64,000 bases of DNA, taken from the IMG/VR virus record IMGVR_UViG_3300031951_000003, positions 1 to 64,000 of that record, one strand, 5' to 3'. A model generated the notes under the pieces. It had not been told where the DNA came from, ran no database searches, and saw nothing but the letters and a program-made list of their open reading frames with translations. This document shows positions 1 through 64,000 of the stretch, in pieces; position 1 is the stretch's first letter; each line of letters begins with the position of its first letter. The DNA is from a virus. The position numbers were made by a program, and so were the translations under genes.

Positions 1-344
1 GTTCCAGAAGTTCCTGACGAACCACTTGAACCAGATGAGCCAGATGTTCCACTTGTTCCAGATGAGCCAGATGTTCCACTTGTTCCAGATGAACCTGAAC
101 TTCCAGATGAACCTGATGTTCCGCTTGTTCCAGATGTTCCATTAGTTCCAGAAGTTCCTGACGAACCACTTGAACCAGATGAGCCAGATGTTCCACTTGT
201 TCCAGATGAGCCAGATGTTCCACTTGTTCCAGATGAACCTGAACTTCCAGATGAACCTGATGTTCCGCTTGTTCCAGATGTTCCATTAGTTCCAGAAGTT
301 CCTGACGAACCACTTGAACCAGATGAGCCAGATGTTCCACTTGT
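1..344. repeat. 144-bp perfect tandem repeat inside the collagen-like gene
   Basis: Bases 1-144 and 145-288 are identical, and a third copy matches from 289 to 344 before diverging. The unit is 48 codons, so copy-number change keeps the frame. The array touches the window edge and may continue beyond it. Confidence 0.9.
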
Positions 345-3300
345 CCCTGATGAACCTGATGTTCCACTTGTTCCTGATGAACCACTTGAACCTGATGAAC
401 CTGATGTTCCAGATGTTCCATTTGTTCCAGATGTTCCGCTTGAGCCTGAACTTCCCGAAGAACCTGATGTTCCGCTTGTTCCAGAAGAGCCCGATGTTCC
501 ACTTGTTCCTGATGAACCACTCGAACCTGAAGAACCTGATGTTCCGCTTGTTCCTGATGTTCCGTCAGTTCCACTTGAACCTGAACTACCTGAAGAACCC
601 GAAGTTCCGCTTGTCCCTGAACTACCTGAAGAACCTGAAGTTCCGCTAGTTCCACTCGAACCTGAACTTCCCGAAGAACCTGAAGTTCCGCTAGTTCCAG
701 ATGTTCCGTTTGTTCCAGATGTTCCGCTTGAACCTGAACTTCCACTTGAACCAGATGTTCCACTTGTTCCCGATGAACCCGATGTTCCAGACGTTCCAGA
801 AGAACCTGAGCTTCCTGAAGAACCTGAAGTTCCGCTAGTTCCAGATGTTCCGTTTGTTCCACTTGTTCCAGAAGAGCCTGAGGAACCACTTGAGCCTGAG
901 GTTCCAGATGAACCTGATGTTCCGCTTGTTCCAGAAGAGCCAGATGAACCACTTGAACCAGATGTTCCACTTGTTCCAGATGTTCCGTTCGTTCCAGATG
1001 TTCCTGATGAACCACTTGAACCGCTTGAACCAGATGTTCCACTAGTACCAGAGGAGCCTGATGTTCCACTTGTGCCCGATGAACCTGAACTACCAGAAGA
1101 ACCTGATGTTCCGCTAGTTCCAGATGTACCATTTGTGCCAGATGTTCCGCTCGAACCTGAGCTACCCGAAGAACCTGATGTCCCTGAAGAACCTGAAGTT
1201 CCACTTGTTCCCGATGAACCAGATGAGCCACTAGAGCCAGATGTTCCGCTTGTTCCCGATGTTCCGTTTGTTCCAGAAGTCCCAGATGAACCACTTGAAC
1301 CTGAAGAACCTGAAGTTCCGCTCGTTCCCGAAGAACCTGAAGAACCTGATGTTCCGCTAGTTCCAGATGAACCACTTGAACCTGAAGAACCTGAAGTTCC
1401 GCTAGTTCCAGAAGTTCCATTTGTTCCAGATGTTCCTGAAGAACCTGAACTTCCACTCGAACCAGATGTTCCTGATGTTCCAGATGAACCAGATGTTCCA
1501 CTTGTGCCTGATGAACCTGAGCTACCCGAAGAACCTGAAGTTCCACTTGTTCCTGATGTCCCAGAAGTTCCATTTGTTCCAGAGGTTCCTGATGAACCTG
1601 AGCTACCACTTGAACCTGATGTCCCTGAAGAGCCAGATGTTCCGCTTGTTCCTGATGAACCACTTGAACCTGACGAACCTGATGTTCCACTTGTTCCCGA
1701 TGTTCCGTTTGTTCCTGAGGTCCCTGATGAACCGCTTGAACCAGATGAGCCTGATGTTCCACTTGTTCCAGAAGAACCTGATGTTCCACTTGTTCCAGAA
1801 GAACCTGAAGAACCGCTTGAACCTGATGTCCCTGAAGAGCCAGATGTTCCACTTGTTCCGGAAGAACCTGAAGAACCACTCGAGCCTGAAGTTCCGGAAG
1901 AACCTGATGTTCCAGAAGAACCTGAAGTTCCAGATGAACCTGAAGTTCCAGATGAACCGTTTCCACCTGTTGCACCATCCAAATTGGTTGTCCAACTATT
2001 GAATGTTCCTGTTCCGTTTATTTCCAACACATATAATGTCAATGCTCCTGTCGAAGAATCATAACTTACAACATCTCCATGGAAGTGATTTGCTAATGAA
2101 TTAGAAACAATAAGATGTTGTGCAATTGTATATGATAAACCAGTGCTTGTTGTTAAAGAAGTATTAGCACTTAACGTTAGTGTTGATAAATCAATTGATG
2201 TTGTTGAAGTTCCACTGTATTGTGCACTAATTCCTGATGTTCCAGATGTTCCGTTCGTTCCAGATGTTCCTGATGAGCCACTCGAACCAGATGAACCCGA
2301 TGTTCCGCTAGTTCCTGATGAACCAGATGTTCCGCTAGTTCCAGATGAACCTGAACTTCCTGATGAACCTGAAGTTCCACTCGTCCCAGATGTTCCATCT
2401 GTTCCAGATGTTCCTGAAGAACCACTCGAACCTGATGAACCTGAAGTTCCACTTGTTCCTGAACTACCTGAAGAACCTGAAGTTCCACTTGTCCCTGAAG
2501 AACCAGATGAACCACTTGAACCTGAAGTCCCACTAGTTCCTGATGTTCCATTTGTTCCAGATGTCCCACTCGAGCCTGAACTTCCGCTTGAACCCGATGT
2601 TCCTGAAGAGCCAGATGTTCCGCTAGTCCCAGATGAACCTGAACTTCCCGAAGAACCTGATGTTCCACTTGTTCCAGATGTCCCATCTGTTCCAGATGTT
2701 CCTGATGAACCTGAGCTACCCGAAGAACCAGATGTTCCTGATGAACCAGATGTTCCACTTGTCCCTGATGAACCAGATGAACCGCTCGAACCTGAAGTTC
2801 CGCTTGTTCCTGATGTTCCATCAGTTCCACTTATTCCTGAAGAACCACTTGTTCCCGAACTTCCTGATGAACCATCAAGGCCATTTAATAAAATCCAACC
2901 ACTAAGTGAAGATGGTTCATTTGTATTATTATTTATAGTTGATTGGTATGAAAATAAACCATCTATAACCATATCGCCATCCATATAAGTTGTTCCCGAT
3001 ACATAAGCTCCTTTGAATGGAGATGTTCCTGATGAACCTGAAGTTCCAGATGAGCCACTTGTTCCTGATGTTCCGTTTACTCCACTTAATCCACTAGAAC
3101 CACTCGAGCCTGATGTCCCATCAGTCCCTGAAGAACCACTTGAACCTGATGTTCCGTCTATTCCACTAGTTCCAGAAGAACCTGATGTTCCACTTGAGCC
3201 TGAAGAACCTGAGCTACCAGATGAACCTGATGTTCCACTTGTGCCTGAAGAACCTGAGCTACCAGATGAACCTGATGTTCCACTTGTTCCTGAACTACCA

Positions 3301-5417
3301 TCTGTTCCACTTGAGCCTGAAGAACCTGAGCTACCAGATGAACCTGATGTTCCACTAGTTCCTGATGAACCACTTGAACCTGAGGTTCCGCTAGTTCCCG
3401 AAGTGCCGTCTGTCCCACTTGAGCCAGATGAACCTGAAGTTCCACTAGTTCCCGAAGTGCCGTCTGTCCCACTTGTTCCAGAAGAACCTGATGTTCCACT
3501 TGTGCCTGAAGAACCACTTGAACCTGATGTTCCGTCTATTCCACTAGTTCCAGAAGAACCTGATGTTCCACTTGAGCCTGAAGAACCTGAGCTACCAGAT
3601 GAACCTGATGTTCCACTAGTTCCTGAAGAACCATCTGTTCCACTGGAACCAGATGAACCTGATGTTCCACTAGTTCCTGAAGAACCATCTGTTCCACTAG
3701 AACCAGATGAACCTGATGTTCCACTTGTGCCTGAAGAACCTGAGCTACCAGATGAACCCGATGTTCCACTAGTTCCTGAAGTTCCGTCCATTCCGCTAGT
3801 TCCTGAAGAACCACTTGAACCTGATGTTCCGCTAGTTCCCGAAGTGCCGTCTGTCCCACTTGAGCCAGATGAACCTGAAGTTCCACTAGTTCCCGAAGTG
3901 CCGTCTGTCCCACTTGTTCCAGAAGAACCTGATGTTCCACTTGTGCCTGAAGAACCACTTGAACCTGATGTCCCACTTGTTCCTGAAGTGCCGTCTATTC
4001 CGCTAGTTCCTGAACTACCGTCTGTTCCACTTGAGCCTGAAGAACCTGAGCTACCAGATGAACCTGATGTTCCACTAGTTCCTGAAGAACCATCTGTTCC
4101 ACTGGAACCAGATGAACCTGATGTTCCACTAGTTCCTGAAGAACCATCTGTTCCACTAGAACCAGATGAACCTGATGTTCCACTTGTGCCTGAAGAACCT
4201 GAGCTACCAGATGAACCCGATGTTCCACTAGTTCCTGAAGTTCCGTCCATTCCGCTAGTTCCTGAAGAACCACTTGAACCTGATGTTCCGCTAGTTCCTG
4301 AAGTTCCATCAATACCACTAGTTCCTGAAGTTCCATCAATACCACTAGTTCCTGAAGAACCTGATGTTCCATCGATACCACTTGTTCCAGAAGTTCCATC
4401 TAATCCGCTTGTTCCTGAAGTTCCATCAATACCACTAGTTCCTGAAGTTCCATCGATACCACTTGTTCCTGATGAACCTGATGTTCCATCGATACCACTT
4501 GTTCCTGATGAACCTGATGTTCCACTTGTTCCCGACGAACCACTTGAGCCTGAAGTTCCACTAATTCCTGAAGTTCCAGATGTTCCGTCTATTCCGCTAG
4601 TCCCAGATGTTCCGTCTATTCCGCTAGTCCCAGATGTTCCGTCTATTCCGCTAGTTCCTGATGTTCCATCTGTTCCACTGGAACCAGATGAACCTGATGT
4701 TCCACTAGTTCCTGAAGAACCATCTGTTCCACTAGAACCAGATGAACCTGAAGAACCTGATGTCCCATCAATTCCACTTGTTCCTGATGTCCCATCAATT
4801 CCACTAGTCCCTGATGTTCCGTCTAAACCGCTTGTTCCAGAAGAACCAGATGTTCCATCTAATCCACTTGTTCCTGATGTCCCATCAATTCCACTAGTTC
4901 CTGAGGTTCCATCAATTCCACTAGTTCCTGAGGTTCCATCTATGCCACTTGAACCAGACGTTCCGTCTACTCCACTTGTTCCTGAAGTGCCATCTATTCC
5001 AGATGTTCCACTCGAACCAGAAGTTCCGGATGTTCCGTCTAATCCGCTTGTTCCTGAAGTTCCATCAATTCCACTAGTTCCTGATGTTCCGTCTATTCCG
5101 CTAGTTCCAGAAGAGCCTGATGTTCCGTCTAAACCACTTGTTCCTGAAGTGCCATCTACCCCAGATGTTCCACTCGAACCAGAAGTTCCGTTGATACCAC
5201 TTGAGCCAGAAGTCCCGTCGATTCCTGATGAACCACTTGAACCAGATGTTCCACTAGTCCCTGATGTTCCTCCTGTTATACTTTCCGTCAAGGCTGAAAA
5301 CGTAATTTGCCCCGAAGTTCCTGATGTGCCTCCAGTATAGTCTGTAACTATATATAACCTATCGTCTGGGGCTGCCGATAGGACTATAGGTAAATCCGTT
5401 ATTCTTGTTGTTGCCAT
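1..5417 (-). CDS. Giant collagen-like (Gly-X-Y) tail-fibre protein, 3' end beyond the window
   Basis: The frame opens at the ATG at 5417-5415 and stays open for 1805 codons to the left edge, so the protein is incomplete. The first ~30 residues (MATTRITDLPIVLSAAPDDR) resemble the N-terminal attachment segments of phage fibres. Almost everything after that is Gly-X-Y triplets, mainly GTS and GSS, with occasional GID, GVD, GLD and GIN and almost no proline. Two non-collagen islands interrupt the repeats in frame. One, around 3000-2870, has a GAYVSGTTYMDGDMV...W pattern like small carbohydrate-binding modules. The other, around 2240-1970, has a GLSYTIAQHLIVSN...FHGDVVSYDSSTGAL pattern seen in phage fibre knobs. 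The likely role is a long trimeric adhesion fibre. Function and trimerisation are inferred; the reading frame is directly visible. Confidence 0.85.
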   Translation of the reverse strand, partial: MATTRITDLPIVLSAAPDDRLYIVTDYTGGTSGTSGQITFSALTESITGGTSGTSGTSGSSGSSGIDGTSGSSGINGTSGSSGTSGVDGTSGTSGLDGTSGSSGTSGIDGTSGTSGIDGTSGTSGLDGTSGTSGSSGTSGIDGTSGTSGVDGTSGSSGIDGTSGTSGIDGTSGTSGIDGTSGTSGLDGTSGSSGTSGLDGTSGTSGIDGTSGTSGIDGTSGSSGSSGSSGTDGSSGTSGTSGSSGSSGTDGTSGTSGIDGTSGTSGIDGTSGTSGIDGTSGTSGISGTSGSSGSSGTSGTSGSSGTSGIDGTSGSSGTSGIDGTSGTSGIDGTSGTSGLDGTSGTSGIDGTSGSSGTSGIDGTSGTSGIDGTSGTSGTSGSSGSSGTSGMDGTSGTSGTSGSSGSSGSSGTSGTSGSSGSSGTDGSSGTSGTSGSSGSSGTDGSSGTSGTSGSSGSSGSSGSSGTDGSSGTSGIDGTSGTSGTSGSSGSSGTSGTSGSSGTSGTDGTSGTSGTSGSSGSSGTDGTSGTSGTSGSSGSSGTSGMDGTSGTSGTSGSSGSSGSSGTSGTSGSSGSSGTDGSSGTSGTSGSSGSSGTDGSSGTSGTSGSSGSSGSSGSSGTSGSSGTSGIDGTSGSSGSSGTSGTSGSSGTSGTDGTSGTSGTSGSSGSSGTDGTSGTSGTSGSSGSSGTSGTSGSSGSSGSSGSSGTDGSSGTSGTSGSSGSSGSSGTSGTSGSSGSSGSSGSSGTSGSSGTSGIDGTSGSSGSSGTDGTSGSSGSSGLSGVNGTSGTSGSSGTSGSSGTSPFKGAYVSGTTYMDGDMVIDGLFSYQSTINNNTNEPSSLSGWILLNGLDGSSGSSGTSGSSGISGTDGTSGTSGTSGSSGSSGSSGTSGTSGSSGTSGSSGSSGSSGTSGTDGTSGTSGTSGSSGSSGSSGTSGTSGSSGTSGSSGSSGSSGTSGTNGTSGTSGTSGSSGSSGSSGTSGTSGSSGSSGTSGTSGSSGSSGSSGTSGTDGTSGTSGTSGSSGSSGSSGTSGTSGSSGTSGTSGSSGSSGSSGTSGTNGTSGTSGISAQYSGTSTTSIDLSTLTLSANTSLTTSTGLSYTIAQHLIVSNSLANHFHGDVVSYDSSTGALTLYVLEINGTGTFNSWTTNLDGATGGNGSSGTSGSSGTSGSSGTSGSSGTSGSSGSSGSSGTSGTSGSSGTSGSSGSSGSSGTSGTSGSSGTSGTSGSSGSSGSSGTSGTNGTSGTSGTSGSSGSSGSSGTSGTSGSSGTSGSSGSSGSSGTSGTNGTSGTSGTSGTSGSSGSSGSSGTSGTSGSSGTSGTSGSSGSSGSSGTSGTNGTSGTSGTSGSSGSSGSSGTSGTSGSSGSSGTSGTSGSSGSSGSSGTSGTNGTSGTSGTSGSSGSSGSSGTSGTSGSSGTSGSSGSSGSSGTSGTNGTSGTSGTSGSSGSSGSSGTSGTSGSSGTSGTSGSSGSSGSSGTSGTNGTSGTSGTSGSSGSSGSSGTSGTSGSSGTSGSSGSSGSSGTSGTNGTSGTSGTSGSSGSSGSSGTSGTSGSSGTSGTSGSSGSSGSSGTSGTNGTSGTSGTSGSSGSSGSSGTSGTSGSSGSSGTSGTSGSSGSSGSSGTDGTSGTSGTSGSSGSSGSSGTSGTSGSSGTSGTSGSSGSSGSSGTSGTNGTSGTSGSSGSSGSSGTSGTSGSSGTSGTSGSSGSSGSSGTSGTNGTSGTSGTSGSSGSSGSSGTSGTSGSSGTSGTSGSSGSSGSSGTSGTNGTSGTSGTSGSSGSSGSSGTSGTSGSSGTSGTSGSSGSSGSSGTSG
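3565..4298. repeat. 275-bp perfect direct repeat (3565-3839 and 4024-4298)
   Basis: The two copies are identical over 275 bases and lie 459 bases (153 codons) apart, so recombination between them would delete or duplicate an in-frame block. A second partial repeat pair, near 3391-3530 and 3832-3970, is offset by 441 bases. Both lie in the Gly-X-Y region. Confidence 0.88.
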
Positions 5418-5421
5418 AGCT

Positions 5422-5429
5422 TATAAATA
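5422..5429 (-). promoter_or_regulatory. TATTTATA box before the collagen-like gene
   Basis: An exact TATTTATA on the coding strand ends only 4 bases before the ATG at 5417. That is tight for a conventional promoter followed by a leader. Confidence 0.4.
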
Positions 5430-5455
5430 TTTTCTATTAATCTTTTTTATTTGGT

Positions 5456-6943
5456 TTAACATGGTTGCCATAGTCCTCCGACAACAAATCCATCACTATC
5501 TATTTGCCAATATCCTGTGAGAGAGTCGGTGCTGTTGGTATACCAATAATTATTCCCGTTGAAAGGCGTATTGAATGAACTGTCTGCAAAGAATCTCGTT
5601 GCACTATACCAATCATTCGATGGACTGTAAATTGTTTGACCCAACGTTTGTGGGTCTATACATATTGGTTGTGTTGTTTCCCCTGATGAAACTAAGAATG
5701 ATGTAATTTCTTGTTGAGCACCAATTGGGTCACCATTTTGAGCAATTAATTCTTGACCATCTTGAGTTATAATTAAAATCTCAAATACGGATGGAGTTGC
5801 TGTTGGTGAAGGAGTAAACGAAGGGGTTGGTGTATTAGTTTCTGTTGGAGTTGGTGTGTTAGTTTCTGTTGGAGTTGGTGTGTTAGTTTCTGTTGGAGTA
5901 GGAGTCGGAGATATCAAACATCCGTTAGGGTCCGAACTTGTGATTAGACCTGCTCCGCCTGTAACTCTATACCAAGCAACACCGTTGGAATAGTATCCGT
6001 CAGGTGCTGGTGTTGTAAGAGCCGAATCAGTATATAAAGTTTCCCCAATGTTAGGTCCAGGTCCATCTCCAGGTCCACTGTAGAAGTTAGTTGGTGATGA
6101 GTAAAAATTACCACACGATGTTAATGAGCTAGATAAATCATAACCTAATGAATATTCCCAATATGCTCTTGAAGCTGTAGGTGTTGTTGTCGGTGTTGCG
6201 GTTGGAGTTTCAGTTTGCGTAGGTGTTTGTGTTGGAGTCTCAGTATTTGTTGGGGTTGGAGTCTCTGTAGGCGTCTCGCTTGGTGTTACAGATGGTGTTG
6301 GTGTGTTAGTTTCAGTTGGAGTTTGAGTTGGTGTCTCACCAGGTGTTGCGGTAGGTGATTCTGTAGGTGTTTGTGATGGGGTTTCGGTTGGAGTTCCCGT
6401 CTGTGTTGGTGTAGGAGTTTCAGAAGTAGAAGGGGTCGGTGTAGGAGTTGTTGTTGGTGTCTCCGTTTGTGTTGGGGTCGGCGATTCTGTTGCAGTTGGT
6501 GTTTGACCAGGGCTTGCAGTTATACTTGGAGTTGGTGTTTGTGTCTGAGTTTCAGTTGGAGTTTGTGTTGGAGTCTCTGAAGTTGTTGGAGTCTGTGTTG
6601 TTGTTGGTGTTTCTGTAGGTGTAGAATTAGGGGTTCCTGTATTTGTTGGTGTAGGTGTAAACGTAGGTGTTACAGTAGGAGTAGGTGTAGGTGTAGGGGT
6701 AACGCATTCAAATGTAATAACAACTCCGTTGAACATTTCGGTTCTTGTCTGTGCAGAGGCATAAAGAGTTGCGGCTGAAAGGTAGGTCGAAGTCCCATAA
6801 TAGATATCGAATGGACCTAAGGCATTAGAATTCTGAGATAATCTTACAATGTAAGTGACACATCCCGTAACCGAGACCTGTTGCGTAACTACTGTATTAC
6901 AACCTTCAGCAGTATTGACACAAAAAATATTATAAAGGGACAT
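5456..6943 (-). CDS. Thr-Pro-rich phage surface/fibre protein
   Basis: This 495-residue protein has three parts. Residues 1-80 form a small cysteine-containing beta-rich domain with a PFDIYY...YLSA pattern. Residues ~80-260 are a mucin-like linker of (T/S)-P-T-(E/P) repeats, which is extended and probably a glycosylation target. After it come two related globular units, ~262-345 and ~405-495, each with a (F/Y)xDSxxxTP...Y..G..W pattern and separated by a second TPTPTETN linker. I infer a virion-surface appendage between the SprB-like adhesin and the collagen-like fibre. No enzyme motif is visible. The ATG at 6943 follows a TATTTATT box. Confidence 0.75.
5827..5898. repeat. 24-bp tandem repeat, three units
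   Basis: Units 5827-5850, 5851-5874 and 5875-5898 differ at one base and encode the 8-residue TPTPTETN-type linker in the Thr-Pro-rich protein. Confidence 0.85.
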
Positions 6944-6956
6944 CCGCGGTTTTTTT

Positions 6957-6964
6957 AATAAATA
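6957..6964 (-). promoter_or_regulatory. TATTTATT box before the Thr-Pro-rich gene
   Basis: It lies 13 bases upstream of the ATG at 6943, in a 73-base gap after the preceding gene. Confidence 0.45.
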
Positions 6965-7015
6965 CCACGATTATCTATTTGAATATCTCGAAACGAAAAA
7001 TTATTAAATACTTTA

Positions 7016-7342
7016 TCATGTACAAATAATATTGAATCCACATACAGCATTTTGAATGTCTATATTTACAACACAACTCTCGAGCTCAACTGTAATATTG
7101 AAAGTACAACCAAATGTACAATCTAGTATTTTTACTGACTCACATCCATTTGCATCAACCAAACGTAACATGATTTCAGGTGCGGTCTGAAATATTGTAG
7201 GAATAGTTGTATTGTAATAAACAGTTGGTGGAACTCCACTAATTGTACCAAGTAAAAACTGATTATTTCCGTATATGTCGGATATAAAAGCTTGTATTGG
7301 AAAAGTGCCCCCTGTGATTTCTGTTATTCTTACCTGAACCAT
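7016..7342 (-). CDS. Small beta-rich virion protein, unknown function
   Basis: The protein has 108 residues if translation starts at the ATG at 7342-7340. That ATG shares its A with the TAA of the upstream adhesin gene (TAATG), which suggests translational coupling. A longer reading from a TTG at 7354 is less likely. The sequence is beta-rich (ITGGTFPIQAFISDIYGNN, then LRLVDANGCESVKILDC) and has several cysteines in its C-terminal half. The VDANGC phrase matches the SprB-like repeats of the neighbouring protein, so it may be an accessory adhesin subunit. I do not recognise a family. Confidence 0.65.
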   Translation of the reverse strand: MVQVRITEITGGTFPIQAFISDIYGNNQFLLGTISGVPPTVYYNTTIPTIFQTAPEIMLRLVDANGCESVKILDCTFGCTFNITVELESCVVNIDIQNAVCGFNIICT

Positions 7343-9480
7343 TATGTTAAACAAATTATATCATAAACAATCGACAACTCCACAACAATTTCTTGACCAT
7401 TCAATGAATTGTTTGCCGGGTTAGTTGCAATTGTTATTTGGTTGTTTATTTGGTCTATTGTTACAGTCAAAATTCCTGGTATGGAAAGTAGTAGACTCTT
7501 TATAGTATCATACCATAAATTATCACCCGGCGGATTGTTCAGAGTCGTTGCTGTGAAGAAAGTGCTTGATGCACTCAACCCCGCTGGGTTGACATTGACT
7601 TTAGCTGTGAATATTGCAGAAATCAAATCACAGTTTGTATTGTCTTGCGTCAAATCAGCGTAACCCTCGTTTAACATTTGTAGTAAACCGAGTTTAGTTG
7701 GGGAATCTATGTTAAAGATTTCTTCTCCCATAACATAACACTGATAAGATGTATAGTTGGTGTCACAGGTAATTGTTGTTGAGCGTGAAAGTGAACATCC
7801 ATTTGCATCAACAATAGAAAGACTGTATGTTCCTCCTGTCAAATTGTAAACTTCAATTTGTTGAGGGTTAGATGGGACGTTATTTGACCAATTGAATTGG
7901 AATGGTGGTGTGCCCGAAGTGATGAATGCGGTAATTTGACCATCGTTTCCTGAGCCACAATTAATACTATATAAACTAAAATCTAAGTTGTCTCCTTTTG
8001 GGATGAAAATTGTTTGAGTTTGTTGACATCCCGTTGAGTCAGTAACAGTAACAACATGGTTTCCAAAAGTTAAGTTATTAAATGTTACCGCTGTTAAATT
8101 TGTATCAACAACATTCAATATTCCATCAACTGAATAATCCAATGGTAGAGTATATCCTGGTGATGTAGTAATTCTTACACTTCCGTTGTTTTGATTACAC
8201 GTTGTTCCTGTGATTTCTGTTGAAAGTGTGAATTTATTAATTGCCAATATTATCACTTCTTGACTAAATTGGCATCCTGTAGAATCCTCAACAAATACTG
8301 AGTAAGTGTCCGCAGATAAATTCTCAAAGGTTTGAATTTGTTGTTGTCCTACAATAATTTTTTGGTTTCCTCCGTCGCCAACCAAGGTGTAGGTAAAGGG
8401 ACCTTGTCCTCCTATAACTGTGACAGTTATCAATCCATCATTACTTGAACAATAAGAATTAGTTCCAACAACACTTACAGAACTCATCCCGTTTGGTGTT
8501 AGTAAAGTAGTCCCCGTGAATATTTGACACAGTCCAGCATCTGTGACTGAGAAATTGTAATCACCAGCAGATAATCCTGATATCGTAAAATCTTGAGCAT
8601 ATGATATGAGAACTTGGCCTGTTGACGCGGAGTAATAATATGGTTGACTTCCACCTGTTATTGTGAGAGTAATTGAGCCATCGCTTTGGAAACAACTTGG
8701 ATTGGTTTCTGTTGTGAAAAACGCACCCATTTGGTCGACGTTGACGACAGCAGCATCTTTTATGTTTACACAACCAAAACCATCTTTAACTTCAACCGAA
8801 TATAATCCTTCAGTCAATCCTGTTGCAGTTGCACCTGTCTGACCATTAGACCACAAATAAGTAAAAGGTCCTTGTCCCGTTAGTCCCGTGACCATTATCT
8901 TACCAATCGGGGTTCCTCCACAACTCGAATTAGGTATGGAATATAAACCGTAGTTGGTGAGAAGAGATTGTTCAACGATAAAACTTTGGCTAAAACCTGA
9001 GCATCCACCTAAATCACTAACGGCCAAGTAATATGTTCCGGCCGAAAGATTTTCAAAAATTACGGTTGGGTTGCTTGAAAGGAAAGTTTGAACAAGTGTT
9101 CCGTCACCTGAGAAGACAGAATAATTTGCAGAAGAATAAATCGTATTAGAGGAACCAGTAACAGAACCATTGTTTTCAGCACAAGTGGTGTTCTGAACAC
9201 CGAGAACACTACAACACACTCCACTCGAAATAGGTATGTTAACATTAATTTCTTGATTTGTTGGTAAAGTGCTATCATTCACAGTCATTAGGACGACTGA
9301 ACTAAATAATCCTGATTTGGTTACTGGCGCATTTTCAGCTAATGTAACCGTCGGATAATAAGGGTCAACAAATTGGACGGTATATGGTTCTATACCACCT
9401 GAGAAAGAGATTTGGAATGCACCGCTTCCGTTATTTTGACAATCCCCTGTTACTAATAATGTATAATCAAATAATGCCAT
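7342..9480 (-). CDS. SprB-repeat adhesin-like tail protein
   Basis: This 712-residue protein has about six tandem units between residues ~98 and ~570. Each follows the pattern C..(N/S)(D/N)G.I...(I/V)(T/S)GG..P(F/Y).Y...... followed by L(S/T).G.Y...V.D..GC. That is the signature of SprB-type repeats, which are known from the mobile surface adhesin of gliding flavobacteria. The N-terminal ~95 residues look like a related unit. The C-terminal ~140 residues (from about TNYTSYQCYVMGEEIFNID) form a different domain, perhaps for virion attachment. The role in host adsorption is inferred. It is followed by a TAATG-coupled small gene and starts 6 bases after the 992-residue gene. Confidence 0.75.
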   Translation of the reverse strand: MALFDYTLLVTGDCQNNGSGAFQISFSGGIEPYTVQFVDPYYPTVTLAENAPVTKSGLFSSVVLMTVNDSTLPTNQEINVNIPISSGVCCSVLGVQNTTCAENNGSVTGSSNTIYSSANYSVFSGDGTLVQTFLSSNPTVIFENLSAGTYYLAVSDLGGCSGFSQSFIVEQSLLTNYGLYSIPNSSCGGTPIGKIMVTGLTGQGPFTYLWSNGQTGATATGLTEGLYSVEVKDGFGCVNIKDAAVVNVDQMGAFFTTETNPSCFQSDGSITLTITGGSQPYYYSASTGQVLISYAQDFTISGLSAGDYNFSVTDAGLCQIFTGTTLLTPNGMSSVSVVGTNSYCSSNDGLITVTVIGGQGPFTYTLVGDGGNQKIIVGQQQIQTFENLSADTYSVFVEDSTGCQFSQEVIILAINKFTLSTEITGTTCNQNNGSVRITTSPGYTLPLDYSVDGILNVVDTNLTAVTFNNLTFGNHVVTVTDSTGCQQTQTIFIPKGDNLDFSLYSINCGSGNDGQITAFITSGTPPFQFNWSNNVPSNPQQIEVYNLTGGTYSLSIVDANGCSLSRSTTITCDTNYTSYQCYVMGEEIFNIDSPTKLGLLQMLNEGYADLTQDNTNCDLISAIFTAKVNVNPAGLSASSTFFTATTLNNPPGDNLWYDTIKSLLLSIPGILTVTIDQINNQITIATNPANNSLNGQEIVVELSIVYDIICLT

Positions 9481-9485
9481 TCAAT

Positions 9486-12464
9486 TTAACAATTTATGCT
9501 TATGTTAATACATACGTTTAGTTTGACTGTTTCATTCATGTTTCTTGGTGTGCATGTCGAATTAGTTATTGATAAATTATTTCCATTTAGGAAATATGTA
9601 AACCCATAATCGTAGACTGCTGGTAGATATTGAATCAAAGCATTTCTCCAATTTGAATTTGTTGGAACATCCGTGAATCCATACCCTGTGTAGAAAGGTT
9701 GTTGTATAATTTTTTGTCCCGCAATTTCCAAATCAACATACCAATTTGTTTCAACTGAACTTTGAACACAATCGTTTAAGGTTAATACTTGTGCTTCGAG
9801 CATTATGTTTAGTCTATTTGCTAAAATCGATTGGAAGTTTGATACATTTGTATCACCATTTAACCAAGGATATATGTTGAAGTCAACATATTCTGTTTGA
9901 CATGTGTAATCAAAAATGTTTGTTATTATAAAACAAGGCTCAACTGGCACAGGAATTATTTCACAACCTCTTTGTCTTCTATAAACGTATTTTTGTCTGT
10001 GTAGTATTGAGTTTTCGAGTCTTGAACCTGTATTCCATATTGTGGTTGCAGGTATCATTTGCTCTACTAACTTCATCCACCACGGACCCAATCCGTTGAT
10101 GTAGTCGATTAGTTTTTGATACGTATATTTGTTGTTTGGTATACCCACTGTTTGTTCTGATTGGATATACTTCCACCAAACCGATTGAAGAGTTGGATAT
10201 CCTCCTGTTTTACCATCAGTGATATATTGTCTGTTTCTAGTATTAATCATATTCTCCCAAAAAGTTTGGTAGAATTCGAAGAATGTTTTCTTTTTTGGTT
10301 CGGGTTTGATAAAAGTTGAGTCGACTCCACCTGGAACTGGATATCCAATTGTCAGACCTGATTCAGGAATCGGGTAGTCGTATTTTCTTGAAGAAACCCA
10401 AACGTCGTAAACAAGTCCTTGTGAAGCATTCAAAAACAAATCTATGTTTTTAACATTCAATACGAGTTTTTCATTGTCCGCATAATAATAAGCGTTGAAA
10501 TTAGCATCCCTTGAAACTCTTATCTTGTCATCCTCTTCAAGCCACGACTTATTATTGTCAACAACTTTTTTAAGTTTGAATCCCTCGGTCATATAAGGAA
10601 AATCTCTGAACCTATCGAGATATTTTTGACCATATGTAAATGGTTGTAGTTGAGTTTGAATATCGTAGTTCTGACCTGTATAGATTTGTCCTGTAATTTG
10701 AACCTCATCTGGACTTCTATGTTGTGGTGTGCTTTCATACCAACCAGCACCCAATTGGAAGAAATAAGATTCCGTATTTACGGGAGCCTTAGGAAATCCT
10801 TGAGCGTCTATTGGATAATCATCTAGATTTATCTGAACATCTTGATAGGTGTCAACAGTTGTGAAGGCTGTAAAGGTTTTTCCTTTTATTTTATATGTAG
10901 AACCTGGTAGATAAGCCGGTGTGTTTTGAACATAAGTTCCACCTGTTATGGCCGCATATTGTGTGTCGAACTGTTCCATGTTGATTTTTTGGTCAGCCAA
11001 ATAGATGTGCTCGTTGAATTCTATTAACGACTCGGGTGCACCAATCAATCTCATCATAAACTCAACACTTCGTCTCGTTCCTTTTGATTTGAAAAGGTAT
11101 GCTGAGTTGAGAATCAAATTCCTATAAAATGCGTAGTTGATTTCAGTTGGTGTAAGGGCTCTCGCATAACCTGGATATGAAGGTGTTTGTGTATTTCCAA
11201 AAATCGAATCTAAAAAGTCCGTATCAGTAATAGGTGAAAAATTTGAACTCCATCCCAAGGTTTGAGATAGGTTAACTAACAATTGAGATGGGATGTCATT
11301 ACCAACATTATAATTTACAGAGTTCATAAACGCTAAAGCGTCGATGAAGTTTTTGACTTGGTCAAAACTTCTTCCGTAAATTTGAAAAATCTTTTCGGCT
11401 TTCCTTCCTAATGTATCAAATTCTTTCAATGAATCTGAAACAAAAAATCTTGAAATTAAATTTGTTTTATATGAATCAAGATTTACCGCAATTGTTTCCA
11501 ATTGTGTCAAATACTCTTCGAATAAGAAAGAACGAATATCTAAATTCCATGGACCGTCCTTAGGCCATGTTACAGATTGGTTGTTTGTATAAAACTGACC
11601 CCCTTCCGTTTGCTGTGGTATTTGGAACACAGCTGTGTATTCAGGTCTAACCAATCTATTCATCAGAAACTTTTCAACCTCATCCAAACTCTCAGCAAAA
11701 ATTCTGTCAACTATGAAATCATTCGGTCTTATTTGATACTCTTGAATACTTGTTGTTGCGGTTTGTCCAAAAGGTGCACCGGAAACAGTGAATTTGATTA
11801 TACCACTTGATAATGTTTGAGAGGGTGTAAATGAAATAACTTTGAAAATATCATCATTGATTGATACGCAGTAATCTAAGTAAGTATTGTAGAGATTCCT
11901 ATAAGGTGACACACCAATTTCTCTCATGTTTAGGTTTGTGGCCGCACTTACAGAATAATCAACGTCAAATGGGTTTTTGATTCTATTAACACTTACTTCA
12001 AAACTTGTTTCATCATAAATCGGGTCATACGCGACATTCTGTGCTGTAAATCCAGTTAGGAAATCATCGTTCAAAAATTGAATATCTAAAGAAGCAGGAA
12101 ATACACTTATAATATGAGTAATTGATACTTGAAATCTTTTTGATAGTGAACCATATAATGTGAAATTTGTAACCTGAGACAAATCATAGTTCGGGTAAAC
12201 CCTGAATTGAGTCGCTTGAATTCTTCTACTCTCAGCAAGTGTATCAACATCAAGATAATCCAAATCTATAGGCTCCGAAAAAGCACCAACATTAAATCTA
12301 CGATTCACTTTCTCCACAATAGAAGTTGTGAATTCGAAGTTACCTTGCGTGAGACCGCCCCCTTCAACTGTCTGCAATCCTACAATATTGTCAGAGAAGG
12401 TAGCCGCCCCACTTCCTGGTCTTGGCGGATAGAAAAATTTAGTTGTTCTTCTTGATGTCGCCAT
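9486..12464 (-). CDS. Large baseplate/tail protein (gpI- or gp7-like)
   Basis: This 992-residue protein is similar in length to T4 gp7. The middle segment, residues ~445-492, reads YRNLILNSAYLFKSKGTRRS followed by VEFMMRLIGAPESL. It resembles the KGT-containing core of P2 gpI-type baseplate proteins that connect the wedge to fibres. The N-terminal half is beta-rich and the C-terminal third is Tyr/Trp-rich, with a cysteine-rich tail. The ATG at 12464 overlaps the preceding TAA (TAATG), so it is probably co-translated. Assignment to a particular wedge protein is uncertain; a structural role follows from position and composition. Confidence 0.6.
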   Translation of the reverse strand: MATSRRTTKFFYPPRPGSGAATFSDNIVGLQTVEGGGLTQGNFEFTTSIVEKVNRRFNVGAFSEPIDLDYLDVDTLAESRRIQATQFRVYPNYDLSQVTNFTLYGSLSKRFQVSITHIISVFPASLDIQFLNDDFLTGFTAQNVAYDPIYDETSFEVSVNRIKNPFDVDYSVSAATNLNMREIGVSPYRNLYNTYLDYCVSINDDIFKVISFTPSQTLSSGIIKFTVSGAPFGQTATTSIQEYQIRPNDFIVDRIFAESLDEVEKFLMNRLVRPEYTAVFQIPQQTEGGQFYTNNQSVTWPKDGPWNLDIRSFLFEEYLTQLETIAVNLDSYKTNLISRFFVSDSLKEFDTLGRKAEKIFQIYGRSFDQVKNFIDALAFMNSVNYNVGNDIPSQLLVNLSQTLGWSSNFSPITDTDFLDSIFGNTQTPSYPGYARALTPTEINYAFYRNLILNSAYLFKSKGTRRSVEFMMRLIGAPESLIEFNEHIYLADQKINMEQFDTQYAAITGGTYVQNTPAYLPGSTYKIKGKTFTAFTTVDTYQDVQINLDDYPIDAQGFPKAPVNTESYFFQLGAGWYESTPQHRSPDEVQITGQIYTGQNYDIQTQLQPFTYGQKYLDRFRDFPYMTEGFKLKKVVDNNKSWLEEDDKIRVSRDANFNAYYYADNEKLVLNVKNIDLFLNASQGLVYDVWVSSRKYDYPIPESGLTIGYPVPGGVDSTFIKPEPKKKTFFEFYQTFWENMINTRNRQYITDGKTGGYPTLQSVWWKYIQSEQTVGIPNNKYTYQKLIDYINGLGPWWMKLVEQMIPATTIWNTGSRLENSILHRQKYVYRRQRGCEIIPVPVEPCFIITNIFDYTCQTEYVDFNIYPWLNGDTNVSNFQSILANRLNIMLEAQVLTLNDCVQSSVETNWYVDLEIAGQKIIQQPFYTGYGFTDVPTNSNWRNALIQYLPAVYDYGFTYFLNGNNLSITNSTCTPRNMNETVKLNVCINISINC

Positions 12465-13372
12465 TAACTAGTAATTGATGTAAAATTCTTACTGAAATCA
12501 ATATTATCACCTCTGTTCTGTCTAACCTCATATAATAATGCATTGAATTGGTCTCTAATTTCATACAAGTTATACTGTCTGTAAATGTTATTTTGACTAT
12601 CATAGATGGTGTAGATTCCATCGTCGATAGATTTGGTTTGATTACCATAAAGTGCAATTGCAAGAGATGATATATCGTATTCGACCATTTCAATTTCAAC
12701 AGTTACAGGATTGAAAAAGGTGTTTGTTATTATTATTCCTTGGTCAGGTTGTCCAATATACGGTGTTGCATTTGGTCTGTTTGTTGGTGATGAAGATGGT
12801 GATACCGTCAGGAATAACAAGTTAGAATTGTTATCAACGTATCTATATCTGATTGACTTTTGAGATGTATTAACCTCATTTGCAACCACCGCCTCACAGT
12901 AGAAACAAGAAGTTACAACTCTGAAGAAGTTTGGAATCTTCGAACCATCAGGATTAAGATATTCGATTCTGAATCCCACCAACCCTTGTGGAACAAATTT
13001 GTTAAGGAATTGTGGGTCAACGTTGTTTAAGTCAATCACAAGTCCTTTGACATTAGGTAATGCACTTAAAACACCACAATCTGTGATTATTGTTCTTATC
13101 TGAGCTGGTCTCAAATATAGAGTATAGATTCCCAAAGCATTGAACTGATTTGCAGGAAGAGTTAGATTATATAATCCTCCTATTACTTCAACCCCTGAGT
13201 TTCCTCCTGTTTCAGTGTTTTCGAAATATGGTCTCAATATTGTTTGAGCATCGAGTTTACTTAAAACGAAGTTATCTGTGGCGTCTCTTGTCGGGGTATA
13301 ATTCATTATGATTTCAACATCTTCTGGTGAAACATCTGAAGGTCTTATCGTGCCATATGAGCCAATTGCCAT
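12464..13372 (-). CDS. Putative virion structural protein, unknown
   Basis: This 302-residue protein has no enzyme motif or signal peptide. It opens MAIGSYGTIRPSDVSPEDVE and has mixed beta-rich content with a short Cys pair (SCFYCEA). It is the first gene of a TATTTATA-headed segment; its stop overlaps the start of the 992-residue baseplate protein by one base. Its place among baseplate genes suggests a baseplate-periphery or fibre-adaptor role, which is inference only. I do not recognise the family. Confidence 0.65.
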   Translation of the reverse strand: MAIGSYGTIRPSDVSPEDVEIIMNYTPTRDATDNFVLSKLDAQTILRPYFENTETGGNSGVEVIGGLYNLTLPANQFNALGIYTLYLRPAQIRTIITDCGVLSALPNVKGLVIDLNNVDPQFLNKFVPQGLVGFRIEYLNPDGSKIPNFFRVVTSCFYCEAVVANEVNTSQKSIRYRYVDNNSNLLFLTVSPSSSPTNRPNATPYIGQPDQGIIITNTFFNPVTVEIEMVEYDISSLAIALYGNQTKSIDDGIYTIYDSQNNIYRQYNLYEIRDQFNALLYEVRQNRGDNIDFSKNFTSITS

Positions 13373-13387
13373 ATAAAATTATTTTTC

Positions 13388-13395
13388 TATAAATA
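13388..13395 (-). promoter_or_regulatory. TATTTATA box before the 302-residue gene
   Basis: An exact match 15 bases upstream of the ATG at 13372. The flanks (C before the box, GAAAAATAATT after it) are shared with the box at 46389-46396. Confidence 0.5.
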
Positions 13396-13397
13396 GT

Positions 13398-14504
13398 TTA
13401 TGTATCTTTTTTAATGACATTAAAAAAACCATAACCATAGTTTATCATGTCACCCAAGTTGTCCACCTCACCAAGTCTTTGGACCCTTTCGTAAGCACTG
13501 TTCTTCCCTCTCTCAACAAATACGTTTGTTTGAATCTGAGGTTGGTCCATTACTTTAAGCAAAGTTTCATTTTTTGTTATCGGCACCGCGGTTATGTTAT
13601 ATTCGGTTAAACCAGATGATGGTTGATAGAAAATTGTAGTTCCATCTCCATAGTCAATATAGTTGGTGTCTTGGATAGTGTAAGCAGTAAAACCATTTCC
13701 AACATTAGTAATTGAACCCCACAGCACCCCATTATTTATGATTGGTAAATTGATTCTTTGATTAATTGTTAAATTACCGTAAGGTTTCAATTCTGTGATT
13801 CTAGACCTACTTACCCCTGACACCGTAAACGGAATTGTTATATATTTCGAACTCACTTGGTCTTGAACATTGTTTTCTGCATCACCTGAAAATATATAAT
13901 CATATGAAACAGGGGTTCCAATCCAATTACCAAATGATGGTGCAAAGAAACATTCACCTTGTGGATTGAATATTGTTACTTTACTGTAAGGAACTGAAAT
14001 TGTTTTAGTGACAGTTGTTACACCCCAAGGGTTGATTTGTTCCAACGTGATTTTGTAATCTTTTGTAGTTCCAACTGGCGGAGTGGGATATGTATGGTTT
14101 ATTGAATTGGGTGCATAATTTGTAATTGATTGTTTTGGTGAATTATCACCCCAATCGACTCTGTAGGCAGAGAGCTGCAAGAAATTTTGGAATTGGTCCG
14201 AAGTATTATAAACATAATATGTCATTGGACTTCCAGTAGTTGCTGAGAACAAAAAATTCGCCACAACATCTTTCTGTAATACCGCTCCGTCAAAAGGACT
14301 ATAATAGCCACAATCAACCGCACTTTGTCTAAGTAATATCGGAACCGACACCTCCTTCAATAACGAGGACCCACCAGGTCCTGAACTCACAACCTTGGTC
14401 ATTGCAGAATATACACCGACTGAAGTATTATTGTAATTTACAACAGCAATATCCCCTTTTACGGTCTCAGGTGAAATAATAACCTTATAGTAATCTTGAC
14501 TCAT
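13398..14504 (-). CDS. PKD-domain-containing virion protein
   Basis: This 368-residue protein has a PKD-like beta-sandwich at about residues 115-175: YRVDWGDNSP, then NHTYPTP, then YKITLEQINPWG. The WGD..S...HTY order is diagnostic for PKD folds. A second WGD-like element (IDYGDGTTIFY) lies near residue 285. PKD folds are common in extracellular adhesins and surface enzymes, so this is probably an exposed virion component. The ATG at 14504 overlaps the upstream TGA (ATGA). No catalytic residues are evident. Confidence 0.6.
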   Translation of the reverse strand: MSQDYYKVIISPETVKGDIAVVNYNNTSVGVYSAMTKVVSSGPGGSSLLKEVSVPILLRQSAVDCGYYSPFDGAVLQKDVVANFLFSATTGSPMTYYVYNTSDQFQNFLQLSAYRVDWGDNSPKQSITNYAPNSINHTYPTPPVGTTKDYKITLEQINPWGVTTVTKTISVPYSKVTIFNPQGECFFAPSFGNWIGTPVSYDYIFSGDAENNVQDQVSSKYITIPFTVSGVSRSRITELKPYGNLTINQRINLPIINNGVLWGSITNVGNGFTAYTIQDTNYIDYGDGTTIFYQPSSGLTEYNITAVPITKNETLLKVMDQPQIQTNVFVERGKNSAYERVQRLGEVDNLGDMINYGYGFFNVIKKDT

Positions 14505-15433
14505 GGATTTATATATTCAAACCATTTTATGGGTATACTTGTTCCCAATCTTTGTCCAGCAGTATTATACACCTGATATGTTTGTGTTGGATAATCTATT
14601 TGAACTGTGTAATAAAAATATTGTGTGTTGTCGAATGTATTTCTTTCTCCTACCGACATACATGACTGTGGTCCCAAGGTTCTATCAACATTAAATGGAG
14701 TTGGCCATTGTTGTTGACAAGGAGGAGTCGAACTTTGAGGGTCCCATCCTCTACCTGTCATCATTTTGGTAAATTGACCAGTTCCTGCGTTATAAAACTT
14801 GGCTGACATATAGAATGTTGATATGTTCAAAAATTCTCTTTTCTTTAACCAGTAGATAAAGAAACCCTCTTTGTCTCCGATGAAATCCAAAATAAACTTT
14901 GGTTTCTTTACTGAGACTGTGGCTCTTTGCATTCGAGTGTCCATCTTCAGACCTTGTTGGGTTGGTATGATGATTGTTAGGTAGTTTGTTTGTCTTTTTT
15001 CATCAGGAGTGTCATAAAGGTCCAACTTAAAAAACGAGTTCGTAAATGAGTTATTATAGTAGTATAAGTCTTGAGGTGTAAATCCTTCTCCTAAGTAGTT
15101 AATCTGCCAATTATTCAAATCATTAATCGAACCACCTGAATAAAAATAAAATTCATAATTACATACAGTAGAGTCTGAACCTCCAACTATATTTGATTGA
15201 GTTACTTGGCCCGTCGTTGGATTGATAAAGATTGAGGGGCTGTTATGTGGGGCGTGACTAAATCTTGTTACCTCAAAGTCTCTACCATCACCAATAACCT
15301 CTTTAACTATTTGAGTTTCATATTCATCAATAGAGTCATCCAAACCCAAATAATCCCAAGTCATCTGAATCGGAATATTAATTTGTTTGGATATTCCCCC
15401 CTCTCTTAAAATTTGAAATTTATTCACATCCAT
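14501..15433 (-). CDS. Putative virion structural protein, unknown
   Basis: This 310-residue, aromatic-rich, beta-rich protein has no recognised domain. It opens MDVNKFQILREGGISKQINI, and an ELGVNKTINVQL-type opening occurs in the 1684-residue neighbour, hinting that both share an N-terminal docking segment. It overlaps the 564-residue gene by 14 bases and the PKD gene by 4 bases, so the set is probably translated together. A baseplate or fibre role is inferred from position. Confidence 0.65.
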   Translation of the reverse strand: MDVNKFQILREGGISKQINIPIQMTWDYLGLDDSIDEYETQIVKEVIGDGRDFEVTRFSHAPHNSPSIFINPTTGQVTQSNIVGGSDSTVCNYEFYFYSGGSINDLNNWQINYLGEGFTPQDLYYYNNSFTNSFFKLDLYDTPDEKRQTNYLTIIIPTQQGLKMDTRMQRATVSVKKPKFILDFIGDKEGFFIYWLKKREFLNISTFYMSAKFYNAGTGQFTKMMTGRGWDPQSSTPPCQQQWPTPFNVDRTLGPQSCMSVGERNTFDNTQYFYYTVQIDYPTQTYQVYNTAGQRLGTSIPIKWFEYINP

Positions 15434-17114
15434 CTATCAAAGGTTTAATTGGTTCATCTACACCTAAAATAGATTCATTGTAATCTATTCCCTCAGGTAT
15501 TAATCTAAATACGGCAGATACAAAAGGGTAATGCGCCGTGTTAAAGAAAGGATAATCCACACCCCTGTTTGAACTATCTTTGAATCCATATGTGTATAGG
15601 TCTCTCCATCTGAATTCTCTGTCTTGGGTAGAATAAAAAGCCCAGCTTGGTATATTCTCAATCGCGTCGACATTTCCTGTTTCGATGTAATCTGAAAATA
15701 TTCTTATGGTCATAGGGATATGTGGCTCATAGTAAAAACCAGGTGAGTTCGTATTACTGTTATTTGTTGTTTGAAACACACTTTGATTGTATTTTATTTT
15801 TTGATAGTATTTTGATATGACCCTTTCGATTTGTTCATAATCATTCCACTCACAAAAATCACCATCAATAACATCTGCTCTTTTCAAGTCTAAATTATAA
15901 GTGAATGTCTTTGTTACACCACTTGTCAAAGTATATGCTGATGTTTGAATAGATGAGTTTGACTGTGTGTTATTCAAATCCCACCACGGATTAATATTTT
16001 TTGAAAGATTGAATTCCCATCCCTGTTTTATTCCGACACCATTATTAGGCTGATTGAAATAACCTGAATAACCTTTATTTATCACAGTTAGATTAATCTC
16101 GTTTAACGGTCTACCGTTGTTATCTTTTAGGGAAGCGAAATCCAAATCGTATGCGGACGTGAACGAATAAGCGTTACTACTTGTCTTCTGAGAAACCCTC
16201 GTGACTTTATTGGGAGTAATCGAACTGTATTCAAATTTTCTTTCTTCACCAAAAACATTTTTTTCAAAACCAGCTTTTGTTACAATGATATCGTCCAAAT
16301 TTGTCACAACCTTTAGTTTTTTGATGTAGTATTTCGATTTAGTCTCATTAAGATTATCTGGATTGATAACTCTTTTAAAAGTTCCTCTAGTTCCGTTGTT
16401 GAAAGTAGAGCCAGTGTATCCAACATTTAAAACATTGAAGATATAAGGGTCAGATTCAACTAATCCGTTACCTAAAGAATATACTTGGAAAATCTTTTCA
16501 TTCCTATATGTGAGTGATAGTTCGACATATTCATTAGGTAAAACTCCATGAGGAGCAATACATCTAAAACTTATTATGTTGTCACCATTTTGTTGTGAGT
16601 TAAATATTTCAAATGGAATTCCGTCTCCTGCAACCCAATTGATTGGTGTGTTATTAGAATAATATGTTAATTGTTTATTATATTGGTTTTCGTAAGGATA
16701 TGTTAGATAATATGTCCAATTGTAGGTATAAGCACTTTTAGATTTATATGGAAAATGTTGGTCTTTAACATCGGGTCTGTAGAAATCAAACTCATAAAAC
16801 TGAGGGAATCCTTTCCAAATTGTGCTGACCGTTGAAACCTCAGGGTTTACATAAAACAGATTATTTCTAAATGGAATGTATTCAGTTGTTCCTGTATAAG
16901 TGTTGGAATACAAATAACTAAGTTTGAATGTCGGTCTGAAGACTGTAGATTCCTGTCTCTCATCGTCATAAACCTGAGCTAAACTTATTGTTTGACTTCT
17001 ATCATATTCAGTAATTTCTTGTTGTTTTTCTTGTAAGGTCAAGGTGATTTCCTGGTCAACAAAAGGAGCACTTTGGAAAGTCAGACTACTCGGTATAATT
17101 TTATAGTTATTCAT
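15420..17114 (-). CDS. Large virion structural protein, unknown
   Basis: The 564-residue version starts at the ATG at 17114, which sits inside the stop region of the upstream gene (GATGAATAA, 8-base overlap). A longer reading from 17162 would overlap that gene by 56 bases and adds a basic segment atypical of this set. The body is rich in Tyr, Asn and Phe, with many beta-strand-like stretches and no catalytic motif. It belongs to the overlapping run of baseplate-periphery genes. I do not recognise a family. Confidence 0.65.
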   Translation of the reverse strand: MNNYKIIPSSLTFQSAPFVDQEITLTLQEKQQEITEYDRSQTISLAQVYDDERQESTVFRPTFKLSYLYSNTYTGTTEYIPFRNNLFYVNPEVSTVSTIWKGFPQFYEFDFYRPDVKDQHFPYKSKSAYTYNWTYYLTYPYENQYNKQLTYYSNNTPINWVAGDGIPFEIFNSQQNGDNIISFRCIAPHGVLPNEYVELSLTYRNEKIFQVYSLGNGLVESDPYIFNVLNVGYTGSTFNNGTRGTFKRVINPDNLNETKSKYYIKKLKVVTNLDDIIVTKAGFEKNVFGEERKFEYSSITPNKVTRVSQKTSSNAYSFTSAYDLDFASLKDNNGRPLNEINLTVINKGYSGYFNQPNNGVGIKQGWEFNLSKNINPWWDLNNTQSNSSIQTSAYTLTSGVTKTFTYNLDLKRADVIDGDFCEWNDYEQIERVISKYYQKIKYNQSVFQTTNNSNTNSPGFYYEPHIPMTIRIFSDYIETGNVDAIENIPSWAFYSTQDREFRWRDLYTYGFKDSSNRGVDYPFFNTAHYPFVSAVFRLIPEGIDYNESILGVDEPIKPLIDGCE

Positions 17115-20100
17115 CTGCACTATATTTTGTCTTAAATTTATCCAAAGCAGACGCACCTGCAACTAATCCAAAGTAAAACTGGTTTGGAGCACCAATCATA
17201 AAATTGTTTGTCCAAGTTCCAGCCGTTGCAGAATATTGTTGGTTTTGGTTAACAGCAAAAATATAACCTCTTTGATATATGTCACTTACGTTGTTGTATG
17301 AACCACTGAAATAAGATGGTGCATTCGTAAATCTTCTACTCAAAGATTGATATTCGTAAGAGATAATACCATCTGATATGTTCGTTTTCCAATTATTTTT
17401 TTCAGTTCCAAAAATTGAATTACCGCCTTCTAAACCCCACTGATAAAAAGGAACTCTTTGTGATTTAATACCGAAAGGATATGTCAGTGCATTTGCGTTA
17501 GATGCTGGTCTGAAGTTAATAACCCCTGGTGAAATATAGTCTTTTATCTGTAAATCTGCAGTTGAGGATGAGAAGAATATTCCCATAACATTATTACCTG
17601 CGGTTTGTAAAACTACAACAGCATTGTTCGGGTCATTTGCATCAAAAGGATAAAATTCTGTGCTGAAAGGAACTATTCCAATTTCACTATTAATTGACAT
17701 CATTTGAACCAAGTCGGCATCCACCCTATTCTTAGGTTGAATAATTCCAACTGTCGATGACCTCGTGAATAAACTATTGATTGAGTTATCTCTCAATCCC
17801 AACATTTGTTGTAAGAAAGTCGCACTCGTGATTCTAGAAAGAACAAATAGGTTTACAATATCTGATGTGTCGGAGTAACTTGTAGGATTCAGATTTGACA
17901 TCACATAAGCCTTTGCGGATGCCTCCATTATAATTTCTTGGTAAAACGAATCCTTCATACCCAAATTTATGATTGTTGTTGGAAATAAAAGATTTCTCGA
18001 ATTAATTGAATATTGTGGCCCTAATGTATTTGCGGGGGAACCTATAAATCTCGAAGATGTTGAACCACTTAAAAATGGACTACTTCTAAAATAAAAATTG
18101 TTTGTATCACTATCAAAATAAGTTAACCTTGAAGGATACTTTGGTGCCAAAGGTTTATTGTTCAAATCAAAAAATACATCTATTTGGATTGGGAACATAA
18201 ATAAAGAACCGTTTATCCAATTATTCGTAAATGATTGAGACAAAACCCCTCTACACAAACCATAGTTAAATCGGAATCTATATGCCCACTCATTAAAATT
18301 TCTAATATCTTTTCCAATATCCAAAAGTGGTCTTCGTAAGAACTGGTAACATCCGCTTACTACTGCATCAGTTTCAGTGCATCCTGTATTCACTTTAAAT
18401 GTCGTTCCATTTCCCTCGTAACATTTGAGTGAAACTATTTGTGAACAAAGATTTAATGTATCTATAACGTTGGTGTAACTGTATTGTCCTACAATATCTG
18501 CGGTTGTTATGTCCGCACCTGTGCTGTAAGCATCCACTGAAATTGCACCTTCACCATACGCAGAGATTTGATAAATTGCAAAACCAATGTTTTGTTGTAA
18601 CAAAGCGGGATTCAATGTCCAAGTTCCACCATCCAAGTTATCTGAAGAGGGTAATCTGTCGGTTCTCATCACATTTAGAGTGTTAGTGGAAATATTCATT
18701 GGATTACCTGTAAATGATGGTAAGAACACATTTGTGTAATAGGTTATTTCTACATCTTTGGGTCTCCTTCCAGATTCTTGAACATAAAAGAAAGCTGCAC
18801 CAGAAATATCTTCAGCTGTATTATATTTTCCAACACGTTGTGAAGGTGTTGTTACAATAGATGAGTATGCACCATTATATGGGCTAGAAACGACTCCGTT
18901 TGAAAAATCTAATGAACCAGATGGATTAGTTGTTCTATCCAAACTACTATAATATCCCACGTTGAAAGTTGTGAATGCTGACCACTGTTTTCCTATTTCA
19001 GTCGTGTTATTTATACCACCCCTGAAGAAATGAGATGGGTAAAATATTTCAGATTGACCATTTTGTGTGAATGGTTGAACGCTCATTATATTGGAATTAA
19101 GTTTCTGGATTGGAATATTAAGTCTTGTTTCTGCGGTCAAGGTTAATGCATCAGGGTCATTGAAACCAAAAAGAACTCCTAAACCGTATTTGTTCACGTA
19201 GGTTGGTGAATACGGGTCAACACCTCTTTGTAAGATTGTGATATACTGATTTCCATAATCTTGGAAAATTTGTGAATAAGGAATTTCGTTGGTGTAATAT
19301 CCGTTGAGCCAACCAGTGTTGATACAAATACCAAGAATTTTAATGTGTTTCTGATTATTTCCAATAATAACCGTCCCTGAATTTACAATTTGCGGTAAAG
19401 ATTCATCTGGAGCTCCACCAAATAAGTTTATCGCTTGATTTATTGTTAGTGCAGTAATTACTTGATAATATTCGATATCCGCCGGATATGTATACCCCGT
19501 TATCTCGGAACCTCTATTTAATTGGTAGGTTGTTGTGAGGTTACTATAAGGGTTGTTAGGGTCACAATATCCCACATTATATGTTGATGGACCAGGATTA
19601 AGAGCCTGTCCATAAATACCACTTGTTTGTGGTGTATTTCCTGTGAAATTAAAGTTAACGTCGGTTGTATCTAAGGGGTTAACAAAACTTAACAATGTGC
19701 CAGTTTCAAGTTTGTCTGACAAAAAGATTGTAAGTGTATTATCCAAGTGATTAACCAAATTATTTGGTGAATTAAATGTAACTTTGATACGATTAACACC
19801 ATCAAAATATTTTTTTCTCGTGTTAAAAATATTAACTCTTTCACCTAAGGGGAGATAATTTGAGTAAGCGAAAAAATCAACAGGACAACCATCTATAAAA
19901 ATACTACCATCATCCCCTGAATCCATAACCTTGTATGAGTTTCTACTGAATGGGTCACCGTCATTTCCACCCGCAGCACTTGCGAATGCAAGTGCCACCG
20001 CATCTCTACTATCCTCATCGAACGACTGAACATAAGGGCTTGCTAATAATTTTTCATAATATTGAATTGAATCTGAGAATCTTGAGAGTAATCCACTTTG

Positions 20101-22161
20101 ACTTGATGTTAATGATTGGTCTTGAGATATATCTTTTGGTTTACACTCGCAACCTTGGCAGTCTGGATATGTTAATACCGGTAGGGATATAACTTTTATT
20201 TTCTGACCTCGGAAAATTTGGTATATTTTATTTATAGCAAAAATAGATAATCCATATTTTATTGAAATTGCTAAGTTTTTCCCTGCAATTGCTAAAGTAT
20301 CTTTTGCTTCTGTAGTTTTTTGACCTGCCAAAAATTTTAAAGCAGCACCAGCAATAGATGCAACTCCAGTTCCAACCAAGTTTGCACCAGCCGCAGTTAA
20401 CTTACCAGCTTCAATATAAAGTTTAATACCTTTAATAACACCTTTTCCGAAAAGGTATAAATGATATCCAACTAAAGCCGCAAATAAACCAATAAGGATA
20501 TTTTTCAAACCCAACAAAAGATTTAAAAAGAAGACTATAAAATGGAGTGCAATTAAAAGTGGGATTGAAACAATCTGAAGGAGTTGAAGTAAAAGTGAGA
20601 CAATAAAAAATAAAAAGTCAAAGTTTTTGAACCCTTCGTTTACCGGAAATTTATTCACTGTGTCAGAACATGAATCATCATCAATTTCTTTGATTCCTAT
20701 AAACCTTCCTCTACCCCCATCTTTATATTGGTCTATCAAACCTGAAACTGTATAAACTCTATTATATTCGAATTGATAAAATGTGTCTTCACAGTTTATC
20801 ATCTCATTAAGTTTTGTTGTTGCGTCCTGAACAGAAAACCCGTTAGTATAACCTGACCAATCTAGCCCAAAATAATAAGAACTTTTTAGTTGATTTCTTT
20901 GTTGTAAAGGAGGGTTAACATTAGGATTGTTTGGGTCAACCGCAGTGCTACTCCAACCATACTCTCTAACGTTTGGAACTAAAAAATACGGTCTTTTGAC
21001 AGATTCACTTAGACTATTTGATTGTTGCCATTTAATTTTAAATCTATATTTTCCCTTAGTGGGAATTCCAATCGTTGGGTCGTTTGATAGAATTTTTTCA
21101 CCAAACTCGTTTGTGACTAAATAATCCAAATTCATTGGGAGTTCTACCAACCATACCCCATTTTCGTCTATTAAATTTCCACTTTGTTCCAATCTGTATT
21201 CTTCAAGAATTGGATTGCCGCTCAAGTCAGTATTAATTGTTTGTCTTACTGCAAGTATTTGACCAGGTCCTGCAACAAGTGAACATAGGTTACCGAAATT
21301 ATCTCTCGGTTTACCACCCCTTATTGTTATAGAACCTAATTTCAAATCGGGTCTTAACCTAAACTTGTCAGGTGTGGAATAAACCGAACCCATGAAAACA
21401 GAAGTAGGCTGTATGTCAATGTTTGCATCATCCCTCAAATCAAAATCAAGTCGGTTGATTGCTATTTGACAAACATCAGGGTCACCCCATAAAGGACTAA
21501 CTTCAATTGTTCTATTCAAATTTACAATTTGAGGAAGAGAATTCAAATCAGTTGAGCTTCTAAATCTATTTCCCGCCACTTGTGATTCCGTTGCCCTTCC
21601 AATTCTAATTAAATCTTGTGGTGTCAATGAGAATTCACCCATGTCCGACAAATCAACGTCCATCACAAATTGTTGATTACCAACCGGAACTCCCATTATC
21701 ATGTAGTCCCCACTTTCGTTTGTTTTTGCGGTAAATTTGTAATACCTATCGTATAACTCAACAACCGTAGACGCGGTCAATGCATCAAGCCTACTTGGTA
21801 AAGTTCCTGTAGGATTGTGTCCGCTATGTGACCTTTCGTAAGGTAGGAGATTGTATCGATATCCATCTTCATTTTTGTCTTCAGGAGACTTATAAGGATA
21901 TATACTTGAAATGATAGGGTTCGATTGGTCTACCTCAGTGATAGGAACAAAAACCGAGACCCTTGCGTTGGGTAATCCAAATCCGTTATTAGCAGTAACT
22001 CTTCCTACAACCACACCGTAATCAGCACAAGCTCTTATATAAACATCCGTTTGTTGTATTGTCAAAGACAGAATTTCTAAAAATTCAAAGTCTTGGTCGA
22101 GTTGAACATTAATTGTTTTGTTTACACCTAATTCGGTTCTTATTCTATAGGATTGACCCAT
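17107..22161 (-). CDS. Giant 1684-residue virion protein with membrane-like segments
   Basis: The first in-frame ATG is at 22161; a TTG one codon earlier is less likely. Residues ~45-160 resemble a carboxypeptidase-regulatory/transthyretin-like domain (VVVGRVTANNGFGLPNARVS, later YKFTAKTNESGDYMIMGVP). Residues ~510-615 contain three or four long hydrophobic stretches rich in Leu, Ile and Phe, followed by a Gly/Ala-rich helix and a CQGCEC cysteine cluster near 670. The rest is beta-rich. Membrane-like segments in a baseplate-operon protein suggest contact with, or insertion into, the host envelope, but that is inference. It heads the overlapping 22161-13398 gene run behind a TATTTATT box. Confidence 0.7.
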   Translation of the reverse strand: MGQSYRIRTELGVNKTINVQLDQDFEFLEILSLTIQQTDVYIRACADYGVVVGRVTANNGFGLPNARVSVFVPITEVDQSNPIISSIYPYKSPEDKNEDGYRYNLLPYERSHSGHNPTGTLPSRLDALTASTVVELYDRYYKFTAKTNESGDYMIMGVPVGNQQFVMDVDLSDMGEFSLTPQDLIRIGRATESQVAGNRFRSSTDLNSLPQIVNLNRTIEVSPLWGDPDVCQIAINRLDFDLRDDANIDIQPTSVFMGSVYSTPDKFRLRPDLKLGSITIRGGKPRDNFGNLCSLVAGPGQILAVRQTINTDLSGNPILEEYRLEQSGNLIDENGVWLVELPMNLDYLVTNEFGEKILSNDPTIGIPTKGKYRFKIKWQQSNSLSESVKRPYFLVPNVREYGWSSTAVDPNNPNVNPPLQQRNQLKSSYYFGLDWSGYTNGFSVQDATTKLNEMINCEDTFYQFEYNRVYTVSGLIDQYKDGGRGRFIGIKEIDDDSCSDTVNKFPVNEGFKNFDFLFFIVSLLLQLLQIVSIPLLIALHFIVFFLNLLLGLKNILIGLFAALVGYHLYLFGKGVIKGIKLYIEAGKLTAAGANLVGTGVASIAGAALKFLAGQKTTEAKDTLAIAGKNLAISIKYGLSIFAINKIYQIFRGQKIKVISLPVLTYPDCQGCECKPKDISQDQSLTSSQSGLLSRFSDSIQYYEKLLASPYVQSFDEDSRDAVALAFASAAGGNDGDPFSRNSYKVMDSGDDGSIFIDGCPVDFFAYSNYLPLGERVNIFNTRKKYFDGVNRIKVTFNSPNNLVNHLDNTLTIFLSDKLETGTLLSFVNPLDTTDVNFNFTGNTPQTSGIYGQALNPGPSTYNVGYCDPNNPYSNLTTTYQLNRGSEITGYTYPADIEYYQVITALTINQAINLFGGAPDESLPQIVNSGTVIIGNNQKHIKILGICINTGWLNGYYTNEIPYSQIFQDYGNQYITILQRGVDPYSPTYVNKYGLGVLFGFNDPDALTLTAETRLNIPIQKLNSNIMSVQPFTQNGQSEIFYPSHFFRGGINNTTEIGKQWSAFTTFNVGYYSSLDRTTNPSGSLDFSNGVVSSPYNGAYSSIVTTPSQRVGKYNTAEDISGAAFFYVQESGRRPKDVEITYYTNVFLPSFTGNPMNISTNTLNVMRTDRLPSSDNLDGGTWTLNPALLQQNIGFAIYQISAYGEGAISVDAYSTGADITTADIVGQYSYTNVIDTLNLCSQIVSLKCYEGNGTTFKVNTGCTETDAVVSGCYQFLRRPLLDIGKDIRNFNEWAYRFRFNYGLCRGVLSQSFTNNWINGSLFMFPIQIDVFFDLNNKPLAPKYPSRLTYFDSDTNNFYFRSSPFLSGSTSSRFIGSPANTLGPQYSINSRNLLFPTTIINLGMKDSFYQEIIMEASAKAYVMSNLNPTSYSDTSDIVNLFVLSRITSATFLQQMLGLRDNSINSLFTRSSTVGIIQPKNRVDADLVQMMSINSEIGIVPFSTEFYPFDANDPNNAVVVLQTAGNNVMGIFFSSSTADLQIKDYISPGVINFRPASNANALTYPFGIKSQRVPFYQWGLEGGNSIFGTEKNNWKTNISDGIISYEYQSLSRRFTNAPSYFSGSYNNVSDIYQRGYIFAVNQNQQYSATAGTWTNNFMIGAPNQFYFGLVAGASALDKFKTKYSADE

Positions 22162-22174
22162 CAACTAGTTTTTC

Positions 22175-22182
22175 AATAAATA
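22175..22182 (-). promoter_or_regulatory. TATTTATT box before the 1684-residue gene
   Basis: It lies 13 bases upstream of the ATG at 22161, in the 94-base gap after gp6. Confidence 0.45.
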
Positions 22183-22255
22183 GTTTAACTGTAATTTTCA
22201 AAGACGAAATCACACACCACTTAAAAATAAGTGAATTGATTACGAAATAAACTAA

Positions 22256-24094
22256 TTAAGAAAAGGTTACAGATTGGAAATTCTTAACTAAGATTTTGAT
22301 ATCTTTTGTTGGGTATCTAACTTGGTAAACCTGTGAGGGTTGTGCAAAGATTGTATTGTCTACAGGTTGTATCTGTTTTGTTTCTGGGTCTGAATATTCC
22401 ATTGACGTTTCGGCTGAAGAATATTGACCACCTACTTTATTAAAAACTTTTACGTCAGCAACTGTCAGAACTCCGTTTTGGTTTTGAACAATACTTTCGA
22501 GTTCAGATAAATTTACATTCTGACCCATTTCTCTTCCGAGTGGGTCCATGTATGCAGAGATTCTATCCACTACAGCGGTAATAACTTGTCCTGAATTTTG
22601 TGCGGAGTCGAGAACAATTGAAATTTCAAAAGAAAGGTCAATTACTTCTGCAGTCAAAATCGAAATATAGTCGTTCATCATTCTGTAATTAGAAAGATAA
22701 GTTGCAACATTTTGTCTCAACGTGTTTGAGACAATACTTGTTAGTTTTCCTGAGGTGTCATATGATAATAATTGGATGAGAATCTTATTATCATTTTCGG
22801 TAATTGAAACTTTGGCAGGTGCACCATATTGTGATGGCATTGTTCTTATCAATGATTCATAATCTTGAACCGTAACAGCTCTTTTTTGTGCCGAAAAGTT
22901 GAATGAAACATAGTTTCTAACCTCTTCTACTGTTGGAACTCCAGCACCTCCAACAGCTGCTGTTACGTTATTACATCTCAATGAGTTAACCACTGACGAA
23001 TTAGTCGATTCTGATGGTCCGTTAACATAAAACGAAACCGTTCCGATTTGATTGATTACATTTGTTCCCAAGTTTGTTGCCAATCCACCACCGATTCTAT
23101 ATTGAATAAACAGTGTCGAATTAGGGACTAAAGCCGCACCCAAAGACATATTATTAGAGTATCTTTGTATTTCAGCAGTCAAACCTAAAGTTGTAAATTC
23201 ATCTAATGCATCTTGTGCGGTATTTGTTCCGCCTCCGAAAGTTAATTTTTTGAATCCTTCGGCTGTGTATTCTGAAATAAACCTATTCTGAGTTTGAATA
23301 TATCTTCCTACTTTTATACCAGGCTGGTCTGAAACTTTGGTCGGGTCTTCAACAAAGATTCTGTCTTCGGCCAATGAGTCAACTTCATACCACCTATTCT
23401 GTGCCCCCAAGAATTCAGCAACTGAAGGGATGTTAGTATATTCAGTTCCATTTTTCAACAATACACTTGTGATACCTAGAACATTTTTTTCAGGTAGGAA
23501 TAACTCTAAGAATGGTCTTACATCATTCGGGGTAATAACCCTTTTGAAAACCTTTGTAATACCATTTACGACAAGTTCTCTCTTGGTAATTGTATAATTT
23601 ATCAAGACATTGTTTGCGTTGAAATTTGGTATCTTCAATCTGTTTGGAAAACCTTGAGAGTTGTATGGTGATGCAAAATCAATATCATTAATATTTTCAA
23701 AAACAATCCCACCACCGGTAAACTGTGAACCTCTCGTTAAAACTCCGAGGTATCTTTCATCTTCTTTGTCTCCAAAGGCTGGAACGGTAATTGAAAAGTC
23801 AACAAGTGCAACTGAAGGTCTTTGACCAGGAACCTTTAATCCATAAGTTCTTGCTATGTTATAAACAGATGACCTTTGTTGTGCGTATTGTAATACTGTT
23901 TCTTGAATACTTCTATCGATATTGTAATGTAAATTGTCGGCAATCGCGGCATTCATGTCTAAGAACACTGAAAAAACAGATGCATCATTAAAGTCCTGAA
24001 TTAATTCAGGGTAGAATGTTCTGACGTAATTAAGAAGCTCGGTTCTTATTGCTTGATAATCTCTTGTAGTATATGATATTTTTCTGTTCGCCAT
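22256..24094 (-). CDS. gp6: Baseplate wedge protein, T4 gp6 / gpJ family
   Basis: At 612 residues it is close to T4 gp6 (660). The N-terminus (ISYTTRDYQAIRTELLNYVR, then FYPELIQDFNDASV...DMNAAIADNLHYNIDRS) is the classic start of gp6/gpJ wedge proteins that form the inner baseplate ring. A second conserved block, around residues 380-430, contains SFNFSAQKRAVTVQDYESLI. It lies 5 bases downstream of gp25, as expected for a wedge module. Six copies of a gp6 dimer normally close the ring around the hub. Confidence 0.9.
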   Translation of the reverse strand: MANRKISYTTRDYQAIRTELLNYVRTFYPELIQDFNDASVFSVFLDMNAAIADNLHYNIDRSIQETVLQYAQQRSSVYNIARTYGLKVPGQRPSVALVDFSITVPAFGDKEDERYLGVLTRGSQFTGGGIVFENINDIDFASPYNSQGFPNRLKIPNFNANNVLINYTITKRELVVNGITKVFKRVITPNDVRPFLELFLPEKNVLGITSVLLKNGTEYTNIPSVAEFLGAQNRWYEVDSLAEDRIFVEDPTKVSDQPGIKVGRYIQTQNRFISEYTAEGFKKLTFGGGTNTAQDALDEFTTLGLTAEIQRYSNNMSLGAALVPNSTLFIQYRIGGGLATNLGTNVINQIGTVSFYVNGPSESTNSSVVNSLRCNNVTAAVGGAGVPTVEEVRNYVSFNFSAQKRAVTVQDYESLIRTMPSQYGAPAKVSITENDNKILIQLLSYDTSGKLTSIVSNTLRQNVATYLSNYRMMNDYISILTAEVIDLSFEISIVLDSAQNSGQVITAVVDRISAYMDPLGREMGQNVNLSELESIVQNQNGVLTVADVKVFNKVGGQYSSAETSMEYSDPETKQIQPVDNTIFAQPSQVYQVRYPTKDIKILVKNFQSVTFS

Positions 24095-24099
24095 CTATT

Positions 24100-24570
24100 T
24101 TAAATATTGACAATTATAAAATCACTTTGACCAAACGCATTCCTTTCGGTTGAATAGTCAATTCTTAATTTTGCGGTATATTCAGAAGTCCCTTTACCCG
24201 GGAAACGATATATTGATATATCACCAGGACCTGCGATGTTTGGAGTATTGGCTGAATCGATTTCCTCTTGGATATCAGCAGGTTCTATTGTTATATTATT
24301 CAAAAGTAACTCTGGCATAAATTGGGAAACCGCATCTCTGATATCTGATTCGATTGCTGCAAATGTCAACCCATCGAAAGGTTCAAATATAAATTCATAA
24401 AGTCTCGTTCCGAATTCTGGTAGAAAATATCTCGAACCCTTTCTTGTAAGAATTAAATGTAGAAGGTCAGCTTTGATTTCCTGAGCCTCAAATTCAGTAA
24501 GTGCTAAGTAGTCTCCTTTCCTCGAATCCCTAAAGGGGAAATTTATACCATATGTAATTCCATCTGCCAT
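24100..24570 (-). CDS. gp25: Baseplate wedge protein, gp25/GPW family
   Basis: At 156 residues it has the usual length for gp25-like proteins. The diagnostic stretch runs from residue ~42: RKGSRYFLPEFGTRLYEFIF, then EPFDGLTFAAIESDIRDAV. In T4, gp25 sits in the wedge core next to gp6 and gp53 and helps trigger sheath contraction. The ATG at 24570 is preceded by TATTTATA only 4 bases away. Its neighbour gp6 follows at once, forming a two-gene wedge unit. Confidence 0.92.
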   Translation of the reverse strand: MADGITYGINFPFRDSRKGDYLALTEFEAQEIKADLLHLILTRKGSRYFLPEFGTRLYEFIFEPFDGLTFAAIESDIRDAVSQFMPELLLNNITIEPADIQEEIDSANTPNIAGPGDISIYRFPGKGTSEYTAKLRIDYSTERNAFGQSDFIIVNI

Positions 24571-24574
24571 ATTG

Positions 24575-24582
24575 TATAAATA
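24575..24582 (-). promoter_or_regulatory. TATTTATA box before gp25
   Basis: An exact match ending 4 bases before the ATG at 24570. Confidence 0.4.
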
Positions 24583-24590
24583 TAGTTGGA

Positions 24591-24779
24591 TTATTTTTTT
24601 AATATAGTATTTCCTCTTTCAGCTCTCGGTTCGAATGGACAATGTCTACAATTATTTCCACAACAATATCCTCTGTTAGTGTGATAATTCTCTGTGAACA
24701 CTATTCTACCGTTCTCTTCGTAGAAATAAGAAGGGTCAAGTTTTTTAGGCTCGACCCTTTTATCTTCATTATTTTTCAT
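24591..24779 (-). CDS. Cysteine-rich mini-protein, DUF5522-like
   Basis: This 62-residue protein has the core FTENYHTNRGYCCGNNCRHC followed by PFEP. The CC-x3-C-x2-C pattern after a Y-H-x-x-R-G-Y segment matches a small family (DUF5522) widespread in Bacteroidota genomes. The cysteines and histidines probably bind zinc or another metal; the function is unknown. The gene starts 3 bases after the ribonucleotide reductase stop, so it is probably co-transcribed. Its occurrence in a phage suggests capture from a host. Confidence 0.7.
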   Translation of the reverse strand: MKNNEDKRVEPKKLDPSYFYEENGRIVFTENYHTNRGYCCGNNCRHCPFEPRAERGNTILKK

Positions 24780-24782
24780 AGG

Positions 24783-26645
24783 TTATACCAATGTAATCTC
24801 ACAAGCTCCTCCAGCACATGCTAGTTCTCCACTTAAATCAGTATCATCATCATTTTCAACAATTTTTGACAAATCAACATCTTTTAGCGTTTGTAATAGC
24901 TCTTCGTATTTTTCTTTTGTGCAATCTTCAAAAGGTGCTTGAATATATGTTCCACCATTGTAAGGTAAAACTGAAAGTCCATTATAATGTTCCTTATTTT
25001 CCCACATCCATTCACCAACTGCCGGCCATTCATGTTCACGAATAGAAACTGTTGCAGATACGTTATGTGCATTTGAACCATTTCTATGACCTGGTTTAAT
25101 CCATTCTTGTTGAACCTTTTTAACTCTTTCTAAGAGTTGAATGGGTGATTCATTTCTTAAGATAGACCCTTCAGGTGCCTTTTGTGGTATACTAATAACT
25201 GCAGTGTCATGTGGTCTGAAATATTCATCTTCAACAAGTTCAGGATGATTATTCTTTAGGTGTGTGTATATTGCTTCGTTTTTACCAACTCTAACTCTTC
25301 TGATATAGTAATCGTTATGCCATGCGTGAATACCTGATGAAGTTCCAAGTGTTAGTGAGGTAGTTCCTGCCGGTTTTACTGTTGTGGTTCTAGCCGACTT
25401 ATTAATACCAATTAGGGATGTTACTCTTTCATTTTCTTCTTTTACCACTTTAGCCGCTGATTTCATGTTGAGACCCATAACCGCTCCTGAGCCAATTCCT
25501 GTCATTGAGATACCAATAAGGGCATCTTTTTCTGTAGTTCTTTGCCAAATTGGTCTTAGATAATGGAAATCAGTATATCCTGCCTGAAGAGTGCCAATGA
25601 AAGAAGCAGCCTTAACTCTATCTTCGTAATCTTCTTGAGATACGACATTTGAAACGTTCACTTCAGTCAAGTTACAGAATTGGAAAGGACGAAGTGCAAT
25701 TTCACAACATGGGTTAGTTCCCCAATCTTTGTCATTACTTAAGTAGATACCAGGTTCGCCAGCACCACTTGCTTCGATTCTTTTCCAAAGGTCCATAAAA
25801 TAGTCCTTTGTAATTTTGTGTCTCATCAATACTGCTGAGTTATTAGCTCTTCCTCTTTGTGGATTTTGTTCCCACCAAGCACCACTTTTACAACCAATCA
25901 TATCTTCATCAGTTGCTGAGAATAAACAAATCAAAGCCGCTCTTCTGATACCACCAGCTAACACTGCGTCCGCAATGTGACATACCATGTCATGAACTTC
26001 GATTGGAGTTAATTTTTCTCCATCTTCTTTCGCTTCTAAAATACCTTCTAATTTGATTAGACATTCTTTCAGTGGTTGAGGACCAGGAGCCTTACCACCC
26101 GATGTTACAAGTCTAGCACCTTTTGGTCTGATATCACTATAATCAAACTCGATATGAGAACCACCAAAGAAGTATGACTTGACTAATACTTTAACAGCAT
26201 CAGCCCATCCCTCGATAGAGTCTGCAACTAACCATCTTCTACCTCTCTCTTTATTTGGTTTTCTAACCTCAGGTAACAACTCAACATGGTGTTTTTGAAC
26301 TGAGTATCCAACACCTGTTCCACCTAAGAGTAAGAACATGATTTCAGAAAATACTCTCCAATCATCAATCGGTGCAAATGCACAGTTGTAAATTCTGTTT
26401 GGAGAAATTTCAATGGGTTTACCTGCAAATTGCATTGACCTCATTGAAGGAAGAACTTGTTTTCTATAAACGTATTTATAGTTCTCTCTGATTTCTTCTT
26501 CTAGTTTGGGATACTTTTTGATATGCATCTCCATGTTTCTTGTGACTAATTCTTGCCACGTTTCTCTTCTCTTAAGTTCGGGAATATACTTAGCATACTT
26601 CATGTATACTGTAATCTCCGATAAAATCCTGTTCGAAATGTCCAT
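24783..26645 (-). CDS. nrdJ: Adenosylcobalamin-dependent (class II) ribonucleotide reductase
   Basis: This enzyme converts ribonucleotides to deoxyribonucleotides using a B12-generated thiyl radical. Visible landmarks are the N-terminal redox Cys in IYNCAFAPIDD (Cys88), the catalytic loop NPCCEIALRPFQFCNLTEVN with radical Cys, Glu and the second redox Cys, the phosphate-binding KPAGTTSLTLGTSSGIH segment, and a C-terminal CAGGAC (CX4C) shuttle pair like that of monomeric RTPR. At 620 residues it is shorter than the ~740-residue lactobacillar enzyme, so part of the allosteric region may be reduced. It ends the replication block and supplies dNTPs without needing a NrdB subunit. Confidence 0.9.
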   Translation of the reverse strand: MDISNRILSEITVYMKYAKYIPELKRRETWQELVTRNMEMHIKKYPKLEEEIRENYKYVYRKQVLPSMRSMQFAGKPIEISPNRIYNCAFAPIDDWRVFSEIMFLLLGGTGVGYSVQKHHVELLPEVRKPNKERGRRWLVADSIEGWADAVKVLVKSYFFGGSHIEFDYSDIRPKGARLVTSGGKAPGPQPLKECLIKLEGILEAKEDGEKLTPIEVHDMVCHIADAVLAGGIRRAALICLFSATDEDMIGCKSGAWWEQNPQRGRANNSAVLMRHKITKDYFMDLWKRIEASGAGEPGIYLSNDKDWGTNPCCEIALRPFQFCNLTEVNVSNVVSQEDYEDRVKAASFIGTLQAGYTDFHYLRPIWQRTTEKDALIGISMTGIGSGAVMGLNMKSAAKVVKEENERVTSLIGINKSARTTTVKPAGTTSLTLGTSSGIHAWHNDYYIRRVRVGKNEAIYTHLKNNHPELVEDEYFRPHDTAVISIPQKAPEGSILRNESPIQLLERVKKVQQEWIKPGHRNGSNAHNVSATVSIREHEWPAVGEWMWENKEHYNGLSVLPYNGGTYIQAPFEDCTKEKYEELLQTLKDVDLSKIVENDDDTDLSGELACAGGACEITLV

Positions 26646-26697
26646 TTTTTGTAGTTTTTGTTGTGTAAGTTTTTATCAAAAAATCGTCGATTTTTAT

Positions 26698-26705
26698 GAT
26701 AAATA
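26698..26705 (-). promoter_or_regulatory. TATTTATC box upstream of nrdJ
   Basis: It lies 52 bases before the ATG at 26645, in the 134-base gap between helicase and nrdJ. A GGTCG...CGACC hairpin (26709-26727) lies just upstream on the coding strand and a short AAAAATCG/CGATTTTT palindrome (26679-26695) just downstream. These may be a weak terminator or an operator. Confidence 0.35.
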
Positions 26706-26779
26706 TGCGGTCGAACACTTTCCGACCACAAAATTAATTAAAAAAAAATAAGTTTTTTTGTTATAAAGTAGATATTTAA

Positions 26780-28159
26780 TTATGGATTTTTTTGTTGCTC
26801 TCTTTCTTTTCTTTTCTCGAGAAGCTCCTTAACTCTATCTCTTTTTCTTTCTTCTTGTTGTTCTTCAAAACCTAAGAAGGTTACAGATGATTCCGTATCT
26901 ATTTCAAGTAATTCGTTGTTGAATTTACAGTTTTCGAATACAACACCATCTTTACCTAAACGAGACTTAGTAATTGCAATAGTTGCTAAGTTCATTTCTT
27001 TTTGTTGTAGTGTTTTTGCCACGGTTATGATGACGTGACCGACTTGGGCTTTCTTAATTGAACCTCCCATTTGGTCAGTAGTAACAACCTCAGATGAGAT
27101 TGAACTTCTATTACCTTGGGTTGCTGTCCAACCAGCTATGTCAAGTTCATGACACATGGCTTCGAATGCTCTCATAATTGAACCTTCGGCTTTCCATTCG
27201 TCTTTAGCACTTGATTCTGGTAGAACACAATCAATATAGTCCATTACTATCATATCAATCCTTGTTCCATCCGCTATCATTTTTCTGACCTGATTCTTTA
27301 TTTGATTCATGGTCATTGTATCTGAAGCTAATTTCTTAAGAACTAATTTGTTTTGCATCGTTTCCTTAATCTCAGTAATTTTTTCCATAACTTTTTCTTT
27401 ATGGAAAACCAAGTTATCGGGTTCTATGCCAGTCCAAATGGTAAAATGTTTTCTTTGGATAATTTTTGGGTTGTCCTCAAAAAATATTTGAAGAACGTTA
27501 TATCCCATATTGAAAGCTGTATTAGAAATTTTTGTGAGGACGGTTGTCTTACCAACACCTGTTGGTGCCAAGATAACACCAATCTCACCTTTCGCTAAAC
27601 CACCTTTGAGTAGTTTGTCAATTCCTGCAATACCCATTGGAATTGGGTGTCTATAATCTTCAACAAGAACATTTTCCAAATCGTTGAATACGTCTGATTG
27701 TCCTTTCTCGATTTCACCAACTTGAAGAGCCTCTCTAACAAGACCTTCGACTTTATCGTAGGATTCGAAATCACCCTCAGTGATTATCTTTTGTGCCTTG
27801 TCCATTGCTTTCTGTAACTCTTGTTGTTTACAGAATTTCAATGCCTTCTCTTGAACGAACTGAGTTCCTTCTAATGGTGCATCTTTTACTTGATTGAGAG
27901 TATCTAAAACAATTTTAGCTACAAGTTCTTGACTAACCTCGGACTTTATAATTTGTTCTAAAGTTTCGAAGTTTGGTGTTGATTCATATTTTACATAATA
28001 CTCTTTAATCATTTGAATAATGATTTTAAAGTATTTGTTATCGAAATATGAACTCTCAATAACATCCAAGATTGAACTTGAAAAGTCCTTATCAAGGATT
28101 ATTTGATTTATTAATTGTATCTGAAATGTATTACCTAAGTAGTCAAAATTCTTATTCAT
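26780..28159 (-). CDS. gp41: Replicative DNA helicase, T4 gp41 / DnaB-type
   Basis: This 459-residue protein has a helical N-terminal domain (residues ~1-150), as in DnaB/gp41. The RecA-like core has Walker A LAPTGVGKTT near residue 195, Walker B MIVMDYIDCV near 303, and downstream TATQGNRSS and ITKSRLGKDG motifs typical of hexameric DnaB helicases. The basic/acidic C-terminal tail (KRDRVKELLEKRKEREQQ) may contact partners. It unwinds DNA at the fork with SSB, UvsX and the polymerase encoded in the same window. The start at 28159 follows a 39-base gap that contains a G-run but no standard Shine-Dalgarno. Confidence 0.92.
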   Translation of the reverse strand: MNKNFDYLGNTFQIQLINQIILDKDFSSSILDVIESSYFDNKYFKIIIQMIKEYYVKYESTPNFETLEQIIKSEVSQELVAKIVLDTLNQVKDAPLEGTQFVQEKALKFCKQQELQKAMDKAQKIITEGDFESYDKVEGLVREALQVGEIEKGQSDVFNDLENVLVEDYRHPIPMGIAGIDKLLKGGLAKGEIGVILAPTGVGKTTVLTKISNTAFNMGYNVLQIFFEDNPKIIQRKHFTIWTGIEPDNLVFHKEKVMEKITEIKETMQNKLVLKKLASDTMTMNQIKNQVRKMIADGTRIDMIVMDYIDCVLPESSAKDEWKAEGSIMRAFEAMCHELDIAGWTATQGNRSSISSEVVTTDQMGGSIKKAQVGHVIITVAKTLQQKEMNLATIAITKSRLGKDGVVFENCKFNNELLEIDTESSVTFLGFEEQQEERKRDRVKELLEKRKEREQQKNP

Positions 28160-28198
28160 AAACTCTCTGTGATTCCCCCCTTATAATTTAAATAGTCC

Positions 28199-28648
28199 TT
28201 AGATAAGGTCAAATTCCAAATACTCGTGAGTTAATTTTTTTGCTGAAAAAATGTCAGTTAATTCTCTAAGTAATTCTTTCAAGAATGGTCTTACGTCAAC
28301 TGTATAACGAACTTTTGGTGGATAAAGTTTTCCATCAATTCTTCTATGACAAATTGTCGTGTCGCCCAACTTGACATAAAGGTTGAAAAATTCAGGACCT
28401 TCTGTGAACGATGTTTCCATAATTGCTGGATTATCATTGATGGCGTCCTTGTTATCCATCATGTAAATCACAGTCTTCATTTTTAGATAATAATGGAGTT
28501 CCTCACTGAATGCCTTCATGAATCCATAAAGTTCCATAGAGTTCTTAGCTTTCGGGTTGTAACCACGAACATTAAAAAACCTCTGAACAACAATGTTTTC
28601 ATTGAGGGTCAATAGAAATTCCATTTTTGTGCTGTCTTGCTCTTTCAT
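28199..28648 (-). CDS. Unknown protein of the replication block
   Basis: This 149-residue protein has no signal peptide or membrane segment. It opens with a charged segment, then MEFLLTLNENIVVQRFFNVR and GYNPKAKNSMELY, followed by alternating helices and a FLKELLRELTDIF amphipathic helix near the C-terminus. It sits between the 2OG oxygenase and the helicase with gaps of 27 and 39 bases, so a replication or recombination accessory role is plausible. I do not recognise an enzymatic motif. Confidence 0.65.
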   Translation of the reverse strand: MKEQDSTKMEFLLTLNENIVVQRFFNVRGYNPKAKNSMELYGFMKAFSEELHYYLKMKTVIYMMDNKDAINDNPAIMETSFTEGPEFFNLYVKLGDTTICHRRIDGKLYPPKVRYTVDVRPFLKELLRELTDIFSAKKLTHEYLEFDLI

Positions 28649-28675
28649 GTTTGTTTAATTTTTGTTTGTATTTGC

Positions 28676-29416
28676 TTAAAATTTAAATAAGTTATCTGTT
28701 TCATTTATACCCAATTCTTCTTCTTTGTAGAAGATAACTGTGTGTTTGTTTTTTACTTCTTCATCGGTGAAGTAATAAAGTGCTAATGAATATCTTGACA
28801 CATCATCAGGTGTTTTTAATGGTAGTGGATGCCCATGAGGTGCATCTTCAATAGAAAAAATAACCGCTCTATTGAATATTGGTTCTATCTCTATTTCTTT
28901 TTTCCAAGGGTCTCCACCCCATAACTCTAAATTACCTCCCCATTCTTTCAACCAAGTTTCATTTAAATAAAGTAATAGATTTAAGTTACGTTTCCATTTT
29001 TTACCAGGGTGTTGGTTATAATCAATGTGAATAGATAACTTACCCCCTTTATTTATTTTATGTATTCCCCCTCCCAACATTATAGGGTCTCTATATAATT
29101 TCTCAAACCCTGTTAAATTTTCTAAAAATTTAATAAATGGTTCTGAATTCATATACTCTGTAATCATATTGGTAATAGGAAGGTAGTTTTTAAACTCTTC
29201 CATATCGGTAGAATGTGTTGGGTAATATAATTTGTTTTTCTCAAACTCTTCAACCCATTCTTCTTCATTAGAAAACCATTTCTTGTGTTTTTTAATTTCT
29301 TCTAAACAACTTTTTAGTAAGAAGTCTGGTAAAAAATTATCAATCACAATGTATGGAAAAGGTTTCGCAGTTTGATACTGAATTTTCAGTTTATCTGATA
29401 AAGTGTAGTCTATCAT
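28676..29416 (-). CDS. 2-oxoglutarate/Fe(II)-dependent oxygenase (prolyl-hydroxylase-like)
   Basis: This 246-residue protein has the double-stranded beta-helix signature: the iron triad His130-x-Asp132 (LSIHIDYN) and His194 (DAPHGHP), and Arg208 in SRYSLALYYF, which should bind 2-oxoglutarate. The GGNLELWGG strand between them is typical of the prolyl-4-hydroxylase branch. The substrate is unknown; candidates are a protein side chain or a modified nucleotide. The ATG overlaps the RNase H stop by 4 bases (ATGA), so the two are translationally coupled within the replication operon. Confidence 0.82.
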   Translation of the reverse strand: MIDYTLSDKLKIQYQTAKPFPYIVIDNFLPDFLLKSCLEEIKKHKKWFSNEEEWVEEFEKNKLYYPTHSTDMEEFKNYLPITNMITEYMNSEPFIKFLENLTGFEKLYRDPIMLGGGIHKINKGGKLSIHIDYNQHPGKKWKRNLNLLLYLNETWLKEWGGNLELWGGDPWKKEIEIEPIFNRAVIFSIEDAPHGHPLPLKTPDDVSRYSLALYYFTDEEVKNKHTVIFYKEEELGINETDNLFKF

Positions 29417-30405
29417 TTCTTTCGTTTTTCTTTTCTTATTAATTTTAAAAAAGGTTTGAGGAAATTAACCCATGCCTCATCATTTGTGGGGAGATATTTG
29501 AAGAGTCCGTCCTCCATCATCAATCTCATTAAGTTTTTATATCCCCTATCTGTTGGGTCTATGGTGTCTGTGTAGATTTGTTCTACTAAGGTTTTACCTT
29601 CGTCGGTTATTAGGGGTGTATTCAAATCAACAATTTGTTTATTTATTCTGTAGAACTGTTCTCCAAGTATACCGCTTTTTGTCTTTCCTGTCAAAATATT
29701 AGATAAACTTTTAATAGGTTTTTTTTGCGGGATATTTCGTGCATAATCCAATATTTCTTCGATAGTGCATTGTTTTTCAAGCATAATCGGAAAAAGTTTT
29801 ACTAAAGTTTTTTCACCCAGGCCTTCGATACCATCTATATTATCTGACTTATCACCTGTCATGATTTTTGTCAAAGTAACGTTGTAATGTGGAATATCCA
29901 CTTTATTGATTGTTACCTTATCCCCGTTCTTTAGATAACCTTTACCTACGGGTGAATAGATGGTCACCCTTGGGTTAATTAACTGTGTTAAGTCTTTGTC
30001 TGCCGAGAATATGATAATCTCTTCATCGGTCGCTATTTGAGTATAATAGGATATTAGGTCGTCAGCTTCATTGTTAATCATTTCGACTTGTCGCACATAG
30101 ACCTCCTCCAAATACATCTTTACTCTTGCCTTTTGTTGCAAGTAAGATTCGTATTTGTATTCATTCATGTCTTGACGACGATTACCCTTGTATTGTGGGT
30201 ATAAAGATTTTCTGATTGATGAGTTAGAATCACCGTCCCAAAATACAATCACTTTATCGTGATTATGCATCTCTAAAAATCTCCTGATTGTGTTGATGAA
30301 GTGATATACTCCACCTATATGAGAACCGTCACTATAAAGGTCTCTGACCCCGTGAAATCCAATTTTGAATAGGTTGTCCCCATCCACCAACAATGTCTTC
30401 GTCAC
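29413..30405 (-). CDS. rnh: FEN-family 5'-3' exonuclease / RNase H (T4 Rnh-like)
   Basis: This 330-residue protein has the metal-site motifs of flap endonucleases: LLVDGDN (Asp8, Asp10), YKGNR at 72-76, EADD at 113-116, SADKD at 134-138, and GDKSDNI at 184-190 followed by the helix-hairpin-helix IEGLGEKT. In T4 the homologue removes RNA primers and flaps on the lagging strand. The only workable start is GTG at 30405: the nearby ATG is out of frame and an in-frame TAA lies four codons upstream. It lies 23 bases after uvsX. Confidence 0.9.
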   Translation of the reverse strand: MTKTLLVDGDNLFKIGFHGVRDLYSDGSHIGGVYHFINTIRRFLEMHNHDKVIVFWDGDSNSSIRKSLYPQYKGNRRQDMNEYKYESYLQQKARVKMYLEEVYVRQVEMINNEADDLISYYTQIATDEEIIIFSADKDLTQLINPRVTIYSPVGKGYLKNGDKVTINKVDIPHYNVTLTKIMTGDKSDNIDGIEGLGEKTLVKLFPIMLEKQCTIEEILDYARNIPQKKPIKSLSNILTGKTKSGILGEQFYRINKQIVDLNTPLITDEGKTLVEQIYTDTIDPTDRGYKNLMRLMMEDGLFKYLPTNDEAWVNFLKPFLKLIRKEKRKK

Positions 30406-30428
30406 ATATTCAATTTAATGGTGAACAA

Positions 30429-31430
30429 TCAATCTTCTTTTTCTTCTGTGAGTGTAAAATCCCCTTCAGCACCGATAATATCTTTCCAATAGTCGGCGTA
30501 TTCTTTTTTGTAGGCCTCGATAGACGCTTTTTCTTCGGTTGAATCTTTACCAGCCAAGAACCCGTGAGGAGTAACAATAATCTTTCCGTCATCAAAACCC
30601 AATCCGTTGATGTGATTTTTCATAACTGAGATTTTACTTCTTACTGCAAATTTCACTGAGCGTTTGTCTTTGGTAGCAGTAATCTTGGTAGTTCCAGCAC
30701 CTTTTTGATTTCCGAAAAGGAAAACTAATGATGAGTTTAACCAAACTGATTCTCCACCTTTAGCCTTAATCTTTGGTTGACCAAAAGGATTGTCGGGTAG
30801 TTCTACCCATGGTTGGTTGATAATAATAAGTGTATTTTCGTATTCGGTGTCTGCCTTTCTAGAGCCTGAGATTCTTTGGTTGATACCCATACCAATTTTA
30901 TCTGATAACACAGATGCGTTGTGTTGTTTACCACCTTTACCTTCGTATGTCATTTTACAAGGAACAGAACCAACTGAATCCCATATAAAACATAAACTGT
31001 AATTCAATTCCCCTTTTTCTTGTGCATCAAGGAGTTGATTGATGTAGTCTGTGATTTGTTCAATGTAACTGAAATTGTTATTGAATAAGAAAAATCCATC
31101 CCAATCAAGTTCGCCTGTTTCTTTATCAACAACTTCTTCGCATTGGAAACCCATAAGTTTGGCGTGGTCAAAACTCCATTTCTGTTCTGTGATTATGAAT
31201 ACAGGAAGTATTTCTTTCTTCTGAGCATCTACCGCAGCTTTGATGGCTGCAGTTGTTTTACCTGTATCTGAGTGCCCGAGGAACATGTTGATATGTCCAA
31301 CTGCGGGACCTGGAAGTCCAACTGCATCCAAAAAGTCAGAACCTAAGTCCAAAAATCTTTGTGGTTTATATCTTGCTGAAGTTGAGAACTTCTTTTTTAA
31401 ATTACCGAAATCGTTTTTCTTAATAGCCAT
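30429..31430 (-). CDS. uvsX: UvsX-like RecA-family recombinase
   Basis: This 333-residue protein has Walker A GHSDTGKT (residues 52-59), the Walker B strand LCFIWDSVGSVP (Asp151), an ADTEYENTLIIINQ strand and a KGGESVWLNSSLVFLF segment resembling the RecA core. The N-terminal LDLGSDFLDAVGLPGPAVGH is typical of T4 UvsX relatives. The acidic C-terminus (TLTEEKED) could regulate filament assembly. It acts with gp32 in strand exchange and replication restart. It is preceded by a strong hairpin that separates it from the SSB gene. Confidence 0.9.
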   Translation of the reverse strand: MAIKKNDFGNLKKKFSTSARYKPQRFLDLGSDFLDAVGLPGPAVGHINMFLGHSDTGKTTAAIKAAVDAQKKEILPVFIITEQKWSFDHAKLMGFQCEEVVDKETGELDWDGFFLFNNNFSYIEQITDYINQLLDAQEKGELNYSLCFIWDSVGSVPCKMTYEGKGGKQHNASVLSDKIGMGINQRISGSRKADTEYENTLIIINQPWVELPDNPFGQPKIKAKGGESVWLNSSLVFLFGNQKGAGTTKITATKDKRSVKFAVRSKISVMKNHINGLGFDDGKIIVTPHGFLAGKDSTEEKASIEAYKKEYADYWKDIIGAEGDFTLTEEKED

Positions 31431-31448
31431 ATTGTGTTACATAAAAAT

Positions 31449-31471
31449 AAGGGCGGCTCAACACCGCCCTT
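31449..31471 (-). terminator. Hairpin terminator between gp32 and uvsX
   Basis: An 8-bp stem (AAGGGCGG/CCGCCCTT) with a 7-base loop is followed on the coding strand by ATTTTTAT. It follows the SSB stop by about 10 bases. Confidence 0.75.
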
Positions 31472-31480
31472 GTTATAAAA

Positions 31481-32338
31481 TTAGAATGGTAAATCTTCGT
31501 CTACTTCAGAATCTGCTTGTGGGTCTTGAACCTTTTTGGTAGTTGGTTTTGATGAACCACCGAGTGTTTCCTCAGAAACTGTGCTGTCACCATAAACATA
31601 TCCACCTTTTTCAGTATCCCACTTTGGAGTTTCACCTCTTGCGATTGCCTCAAGGTACTCAACAGGTTTCTTACTGTATACATCAGTCCAACTTAACTCA
31701 TCGTTAATCCACTCTTTAGCTTGGTCCTTGTCTGTATGAACAGGAGCCGGGTCATCATACATAATCGCAGATACGGTTGTGTATTCTTTACCCTTAGGTG
31801 TTTTGGATTTAGCAAGTTCGATGATAAGGTCACGACCATTCTCAGGGTCAGTAACATCACCTTTGTTTCTCCAAATTGGAATGATTTTATCTAAGATACC
31901 TTCGTTCTTGTAGTTGTGTTTGAATCTCCAAAACTTTGGTCCATCAGCTTCGTTATCTCTGTCGATAACTTTTACGATGTAAAACTTACGAGATTTGTAT
32001 TGCTTAGCAAGTTCCTTGTCAGATTCCTTACCTGTGCTCATCAATTCTTCATAAACTTCGTTAAGTGGAGAACGCTCATTGTCGTTTTTTCCTGGGTCAT
32101 AGAACTTTTGCCATTGACCTCCTACTTGGATTTCGTGATACCAAGCCTCTTTGAATGGTGAGGAACCATCTTGTGTAGGGAGAATTCTAATTCTTCTCTG
32201 ACCTGATTTCTCTTTATCACCAAGGATTAAAGCGAAATACTTTTTCATTCTTTCGTCTTGCGACATTTTGGATTGGGCCCCGCCCCCGATTTGATTTTTT
32301 TCATACTGCGCCAATACGGCATCTAATACATTTGTCAT
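31481..32338 (-). CDS. gp32: Single-stranded DNA-binding protein, T4 gp32-like
   Basis: This 285-residue protein has the gp32 core (KKYFALILGDKEKSGQRRIR, then ILPTQDGSSPFKEAWYHEI, later KFWRFKHNYKNEGILDKIIP). The linker is Ser/Lys/Asp-rich and the acidic tip is DEDLPF, the partner-binding tail of SSBs. The cysteines of T4 gp32's zinc site are absent, so the fold is probably zinc-independent. It coats replication intermediates and recruits UvsX and the helicase. It has its own consensus promoter and terminator, consistent with high-level expression. Confidence 0.85.
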   Translation of the reverse strand: MTNVLDAVLAQYEKNQIGGGAQSKMSQDERMKKYFALILGDKEKSGQRRIRILPTQDGSSPFKEAWYHEIQVGGQWQKFYDPGKNDNERSPLNEVYEELMSTGKESDKELAKQYKSRKFYIVKVIDRDNEADGPKFWRFKHNYKNEGILDKIIPIWRNKGDVTDPENGRDLIIELAKSKTPKGKEYTTVSAIMYDDPAPVHTDKDQAKEWINDELSWTDVYSKKPVEYLEAIARGETPKWDTEKGGYVYGDSTVSEETLGGSSKPTTKKVQDPQADSEVDEDLPF

Positions 32339-32363
32339 TTTGAATTGTTTTTATTGTTTATTA

Positions 32364-32392
32364 ATTATAATTGGGAAATCCCTATATGTCAA
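32364..32392 (-). promoter_or_regulatory. Consensus sigma-70-type promoter for gp32
   Basis: On the coding strand TTGACA (32392-32387) is separated by exactly 17 bases from TATAAT (32369-32364). Start of transcription is expected near 32357, giving a leader of about 20 bases. The spacer holds a short GGGA-TT-TCCC inverted repeat that could be an operator half-site. Confidence 0.8.
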
Positions 32393-32397
32393 ATTAA

Positions 32398-32419
32398 AAA
32401 GGGACCTTTCAGTCCCTTT
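32398..32419 (-). terminator. Hairpin terminator after the 227-residue gene
   Basis: An 8-bp stem (AAAGGGAC/GTCCCTTT) with a 6-base loop ends in a T-run on the coding strand, 4 bases past the stop at 32423. It insulates the late upstream genes from the gp32 promoter. Confidence 0.8.
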
Positions 32420-32422
32420 ATT

Positions 32423-33106
32423 TTATCTGTTAAATTCGTTTTCGTAACTATCTACATCACCAGGTTGGAATGAGTTTTTGATATCATTCACGTTGATGTT
32501 TTTAACATCATCCGTTGTTAACACATAATCATGTTTACCTGTTTTTTCCATCTCTTCTTTTTTATCCTCAAAAAAGTCTGTAAGTTTTTGATTGAATGGA
32601 TATGAATCATATGTTCTTAGTTCTAACTTTTCTTGTGGAGTTTTCTCTCTATACTTTTCAATCTTCATCTCCAAAGAGTTAAGTTTAGACATAAGTCCAT
32701 CCATTTCCTTGAGCTTGGATTCGAGGTTATTTAATTGACCAAATAAATTATTAAAATACTCATCTTGTTTCTTTTCGATGTTTTTTTGACTATCCACTAA
32801 ATCAGTAACTTCTACCTCTTCAGTTCCATCACCTTCACCCTCTTCTGATTTTCCCTCATCGTCAATTTTCTCTACGTCAGGGTCATTCTCTACATCAATA
32901 GGTTGAGGTGCTGTGTCTGTAGCTGGTTCCTCACCAGCTGGTGGTGGGGGAACCGCTCCGGCTTCGGGTGCTGCTGGCGGAGGAGGAATTGCACCTGGGT
33001 CTTCAGGTAATGGTAGTTCTGCTTGTTCTACAATGTATTTGTTAATTTGTCTGTAGCGTTCAATCTCGCTAATAATTTTTCTATCTAAACTCATAGTTTT
33101 AACCAT
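32423..33106 (-). CDS. Acidic, proline-rich coiled-coil protein, probably virion-associated
   Basis: The 227-residue reading starts at the ATG at 33106, which overlaps the upstream stop by 8 bases; the ATG at 33094 (MSLDRK) is an alternative. Residues ~28-65 are Pro/Ala-rich, 66-105 strongly acidic, and 105-155 a heptad-like coiled coil (KKQDEYFNNLFGQLNNLESK). A conserved-looking C-terminal part follows (ELRTYDSYPFNQKL). There is no enzyme motif. Its position after the baseplate hub gene and before a terminator suggests a late structural or scaffolding role. Confidence 0.65.
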   Translation of the reverse strand: MVKTMSLDRKIISEIERYRQINKYIVEQAELPLPEDPGAIPPPPAAPEAGAVPPPPAGEEPATDTAPQPIDVENDPDVEKIDDEGKSEEGEGDGTEEVEVTDLVDSQKNIEKKQDEYFNNLFGQLNNLESKLKEMDGLMSKLNSLEMKIEKYREKTPQEKLELRTYDSYPFNQKLTDFFEDKKEEMEKTGKHDYVLTTDDVKNINVNDIKNSFQPGDVDSYENEFNR

Positions 33107-33323
33107 TTAGTAATTGCTTTATACCTCTTGAAGTTTCAACCCTTACTTTTCTGTTTGCAGTTTGCATGTGTCCGGCTCTTTCGATTAGACCATCTCTTTC
33201 TCTAACTACGTAACAGTCTCCTGTTTCTAAGTCGCAAACTTGTTTAGTTCCATCACCCAAATCTTCTTCAGAAAATTTAACCGATTTTCCTAAATAATTG
33301 TCCAATGTTGATTTTAAACTCAT
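33099..33323 (-). CDS. Small protein downstream of the hub gene, unknown
   Basis: This 74-residue protein has a compact, probably beta-rich core containing VCDLETGDCYVVRERDGLIE and a basic C-terminal helix (RKVRVETSRGIKQLL). Two cysteines lie seven residues apart. It starts 12 bases after a TATTTATA box and runs into the 227-residue gene with an 8-base overlap. I do not recognise a family; expression with late genes is inferred from the box. Confidence 0.6.
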   Translation of the reverse strand: MSLKSTLDNYLGKSVKFSEEDLGDGTKQVCDLETGDCYVVRERDGLIERAGHMQTANRKVRVETSRGIKQLLNG

Positions 33324-33335
33324 AAAATTCTTTAT

Positions 33336-33343
33336 TATAAATA
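33336..33343 (-). promoter_or_regulatory. TATTTATA box before the 74-residue gene
   Basis: An exact match 12 bases before the ATG at 33323, in the 30-base gap after the hub gene. Confidence 0.45.
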
Positions 33344-33353
33344 TATTGTTATG

Positions 33354-36300
33354 TTATAAAGTGAAAGGAGGACTTGTTGCTCCGGCATTTATAGGAACAG
33401 GGTCTGATGTGTTCGGGAAGATGTGTGTATAACTGCTCGATTTATATCTTACGGAAGCTTGGAATCTACCTTTTGCACTTGTCTCAACCAAATTAGTATA
33501 TTTTGTGCCAGGATTATTTGTTATTACAATGGACTGAATTTCTATCTCAGGTATTAAAACTAACTCAAATTCACCTTTCTGAATCAAGTTCGGACAACTG
33601 AATTGTAAAGTAACATAACCTCCCGTAGGTTTTTTAATATTGTAGATGTCGGGTCCCGAAAAATTAGGTAGTTCACCACTGTTAGTATTACTCACTATAA
33701 CTAATGAGCCTGGCGGTGTTTGGGTCGATGGGGTTGCAGGTGGAACATAAATTAAAAAATTGTAATTTTGTCGGACTGTTTCCTGTGTTGACGTATTATT
33801 AGCTAATATCTTAATTTGTGTTGTTATTTCTATTTCGTCGCCCTCATAGTCCTCAAGTTCACCCTGAAACTCAGCACTTATTAATGCCGCTCTCGAACAG
33901 GTGAATGTTTGTTTATCTTGAGAAACGAAACCAACAAGTCTAGTGTTTTGTCTACTTTCAACAGTTCTTGTGATTGAATTATTTGGACCCTTCTTTATTG
34001 TATATAATGTGTAGGACATTACGGGTTGGTCATCCATCTCCCACGTTCCACTATTAGGAGATATTTTAACAACTAACAACTCATCACCACCAATTGTGTT
34101 TTTGGTTTGAGTTATAATCTCAAGAGGATTTGGTCCAGTCTGTTGTGGATTAGTAATAACACCTGATGCAGCCGCAGTAACATTACTTGCGTTGTTTACA
34201 TATGAACCTGGAGATGAAGCCGCTGATGGTGAAATTGATGGGTCAAAATTGAAAGTAGAAACTGTTGTAAATGTTCCATAGAAAGTATCGACTTTAATGT
34301 TTCCTGTTGATACTGTAGTTCCCACTTCGGGGACAACTACTCTAATAGTTTGAGGATTGACTATGGTTATATTTCTCGGTTCAACTTGAACACCGTTTAT
34401 GAATACGGCTATTGTTGAATCCAAGCAGTTACCTTTGATTTGAACTATTGTTCCTGAGTTACCAATCGTTGGCGCAAATGTTGTTATGATTGGAGGTGGG
34501 CATGTTTGTCCAGGATTAGGTGGTGGAGGTGTAGGGACTGTTGTATCTTTTTGAATCTCTTTTGCTTCCTTATCATTCTTTTCTGCTAATTCTTTTGGTA
34601 TTATTCCAAGTTGAACCGCAGAAACATAGGCTTCTTGCATTGTTCCAATCACCGTTGAAAATTCTGACTCGGCATTCAACTCGTAGTAGTTCTCAGCAAC
34701 ACTCTCTTTCGGCCAATAACACACGTAATATTTTGTTAATTTCAATTGTCTAATTCTTTCCAAATTGTTTTCCAATCTAGACCTCATAAAACCAATATAT
34801 TCCTTGAGACTATTGAATGCAGCAATTGGTAATGAATTTGACGAACCTGAGGATGTCACGTTAACACAACAATATTTTTTATTGAAATATAAATTTGTTG
34901 TTTGAATTGGTTGGAAATTTTTATCGAGTGATAATAATGAAAAGTTGTGATTATATCCAACAAACTTTCCCGCATCTGTGTTCGAGCTTTTGACAAAACT
35001 ATTCACATATGAAATCGCATATATGTAGAATCTCAATAATGTGTTGTCTGAACCAGGAATTTCTCTTTCCAATGCCTCCTTGAACTTCTGAGGTGTGAGT
35101 TCTGTTACGGTTCCAGATTGAACCTCATATCCTTGATATGTTATCACGTCAACTTTTGATGTGCAACTATTTTGAGCATCCAATGTATTATTTGAAACCT
35201 GAACTACTTCGTCTGTTTTCTGTTGTTGTGTATTAGCAATAGGTTTAGGAACGTCTTTCTTAATTTTCAAAATTGCCTCCAATCTTGTTAATAAGTTTTG
35301 ATTAATACTTTGTAGGAAAGAATCAATTGCAGGTAAATCATAAATTCCTTGTCTGATACCAGTAAAGGTTGTTTGGAAATTTCCAGGCTGTATAGAGTGG
35401 TTGATACTATCAATCAGATAAGGTCCGTTAAACATTGGGACATGTCTCAAATTGAAATACATTGTTGGTTGAATAATAGCATTTCCTAAACAAACCACAG
35501 AACATTTATAACTTCTTTGTTTATAAAGATTATAGAGTGACACGTTTTGTGTTGCGACATTTCTACCTGTGGATTGGTTTACAATATTCAATTGAGTGTT
35601 AATTGATTCCGAGGTTGCCACTCCTGACGCTTGCTCGACTTGGAATGAATAGAATATGTTTTGATTTCTATTTCCGATATCGACATTAAAACCAACGCAC
35701 TTATTTGATGTCGCCCAGTCTTTTTTTCCCTCCTGATTCTCAATCAAAGGATTTTCAGACGCCCTTCTCATTTCAAATCCATCATCACGAAATCTGAAAT
35801 TTCCTTTTGGTAAATCCAAATATTGTGATGGTTTTCCAACATATGTGCAAACCATTTTAGGTGATGAATTTCTATAATCAACATTCAAGAAAGTTCCCCA
35901 CATGTTATTTGCAAATTCCAAAGAACCCTCAGGTTGAGGTATTGTTGTTCCGTCCACATCTTGAATATTATAGAAGTTTACATAAGCCGGAAGGTTCATT
36001 ACTGTAAAGTTATTCTTAATTAGAATACCACTTATCAAAGTGAAGATACTCATGGCATTATTCAGAGAGTTTCTTCCAATCATATTTTTCAACTCGAAGA
36101 TATCTAAGAGAACGGTCTGTCCAATGTTTCTTGAAGCCCTATCCAAGAATAAAATGTCTTCGAATAGAGTTTTTGTTTTGTAATCACCACCAGCAATCCA
36201 TTTATCATTTAAGGCTTTGAACACTTCCCAGTTCTCGACTTTACTTTGTTGTCCCGTAAAAACACTATTTATCGTTCCTTGAGGTATTTGACTTTGATTT

Positions 36301-39300
36301 GGTAATGCCTTGTTAAGCTTAGCCAATAGGTCATTCAAGAAATTACTTTGTAATAATTCCTCAGAATTTAGTAAATCCTGTAGAGCGTTCTTGAACTGAG
36401 CGACGGTAGAATTTGGATTACTCAACTTATAAGTTGCATACATCTTTATTATAGGACTCAGTATTGTAACGTTGGGTAAGGTAAATTCGATGTTGTTATC
36501 TATGAAGAAATCAGTTATGTAAGAACCATTCGAAGAATACTCAACACTCGGTATGGATGAGAATCCAACTTCAAGTTCCAAAGCTAACCAAGCATCAACA
36601 TTTTGTGTCTTTGAAAGAGTCAATGTTGTTGACCCGCCTATACTCGGTAAAGAACCTTGAACATATGGTTGAAATTGTATAGGGTCAGTAACCTCAGGTT
36701 GTCCACCATGTGAAAGGTAGGAATCCAAAGTTCTTCTCTTGTAATTTGAAGGATTTCCATATTTAAAAAGAACATCATATTCCATGAAGGCTCTGAGTGT
36801 GTTCTGAGAATTTGAATATTGTAAATTTATAACTTCGTTGAAATACTCTGTTTCATTTGTTGCCGGAAGTTGTGGAATCACGGTAATCAAACTTTTGAAT
36901 AAGGATTGGAAGTTTCTAAAATTAATATCACCTGATACTGAGGTTTCACCAATACCAAGATTTGTTGGTGCTGTATCTGCATCAGTAATTGGCTTACAGA
37001 AGTTTAAAAACTCTTGTTCAAAACTATCTAATATTTTTTTATCGAAAACCGAAAAAATCTCTTCAATGTTCGAATACTCATTAGAATCTAATAATATGAA
37101 TGGTGATTGTTCGTCAGTGTTAGGTAAAATTCTATTAACGTATTGTTCTGGAGTTGGTTTGACAACCGCTGAACCGTCAAAATACCCATAGTTAGGAGCC
37201 GACCACATTGTTCTTACAGAACCGTTGTAAACCGCACTATTATTATTTAAATTAACAACTGTACTTGATTGATTATTTGTATTTACAATACACTCGTCTG
37301 ATGTTTGGTTAACGGAAGAACCGAAGGATGGAACAACAAAATAAATTGTTTGTTTCGTCACACTATCAGTTCCACAATTTTCCTCAGTAGATGAAATCCC
37401 ACCAGGGATTAGAACGGACCAAGTTGTAAGTCTCAGAACTTTATCTTCCTGTTGGGTTTGTATATTCGATTGAACGTAGTTGTAGACTTTCATACCACCT
37501 TTAATGGTGTTCTGAATTTCGGCATTTGTATAGTCTTTATATACATCATAACCTATACAAAACTTATAAAAATCATTTATCACTTTAGGGTAAAATCCAA
37601 CCTGTAGATTCACATTAGTTGTATCTGTTTTTTCCAAAGCAATTTCTCTATCAGCAGTTCCATATTTGAATGAATAAGTTTGACTTGGAGAGTTCTGTAT
37701 TGGCGAAAAGTTTTGAACTTGATTAAAATTTGTCCACGCTGTTTGTAATATATCTGTATTCGATTGCTTGTAGACTTTGTATCTATGCCATATCGAACCA
37801 AATTTCAAAATCCAAGCATAGGGTAGTTTGTGAATTGCACCAAATTTTTTGAAACATGATGCAATATAATCTAAATCAGTTTGGGCACCATTGGCTTGTG
37901 TTTTATATTTTTCTCTCAAGGAAGCTAAAGGTAAAGAATTTATAAAAAGATAACCTGCTTGAACGTATGGATACGCTAAGCTCGCTCTTTGGTTCTGAAC
38001 CCCATTCTGTATTGCATTAACAAAATATGGTGTGTTCAACATTGACGTAGTTGTCAATCTCGGAAACTCGTTTTCTAACGGGACATCTTCAGAAAAAGTT
38101 GGTGGGGTGTGAATATAGTAACCCTCGGTCGCCATGAAGTCAATCGGGGTTCTCGTTTGATAAAAAGAACTCAAACTAACATCATTGTCAGCCAAATCAG
38201 TAACTGTTGAATTAGGGTTGTCATTTTTTAGATATGAAAAATTTGTAACTGGTCTTTTTTCATTGACGTTATAAATGTTGTTGAAATTTGATATTATTTT
38301 TCTAGCGTCAAAAATTGTAAGAACTCGGTTGGTGTTATATACTTCATCCAAAGTTGACCCATCTCCGTTCGATAAATTTTTTATATTCCACTGAGGGTCC
38401 GTGAAAGGGATAGTATCTGTCACATTTGGTATGTTCGTTGAATTTGTTACCAAACTTTCCAATGCTAAAGACTGTGCTGTGGATTGAGGTAGCTTACCCT
38501 GTTCATCTAAATTCAGAATTGCAAATGAATTTTCAGTCAAATTTCTCAAGTATGGTGTTACATAAAAATCCCTAATAAAATCTTGCCATGCTCTTCCAGT
38601 CCCTTGGTTTGATATGTTCTCCAAAAATGACAAATAATTACTTGAGTTAATTGCGTAATTCTTCAACTTCATTGTTATGTATGGAGAATTTAATCCTAAA
38701 CTTTTAACAATATTGTTAACTTCTGTTTCTGTATTTAACTTAATTAACTCATCTATTTGATTTTGATTAGCCCTAATGTAATTAGAGTATCTCGATGTTA
38801 CCAATTGTCTTTCATAGATTTCATAGAAGAACTTAATCTCTTCTTTATTAGTGTATGCAACCCCAACTGTTGGAAATTCAATTGCGTTAATGTTAATAAG
38901 ATTTGTTTCTATTTGGTTGTCTAAAGGTGGCGGCGCTAATGGGGGATTAAATTTCATGGTGAGACCTCTCATATATTCTTCCACAAATTGCACCTCTGGC
39001 CATTTAGAATAGTCCCAACCTCCCGTTAACTCAACAACAGTCGGGTCTGCAATATATTTGAGTTGGAATCTACCTTTTTTATCCTCCGGTGTTTCAACAA
39101 AAAACTGTGGCCATGGGTAAACAGGTATTTCAGCGTATTTTAAACCTGTTGAACTTTCAATCGCTTGTCTTGTTATTTTAATTTCATCAACGGTATCTGA
39201 ACCAGGTGCTGACGATGGATTTTCTAGAATCGCCTTTTTTCTGACATCATCATATTTTAAAGCCCAAGCCGAAGTGTGAACATCGTCTAAAAGTCTTATG

Positions 39301-41042
39301 AATGCCTCTGCTGATGCCATAAGAACTGCGATAATATTTCTAACTGTTGGTTTGAAGCCAATACCGTTTGTTCCACTCTCAATTTTTTCTAAGAGTTTCT
39401 TCGTAATTGAGTCTTCAAACTCTGAAAGTTTTTTATTTGCTTGGGTTTCAAGAAGTGCAATTATTTTGTCAAATCTGTTTTTACCCTCAAAAACAAAAAA
39501 AGGAGGTCTTACATCTTCTAATGTTGTTTGACCGTTTACATTTTTTGTTTCATATATTGGTGTTGTTAAGTTTTTTAGCTGGTCTTTCAATTGATTAATC
39601 TGCGTAGGATTCGGTTTCAAAATACCCGTTTGGATTTTTGTTGTTTCCTCCCAATTAATCTGACTTTCTGTAGGTGCTGGTTTGATACTAATTGTAGAAT
39701 ATACAATCGGGTTAGTAATTTTAGATGGTCCGTCATCCCCTAAAGTTGGATTTTTTGAAAGTTGTAAATTATATTCTGTAATAATTTTCTGTAACTGTGA
39801 TTCGGCCTCTAACTTAGCTTTCAAATCAATTTCTTTGAAGAAATACGCTCTCTCACCTGTTTTTAGAATAACTGGGTTAGGGTTCAAGTATCTATTGAAC
39901 CATGACGTTTGACCTCCCCTTACACCTTCAAAATAGTTTCTGAGTGAAGTTTTATAGTTTCGAATGTTAGTCAAAGGCGCAACTTCAACAGGGTTAAACT
40001 GACTAGCAACGTTTTGTTCAAATAACTCAAGAGCGTTTACAAATTGTGGGAATGAATACTCAGGGAAGTCAGGAGGTATCAAACCCTTGGATTTATATTC
40101 ACTATAAACTTCTCGTATTTTTTGATACCCTCTCTCTGCAGTTATTTGGACAGTATTCTCATTTTGTCTTCCGTCTGTGGCGGTAAGAAGTTTAGTTTGG
40201 GTTGCAGCATTTGTTTCCTGTGATTTCAGATTAGATTGTGGACCAACAGGGTTTGTTGTTACATTGAATTGTTGAGAATACATGTGCGGTGTCGCAATAA
40301 GATGTCCTACCGCAATCTCATTTAATATATTAAACTTATATCCTTTGAAATCTAAATCAATTTGATAATTCCCACTAAACGTGTTGAACCTGGCATTAAA
40401 GGTTTCCAAATTCAATTGATATCTTATTGCTTGACCATAAAAACCTTTGAGTGTTAGATAAAATGGTGGATATGGTAAGTTAAAGAAAGCCGCATAGGGT
40501 GAGTTATTACCCAACTGAAATAAGGCTCTTCCTTGAATATCCTCCAAAGAAATTCTCACACTTGGTATGAAGGACATGTTTGTGTCGATAGTGATTTGTG
40601 TAATCCCCAACAAACCGTTATCCAACACATCAGATAAATCATTTGGTCTATCGACTATATAAGCCTTAGTCCCATCTTTAGGAACAACAGTTCCCGTATA
40701 CATTTGATTGACCCCTTTAAACTTTGTTGTGTTGTCTCCAGTAATCTCATCATAATAACCTGTTCCTAAGAATGAATCTTTTGTCGGTTTTAAAAAATTC
40801 ATTTTCGCTATTGAAACAATTCTTACTCTATCTTCGGGTGATGCCCCCACAGCAAGTTTTGTTCTTGGTAACACTTCGGCTTCCAAGTTAGCATACATAA
40901 CTAAATTTTCGTGGTCGACTAATCTTTCTCTTATCTTTCCGAAAGCATCAATTGTTTTGTTTGGGTCGACTACGATAATGTTGTTATAATCAAACTCGAC
41001 AAGGATATTCCCACTGTTGTCCGCTTGTACATTACCTGCCAT
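33354..41042 (-). CDS. Giant baseplate hub protein (gp27/gpD-like region) with IPT/TIG domain
   Basis: This 2562-residue protein starts at the ATG at 41042, overlapping the gp53-like gene by 11 bases. The N-terminal ~250 residues include the VRISLEDIQGRALFQLGN and PPFYLTLKGFYGQAIRYQL segments. Around residues 1840-1900, a SYKCSVVCLGNAIIQPTMYF then GPYLIDSINHSIQPGNF pattern resembles the late-control/gp27 hub fold. Residues ~2175-2270 form an IPT/TIG immunoglobulin-like domain (ITTFAPTIGNSGTIVQIKGN). The C-terminus is beta-rich. It probably combines hub functions that are separate genes in T4. The hub assignment is inferred from these segments and gene order. Confidence 0.7.
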   Translation of the reverse strand: MAGNVQADNSGNILVEFDYNNIIVVDPNKTIDAFGKIRERLVDHENLVMYANLEAEVLPRTKLAVGASPEDRVRIVSIAKMNFLKPTKDSFLGTGYYDEITGDNTTKFKGVNQMYTGTVVPKDGTKAYIVDRPNDLSDVLDNGLLGITQITIDTNMSFIPSVRISLEDIQGRALFQLGNNSPYAAFFNLPYPPFYLTLKGFYGQAIRYQLNLETFNARFNTFSGNYQIDLDFKGYKFNILNEIAVGHLIATPHMYSQQFNVTTNPVGPQSNLKSQETNAATQTKLLTATDGRQNENTVQITAERGYQKIREVYSEYKSKGLIPPDFPEYSFPQFVNALELFEQNVASQFNPVEVAPLTNIRNYKTSLRNYFEGVRGGQTSWFNRYLNPNPVILKTGERAYFFKEIDLKAKLEAESQLQKIITEYNLQLSKNPTLGDDGPSKITNPIVYSTISIKPAPTESQINWEETTKIQTGILKPNPTQINQLKDQLKNLTTPIYETKNVNGQTTLEDVRPPFFVFEGKNRFDKIIALLETQANKKLSEFEDSITKKLLEKIESGTNGIGFKPTVRNIIAVLMASAEAFIRLLDDVHTSAWALKYDDVRKKAILENPSSAPGSDTVDEIKITRQAIESSTGLKYAEIPVYPWPQFFVETPEDKKGRFQLKYIADPTVVELTGGWDYSKWPEVQFVEEYMRGLTMKFNPPLAPPPLDNQIETNLININAIEFPTVGVAYTNKEEIKFFYEIYERQLVTSRYSNYIRANQNQIDELIKLNTETEVNNIVKSLGLNSPYITMKLKNYAINSSNYLSFLENISNQGTGRAWQDFIRDFYVTPYLRNLTENSFAILNLDEQGKLPQSTAQSLALESLVTNSTNIPNVTDTIPFTDPQWNIKNLSNGDGSTLDEVYNTNRVLTIFDARKIISNFNNIYNVNEKRPVTNFSYLKNDNPNSTVTDLADNDVSLSSFYQTRTPIDFMATEGYYIHTPPTFSEDVPLENEFPRLTTTSMLNTPYFVNAIQNGVQNQRASLAYPYVQAGYLFINSLPLASLREKYKTQANGAQTDLDYIASCFKKFGAIHKLPYAWILKFGSIWHRYKVYKQSNTDILQTAWTNFNQVQNFSPIQNSPSQTYSFKYGTADREIALEKTDTTNVNLQVGFYPKVINDFYKFCIGYDVYKDYTNAEIQNTIKGGMKVYNYVQSNIQTQQEDKVLRLTTWSVLIPGGISSTEENCGTDSVTKQTIYFVVPSFGSSVNQTSDECIVNTNNQSSTVVNLNNNSAVYNGSVRTMWSAPNYGYFDGSAVVKPTPEQYVNRILPNTDEQSPFILLDSNEYSNIEEIFSVFDKKILDSFEQEFLNFCKPITDADTAPTNLGIGETSVSGDINFRNFQSLFKSLITVIPQLPATNETEYFNEVINLQYSNSQNTLRAFMEYDVLFKYGNPSNYKRRTLDSYLSHGGQPEVTDPIQFQPYVQGSLPSIGGSTTLTLSKTQNVDAWLALELEVGFSSIPSVEYSSNGSYITDFFIDNNIEFTLPNVTILSPIIKMYATYKLSNPNSTVAQFKNALQDLLNSEELLQSNFLNDLLAKLNKALPNQSQIPQGTINSVFTGQQSKVENWEVFKALNDKWIAGGDYKTKTLFEDILFLDRASRNIGQTVLLDIFELKNMIGRNSLNNAMSIFTLISGILIKNNFTVMNLPAYVNFYNIQDVDGTTIPQPEGSLEFANNMWGTFLNVDYRNSSPKMVCTYVGKPSQYLDLPKGNFRFRDDGFEMRRASENPLIENQEGKKDWATSNKCVGFNVDIGNRNQNIFYSFQVEQASGVATSESINTQLNIVNQSTGRNVATQNVSLYNLYKQRSYKCSVVCLGNAIIQPTMYFNLRHVPMFNGPYLIDSINHSIQPGNFQTTFTGIRQGIYDLPAIDSFLQSINQNLLTRLEAILKIKKDVPKPIANTQQQKTDEVVQVSNNTLDAQNSCTSKVDVITYQGYEVQSGTVTELTPQKFKEALEREIPGSDNTLLRFYIYAISYVNSFVKSSNTDAGKFVGYNHNFSLLSLDKNFQPIQTTNLYFNKKYCCVNVTSSGSSNSLPIAAFNSLKEYIGFMRSRLENNLERIRQLKLTKYYVCYWPKESVAENYYELNAESEFSTVIGTMQEAYVSAVQLGIIPKELAEKNDKEAKEIQKDTTVPTPPPPNPGQTCPPPIITTFAPTIGNSGTIVQIKGNCLDSTIAVFINGVQVEPRNITIVNPQTIRVVVPEVGTTVSTGNIKVDTFYGTFTTVSTFNFDPSISPSAASSPGSYVNNASNVTAAASGVITNPQQTGPNPLEIITQTKNTIGGDELLVVKISPNSGTWEMDDQPVMSYTLYTIKKGPNNSITRTVESRQNTRLVGFVSQDKQTFTCSRAALISAEFQGELEDYEGDEIEITTQIKILANNTSTQETVRQNYNFLIYVPPATPSTQTPPGSLVIVSNTNSGELPNFSGPDIYNIKKPTGGYVTLQFSCPNLIQKGEFELVLIPEIEIQSIVITNNPGTKYTNLVETSAKGRFQASVRYKSSSYTHIFPNTSDPVPINAGATSPPFTL

Positions 41043-41355
41043 AATAAAAGAATTGGTTGTCTATTGCCGCTTTATAATCTTGTAATGATGGTATCAATGG
41101 AAATGGAATACTCAAAATTGCACCATCGAAAATATTATTTTCTAAACCCCCAAACTGAGGGTTGGCTTGTAATATCAACCAACCAAAAAATGGTGAGTTG
41201 TAATATTCTTGTGAGACTCTATCTAACCTACTTCTACCAACTTTATAAATGTAAGCCTTATCGGTTGGTTTTGAAGGCAATTGAACATAAGGGACAACTG
41301 TTTGTTCTCCATTAATGATAAATTGACTATATCTATTCCAATATGGATACGCCAT
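41032..41355 (-). CDS. gp53/LysM-like baseplate protein
   Basis: This 107-residue protein has the core RLDRVSQEYYNSPFFGWLI then LQANPQFGGL...FDGAILSIPFP. The order D-R-(V/I)-x2-x-Y-Y...W.I...AN...G..L.IP is that of LysM-type tail proteins and T4 gp53-like wedge proteins. Such small proteins bridge hub and wedge. The ATG shares its A with the stop of the 1673-residue gene (TAATG) and its end overlaps the hub gene by 11 bases, so the three are coupled. Confidence 0.7.
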   Translation of the reverse strand: MAYPYWNRYSQFIINGEQTVVPYVQLPSKPTDKAYIYKVGRSRLDRVSQEYYNSPFFGWLILQANPQFGGLENNIFDGAILSIPFPLIPSLQDYKAAIDNQFFYYGR

Positions 41356-44300
41356 TAGTTAAGTTTTGCTTTAGATATTAATGCCCCTGAAATGTCATCA
41401 TTCCAAGTGGCTTGGTCGTTCGAGCTGTTTGTTTGTGCAGCCAAACTTTTAATCCAAGATTTTTCAAGGTCGAACAAACTTGGGTCAGGAAACACGTTTT
41501 CCGTTGAAAATCCAAGGATTCTATTCTTTTTGGGGAATGGTGTATAGATTAAGAAATCTTTCAACTCATTCTTAGCCACACTATCCAAGAATCCTTTAGT
41601 TATGTTATTTTCCTCAATATATAAAGGTTTGGATTTTACAATCCAAAAGTCGTCAAAAATCTTACTAACGTCGGCTGTTGAATCTCCTATGAGTGCAGTG
41701 TTATTAATAACGTCTCCGATAATTGATTGTTTGAATGTTTGATATTTCTTGTCATCCAAAATGTCATCAGAGAATATCATATATTGTCTTTTGAAATTAC
41801 CGTTTGTGAACTCATCCTTTTTTGAAAAAGGTTCAAACACTACGTCGGTTGAAGGTGCTCCGTCTGCAATTCCATTCTCAGTTTTATAAACCATAACACC
41901 ATCATAAGTTAAATTGTCTTGAGAATAAACAAAAGAATTTGTCGCCCAAATAATATCATTAAATTCTGAAATATTATCTCTCACTTTTTGTAAATCAATC
42001 ACCAACTCATCCAAGGTATCAGTTGCAGAAGTGGATGAAACATCTACTTCAGATAATCCTGATATTTCATAAACCGTCACATCACCTTTCGCTGATTGGA
42101 ATCCATCGAAAGCAAAACCAGTCGTATAATCATAAGTAATTATGTTGGCTCTTGACCAACTTTGAATATATTGTGTCTCCAGTGTAACCAACTCTTGTGT
42201 TATTTGGGTTACGGCATTTTGGAAAACACCCCTCTTGTTTTTAATAACATTTGAATAGTTTGTCTTAATTGCATTTATTACTCTTGGAGTCAGATTTTTT
42301 GTGGTATCTGAAATGAAGTTGATAAATTGGTCATCATCATTTGTAATGTCTTCCTCCAAATTAGCAAATATCTGATTGAATCTGTTCTCAACATTATTTG
42401 GTTTTCCAAAAATGTATATTGATACTGGTGCGGTATCCACAGATGTTCCTCCGTATGTATAATTTCTCTCAGCCATCCATTGTTGCCTTACCGCGTTATT
42501 ATACTGAGATGTGATTGTAATTTGTTTGTTAACAACATTTTGAAAATAAGTTTGAGTTTGATTGACAAAATTTACCATGAAATCAGAATATGAAATAGTT
42601 CCGTTTTCACCAAAAGGTTGATTCGTTCTGTTTAGAATACTACCGATTGTTTGGTTATTATTTTGTCCATTATTTGGTGCCGCTTGATTAGCTGCAGGTG
42701 GTTTTGGTGGAACCGCCATTGCCAGAAACTCGTCATCTAAGACTTTCAAGAAATCCTCTTGTGCTGTAACATCGGCTCTGTCATCATATATCTCAGTATT
42801 CGCATAATAATTGAATGTCAAAGCGTTTTGTAATCTATCAACAGATTCTTTTAGACCGCTACCCCCAACGAACTTGAAATTCAAACTAACATTTGCAATC
42901 ATTGGTTGAACCCCTATACCCTCAGGATTTATGTCCAACTCCTCATATTGTAATGATAAACTCTCAGGTATGATTTTGGTATTATAAAAATCACCAATTC
43001 TCAAAACTAAAACTGGAGGTGCTCCAAATGTTGTGTTTACAGCATTGTTGTATTGTAACACAGGTGAACCATTGACTTCTTTGATTGTAGGAATTGTGTC
43101 ACCAGGTCTCATACACTGTTGTAAGAATGTTAACCTCGAGTTTAATCCCTCTGGTGTCATTGAGTGGAATGCCGGTGTGAAGAACTTTAGTTTGTCTTTT
43201 AGGTTGTCAAAAACCATAGGTGTTTCTGCCTTTATTGTCTCAAAGTAATCACACTCAGATAGAAGGGACCTAATAACCCTTTTAGTAATGTTATCTCTTC
43301 TTCTCCATTCTCTTGAAATCTCCTCTGTCTCAGTTGTTGTTACAACTGTATTAGACACTAATACATCGGTATATTGAGGTGTGGGAACTGGTTCAGGGGT
43401 GTTGTCGGTGGTATTATCTATGATATTATAGATATAAGCCCTCCTACAGGCCATTGCTCCTGGTGTGAAAACATCTTTAGCTTGAACTTGTATATCTCCA
43501 CCCACAACGCTACTATCGGTGTCAGTGCAATTATATGAGTTTCCCAAATTTTTAACAGATAAATCATATGGTTCAGGTCCTTCAAACTTTCTTGGTTGAG
43601 AAATGAAAGATTCTCCAAACCCTTTACCAGCTTGAACTAATAATCTCCCTTCACTAACGTATTGGGACAATTTAGGGTTTTTATTGAAAAATAATTGAGC
43701 AGACTCAATTCTTCTTTTTGATAACTCTACGTTATAACTTTGTGTTTGTGGTGCGGAACAACTTGAGTCAATTACGATTGTAATAGACCCTTTAGTTTGT
43801 TTTAATTTTGCAACTAAATCATCAATTAGTTTTTGAGCAACTTTAAAGTTAGTATCTACAACAACATCGAAAAAACTTTTTGTATCTGCACTTGTGTCAT
43901 ACTTTGCACGTTGACCATCATATATCAGTTTCTGCTGGTCATATCCTGTAACGTCCCCTTTTTTTGGATAATCATTTGCGAAATACAAACCAACATCTTT
44001 ATATTTTAATAGTTCACTTTCAGTGGGTCCAGGTTGACTGATGTCTTGACCTTGTCCACCATCAACCCCTGTTTGAATCTCAAGTTTAGACCATTCAATT
44101 TGTTCTCTTGTCAACTTCTTTGAGGTAATAGCTTCTTGTAATTGATACAAGTCATTCGGATTGATTGTGTAATACTTCTTAGCTAATTCATATAAATCGT
44201 ATTTCCTACATCCCGCAAAGAATGAATCTATAATACTATTAACTCTTGTTCTATTGGTTTCATTTGCAAGAACCTTGTTGACTATAACATTCAAAACTGA

Positions 44301-46376
44301 AGGATGGTCAACAACTATCTTCCAAGCCAAAGTCCCACCTCTACTTGTTGACTTATATGTATATATTGGCTCTGGTCTACCAAGGAACTCACTAGTGTTC
44401 CATGACGCAGATACGTTTTCATTAAAGGTAAGTCCATAAGGTGGGAACCACATAACCCTTCCTCCATTAGGTCCTCTCTCACAAACAGGTAAATCAGAGA
44501 CTGATGCTCCTGGTGTAGAAGAGGTTCTCCAAGCAAGATTTTCCAATGAGAACATGTATTTTTTTGCAAATGCGGTATTTGTAGTTCCTATTAAATTTGT
44601 AGAACTTTGACCACCTTCTTGTTTGTTTGGAGCAATGTTCAAATTATATGTGTTATCTAAAACTGAATCTACAAATCTTCTTCCATTAATTGTTATACCA
44701 TCTACCTTTTGTAAATCATTATATTGAAGATATGGAGTATCCTTAGCAAAAACTCTACAATATTCTGTTCCAACTTCCTGTCCTACAGCCCCTTCGTATC
44801 TATAAACTCTAGAACCCTTTGTCATTTCTTTATATCCGTCGTTGAAAACTTTGGATACTTGGTCTATGGCATTACCTACGTGTTGTAATCTTTTTCCTCC
44901 TTGTGGTTGACTGTCTATTAATCTTTGAGTGTCATCAAGAATTGAACCCTCTCTAAATCTTCTTTCAGTTGATTCTGTTGAGTTATAGGATGATGGTCTG
45001 AAATCTTCATCTTCTCTTGTCACCTCCCCACCAAGACCCACTCTCTTACCAGCATTTCCCTTGTATTTCGGTGAAACCCAAGTAAACCCACCTTCGATAC
45101 CACCACCGTCACTATACGTTGGTCCATTAGCACCTAATTTTACATCTTGACTAGGTCCTTCATAAAGTTGAGCTAACTCAGTTGGTCCAAAAACAGGAGA
45201 TTGTTGGACTACCCCAAACTCATTTACGGGTAATGCACCCGCAGGAGAAAAGACTTGTGATGGTTCTGATGTTCTTGAACCAACATAATAGTTACTATTG
45301 TCTGATAAACCACCAACAATTGCACCAGCGGCTCTGTCCAAGAAAGTTCTTTCGTAGTTCGGTTTGAATTTGTTAAAATCGATGTTGGCGAAAAGTCTAG
45401 ACTTTTGTCCTCCACCTGTGTTATTAAGGAAGAGTTGAGAACCTGATTGAGGGGCACCTAAAAGTCTATTGAAAAAGTTTCCAACAGCACTTCTTCTAAA
45501 TGCATTCTGTAGTTGTTGTATTGTTGTTGGCTGTCCTGAATTTATTGATGGGTCCCAATAAGAACCTGGGATTGGGGATACAGGTAATATACTTCCAGCA
45601 AGTCTGAGCGCAAAATCTGTTGCGGCTAATATTGGGTTACTTGGGGTTGTAATAGTCCAGTTTGGTTCCAACAATGGAACTCTTCCTGTTATTAAATTCA
45701 AAACATCGTTCCCGCTGTCAACATTGAATAGATTTACTCTACCTAATGTATTTTGTCTTATTTGTGCAGCAATTCTTTCCTCAAAAGATTTCCTCAAGGT
45801 TTGAGCTCCCAACTTGGCAATGAAGGAATCTTGACTCAATAACCCATTACTACCCAGTGGGTCTTTGGTTAATAGAATAGTAACAGGTCCATATAATGAA
45901 GGGACGAATGTTGTCGGGTAGGGTTGATTATTATATAATCTTGTTCCACCTATAACAAAATTAGGTTCAGTAATATATTCCCCACTGTCTAACAGAGCTT
46001 CAGAACCATTTGAATATGCGTTAACCGTTTTCCATCTCAACGATTCAGGTTCGGCCTGACCAAGTAATCTTGCATCTTGTTGACCTGGTCCATATTCTCC
46101 TTGATTTGACTTCGTATTAAGTAATCCTGTCGGGTCTGGTGCTTGTTTATATCCACCGTCTGACCCCCATTGGTTGAGAGGGTAGAGTCTGTTAGCAAAA
46201 CTAGGTTCATCAATAAGTTGGTCTGGACTGTCTTGAACAGAAGAATCGCTTTGGATATATTCCGTGTCTATCGGTTGTGACGGTCTATTAGGAGCCTTAG
46301 CATATGGTGTAAGGTTCCTTGTGAGTAACTTTTTTCTGAATCCTGAGGAAGATGAAAATTCTAATAAACTCGCCAT
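41355..46376 (-). CDS. Giant 1673-residue baseplate/tail protein with OmpA-like domain
   Basis: Translation most likely starts at the ATG at 46376; a TTG one codon earlier is possible. Residues ~830-920 resemble an OmpA-C peptidoglycan-binding domain (ITIVIDSSCSAPQTQSYNVE then LSKRRIESAQLFF, ending GRLLVQAGKGFGES). Around residues 1130-1170, the KIIPESLSLQYEELDI then GIGVQPMIANVSLNFKF pattern resembles segments of LysM-linked tail proteins. The N-terminal third is Gly/Asn/Pro-rich. It lies between tape measure and the gp53-like gene, where hub and wedge genes are expected. The peptidoglycan contact is inferred. Confidence 0.65.
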   Translation of the reverse strand: MASLLEFSSSSGFRKKLLTRNLTPYAKAPNRPSQPIDTEYIQSDSSVQDSPDQLIDEPSFANRLYPLNQWGSDGGYKQAPDPTGLLNTKSNQGEYGPGQQDARLLGQAEPESLRWKTVNAYSNGSEALLDSGEYITEPNFVIGGTRLYNNQPYPTTFVPSLYGPVTILLTKDPLGSNGLLSQDSFIAKLGAQTLRKSFEERIAAQIRQNTLGRVNLFNVDSGNDVLNLITGRVPLLEPNWTITTPSNPILAATDFALRLAGSILPVSPIPGSYWDPSINSGQPTTIQQLQNAFRRSAVGNFFNRLLGAPQSGSQLFLNNTGGGQKSRLFANIDFNKFKPNYERTFLDRAAGAIVGGLSDNSNYYVGSRTSEPSQVFSPAGALPVNEFGVVQQSPVFGPTELAQLYEGPSQDVKLGANGPTYSDGGGIEGGFTWVSPKYKGNAGKRVGLGGEVTREDEDFRPSSYNSTESTERRFREGSILDDTQRLIDSQPQGGKRLQHVGNAIDQVSKVFNDGYKEMTKGSRVYRYEGAVGQEVGTEYCRVFAKDTPYLQYNDLQKVDGITINGRRFVDSVLDNTYNLNIAPNKQEGGQSSTNLIGTTNTAFAKKYMFSLENLAWRTSSTPGASVSDLPVCERGPNGGRVMWFPPYGLTFNENVSASWNTSEFLGRPEPIYTYKSTSRGGTLAWKIVVDHPSVLNVIVNKVLANETNRTRVNSIIDSFFAGCRKYDLYELAKKYYTINPNDLYQLQEAITSKKLTREQIEWSKLEIQTGVDGGQGQDISQPGPTESELLKYKDVGLYFANDYPKKGDVTGYDQQKLIYDGQRAKYDTSADTKSFFDVVVDTNFKVAQKLIDDLVAKLKQTKGSITIVIDSSCSAPQTQSYNVELSKRRIESAQLFFNKNPKLSQYVSEGRLLVQAGKGFGESFISQPRKFEGPEPYDLSVKNLGNSYNCTDTDSSVVGGDIQVQAKDVFTPGAMACRRAYIYNIIDNTTDNTPEPVPTPQYTDVLVSNTVVTTTETEEISREWRRRDNITKRVIRSLLSECDYFETIKAETPMVFDNLKDKLKFFTPAFHSMTPEGLNSRLTFLQQCMRPGDTIPTIKEVNGSPVLQYNNAVNTTFGAPPVLVLRIGDFYNTKIIPESLSLQYEELDINPEGIGVQPMIANVSLNFKFVGGSGLKESVDRLQNALTFNYYANTEIYDDRADVTAQEDFLKVLDDEFLAMAVPPKPPAANQAAPNNGQNNNQTIGSILNRTNQPFGENGTISYSDFMVNFVNQTQTYFQNVVNKQITITSQYNNAVRQQWMAERNYTYGGTSVDTAPVSIYIFGKPNNVENRFNQIFANLEEDITNDDDQFINFISDTTKNLTPRVINAIKTNYSNVIKNKRGVFQNAVTQITQELVTLETQYIQSWSRANIITYDYTTGFAFDGFQSAKGDVTVYEISGLSEVDVSSTSATDTLDELVIDLQKVRDNISEFNDIIWATNSFVYSQDNLTYDGVMVYKTENGIADGAPSTDVVFEPFSKKDEFTNGNFKRQYMIFSDDILDDKKYQTFKQSIIGDVINNTALIGDSTADVSKIFDDFWIVKSKPLYIEENNITKGFLDSVAKNELKDFLIYTPFPKKNRILGFSTENVFPDPSLFDLEKSWIKSLAAQTNSSNDQATWNDDISGALISKAKLN

Positions 46377-46388
46377 CAATTATTTTTC

Positions 46389-46396
46389 TATAAATA
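46389..46396 (-). promoter_or_regulatory. TATTTATA box before the 1673-residue gene
   Basis: An exact match 12 bases before the ATG at 46376, with flanks matching the box at 13388-13395. Confidence 0.5.
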
Positions 46397-46412
46397 GGTT
46401 ATATAGTATTTT

Positions 46413-48263
46413 TTATTTGGCTTTGGCTATACCAGATGCTGTTGAAGGATTCTTTTGGCTAACCTGAACCATATAATTTTGGACCCCAATTTCTCTAAAT
46501 TTATCACTTAAAATTTTAACTATCTCTTGTTTTTGCGTTTCGTTTAAGGTTTGGTTTCCTTGGATGTTCAAATCAACTTTCAATACACCAAACTCCACTT
46601 TTGAATTTACCTGTGTCCCATAAGGAATCTTACCTTCTTTGGCTAAAGATTCTGCTTTTTTCGAAGCGTCATTCAAAATTTCAGCTTGTTTACTTGCCTT
46701 TGTGTTAGTTGTTTCTTGACCAAGAACTTTACCGAGCACCCACGAACCAGCAGCTTCAACTTTATTATCTGTATTGAGTTTGTTTTTTGATTTTTCTAAA
46801 GCACTTTTTATTGCTTTATTCAAATCATTTTTTATATCATCAAGTTCAGTTCCAAAACTTGCCATGTATTTTTGGATAACCGACAACTTATTTGTGTTTG
46901 GGTCTGCTAATTCATCAACAATACTTCCCATACCCGACATGAATTTTTGAACCTTTTCTCTAACTTCTTTTGTTCCACCTATATCCGAAAGTTCACCACC
47001 AATTGTAGAGATAACATTTCTTGCACCCTCAAATCCTCTTAAGACAGGAGAAGCAGAGGCAAGTCCACCAACCAACTTATTTCTTATTGCAGATACGTCA
47101 GCCTCAATTGACTCCGTATAATTCATTTGACTTCTAACCAAATCCTCTAAAGTTTTTGGTCCTTTTTTTTGTTCCTGTATCAATTTGTCAAATTCTGTTT
47201 GAGTAACTTGTGAAAGTTCTTTTGTAATATACTCACCAGACTTTTCATCTTTGATTTTTACTTCATAGGTCCCCTCACTCGTCATTGTGGCTATGTTAGC
47301 TAAGTATTGTTTGTCCTCTTCACTTGCAATAGAAAGACCTGCAGCACTTACCGCAGATAATCTCCTGTCCAATTCTAAAGCAGCTAAAGACATTTCTCTA
47401 AGTTCTTTAGCACTCATTTGAGTTTGATTTGCAATCTCATTAATTGTCAGAACTCCCTGTGGATTGATTTTGAATGTTTTAGTTTCCTCATCGAAATAAG
47501 AAAACTGTTTTGTCATTTGGGCTAAACTATCTTGTAAACCTGATGGGTCGTTGATGGATTGATTCATCAGTTGAAAAGGGTCAACTAAGTTTCCTACGGA
47601 AACACCTAATCTTTGGAATGCTGATGCTACTTGAATTGCACCCTCAGGGCTCAGAACCTTTTCCGCCAATTGAAAAGTTTGGTTCATGTCAAACCTTAAC
47701 ATTGAGGCTTGTGCTGCCATTTTTGTTAAACCTTTCACACCACCCTCAAACTGATAACGGTTGAGTTGGTCCATGTTTGCAGTCATGTCTTTGACAACCT
47801 CAGCAGCGTTTCCTCCTATACTTTGAACATACTGTATTGATGACTCTAAATTCTTTCCAATGTCTTTCACAGACATACCAACATTCATGAAACTGTTGGT
47901 AAGACTCTCTGCACTCAGGTCTAGAATTTTATTTGCAGCATATAACTTTTCGATTTGTTCTTGTGTTGCCAACACATTCCTGTTTGCCGCTTTGGCAACT
48001 CCTTCGATTGCACTACTAACATCTTGAACTGAACCTCCAAGTCTAAGAACGTCAGGAACTGAATCCGCAACTGCCTGCTGAAGTTCAACTACTCTTTGTC
48101 TTCCTTGGGTGAATACCTTATTGATATCGGTTGAGGCCTGACTCAATCTTGTGACCGCTGAAGCAAAGTCTTCTACACCAATATCTAAAAGCGATTTTAT
48201 CCTTGCGGCAAATCCTTCTGGTGTTGTTTCCCCGCCTATTTGTCCTCCGTAATCTGCTTGCAT
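46413..48263 (-). CDS. gp29: Tail tape-measure protein, gp29-like
   Basis: The protein has 616 residues; T4 gp29 has 590. It is mostly long helices with heptad character (DFASAVTRLSQASTDINKVF; KNLESSIQYVQSIGGNAAEV), plus Ala/Gly-rich segments (SAVSAAGLSIASEEDK) and a small C-terminal beta domain (FGVLKVDLNIQGNQ). It sets tail length and occupies the tube lumen. The position, directly after the tube and chaperone genes, is the standard one for a tape measure. Its own TATTTATA box follows the chaperone terminator. Confidence 0.85.
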   Translation of the reverse strand: MQADYGGQIGGETTPEGFAARIKSLLDIGVEDFASAVTRLSQASTDINKVFTQGRQRVVELQQAVADSVPDVLRLGGSVQDVSSAIEGVAKAANRNVLATQEQIEKLYAANKILDLSAESLTNSFMNVGMSVKDIGKNLESSIQYVQSIGGNAAEVVKDMTANMDQLNRYQFEGGVKGLTKMAAQASMLRFDMNQTFQLAEKVLSPEGAIQVASAFQRLGVSVGNLVDPFQLMNQSINDPSGLQDSLAQMTKQFSYFDEETKTFKINPQGVLTINEIANQTQMSAKELREMSLAALELDRRLSAVSAAGLSIASEEDKQYLANIATMTSEGTYEVKIKDEKSGEYITKELSQVTQTEFDKLIQEQKKGPKTLEDLVRSQMNYTESIEADVSAIRNKLVGGLASASPVLRGFEGARNVISTIGGELSDIGGTKEVREKVQKFMSGMGSIVDELADPNTNKLSVIQKYMASFGTELDDIKNDLNKAIKSALEKSKNKLNTDNKVEAAGSWVLGKVLGQETTNTKASKQAEILNDASKKAESLAKEGKIPYGTQVNSKVEFGVLKVDLNIQGNQTLNETQKQEIVKILSDKFREIGVQNYMVQVSQKNPSTASGIAKAK

Positions 48264-48278
48264 AATTTAGTAATATTA

Positions 48279-48286
48279 TATAAATA
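48279..48286 (-). promoter_or_regulatory. TATTTATA box before the tape-measure gene
   Basis: An exact match 15 bases before the ATG at 48263 and immediately downstream of the chaperone terminator hairpin. Confidence 0.5.
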
Positions 48287-48287
48287 C

Positions 48288-48313
48288 AAAAGGACTGATT
48301 TTTCAGTCCTTTT
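48288..48313. terminator. Perfect 11-bp hairpin terminator after the tail-chaperone reading frame
   Basis: AAAAGGACTGA/TCAGTCCTTTT encloses a 4-base loop, with A and T runs on both sides. It could work in either direction. The stop of the frameshifted chaperone frame (48305-48303) lies within its stem. Confidence 0.85.
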
Positions 48314-48458
48314 GATTTTCTTCAACCCATTTATCCAAAATATATCTTCTCACAAAAAGAGGCATTTTTTCAAAATCGGTCCAACTTATATTCAACAATC
48401 TATTCAAATAATAGAATTCATCAATTTGACCTTTCCTATAATCCGAAGAAAGGGCGAA
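48303..48458 (-). CDS. Second tail-assembly-chaperone frame, probably expressed by frameshift
   Basis: This frame is +1 relative to the preceding 249-residue gene and overlaps its end. It is open from 48488 to the TGA at 48305-48303 and has no ATG before residue ~32 of the segment given here. From the T-run it reads FALSSDYRKGQIDEFYYLNR, then LLNISWTDFEKMPLFVRRYI, then LDKWVEENQKD. This resembles the short gp51-like or C-terminal chaperone segments found before tape measures. The switch could occur at TTTTTTC (48462-48456) by +1 or -2 slippage. Independent initiation at TTG 48479 is an alternative. Confidence 0.65.
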   Translation of the reverse strand, partial: FALSSDYRKGQIDEFYYLNRLLNISWTDFEKMPLFVRRYILDKWVEENQKD

Positions 48459-49185
48459 AAAATTCAACCCCAAAACCAACGTTGACTGTTAGTCTTTCTC
48501 CTGATGGGGCTATTACTTCTCTTCTCAAATCCAATTTAGGTTCATTTTCATCCATGAACTTACGAATATACTTGGAGTCCATAATTGGCATTTGTTCTAC
48601 AAACTTGGCAATTTCCGCTCTGTCACTAGTTCCATTTACCTCAACAATTTCTTTATTAAGCCTGAGAGTAACTTTTGGTGCAACTCTCCCTTGGGGATAT
48701 GTATCTATGATTTTTTGTATTTCGTTTATCTCACCATATGTAATAGGTTTGAGTTTGACTGTTGAATTTGATTTTGGTAAAGTAGTGATAAAAGTTCCGT
48801 CTTCATTTGGTTTTTGTCCTTTATTTACATTCAATTCGTCCAATACAATTGTCGCAGGAAAAGTCTTTTTGGTTTGTGGGTCGGTAAGGTTTAAGTTCAT
48901 CTCTGGTCCAAAACCTGTGTTTCTTAAAAATACTAAAATAGCTTCCACATCTCCTTCCAATAAATCATCAATCCTCATGTCAGGTTCGTATAATTTATTT
49001 CTCAAAAGATTAGTGGTAATATCCAATCCACCAGCCATAAGAATGTTTTCATCAGCTGCGGTCAGATAACCAACCTTCACAGATTTCTTTTTATTCTTGT
49101 AAAATACCCCTTCAGATGGTAAGGGCACGATATCGTGAGGTAATGTTAAATTACTCTGTGCATAATTTCTTGTTTGTTCATCCAT
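48436..49185 (-). CDS. Baseplate hub/tail assembly chaperone, gp26-like
   Basis: The protein has 249 residues in the zero frame. The N-terminal LPHDIVPLPSEGVFYKNKK and VGYLTAADENILMAGG match the LPS.G.FY opening of T4 gp26-family proteins. The later MPIMDSKYIRKFMDENEPKL and C-terminal VGFGVEFFRPFFGL are also typical. It lies between tube and tape measure, where tail-assembly chaperones occur in contractile phages. Its last codons overlap the second frame that may be reached by frameshift. The start at 49185 directly follows the tube terminator's T-run. Confidence 0.75.
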   Translation of the reverse strand: MDEQTRNYAQSNLTLPHDIVPLPSEGVFYKNKKKSVKVGYLTAADENILMAGGLDITTNLLRNKLYEPDMRIDDLLEGDVEAILVFLRNTGFGPEMNLNLTDPQTKKTFPATIVLDELNVNKGQKPNEDGTFITTLPKSNSTVKLKPITYGEINEIQKIIDTYPQGRVAPKVTLRLNKEIVEVNGTSDRAEIAKFVEQMPIMDSKYIRKFMDENEPKLDLRREVIAPSGERLTVNVGFGVEFFRPFFGL

Positions 49186-49196
49186 AAAAAAAAAAT

Positions 49197-49221
49197 AACC
49201 GTAGAGTTTATGTCTACGGTT
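49197..49221 (-). terminator. Hairpin terminator after the tail-tube gene
   Basis: A 9-bp stem (AACCGTAGA/TCTACGGTT) with a 7-base loop is followed on the coding strand by ATTTTTTTTTT, which abuts the next ATG. Confidence 0.85.
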
Positions 49222-49255
49222 AAATATAATTAGAAACGATTTTTTATAAAGAGTA

Positions 49256-49744
49256 TTAGTAAACTAACACACATCTATCCATTCTCAATCCACAAGTAAT
49301 ATCTGCAAGAGCGTCCTGACTGTAAGACAGACTTCCGAAGTTTGCACTTGTTAGGAAGGTTCCATAGAGAATCCATTTTTCTACCACCACCCCTGTTGGG
49401 TCCAACATCTCAAGGTCAATATCTTTTTTATAACCCGCTGCGTAACCCATACGACCTGTTACCGACTCAGCGTGTAGACGAACCCATTCCATAAGTGCTT
49501 GTGCAGCTGAAGGACCAATTGGGTCTCTAAATTTTACCTGAATTTCATCCCAGTTAAATCTACCTGCAACAAATGTTGAAGTGTTTAAGAATTGAATTTC
49601 AGTTGAGTTTATCTTGATAGATGGTCTTGAAGCAGACTCCACGAACCACTCATTAATACCTAAACTTGACGGAAACCTTAGAATGAATCGATTCTGACGT
49701 TTCGGTTCGTAAGGTATGGGCATTTTCATCAGTAAATCAGCCAT
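49256..49744 (-). CDS. gp19: Tail tube protein, gp19-like
   Basis: At 162 residues it is nearly the length of T4 gp19 (163). Typical elements are the N-terminal KRQNRFILRFPSSLGINEWF, the strand pair STFVAGRFNWDEIQVKFRDP, an ALMEWVRLHAESVTGRMGYA loop, and the C-terminal DITCGLRMDRCVL. Hexamers stack to form the inner tube. The gene is flanked by its own upstream box and a strong terminator, suggesting a separate abundant transcript. Confidence 0.93.
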   Translation of the reverse strand: MADLLMKMPIPYEPKRQNRFILRFPSSLGINEWFVESASRPSIKINSTEIQFLNTSTFVAGRFNWDEIQVKFRDPIGPSAAQALMEWVRLHAESVTGRMGYAAGYKKDIDLEMLDPTGVVVEKWILYGTFLTSANFGSLSYSQDALADITCGLRMDRCVLVY

Positions 49745-49777
49745 ATAATTAATTTTTTGTTTTCAGTGTTTATATGT

Positions 49778-49785
49778 TATAAATA
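49778..49785 (-). promoter_or_regulatory. TATTTATA box before the tube gene
   Basis: An exact match 33 bases before the ATG at 49744, leaving room for a normal leader. Confidence 0.55.
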
Positions 49786-49836
49786 TAGTCTGTTAGAAAA
49801 TATTTCTCTTTACTTTAATTTTTAAAAAAAGTATTC

Positions 49837-50667
49837 TTATTGCACTTCCTTCTTAGTTCCTCCAGCAGTAGAATATGTTTTAACTAAATTATCTGGTTTA
49901 TCTTTAAAGGCTTTTCTCATTACTTCTACATTTCTTGGGTCATCGTCTGAAAAACCAATTGATGGTTTAGATGGTGTAAATTTGTTTCCTATGTCGTTTT
50001 TTAACCATGCTCTTTTATTAAGTAATGCTGCCATATTCTTAATGTAGTCCACAAAATCATTCATCGCTCTAACCTTCGCCTCCTCGGGATTTGTGGCACC
50101 CGACTCATCTCCAAAAGAAACGGGATGGTATTTGTTTAAATCCAAATAAAGGTCGATAAGTTCTTTATCAGATAAATCTTCTTCACCTGTAAAGTTCCTA
50201 TATTTTTTTAAATTTTTGATTAGTTCATCTTTGGATATCCCGCCGAAATCATTTACAATATAATTGTAGACGGATTGTTTCAGGGTTTCGGGATTATGAC
50301 CCCTTGCAGTGATTATTGCAAATATTGAACCATTATTTATTGCTTCTCTAAAGTCATCAAAAGCTGGTCCCTTCTTTGCTTGCATAGAATCAATCAAAAA
50401 GTCTTTGTCTCCTTCAGTTCGAAAGTTTCTAAACGGATTGTCACCGAACCCAACAATCTTATGTCCGTTATATTCAAAATCTTCTTTTCCTACAATGTGT
50501 CGGTATTCTGCAAAATCTTCGGTTGACATACCTACCTCTTCTCCGTCTGAATCTTTCAGAATTATCTTTGTCGGCATGTGCACAATATTGTCATCCCAGT
50601 CGAAAGCGTAATATTTTAAATCCGGGGTTTTCTCGTCTTTGAAACCTTCTGTAATCTCTTTTCTCAT
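49837..50667 (-). CDS. HAD-superfamily phosphatase-like protein
   Basis: This 276-residue protein has the HAD motifs in order: motif I YAFDWDDNIVHMP (nucleophile Asp23, acid Asp25), motif II FAIITARGHNPETL with Thr, and acidic motif III IGFSDDDPRN near residue 245. The Lys of the third HAD element is probably in the GATNPEEAKVRAM helix. The long helical insert between motifs I and II could be a cap. The substrate is unknown; a nucleotide, nucleic-acid end or phosphoprotein is possible. It lies between sheath and tube, separated by a terminator, an unusual place for an enzyme. Confidence 0.78.
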   Translation of the reverse strand: MRKEITEGFKDEKTPDLKYYAFDWDDNIVHMPTKIILKDSDGEEVGMSTEDFAEYRHIVGKEDFEYNGHKIVGFGDNPFRNFRTEGDKDFLIDSMQAKKGPAFDDFREAINNGSIFAIITARGHNPETLKQSVYNYIVNDFGGISKDELIKNLKKYRNFTGEEDLSDKELIDLYLDLNKYHPVSFGDESGATNPEEAKVRAMNDFVDYIKNMAALLNKRAWLKNDIGNKFTPSKPSIGFSDDDPRNVEVMRKAFKDKPDNLVKTYSTAGGTKKEVQ

Positions 50668-50680
50668 TTAGTATGGCTAA

Positions 50681-50711
50681 AAAATGGGGGGATTTTGTCC
50701 CCCCGTTTTTA
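50681..50711 (-). terminator. Hairpin terminator after the sheath gene
   Basis: A G6/C6 stem (50686-50691 and 50699-50704) with a 7-base loop and flanking A and T tracts ends in ATTTTTT on the coding strand. It starts right after the sheath stop. Confidence 0.9.
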
Positions 50712-53700
50712 TTAGATATTTTCGAACGAAGCTCCTGTTGGTGTAATAAAGAATTCAATATCTATGAATTCGAGAGCCTTCGTTGGTTTTAAGTAAATCT
50801 TTCCTGTTAATGTGTTTCTGTCTAAATCTTCAGGTGAAGAAGATACTGTCACACGGAAATCATATAGACCTCTATCTCTTCTAATTGAATCAAGGATTGG
50901 GTTCACACTATCCAAGAATTGTTGTCTTACTACTTGGTCGTTCTGTTCGAACAGTAATCTTACAGCCACCGCTGAAATTAACTTACGAGCCTGAAGTAAC
51001 AATCTTCTTACGTTAAGTCTGTTTAGAGCGGTATCCGCAACCTGTAGGGTTTTGTTACCCCAAATTACAGTTCCAACGTCCGCAAAAGTTGCAATAGGGT
51101 TGATTCTTCCTTGATAAAGAGTATCTCTATCCTCTTGAGTCAACTTCAATCTTGCCTTTATTGAATTTACAAGACCTCTTGTGTAACCCGCTGACGCGAA
51201 CCATGGGAAGGATATGTTATCTGTAAGAGCTAAATTTCTACAAACTTCACCTGTTGGTGGTAAGTAAATCTGTGTATTGTTTACTGTATCTCTCACCAAA
51301 ATCCAAGGATAGTAAGTAGATGTATAGTTAGAATCAATTCCTGTGTTATCTAAGTTATCAACCGCTTCCTGAGGATAAATAATATCCAAAGAGTTTGTTC
51401 CATCAGGAGTATACATGTTATAATCTGGTGTCGTTGCTATATAAACAGAATCAGCCCTTTGGAACTGAATCATGTCGATAGCTTCTTCAACAAGGTTTGA
51501 GTTATTGTAATAATCGATACTTGAAGTTGCAAATACATTGATATTAGTAGCTTCAGGATTTCTGAACGTAAGAATACCTAATAGATAAGCATAATAGTCA
51601 GTGTTAGCAAAATCTTGTGTATTGTTTTCAACCACAATTCTCTTAAATAAACCTTGACCAGTTGCTGAAGGATATCTTGATGATGCAGATGCACCCGCCA
51701 AGTAACCTGATGCTCCCAATTGGAATCTATCTTGGTTTGTTCTATATTCTCTATAAATGTCCCAACCATCAAACCCACCAGCGAAACATACTGTGTATTT
51801 TCTTGAGTAGATAAAGTAGTAAGGATTTTCTTGTGTTTCTGGGTCAAATCTGAAATCAGCAACCCCACACTCAAATGCCGGTGTTCCACTTGTTTGATAA
51901 ACATTACCAATAGTAACTACAGTTGCACCTGAGTCCATATGGAAACCTTTACTTAAGTAGTTCCAAGTAGCACCCTCGACAGGGATTGGAGCAATGACCC
52001 AAGAAGGTGGATTTTGTTTACCTTTATAAGAAAGGAATGATTCGTCAATTCCGAACTGAGTTGAAAAACCTAAGTAACTTCTTCTCACTATATCACCAGG
52101 TGACTCGACTAAATTATCACCTCCAGTTGCTGCACCGAAAGGTGGGTTATAGATAACTTCACCAGGGAAGTAGTATTTTGTTTTGAACTTTGGAACAGGA
52201 GATGGATTACTAACAGATGCATATTCTCTTTGAGTGTATCCGTAGAATCCACAAGGAAGTGCATCTATTGGTGCCTCTTCAGACATTTCAACCATCACAT
52301 ATTTTGATATTAAAGCAAACTCACCATTAGAAGAACCAATCTTTTTAGCCACAAAGTTATTTGAAGCTGGGTCCATAGTGCAATTTGTGAATTTCTCAAT
52401 CACAACAGGGTTCGCATCGGTGTCAAAGAAATTTCTAACTAAAACATCAAATGTCATGTTGTTAAAAGACAAGTTCGCGATTGAAACTTTTACTTCAACG
52501 TTAGCTGCATCTCCATCAGAGATTGATATGAATCTGAATAATTTATAAACTTTATTACCTCTCAACTCTGAAACCAAGAATGGTGTCATAGGTGATTGAT
52601 ATTTTTCTACGTTATAAGCAATTGAACTTGGGTCTTCTGTTCTTGCTCCAGGTAAACCAATCAACTGACAATCTAATCCACGGATATAACTTTGATTATA
52701 AGCATAAGCCAAAGAAGCTGGATAAACTTCCTCAACGAATACAGGAACCTCCTGTCTAGATTTTCCGAAATTGTCCGTCCCTAATACTTTAGTTATAAAC
52801 TTAGAAGAAAGTGCCGACAATGAAACTTCAAAACTGAAATTATCATTATCTTTCGTTATACCTGATAACAAGAAGGTTTCGTAAGGATTAATTGTAACCC
52901 CTGAGTATTGTCCCGAACAAACCATAGTTAATGCACTCAATCCTGAAACAGTTCCACCCGAGTTTACCTCGTAAATTGGACCGTGAGCATTACTTGCTGC
53001 ACTATTTTCAAAAAGTGATATACCTCTTGAACGGATTGTCGCTACAACCATGTTATTATATTCACTGAAAGCAGTTCCTGACCATGTATATACATTACCA
53101 GAAATACTACCCGAGAAACTATTAGAAGCTCCTGTTGCTATTGATGAAACAATATAGTCCATAGAATAACCTGAATAGTTATCATTGGAATAGTTGTTAA
53201 AGTTTGCATAGAACCAAGAATCATTCAAACCACTTGTTAAATCATTAAGAGGATAATTTATATTATCACAATTATATACGTTGACTAAGTTACGTCCTGT
53301 AGACAAACTATAATAGTCACTTTCTGGAATTGCACCATATACATTTGCAGTTGTTGAAGACAATGAATTTGTTGTTAGAACATCTTTCACAAACCCTAAA
53401 ATATCGGATTGGATATTAGATGTGCTTCCGTCACTCATTCTATAAAGTGAAGTCAACGAATTGTTAATTTGTGAAGGGAATGAATTAAGAAAAGAAATTG
53501 TATTCCCTGTCGAACTTCCTGTAAAGTTTACCACCCAAGGGGTAGCTGTTGCAGGATTGAAACCAACCGTAGTTGGGTCAACATTAGCAACAACTTTGAT
53601 ACTCCAAGACGGACCTGCGTCGTATCCTGAAAGACCAAGGATTCTTGTTACGAACAATTGATTAGATTGTTGTAAGTAAGATTTGGCAATGTAAGCCGCT

Positions 53701-53936
53701 TCATATTTAGGGATTTGTGTATTAACAAATTTTACAGGCTCGGACCCCCCGAAATATGCCTGAAATTCATCGTAGTTCGTTATAAAAATCGGTTCAAATG
53801 CGGGACCCTTAATTGTTTCCCCAACTAAACCTAACGTAGTAACACCCACACTCTGAGCCACGAATGATAAATCCGTTTCAGAGGTATAAACACCAGGTGA
53901 AACATAAACTTTTTGATTTGCTTGTGCTGTTGCCAT
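50712..53936 (-). CDS. gp18: Contractile tail sheath protein, gp18-like
   Basis: This 1074-residue protein starts VYVSPGVYTSETDLSFVAQS, the diagnostic sheath N-terminus, followed by GLVGETIKGPAFEPIFITNY. The C-terminal domain has SFPWFASAGYTRGLVNSIKA, an LYQGRINPIATFADVGTVIW segment, RLNVRRLLLQARKLISAVA and a final GKIYLKPTKALEFIDIEFFI strand. T4 gp18 has 659 residues, so ~400 extra residues sit in the middle, probably as surface-exposed domains on the outside of the sheath. It wraps the gp19 tube and contracts for DNA delivery. Confidence 0.93.
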   Translation of the reverse strand: MATAQANQKVYVSPGVYTSETDLSFVAQSVGVTTLGLVGETIKGPAFEPIFITNYDEFQAYFGGSEPVKFVNTQIPKYEAAYIAKSYLQQSNQLFVTRILGLSGYDAGPSWSIKVVANVDPTTVGFNPATATPWVVNFTGSSTGNTISFLNSFPSQINNSLTSLYRMSDGSTSNIQSDILGFVKDVLTTNSLSSTTANVYGAIPESDYYSLSTGRNLVNVYNCDNINYPLNDLTSGLNDSWFYANFNNYSNDNYSGYSMDYIVSSIATGASNSFSGSISGNVYTWSGTAFSEYNNMVVATIRSRGISLFENSAASNAHGPIYEVNSGGTVSGLSALTMVCSGQYSGVTINPYETFLLSGITKDNDNFSFEVSLSALSSKFITKVLGTDNFGKSRQEVPVFVEEVYPASLAYAYNQSYIRGLDCQLIGLPGARTEDPSSIAYNVEKYQSPMTPFLVSELRGNKVYKLFRFISISDGDAANVEVKVSIANLSFNNMTFDVLVRNFFDTDANPVVIEKFTNCTMDPASNNFVAKKIGSSNGEFALISKYVMVEMSEEAPIDALPCGFYGYTQREYASVSNPSPVPKFKTKYYFPGEVIYNPPFGAATGGDNLVESPGDIVRRSYLGFSTQFGIDESFLSYKGKQNPPSWVIAPIPVEGATWNYLSKGFHMDSGATVVTIGNVYQTSGTPAFECGVADFRFDPETQENPYYFIYSRKYTVCFAGGFDGWDIYREYRTNQDRFQLGASGYLAGASASSRYPSATGQGLFKRIVVENNTQDFANTDYYAYLLGILTFRNPEATNINVFATSSIDYYNNSNLVEEAIDMIQFQRADSVYIATTPDYNMYTPDGTNSLDIIYPQEAVDNLDNTGIDSNYTSTYYPWILVRDTVNNTQIYLPPTGEVCRNLALTDNISFPWFASAGYTRGLVNSIKARLKLTQEDRDTLYQGRINPIATFADVGTVIWGNKTLQVADTALNRLNVRRLLLQARKLISAVAVRLLFEQNDQVVRQQFLDSVNPILDSIRRDRGLYDFRVTVSSSPEDLDRNTLTGKIYLKPTKALEFIDIEFFITPTGASFENI

Positions 53937-53968
53937 TATTAAATTATTCTATGCAGATTTATTTTAAT

Positions 53969-53976
53969 GATAAATA
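53969..53976 (-). promoter_or_regulatory. TATTTATC box before the sheath gene
   Basis: It lies 32 bases before the ATG at 53936 in an AT-rich leader. Confidence 0.45.
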
Positions 53977-53997
53977 TTCTAATCTGAATGAAAAAAC

Positions 53998-54019
53998 TTG
54001 ACTTTTGAATATCTATTTG
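53998..54019 (+). promoter_or_regulatory. Possible Bacteroidota-type promoter for the small plus-strand gene
   Basis: TTGAC at 53998-54002 and TTTG at 54016-54019 are spaced like the -33 TTG and -7 TAnnTTTG elements of Bacteroidota. The -7 match is imperfect (TCTATTTG). A start of transcription just after it would favour the downstream ATG at 54056. Confidence 0.3.
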
Positions 54020-54055
54020 TAAATGGTGAGAATAAATTCTACCTTTTTTCTACCT

Positions 54056-54217
54056 ATGAATAAAAAGAAAGAAATAAAGAATATAAAGATAGCACCTGAG
54101 GTTCACGAGGTATTGAAAAAATACTGTGATAAAAGGGGGATAAAGATTTATAAATTCTTAGAAAATTTAATATTAGAGAAGTGTAAAGAAAAGAAAGATT
54201 TGTATGGGGAGGACTAA
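54056..54217 (+). CDS. Small ribbon-helix-helix-like DNA-binding protein
   Basis: The protein has 53 residues from the ATG at 54056; starting at the ATG at 54023 it would have 64. It is highly basic, with KNIKIAPEVHEVLKKYCDKR then GIKIYKFLENLILEKCKEK, the strand-helix-turn-helix order of ribbon-helix-helix regulators (beta strand, then two amphipathic helices). It is the only plus-strand gene between 33 and 56 kb and ends overlapping the stop of the minus-strand tail-terminator gene by 4 bases. A regulatory role is inferred from the fold pattern. Confidence 0.65.
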   Translation: MNKKKEIKNIKIAPEVHEVLKKYCDKRGIKIYKFLENLILEKCKEKKDLYGED

Positions 54218-55254
54218 ACCAACTTACTATCAAACTTTATAGAACCTTCTTTCAGGTTGTCTTGTTTCATTACGGATATTGTAAGAATGTCGTTGGTTGT
54301 TATTTGTATTTTATTAACATTCGAACCGAAATAATCTCCATTAATAAAGACATCAAAATTAGAGATGTTCTCAGAACCAACCCAAGTCATATCTGCAGTG
54401 AAATCAATGAACTCAGACAAAGAGTCATTACCAACCACGTATTGAAAATTTGACAAAAACTCGTCAGGATTTTCAGGAAACTTCCTTCTTCTTTTACTAA
54501 TCGTAGATGTGTCAAGTTCCACAACTTGAGCGACGCGAGCAATGGCTGGTTTCACCTGAAACTCCTCCTCATCAATCAAGTAACCCAACATTGTAAAATC
54601 ATATGATTGAACATAATACTTCCTTGACTCCAATGTCATTTGTGATTCATCTGAAATATTGTTCATAATTATCGGAACATACTGCCCTTTTATGAAGGTA
54701 TAGGCTTGACGCGAAGAAAACTTCTGAAGTGTAATTTTATTTAACTGATTCAATTCTCTCATTCTGTTACACACAATCTTCACACTATAATTAATATCAA
54801 CAGGAACTGGTTGTGGAATTGTATATATGTCCATACCTTGTTCGTTACCATTCCAAGTCGGAACAGATGCATAATAAAATTGTTTTCTGTTTGGTATTGT
54901 GTATTGTAAAGATGGATTGGTTCCGTATTTCACCTCAGGATTTCTCACAACAGTAACGAATGGAGGTTCGACATTATAATCTAAGTTAACAAATGTTGCA
55001 GTTTCAACATACTGACTCCAATTTTGTGTTGTCAATAGTATGTCAATCATCGGAACAGTTTTACCTCCAGTAACAACCTTCAAATCGTTTTTTACAAAGT
55101 CCAACATACCTCTGTCCAAATCCGCATGTAATACTGATTTAGGAAGATAAGTCCCATCCTTATTAATATATTCTAAGAGTTGCTCCCTCCTTGCAGAAAG
55201 AGTCTTCTTGGGAACTAATGGTAAAGTTGGTATGACTTGTTTTGGTAATGGCAT
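54214..55254 (-). CDS. Putative tail terminator / sheath-completion protein, gp15-like
   Basis: This 346-residue protein is mainly beta-rich and has no enzyme motif. It has PPFVTVVRNPEVKYGTNPSL then a PQPVPVDINYSVKIVCNRMR segment, then LNKITLQKFSSRQAYTFIKG and ESRKYYVQSYDFTMLGYLID. The arrangement (a conserved I-P-V-D-I-x-Y-x-V core after Pro-rich loops) resembles T4 gp15, which caps the finished tail, but I cannot confirm it. Its position immediately upstream of the sheath gene supports a tail-completion role. Confidence 0.6.
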   Translation of the reverse strand: MPLPKQVIPTLPLVPKKTLSARREQLLEYINKDGTYLPKSVLHADLDRGMLDFVKNDLKVVTGGKTVPMIDILLTTQNWSQYVETATFVNLDYNVEPPFVTVVRNPEVKYGTNPSLQYTIPNRKQFYYASVPTWNGNEQGMDIYTIPQPVPVDINYSVKIVCNRMRELNQLNKITLQKFSSRQAYTFIKGQYVPIIMNNISDESQMTLESRKYYVQSYDFTMLGYLIDEEEFQVKPAIARVAQVVELDTSTISKRRRKFPENPDEFLSNFQYVVGNDSLSEFIDFTADMTWVGSENISNFDVFINGDYFGSNVNKIQITTNDILTISVMKQDNLKEGSIKFDSKLV

Positions 55255-55255
55255 A

Positions 55256-55948
55256 TTAATTATTTTTAGTCATTGAACCCACAGTTTTAAGTGCATTCCA
55301 ATGAGAGTCTGACTTGGATGAACTCGCCCCAATCACAATCCCTTGTCCTCTCCCGACTGAGTTTCCAACAAAAACATTTGAAGCAGGAACTCCGTTGTTC
55401 ACAGCATTTCTTACATTATTTTTCGTTTCACTTCCAGCAGCATATGGCTCAATGATGAACAAGTTATTTTTATTTTGACCCAAGACATTTGAAATCTCAT
55501 TAGATTTCCTGCATCCCGCACTGAAAAGATAAATCGGGATTCCTGGGTTTTTATTGATAAAATCTATAATTGTAGAGGATGGTGTGTTAAACCTAAAACC
55601 TTTAACATTCTTTTCAGTTCCAATCCCCTGTTTCAATAAACTTACTTGTGAATCTATATTTAAGTCACCAGACCTATTATCTAACCCCCCAACTAAAATT
55701 GCATCATACTCACCAGATGTTTTTTGTGATGAGGAACCTTTTCTCACAATTTTCAAACCAAACTCTTGTTCCATCGCACCTCTTGTCAAAGGTCCTAACT
55801 TACCATCCACTCCATCTTTGTTTGGACCATACTTACCCAAATCATACCCCTTTTTTATCAGATACTTTTGTATGATTTCAACATTTGGGTCATAGGATAT
55901 TTGTTCTAATAAAAAACCCAATTGTGATTCTTTTAAAATAAATCTCAT
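55256..55948 (-). CDS. Peptidoglycan-binding-domain protein with unknown C-terminal domain
   Basis: The protein has 230 residues. Residues ~20-68 form a PG_binding_1-like module: IIQKYLIKKGYDLGKYGPNK then DGVDGKLGPLTRGAMEQEFG. The C-terminal ~150 residues are alpha/beta, with YDAILVGGLDNRSGD, IPIYLFSAGC, FIIEPYAAGSET, SNVFVGNSVGRGQGIVIG and SHWNAL. A Ser/Asp/His hydrolase site is conceivable but not established. There is no signal peptide. It starts 2 bases after the neck-like gene and ends 1 base before the gp15-like gene. Possible roles are a cell-wall hydrolase or a virion-associated wall binder. Confidence 0.65.
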   Translation of the reverse strand: MRFILKESQLGFLLEQISYDPNVEIIQKYLIKKGYDLGKYGPNKDGVDGKLGPLTRGAMEQEFGLKIVRKGSSSQKTSGEYDAILVGGLDNRSGDLNIDSQVSLLKQGIGTEKNVKGFRFNTPSSTIIDFINKNPGIPIYLFSAGCRKSNEISNVLGQNKNNLFIIEPYAAGSETKNNVRNAVNNGVPASNVFVGNSVGRGQGIVIGASSSKSDSHWNALKTVGSMTKNN

Positions 55949-55950
55949 AA

Positions 55951-56466
55951 TTAGATTCCGTTAAATTCGTTTTCACTAACCCATGTGGCAACAACAGTTC
56001 TATAGAAAGGTTTGTAACCACCATAGGTGTGTTTATTGTCTGACTTTACATATCCATCATCACTAACAACATAATATCTTACTCTATCTTCACTTTCATA
56101 ATATCCAAAATAATCACCCATGAATATATCAACACCCATGTCATCCAAAGTTTTTTGGTAAATACTAAATCTCATATTACCTGGTTCTTGTAACTCAACT
56201 CTAGAGTTACCAACAGTTTTATTTGTAGGAGCCATAACCTGAACGTAACCCTTCAATTCAACGGGAGCTAAGAACTGAATACCATCTTCCAAAACTTCAC
56301 CATATACATCATCAGTTTTGGTTTTGTATCTATCTATTCTATATAAAATTACGGTGAAATTCATATCACCAATTAACCACTCCTCACCCATACCAATGTC
56401 GAGAGCGTAATCCTCACCGCCAAAAAATTTACCGAGTCTTGTAATTGGAACTAATTTCTCTGCCAT
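55951..56466 (-). CDS. Putative neck / head-closure protein, gp14-like
   Basis: This 171-residue beta-rich protein has DVYGEVLEDGIQFLAPVELK, then MGDYFGYYESEDRVRYYVVS, then a C-terminal GGYKPFYRTVVATWVSENEF. The (L/V)YGE...F..P..(L/V)..(Y/M)V order and the closing PFYRT..ATWV resemble neck proteins of T4-like phages, though it is shorter than T4 gp14 (256). It heads the minus-strand neck/tail gene run (gp14-like, peptidoglycan-binding protein, gp15-like, sheath) behind a TATTTATC box. Confidence 0.6.
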   Translation of the reverse strand: MAEKLVPITRLGKFFGGEDYALDIGMGEEWLIGDMNFTVILYRIDRYKTKTDDVYGEVLEDGIQFLAPVELKGYVQVMAPTNKTVGNSRVELQEPGNMRFSIYQKTLDDMGVDIFMGDYFGYYESEDRVRYYVVSDDGYVKSDNKHTYGGYKPFYRTVVATWVSENEFNGI

Positions 56467-56489
56467 AGTCAGCTGAACTTGTTTATATT

Positions 56490-56497
56490 GATAAATA
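56490..56497 (-). promoter_or_regulatory. TATTTATC box in the divergent promoter region
   Basis: It lies 23 bases before the ATG at 56466. The 58-base gap also serves the plus-strand SET gene, so promoters face both ways here. Confidence 0.45.
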
Positions 56498-56524
56498 CTT
56501 TTAAGTTTATTATATTTAATCCAA

Positions 56525-56920
56525 ATGGAAATTCAAAGAAATACAAAACTACAAGTAAGAAAAAGTTCAATTCACGGTTGGGGGGTTTTCGCATGTGAAG
56601 ACATAAACGAGGGTGAGGTTATTGAAGAGTGTCCGATTCTTAGATTACCTGTTCAAAGAGGAGAAACAAACTACACCTTAATTGACTATACATTTGTATT
56701 TCCAAAAGGAGAGAATTGGCAAAACCACGTTATTGCTCTTGGATATGGTTCACTATATAACCATTCCGAAAACTATAACGCAACATGGGAAGACGATTTG
56801 GACAAAGACATTTTAAGATTTAAAGCAACAAAACCAATTTCGAAAGATGAGGAAGTCACAACTTATTATGGTGATGAAAGTTATTGGTCTGACGGTAGAA
56901 GTCACATTGAAGTAAAATGA
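56525..56920 (+). CDS. SET-domain protein (putative lysine methyltransferase)
   Basis: This 131-residue protein is essentially a bare SET domain. It has the SAM-binding opening IHGWGVFACEDINEGEVI (residues 16-33), the core LGYGSLYNHSENYNA with the NHS motif (79-81), the I.KDEEVTTYYGD element (105-116) and the closing DESYW. There are no pre-SET or post-SET cysteine clusters. SET enzymes transfer methyl groups from SAM to protein lysines; the target here is unknown. Its TGA overlaps the ATG of the SNF2 gene by 4 bases (ATGA), implying coupled synthesis. Confidence 0.85.
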   Translation: MEIQRNTKLQVRKSSIHGWGVFACEDINEGEVIEECPILRLPVQRGETNYTLIDYTFVFPKGENWQNHVIALGYGSLYNHSENYNATWEDDLDKDILRFKATKPISKDEEVTTYYGDESYWSDGRSHIEVK

Positions 56921-58677
56921 GCTTATCAGAAATATCACTCGAGTCAAAAGCACTAACACTTCTTGAACAATATGAGGGGTATAACAATTATATCTTGGAA
57001 CTACAAAGGAAATCCCAAGTAAATAAAAAATTCTACCCAACAAGAAGTCAATCAGAATACATAATCAATAACCACGACAAACAACCCAAAGTTGCCAAAA
57101 AGTGGGTAATTTTAGACGCATATTTTGCACAGAAATTAGCTGACGACAAGATGTATACTGAAATCCCACAAAAAGTCTGGGTTGAAAAACTTCTAGCGGA
57201 GAAGGACAAAGCTTATCATATTTGGGGAAAGATTTGGGACTCTGAACAACTACATGATTTTTGGTTACCCAAGGCTTCTATAATAAAAGACAACACCGTT
57301 AAAGACGTTGTCATCGATTTTGAAAAATATTCAAACAGACCCCCGTTAAACCATCAAAAAGAATCCATTCAGAAACTGGTTGAAAATAAAAAATATATTT
57401 TGGCCGATGATATGGGTTTGGGTAAAACAACCTCAACTATAATTGCAGCCTTAGAAACAGGGGCTAAAAAGGTTTTAATCATATGTCCCGCAACTTTGAA
57501 GATAAACTGGAAGCGTGAAATTGAAAATTACTCTGACAGGACAATATACATAGCGGAGGGTAAAAACTTTAGCACAGAACACGACTTTGTAATCATAAAC
57601 TACGACATTCTAAAAAACTTCCATGACCCTAAAAAGAAAGATGATTCGCAAATTCTTAGAGCCAATTTTGATTTGGTTGTTATTGATGAAGCACACTATA
57701 TCAAAAATGCTCAAGCACAAAGAACCAAACTTATAAACGACTTCATAAAAAAAATTGACAGACTTTGGTTATTAACAGGAACACCGATGACATCAAGACC
57801 AATTGATTATTATAATTTATTGAGTCTCGTAGATTCCCCTGTTGCCAAGAACTGGATGGCCTACGTCATAAGATATTGCAGTGGATATCAATTCAAGGTC
57901 GGAGCAAGGAAAGTATGGAACGTAATGGGTGCGTCTAATTTAGATGAACTAAGGGATAGAACCTCGAATACAATCCTAAGGAGATTGAAAGAAGACGTTT
58001 TGGATTTACCTGAAAAAATTATCACACCTGTTTATCTCAGACTCAAATCAAAGGACTATGAAGAACTCATGGGGGAATATTATAATTGGTATGATAAAAA
58101 CCCCGACGAGTCAAAATCGTTAACAGTTCAATTTTCAAAACTTACAAAAGTTAGACAAGTTATTGCCAACGAGAAAATATCTCAAACAATAGAACTTGCC
58201 GAAAACATATTAGAGCAGGACAAAAAAGTTATCATATTTTGTAACTTCACAGATTCACTAAATCAAATTGTTCAACATTTTGGAAAAACTGCCGTCAAAG
58301 TTGATGGGTCAATGACAAAACAAGATAGACAATTTAGTGTTGACCAATTTCAAGAAAATGATAAAATAAAAGTTTTTGTCGGTAACATAAAGGCTGCGGG
58401 TGTTGGACTTACTTTGACTTCCGCAGAAGCGGTTATTATGAACGACTTATCATTCCTACCATCGGACCACTCTCAGGCTGAAGATAGGGCATACAGATTT
58501 GGACAAAAAAATAATGTGTTAGTCTATTATCCAATATTTGAAAACACAATCGAAGGCGCGATATATGACATACTTAATAATAAGAAGCAAGTCATCGCGA
58601 CCGTTATGGGTGACAATCAAAACATCGGTGACACTGCCGAAGAAATTCTGAAAAGAATAAACGAATTACGCCCTTAA
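56917..58677 (+). CDS. SNF2-family DNA-dependent ATPase/translocase
   Basis: This 586-residue protein has both RecA lobes. Motif I is ILADDMGLGKTTSTIIAALE (from ~residue 161), motif II VVIDEAHYIKNAQAQRTKLI (DEAH near 256), motif III WLLTGTPM, and motif VI QAEDRAYRFGQ (~519). The conserved VGNIKAAGVGLTLTSAEAVI strand precedes motif VI. The N-terminal ~130 residues are a separate domain with no recognised motif. Similarity is to SMARCAL1-like and bacterial SNF2 proteins, which remodel or anneal DNA-protein structures. In this phage it may play a UvsW-like recombination role, or act with the coupled SET protein. Confidence 0.88.
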   Translation: MSLSEISLESKALTLLEQYEGYNNYILELQRKSQVNKKFYPTRSQSEYIINNHDKQPKVAKKWVILDAYFAQKLADDKMYTEIPQKVWVEKLLAEKDKAYHIWGKIWDSEQLHDFWLPKASIIKDNTVKDVVIDFEKYSNRPPLNHQKESIQKLVENKKYILADDMGLGKTTSTIIAALETGAKKVLIICPATLKINWKREIENYSDRTIYIAEGKNFSTEHDFVIINYDILKNFHDPKKKDDSQILRANFDLVVIDEAHYIKNAQAQRTKLINDFIKKIDRLWLLTGTPMTSRPIDYYNLLSLVDSPVAKNWMAYVIRYCSGYQFKVGARKVWNVMGASNLDELRDRTSNTILRRLKEDVLDLPEKIITPVYLRLKSKDYEELMGEYYNWYDKNPDESKSLTVQFSKLTKVRQVIANEKISQTIELAENILEQDKKVIIFCNFTDSLNQIVQHFGKTAVKVDGSMTKQDRQFSVDQFQENDKIKVFVGNIKAAGVGLTLTSAEAVIMNDLSFLPSDHSQAEDRAYRFGQKNNVLVYYPIFENTIEGAIYDILNNKKQVIATVMGDNQNIGDTAEEILKRINELRP

Positions 58678-58682
58678 CATAG

Positions 58683-58895
58683 ATGGAGAAAGTAACTAAT
58701 CACCAAGGAGTTGAATTGAGAGTTGGTGATAGAATTAAAATTATATCAGACAAATTACATTCAAAATTACTAGCTAACGTTGACCTAAATGAAGAGGTTG
58801 TCATAACAAGTTTTTCAGAAAACGGAAAAATTATATATCATCATAATACATTAGCCCTACCAACCAACAGTGACATTTATGTTAAAATAAATTAA
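58683..58895 (+). CDS. Small beta-barrel-like protein, unknown
   Basis: This 70-residue protein has GVELRVGDRIKIISDKLHSK, a KOW/SH3-like strand pattern, followed by LNEEVVITSFSENGKIIYH. That suggests a small five-stranded barrel of the kind used for nucleic-acid or protein contacts. It starts 5 bases after the SNF2 stop, so it is co-transcribed and may be an accessory subunit. I do not recognise a family. Confidence 0.6.
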   Translation: MEKVTNHQGVELRVGDRIKIISDKLHSKLLANVDLNEEVVITSFSENGKIIYHHNTLALPTNSDIYVKIN

Positions 58896-58925
58896 AGTCA
58901 ATCAAACCTTAAAACAATTCTGAGT

Positions 58926-58933
58926 TATTTATA
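58926..58933 (+). promoter_or_regulatory. TATTTATA box before the SOD-fusion gene
   Basis: An exact match 21 bases before the ATG at 58955. Confidence 0.5.
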
Positions 58934-58954
58934 TAAAACGAATAACTCGCCAAT

Positions 58955-60493
58955 ATGAAAAAAATAGAAGAAAGAATTCAACAAATTGAAAAACAAATTA
59001 CCGAAAACCATATCGAAACAGAAAAACAATTGTTGATTACAGAAATGAAAAAAATTGGAATAGAAAAACTACCCTATTCTTATTCAGCCCTCAAAGGATT
59101 CATCGACGCAGAAACGATGAATTTCCACTACAACAAACACTATAAGGGATATGTAGATAAATTAAATGCCGCCCTGTCAAAGAAAAAACATGGAGATTTA
59201 GACTTAGAAAAAATTGTCAAAAACATTAGTCGATACGACCAAGTAGTAAGGAACAACGCTGGAGGAGCATTCAATCACGCACTTTTTTGGAATATGTTGT
59301 CTCCAACACCAAAAAAATTAACAGGGGAATTGTATAAAAAAATTACCAAAGAATACGGTAGTTTCAATCTATTCAAAAAGAAATTTGAAACTGTTGCAAA
59401 GGATAGATTTGGCTCAGGTTGGGTATGGTTAATTTTAACCTCAAAAAATACTTTGAAAATAATGTCGACACCAAATCAAGACAATCCACTTATGAATGTT
59501 ATCGAAGGTGGAGGTTTCCCTCTATTAGGTTTGGACCTTTGGGAACACGCCTACTATTTGAAATACAGAAATAAGAGAGACGAATACATTTCAAATTTTT
59601 GGAAGGTGGTCAATTGGGATTTTGTTCAGAAACTTTATGAAATGAAAGTTGAAACAAAACTACTAGAGTCGAACAAATTTCAAGGAATAATTACTGAATC
59701 AAAAGAACCACAATTCTGTAATCCAAAAGAAGTATTGTTCTATAGAGACTTGATTAATAATTACGCAATCAAAAAAAGATATCAGGAGGGAGTATCCTAC
59801 GTTCTAAAAAAAGTATTTTCACATTTTTGGGTTGAGGGTAATACTGAAGAGATGTCAGGATTTTATGGTGTAGAATCACCCGAGGGTAGGTCTATACTCA
59901 ATAACCTTAATACAAATTTCAATACATTTTGTTTATTGGTAAAAGCAGTAAACAAACAGATTGAATTAATTGGAAGGTCAGAAAAGAAGTTTGATTTTTC
60001 AAAAAAAGAAAAAAGAACTCTAAAGGAAACAACTAGATTTATTTCAGCATTGGACCACTTCAGAAACGAAATCTTTACAGAGAATAACGAAGACTTTATC
60101 AATATAATCAAAGTCCTTAAAAAACTTTGGGATAGGGGTCAAAAGTCTGAAGACAACGCAATTAAAAAAATAGAAGACTATTTTGATGGTAATGCTAAAA
60201 TTGAAAAGATTGGTTCACATGGTGGAAAACAAGACGCCTTCAAAGGTATTGATGTAAATGTGATTTTAGATGGAAAAAAGTTTTCTGCACAGGTTAAACC
60301 ATTCTCTAATGTTTCAATAATCGAGGACAGAGTTAAACTTTTGGATACAGGAAATGTTAAGCATTACGAAGTCGATTGGTATATTTTTATTAATCCTAAA
60401 ACAAATAAGATACTTATATTCAAAAACGACCCTATAAGTGATAAAAACCAATATGTCTTCAACGTTAGTTCACTACTACACGAAATAGAATAA
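58955..60493 (+). CDS. Fe/Mn superoxide dismutase fused to a PD-(D/E)XK nuclease-like domain
   Basis: The protein has 512 residues. Residues 1-36 are a charged helix. Residues ~37-230 match Fe/Mn SOD throughout: opening LPYSYSALKGFIDAETMNFH, metal ligands His58 (FHYNKHYKGYV), His108 (AFNHALFWN), Asp194 and His198 (LDLWEHAYYLKYRNKRDEYI), and the RFGSGWVWLI core. All four ligands are present, so dismutase activity is plausible. Residues ~255-400 are helical. Residues ~400-512 carry GIDVNVILDGKKFSAQVKPF with Asp433 and Gln446-x-Lys448, the D...(E/Q)xK pattern of PD-(D/E)XK nucleases. No signal peptide is seen. The nuclease activity is inferred; the fusion is in one uninterrupted frame. Confidence 0.88.
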   Translation: MKKIEERIQQIEKQITENHIETEKQLLITEMKKIGIEKLPYSYSALKGFIDAETMNFHYNKHYKGYVDKLNAALSKKKHGDLDLEKIVKNISRYDQVVRNNAGGAFNHALFWNMLSPTPKKLTGELYKKITKEYGSFNLFKKKFETVAKDRFGSGWVWLILTSKNTLKIMSTPNQDNPLMNVIEGGGFPLLGLDLWEHAYYLKYRNKRDEYISNFWKVVNWDFVQKLYEMKVETKLLESNKFQGIITESKEPQFCNPKEVLFYRDLINNYAIKKRYQEGVSYVLKKVFSHFWVEGNTEEMSGFYGVESPEGRSILNNLNTNFNTFCLLVKAVNKQIELIGRSEKKFDFSKKEKRTLKETTRFISALDHFRNEIFTENNEDFINIIKVLKKLWDRGQKSEDNAIKKIEDYFDGNAKIEKIGSHGGKQDAFKGIDVNVILDGKKFSAQVKPFSNVSIIEDRVKLLDTGNVKHYEVDWYIFINPKTNKILIFKNDPISDKNQYVFNVSSLLHEIE

Positions 60494-60499
60494 TAAAGA

Positions 60500-60507
60500 T
60501 ATTTATT
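60500..60507 (+). promoter_or_regulatory. TATTTATT box before the gp13-like gene
   Basis: It ends 4 bases before the ATG at 60512, the same short spacing as the boxes at 5422 and 24575. Confidence 0.4.
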
Positions 60508-60511
60508 TGAT

Positions 60512-61639
60512 ATGGCAGCACTACCAGAACCAGAAAGAAGTAAAATTTATACAAGAGTCAAACACTTGTTGGGAGCACCCTTAAGAAGTGTAGAATTAGA
60601 AGACGAAATGATGGACTCGCTAATGGAATTATCTATTGGTGATTATGAAGAATATATTCTACAATGGCTAATCGATTCACAATGGGTTAACTTAGTAAAC
60701 CTCAATATGAATGAAAAGTCTGTTGCCAGAGCTTTGGTTACAAGGACAATGGACTTCGAACAACAATTTGCATATTCGTATTCTAAGATTGTTGGACTTC
60801 AGACCGTAGGACCATGGGTCTTGAAGAAAGATTATTTCATAATTGAAAAGAATGTTCAGACATACGAAATACCAGCCAACAGAGAAGTCAATGAACTTCT
60901 TTGGTTTAGTAATCAGGCTTGGACAGCATTCGGACTTGGAGGTCTTGGTGGATTTGGATTCGGTGGTATAGGTTTGGGTGCCAATGAAGCAGGATACGCT
61001 CAGATGGGATACCAAGGTTCTTATTTTATGATGTCTGGTTTTGATTACCTCATCAGAATGCAAGAAGCAAATATCTTGAATAGAATTCTCGGTGGTTCTA
61101 TGACATATAGGATTACCGCATTACCTGATGGTAAAAAGTTGATACACTTGATGAATACCCCTGGTGGTAAATTTAACTGGGCTAATTTCAACATGTATGC
61201 TGGTAAAGCGGTTTGGTATTGGTATTATGATGTAACACCAGACAGTAGAGCTGATTGTCTTAAAAACAATCCTGACATTATCAAACTACCGACTGACGTT
61301 CCTCTTGAATCCTTGAGTTGGGAAGATATCAATGTTCCTGGACAACAATGGATAAGAAGATGGTTTACAGCATATTGTAAAGAAACCTTAGCAAGAGTGA
61401 GAGGTAAATACAGTGGGAATCTTAAGACACCTGATTCTGAAATTACAATGGATTACACCAGTCTTTTAACTGAAGCCAAGGATGAAAAATCTAAACTGAT
61501 GGAAGAATTGACGGGCGCTGAAGGATGGCTTACAAGACTAAGACCTGAAAAGGTTATGGAAAGAGAAGCACAAATTGCTGAAAATTTAAATAAACAAATG
61601 AAATTCAGAGCAATGCCTCGTCAAATCTACGTAATCTAA
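60512..61639 (+). CDS. gp13: Neck protein, T4 gp13-like
   Basis: This 375-residue protein opens IYTRVKHLLGAPLRSVELED, the LGAP..(V/I)EL element near the start of gp13-type neck proteins. The C-terminal third has INVPGQQWIRRWFTAYCKET, a KYSGNLKTPDSEITMDYTSL segment, and LLTEAKDEKSKLMEELTG, like the final helices and linker of gp13. A Gly-rich loop (GGLGGFGFGGIGLGANEAGY) lies in the middle. It would seal filled heads and form the head-tail joint. It is separated from the gp14-like gene by the 4-kb plus-strand insert. Confidence 0.72.
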   Translation: MAALPEPERSKIYTRVKHLLGAPLRSVELEDEMMDSLMELSIGDYEEYILQWLIDSQWVNLVNLNMNEKSVARALVTRTMDFEQQFAYSYSKIVGLQTVGPWVLKKDYFIIEKNVQTYEIPANREVNELLWFSNQAWTAFGLGGLGGFGFGGIGLGANEAGYAQMGYQGSYFMMSGFDYLIRMQEANILNRILGGSMTYRITALPDGKKLIHLMNTPGGKFNWANFNMYAGKAVWYWYYDVTPDSRADCLKNNPDIIKLPTDVPLESLSWEDINVPGQQWIRRWFTAYCKETLARVRGKYSGNLKTPDSEITMDYTSLLTEAKDEKSKLMEELTGAEGWLTRLRPEKVMEREAQIAENLNKQMKFRAMPRQIYVI

Positions 61640-61640
61640 T

Positions 61641-61976
61641 ATGGCAATAGTAAAATCAATCCCATCCAAAAGAATTATTAATGGTCATGCAATCAATACA
61701 TCTGAACTTTCAGTTGTATCCGAATTGGATTATAGAACCAACGGTGAATTTTGTATAATTGTTAGAGGAATCCCACAATCATTTTTAGTCTTAGATTCAA
61801 AAACAACAGACCATGTTGTAGTCAAAGCTATGACTATGGTAACAGTAAGACCCGATGTCGGAAAAATTGACGAGGAATGGGACGAAATTGTATTAGATAA
61901 GTTTGCCTGTGTAGAATTCCAATACGTTGGAGGTAATTGGTATATTCTTTCTTCAGACGGTCTTAAGCAATCCTAA
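61641..61976 (+). CDS. Unknown protein downstream of the neck gene
   Basis: This 111-residue protein is beta-rich, with ELDYRTNGEFCIIVRGIPQS then VVVKAMTMVTVRPDVGKIDE and a closing FQYVGGNWYILSSDG. The G.WY...G end resembles small phage head-decoration or fibre modules, but no family is certain. It starts 1 base after the neck gene stop, so it is co-transcribed and presumably structural. Its 3' end overlaps the converging DNA polymerase gene by 24 bases. Confidence 0.6.
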   Translation: MAIVKSIPSKRIINGHAINTSELSVVSELDYRTNGEFCIIVRGIPQSFLVLDSKTTDHVVVKAMTMVTVRPDVGKIDEEWDEIVLDKFACVEFQYVGGNWYILSSDGLKQS

Positions 61977-64000
61977 TTTAGTTTCCCAATTTTCTTCGGC
62001 TAATTCATACATGTAATTAGGGTCAAGTCCACGTTTTTCCCAATAAGATAGTTCATCCGATGTTATATCTAAAACATCTTCTTGAAGTTTATCTTGGTCT
62101 CCATCTTCGAATGGCATACCGTTGATTAGTTCACATTGTTCTCCCGTAAAAATTCCCCTTTCTTCAGGATTCGTAACAAGTAGTTGGTCACGAACGTCTT
62201 GTTTATAAACAACAAGTAAAGGTTCAATTCTTTTGTTGAAAGTTACAATTGCTCTTGGAACATTATATTCACCTGTCAGATTGGGGTTATTTTCTAATAT
62301 GTTTGCATCCAACATGTAACAATTAATCTGAACACTGTCTCCCTTTTTTTGGACATCACCATGAGAGGCTTTGACACCATTATTAACATACATAATAACA
62401 TCTCCCAAGTTTACACCTATCCCCGTTTGAAGTGCAAGTTCCATGTGTGCCATACGGGACATTGTATTCCCTGCTTTAGTCTTTTGGGTTAATCTTTTTT
62501 TATAATCCTCGAGTGTTAACTTAACTTTCGCTCTTTGTGCAATCTTTGAAAGGGGAATTTGTTGGTTGAATATTTTTTGAAGATACTCATAATAATATTC
62601 CACGAAGTCTTTACCCTTACCCTCCAAAAGTAATTTGATACCTTTATCCAAAAACTCCTCGATATACAATGGAAGTTTTTTTGATTTGATGGAATTGCCA
62701 GTCAATTTAATCTTTCCTTTGGCGTCCATGACCGCATAATTTTTTCTGGCAAGATTAATACATGAAGGCCACACACCATCAGTATCGAGAGCCATCTCAC
62801 CCCTCATGAATATGTCATTGTATTCTGCAACGTCCGCTTCAGGACCTTTATAAACTTTTCCCGCCTTTACCTTCCAATTCAACCCACGACCAACATAGTG
62901 ATGACTTTCCACATCATCGGGACTGGAGAAGTTTACACCGTCTGTATCCATTACAAGTGGGACATAACCCTTAGACATAAAAAATTTAATCATTTGTCTC
63001 AGATATTGTCTACCTGTGCAAGTAATCTGTTCCCCCATATACATGTCACCCCAAGCAAAAACTTGTGGAGCAGACAAAGCACCAAACATGGAGTTGATGA
63101 ATATTTTGATGGGCAATTGTTTGTTTGAATATGATGCGGACTTTTGTGGGTCAGACTTTTCAAACTCTTCCGCAAGTTGTTTGTAACGAATACGTGTGTC
63201 ACGGAAATACTTCAACATTCCTTTCATCGCACCTGTCACATCACAATCAGGAAATACATCATGCACAAGCTGAATAGAGGGGTATAGAGAGGAGAAGTCG
63301 AGCTTTAATACATTCTTACTATAACCAACCTTAAGTAGTCGAGAAAGACCTCCTACGAAGTCTGTCTTCGATTGTTTGGCAGGGATTGCCAGTCCGTGTT
63401 TGTATGACCAAGCAAGCATCAGCATTTTCCAAAGAGTCGCAGTTCCCATGGTTGATACTCTTTCGTAAGTCGTAGGAATCATAGATGCAAGTAGAAATGA
63501 CGCTTGGTTAAATTCTTTATCCACAGCCAAGGTTTCTTCCAAGTCATCATCAAGATATCTCTCAACAAGATTGTCACCAGTAGTTTTGATATAAATGTCA
63601 TTTCTTTTTTCACATACCTCATCAATCTTTGGGTCCAAACCAACCTTCTTGTAATTACCGTTTTTAATATTTAACCAATATTCTTCCTTAGCGGCATAAA
63701 ATTTTCCAATGTCCGTGTGTTCGATATAAACACGGTCAGGAGCCTCTTTATTAATAAACTTTGTGATATACTTCAAACCAGCCGCCTTGATATTTGAATT
63801 GATGGCTTGAGCTCTTCGAACAGCATGAATTATATCGATTACATTATATCCCCAAATTGATGTTTGAAGAAAATCTTCGACTTCATTTGCTAATTTGAGA
63901 ATCGTATCTTTTCTTGTGTATGAGTGTTGGGGATGTAAGGATTTAATCGCCTTCCTCATATCTAAACCAAGTCTTTGACCTCTTTCGAATATCCAGTGCC
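61953..64000 (-). CDS. gp43: Family B DNA polymerase, T4 gp43-like, 5' part beyond the window
   Basis: The frame is open to the right edge: codons upstream of the ATG at 63959 read ...HWIFERGQRLGLD without a stop, so the N-terminal and exonuclease parts lie outside. Polymerase motifs in order are motif A LKLDFSSLYPSIQ (~63,290), motif B KQLPIKIFINSMFGALSAPQ (~63,090) and motif C VPLVMDTDGVNFS (~62,940). Motif C has Gly where DTDS is usual, but both catalytic Asp residues are present. The thumb and C-terminus follow (YNVPRAIVTFNKRIEPLLVV). It replicates the genome with gp41, gp32 and UvsX. Confidence 0.9.
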   Translation of the reverse strand, partial: HWIFERGQRLGLDMRKAIKSLHPQHSYTRKDTILKLANEVEDFLQTSIWGYNVIDIIHAVRRAQAINSNIKAAGLKYITKFINKEAPDRVYIEHTDIGKFYAAKEEYWLNIKNGNYKKVGLDPKIDEVCEKRNDIYIKTTGDNLVERYLDDDLEETLAVDKEFNQASFLLASMIPTTYERVSTMGTATLWKMLMLAWSYKHGLAIPAKQSKTDFVGGLSRLLKVGYSKNVLKLDFSSLYPSIQLVHDVFPDCDVTGAMKGMLKYFRDTRIRYKQLAEEFEKSDPQKSASYSNKQLPIKIFINSMFGALSAPQVFAWGDMYMGEQITCTGRQYLRQMIKFFMSKGYVPLVMDTDGVNFSSPDDVESHHYVGRGLNWKVKAGKVYKGPEADVAEYNDIFMRGEMALDTDGVWPSCINLARKNYAVMDAKGKIKLTGNSIKSKKLPLYIEEFLDKGIKLLLEGKGKDFVEYYYEYLQKIFNQQIPLSKIAQRAKVKLTLEDYKKRLTQKTKAGNTMSRMAHMELALQTGIGVNLGDVIMYVNNGVKASHGDVQKKGDSVQINCYMLDANILENNPNLTGEYNVPRAIVTFNKRIEPLLVVYKQDVRDQLLVTNPEERGIFTGEQCELINGMPFEDGDQDKLQEDVLDITSDELSYWEKRGLDPNYMYELAEENWETKLGLLKTV

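Follow-up and report, generated by a model that had tools for sequence, protein, structure and literature searches.

An apparently intact superoxide dismutase (SOD) of the Fe/Mn family and a predicted nuclease are joined in a single protein of 512 amino acids, encoded at 58955-60493 (+) of the window, by which we mean the whole stretch of 64,000 nucleotides of a 321-kb phage genome that was analysed. The fusion is conserved across a large family of giant phages from fresh water, and both halves are under strong purifying selection. We think that the protein could be made late as a precursor, enter the phage head and be cut there into SOD and nuclease, which would probably leave with the DNA at ejection. 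Packaging, cleavage and ejection are steps that we infer from the genes, and we hold this proposal with about even confidence.

Conservation of the fusion and properties of the SOD half

The reading frame is unbroken in the window. A search for the same architecture in other phages, which the sequence-only reading had recommended, covered 220 stretches from IMG/VR viral contigs of up to 326 kb, many of them overlapping, and gave the one-frame fusion in 218 of them, representing 72 distinct proteins. The two exceptions are a contig with the C-terminal part alone (L157) and a frameshifted copy (L198), the latter being the only split of the fusion found among the relatives. The earlier description of a complete Fe/Mn SOD, with His58, His108, Asp194 and His198 as ligands, continuing in one frame into further residues is thus borne out, and the fear that the SOD might be split or differently partnered in its relatives did not materialize. 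In moderately divergent pairs, the SOD has a dN/dS of 0.03, while the helical part and the nuclease core of the C-terminal module have 0.04 and 0.06; values are higher in the N-terminal 30 residues (0.13) and in the linker (0.10). Chance readthrough or an assembly artefact is ruled out by the 72 distinct intact fusions together with this strong purifying selection. No second copy of the gene was found in the 321-kb genome.

The SOD domain spans residues about 31-233 (59045..59653, +) and is matched by Pfam families PF00081 and PF02777 (Sod_Fe_N, 1e-22, residues 36-116; Sod_Fe_C, 1.4e-39, residues 123-226), its best PDB relatives being Mn or Mn/Fe SODs with E-values down to 1.4e-60. Besides the four metal ligands H58, H108, D194 and H198, which are invariant in the 72 distinct relatives, the second-sphere and dimer-interface residues H62, Y66, W158, Q175, E197 and Y201 are present in all 72, including the second-sphere Gln (Q175), the gateway Tyr (Y66) and the Glu/Tyr pair of the dimer interface (E197/Y201). 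The Gln found at 175 and the Gly found at 103-104 are typical of Mn-type enzymes within the Fe/Mn SOD family. Judged by its residues, the SOD half is apparently a complete and intact Mn-type enzyme. The full-length AlphaFold model, which was based on a shallow alignment and has pLDDT below 50 in the SOD half, is uninformative for this half, and therefore we claim no domain arrangement. No catalase, which could be a partner for the SOD, was found in the phage genome.

The closest cellular relatives belong nearly all to Bacteroidota (46-56% identity). These cytoplasmic or exported enzymes share the metal ligands, the Mn-type Gln, the gateway Tyr and the dimer-bridging Glu/Tyr with the phage protein, but those examined have neither the N-terminal extension of 30 residues nor the C-terminal addition of about 280. 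Since the cytoplasmic Bacteroidota SODs start 7-8 residues before LPY, like M31, and end about 3 residues past position 230, residues 1-30 and the part past about 233 are additions. Fe/Mn SODs of phages are already known as separate genes. Those of Vibrio phage 2.275.O, the Pseudomonas phage MIJ3/PA5oct group and gut phage MT835482 also belong to large phages, but they are short genes with about 27-28% identity, other neighbours and no nuclease half. On a gut phage contig (L085, 3980-4639) a divergent stand-alone SOD lies between baseplate-like genes and a helicase, that is, near structural genes.

A predicted nuclease in the C-terminal half

About 265-280 residues are joined to the SOD at its C-terminal side. 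They comprise a helical part, residues 249-395 (59699..60139, +), in which EMSGFYG and LNNLNTNFN are conserved, and a predicted PD-(D/E)XK-like nuclease core, residues 396-512 (60140..60490, +), with E399, HGxKxD427AxxGxD433 and Q446xK448. The helical part is defined by alignment and model, and the core by the motif, the model and structural matches. Residues E399, D427, D433, Q446 and K448 are invariant in all 72 distinct relatives.

Sequence searches recognize little of this half. Pfam gave no match above the cut-off past residue 230, a hint of Pox_polyA_pol_N (E 0.17) being noise; NCBIfam, PADLOC and PDB sequences gave none either, and PHROGs only phrog_34249 at E 0.01. No C-terminal relative was found in GTDB genomes, and a bacterial source was rejected on these same searches. 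Scans of the phage genome with the known resolvase families PF01870, PF05866, PF02075 and PF02945 were empty, so the C-terminal half matches none of the four.

Structure prediction is more informative. An AlphaFold model of the C-terminal 273 residues, built on 13 aligned sequences, reached pLDDT 81, with a poorly predicted loop before D433. It begins with a helical region and a long helix; a strand comes next, then a second one that opens with D433 and a third that contains Q446 and K448, followed by more strands. E399, D433, Q446 and K448 are thereby placed before and on predicted strands as a D-x12-QxK motif with a helix Glu. The top folds in a Foldseek search of the PDB were the SPARDA effector nuclease, I-Ssp6803I, RecU and phage Hjc-type resolvases, all at weak scores (best E 0.03, TM-score on the query 0.2-0.3). 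The C-terminal half has the order of motifs of these nucleases and, as far as such weak scores indicate, resembles them in its predicted fold, whereas it has no detectable sequence similarity to them and its helical N-terminal region is special to the family. The assignment as a predicted PD-(D/E)XK nuclease is thus supported by the motif and, more tentatively, by the model. The D...QxK signature noted before (Asp433, Gln446, Lys448) proved invariant, and the search ranked PD-(D/E)XK folds first, not an unrelated fold.

The module also occurs without the SOD. A stand-alone homolog of 290 aa (P0002 on L156) in the 735-kb phage LR756501 aligns over 225 columns (hhalign 96.8, E 2.6e-10) and keeps E399, D427, D433, Q446 and K448 at about 25% identity, and the copy on L157 is 66% identical to that of LR756501. 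Neither carries a SOD or an N-terminal tag of the LITE type described below. Foldseek against viral models also matched a marine phage protein of 1113 aa (A0A8D9CCA0) over the whole C-terminal module. The stand-alone homologs indicate that this module is an independent phage family of predicted nucleases, which was joined to SOD in one phage clade. As side observations, a SET-domain protein (L156 3951-4388) directly adjoins the stand-alone homolog of the 735-kb phage, and a small SET-domain protein is encoded near the SOD-nuclease gene (window 56525-56920). On L157, a contig akin to the 735-kb megaphage, many small proteins that are otherwise unrelated contain the peptide DPYGEExW (e.g., 2-571, 1719-2507, 5852-6430, 7002-7358, 9290-9616 and 9748-10047).

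The sequence-only reading knew of no characterised protein with this architecture, but it is not unseen. A protein of an uncultured Caudovirales phage, A0A6J5L953 (501 aa), annotated only as superoxide dismutase, matches the whole C-terminal half in structure (E 2.8e-15) at 30% identity and, in view of this match and of its name, it most likely has the same SOD-nuclease architecture in a more divergent form. Databases therefore most likely contain the fused form already, named superoxide dismutase. In the literature searched, no paper was found on a phage SOD-nuclease, on a virion-packaged phage SOD or on the second half of the fusion, the matches being incidental, so that the architecture is apparently undescribed in the papers searched.

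Late-type boxes, candidate cleavage sites and N-terminal tags

The gene order SNF2 helicase, SOD-nuclease, neck is constant in all relatives whose contig extends far enough; the genome of the window has one additional ORF of 70 aa between the SNF2-type helicase and the neck protein. The neck or head-tail adaptor gene (60512..61639, +; phrog_211 'head-tail adaptor Ad2', E 1.1e-9) lies directly downstream, has its own box at 60500, and adjoins in all relatives where the contig includes it, with a gap of 15-36 nt in 217 of 218 stretches. A TATTTAT box (58926..58932, +) is located 22 nt before the ATG of the SOD-nuclease gene, inside the inverted repeat GAGTTATT...AATAACTC (58922-58948). Both the neck neighbour and the late-type box of the sequence-only reading are therefore real. 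Across the genome, 107 of 379 ORFs have TATTTAT in the 60 nt before them, as against 6.3 expected from random windows and 32 when these upstream windows are read on the other strand, and in the window it also precedes genes for sheath and tube and genes of the baseplate region. From this enrichment and these positions, TATTTAT is very likely a late promoter and the SOD-nuclease gene is very likely late.

The phage is T4-like and encodes a prohead protease of the gp21 type (G000 107417-108133, -; PF03420, E 1.5e-22) and a capsid protein of the gp23 type (PF07068, E 4.6e-62). In T4, gp21 cleaves after L/I-x-E and takes off N-terminal propeptides and capsid-targeting sequences, and the N-terminal propeptides of the internal proteins act as such targeting sequences (PMC9026906). 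The sequence LINE60|A of the phage capsid protein, eleven residues ahead of where the alignment with mature T4 gp23 begins, is a putative site placed by its position near, not within, that alignment.

In the SOD-nuclease, the non-globular segments have four conserved glutamates, E17, E30, E238 and E248, that follow I/L by two positions, the residue in the middle being variable. The N-terminal extension, residues 1-30 (58955..59044, +), ends in LITE|M and is absent from cytoplasmic Bacteroidota SODs; we propose that it is a capsid-targeting propeptide. Its [IL]xE at residues 28-30 is found in 72 of 72 relatives with a variable middle residue, and the putative cut E30|M31 coincides with the start of the cytoplasmic Bacteroidota SODs. 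The linker, residues 234-248 (59654..59698, +), holds two further [LI]xE sites whose glutamates are present in 72 (E238) and 69 (E248) of the 72 relatives, again behind I/L and a variable middle residue. The candidate sites are thus LITE|M31 at the ancestral SOD start and LxE|S239 and [IL]xE|S249 at the junction. Late box, neck neighbour and protease-type sites at both domain boundaries lend indirect support to the earlier suggestion of a virion enzyme, whereas a redox- or metal-gated nuclease has found no specific support, and a permanent coupling is made less plausible by the likely cleavage sites in the linker.

The N-terminal site appears to be part of a wider pattern. Of the 379 ORFs, 35 have the motif [ILVF][ILVT][TNSKQ]E[ASQMG] among their first 40 residues, as against 5.7 after shuffling (36 matches; shuffled mean 5.8, maximum 15), and past position 60 there are no more than 17 matches in 76,029 residues (2.2e-4 per residue); since the motif was chosen after the sites had been seen, and L/I-x-E is short, these statistics show a tag in the genome and are no proof of cleavage of the SOD-nuclease. 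Late boxes precede 21 of the 35 tagged ORFs and 86 of the 344 others (Fisher p 4e-5). At least ten small ORFs of the genome outside the window begin almost identically with MSKIIRLTESDLIRLVKRVIKEQ and continue with unrelated sequences (e.g., G000:C1 199373-199729, 202589-202996, 214551-217198 and 186891-187835, all -, and 100272-100742, +). This N-terminal peptide looks like a shared head-targeting tag. A second, shorter type, MKYIITESQ..., is found at G000:C1 196551-197003, 206721-208368 and 212657-213307 and, as MRFILKESQLGFLLEQ, in the ORF at 55256-55948 of the window, which has a weak peptidoglycan-binding match. A third repeated N-terminus, MNLNENISRVKELMG, begins five ORFs with late boxes (e.g., G000:C1 205652-206677, 208406-210470 and 223770-225107).

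Proposed head loading, its rivals and what it would mean

We favour a head-loaded precursor because of the gp21- and gp23-type proteins, the conserved L/I-x-E sites, the late box, the genome-wide tag, the constant gene order up to the neck gene and the strong selection on both halves. The N-terminal peptide would direct the precursor into the T4-like prohead, where the gp21-type protease would cut after E30, so that the SOD would begin at its ancestral N-terminus M31. Cuts after E238, E248 or both would release the predicted nuclease from the SOD. Both products would remain in the mature head and probably leave it with the DNA on ejection; in the newly infected cell the SOD could remove superoxide, and the nuclease, if catalytically active, might act on host or other DNA. 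A precedent exists in the Cu/Zn SOD of PBCV-1 (A245R), which is expressed late and packaged in the virion, and infected cells contain less superoxide than with virus lacking the SOD (PMC7019647). That enzyme belongs to an unrelated family, to a eukaryotic virus and to no fusion, and packaging is only proposed for the phage protein. The proposed propeptide ending in L/I-x-E, the gp21 protease and the late-type expression signal are shared with the T4 internal head proteins (IPI-III, Alt), whereas the additional candidate sites between two enzymes and a putative cargo of SOD and nuclease are particular to the present protein. Against the route, conserved LxE/IxE inside the SOD itself (VIE184, LWE197) has other causes, 3 of the 72 relatives have another residue in place of E248 (none in place of E238), the stand-alone megaphage homologs are untagged, and other phage SODs are located among non-structural genes. 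Its main difficulty is that an active DNA endonuclease beside the packaged genome would need restraint.

The main rival is a late cytoplasmic enzyme of two domains, neither cleaved nor packaged, whose C-terminal part would be a Holliday-junction-type or other structure-specific nuclease for packaging or recombination, while the SOD would provide the needed dimer and protect DNA and metal centres late in infection. Fe/Mn SODs are dimers or tetramers, and D433-x12-Q446-x-K448 with a helix Glu fits the layout of Holliday-junction resolvases. RecU and phage Hjc-type resolvases are among the Foldseek neighbours, the gene has a late-type box and adjoins the neck gene, and neither Endonuclease VII nor RuvC, RusA or a member of the Hjc family was found in the genome. 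However, the structural matches are as weak as stated and unspecific to resolvases, missing known families do not demonstrate a need, and this reading would account neither for the extension whose LITE end lies right before the SOD nor for the linker with its conserved [LI]xE sites. We regard this rival as rather unlikely.

We think it quite improbable that the C-terminal half binds nucleic acid without cutting it, as a PD-(D/E)XK-like fold that tethers the SOD to a packaged or replicating genome for protection. The weak Foldseek E-values and QxK in place of the common ExK would agree with such a binder, but QxK is an accepted active-site variant, for example in Mrr-type nucleases, and the invariance of E399, D433, Q446 and K448 in 72 relatives, maintained even at about 25% identity, is what catalysis predicts. 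Very improbable, in our opinion, is a component of the neck or portal that is neither internal nor ejected, with activities used at the head-tail junction or vestigial. The Ad2-type neck gene is always adjacent, 15-36 nt away in 217 of 218 stretches, but adjacency is no proof of contact and that gene has its own box. In the SOD and in the nuclease half alike, the catalytic residues are invariant and under strong selection, which makes vestigial activity unlikely. Moreover, the T4 neck proteins gp13 and gp14 assemble once packaging is done and outside the core of the prohead (PMC9026906), so a neck role would leave the LITE-type sites unexplained.

Returning to the head-loaded precursor, we tentatively put forward a more far-reaching version, which is possible but falls short of being probable: a phage polyprotein in which SOD and nuclease are packed together as one tagged precursor, which the prohead protease divides before both are injected. 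They would belong to a large tagged 'ejectome', comprising several dozen proteins, of jumbo phages that live in fresh water and probably infect Bacteroidota, and the cell would receive redox protection and an attack on DNA along with the genome. The C-terminal family is a new predicted nuclease that is shared with megaphages. If head loading is true, this would be, as far as we have searched, the first bacteriophage found to carry its own antioxidant enzyme in the particle, with a precursor of two enzymes as cargo that is parted by head maturation. If the genome-wide tag is true as well, the virion-internal proteins of uncultured T4-like jumbo phages would become predictable from sequence alone.
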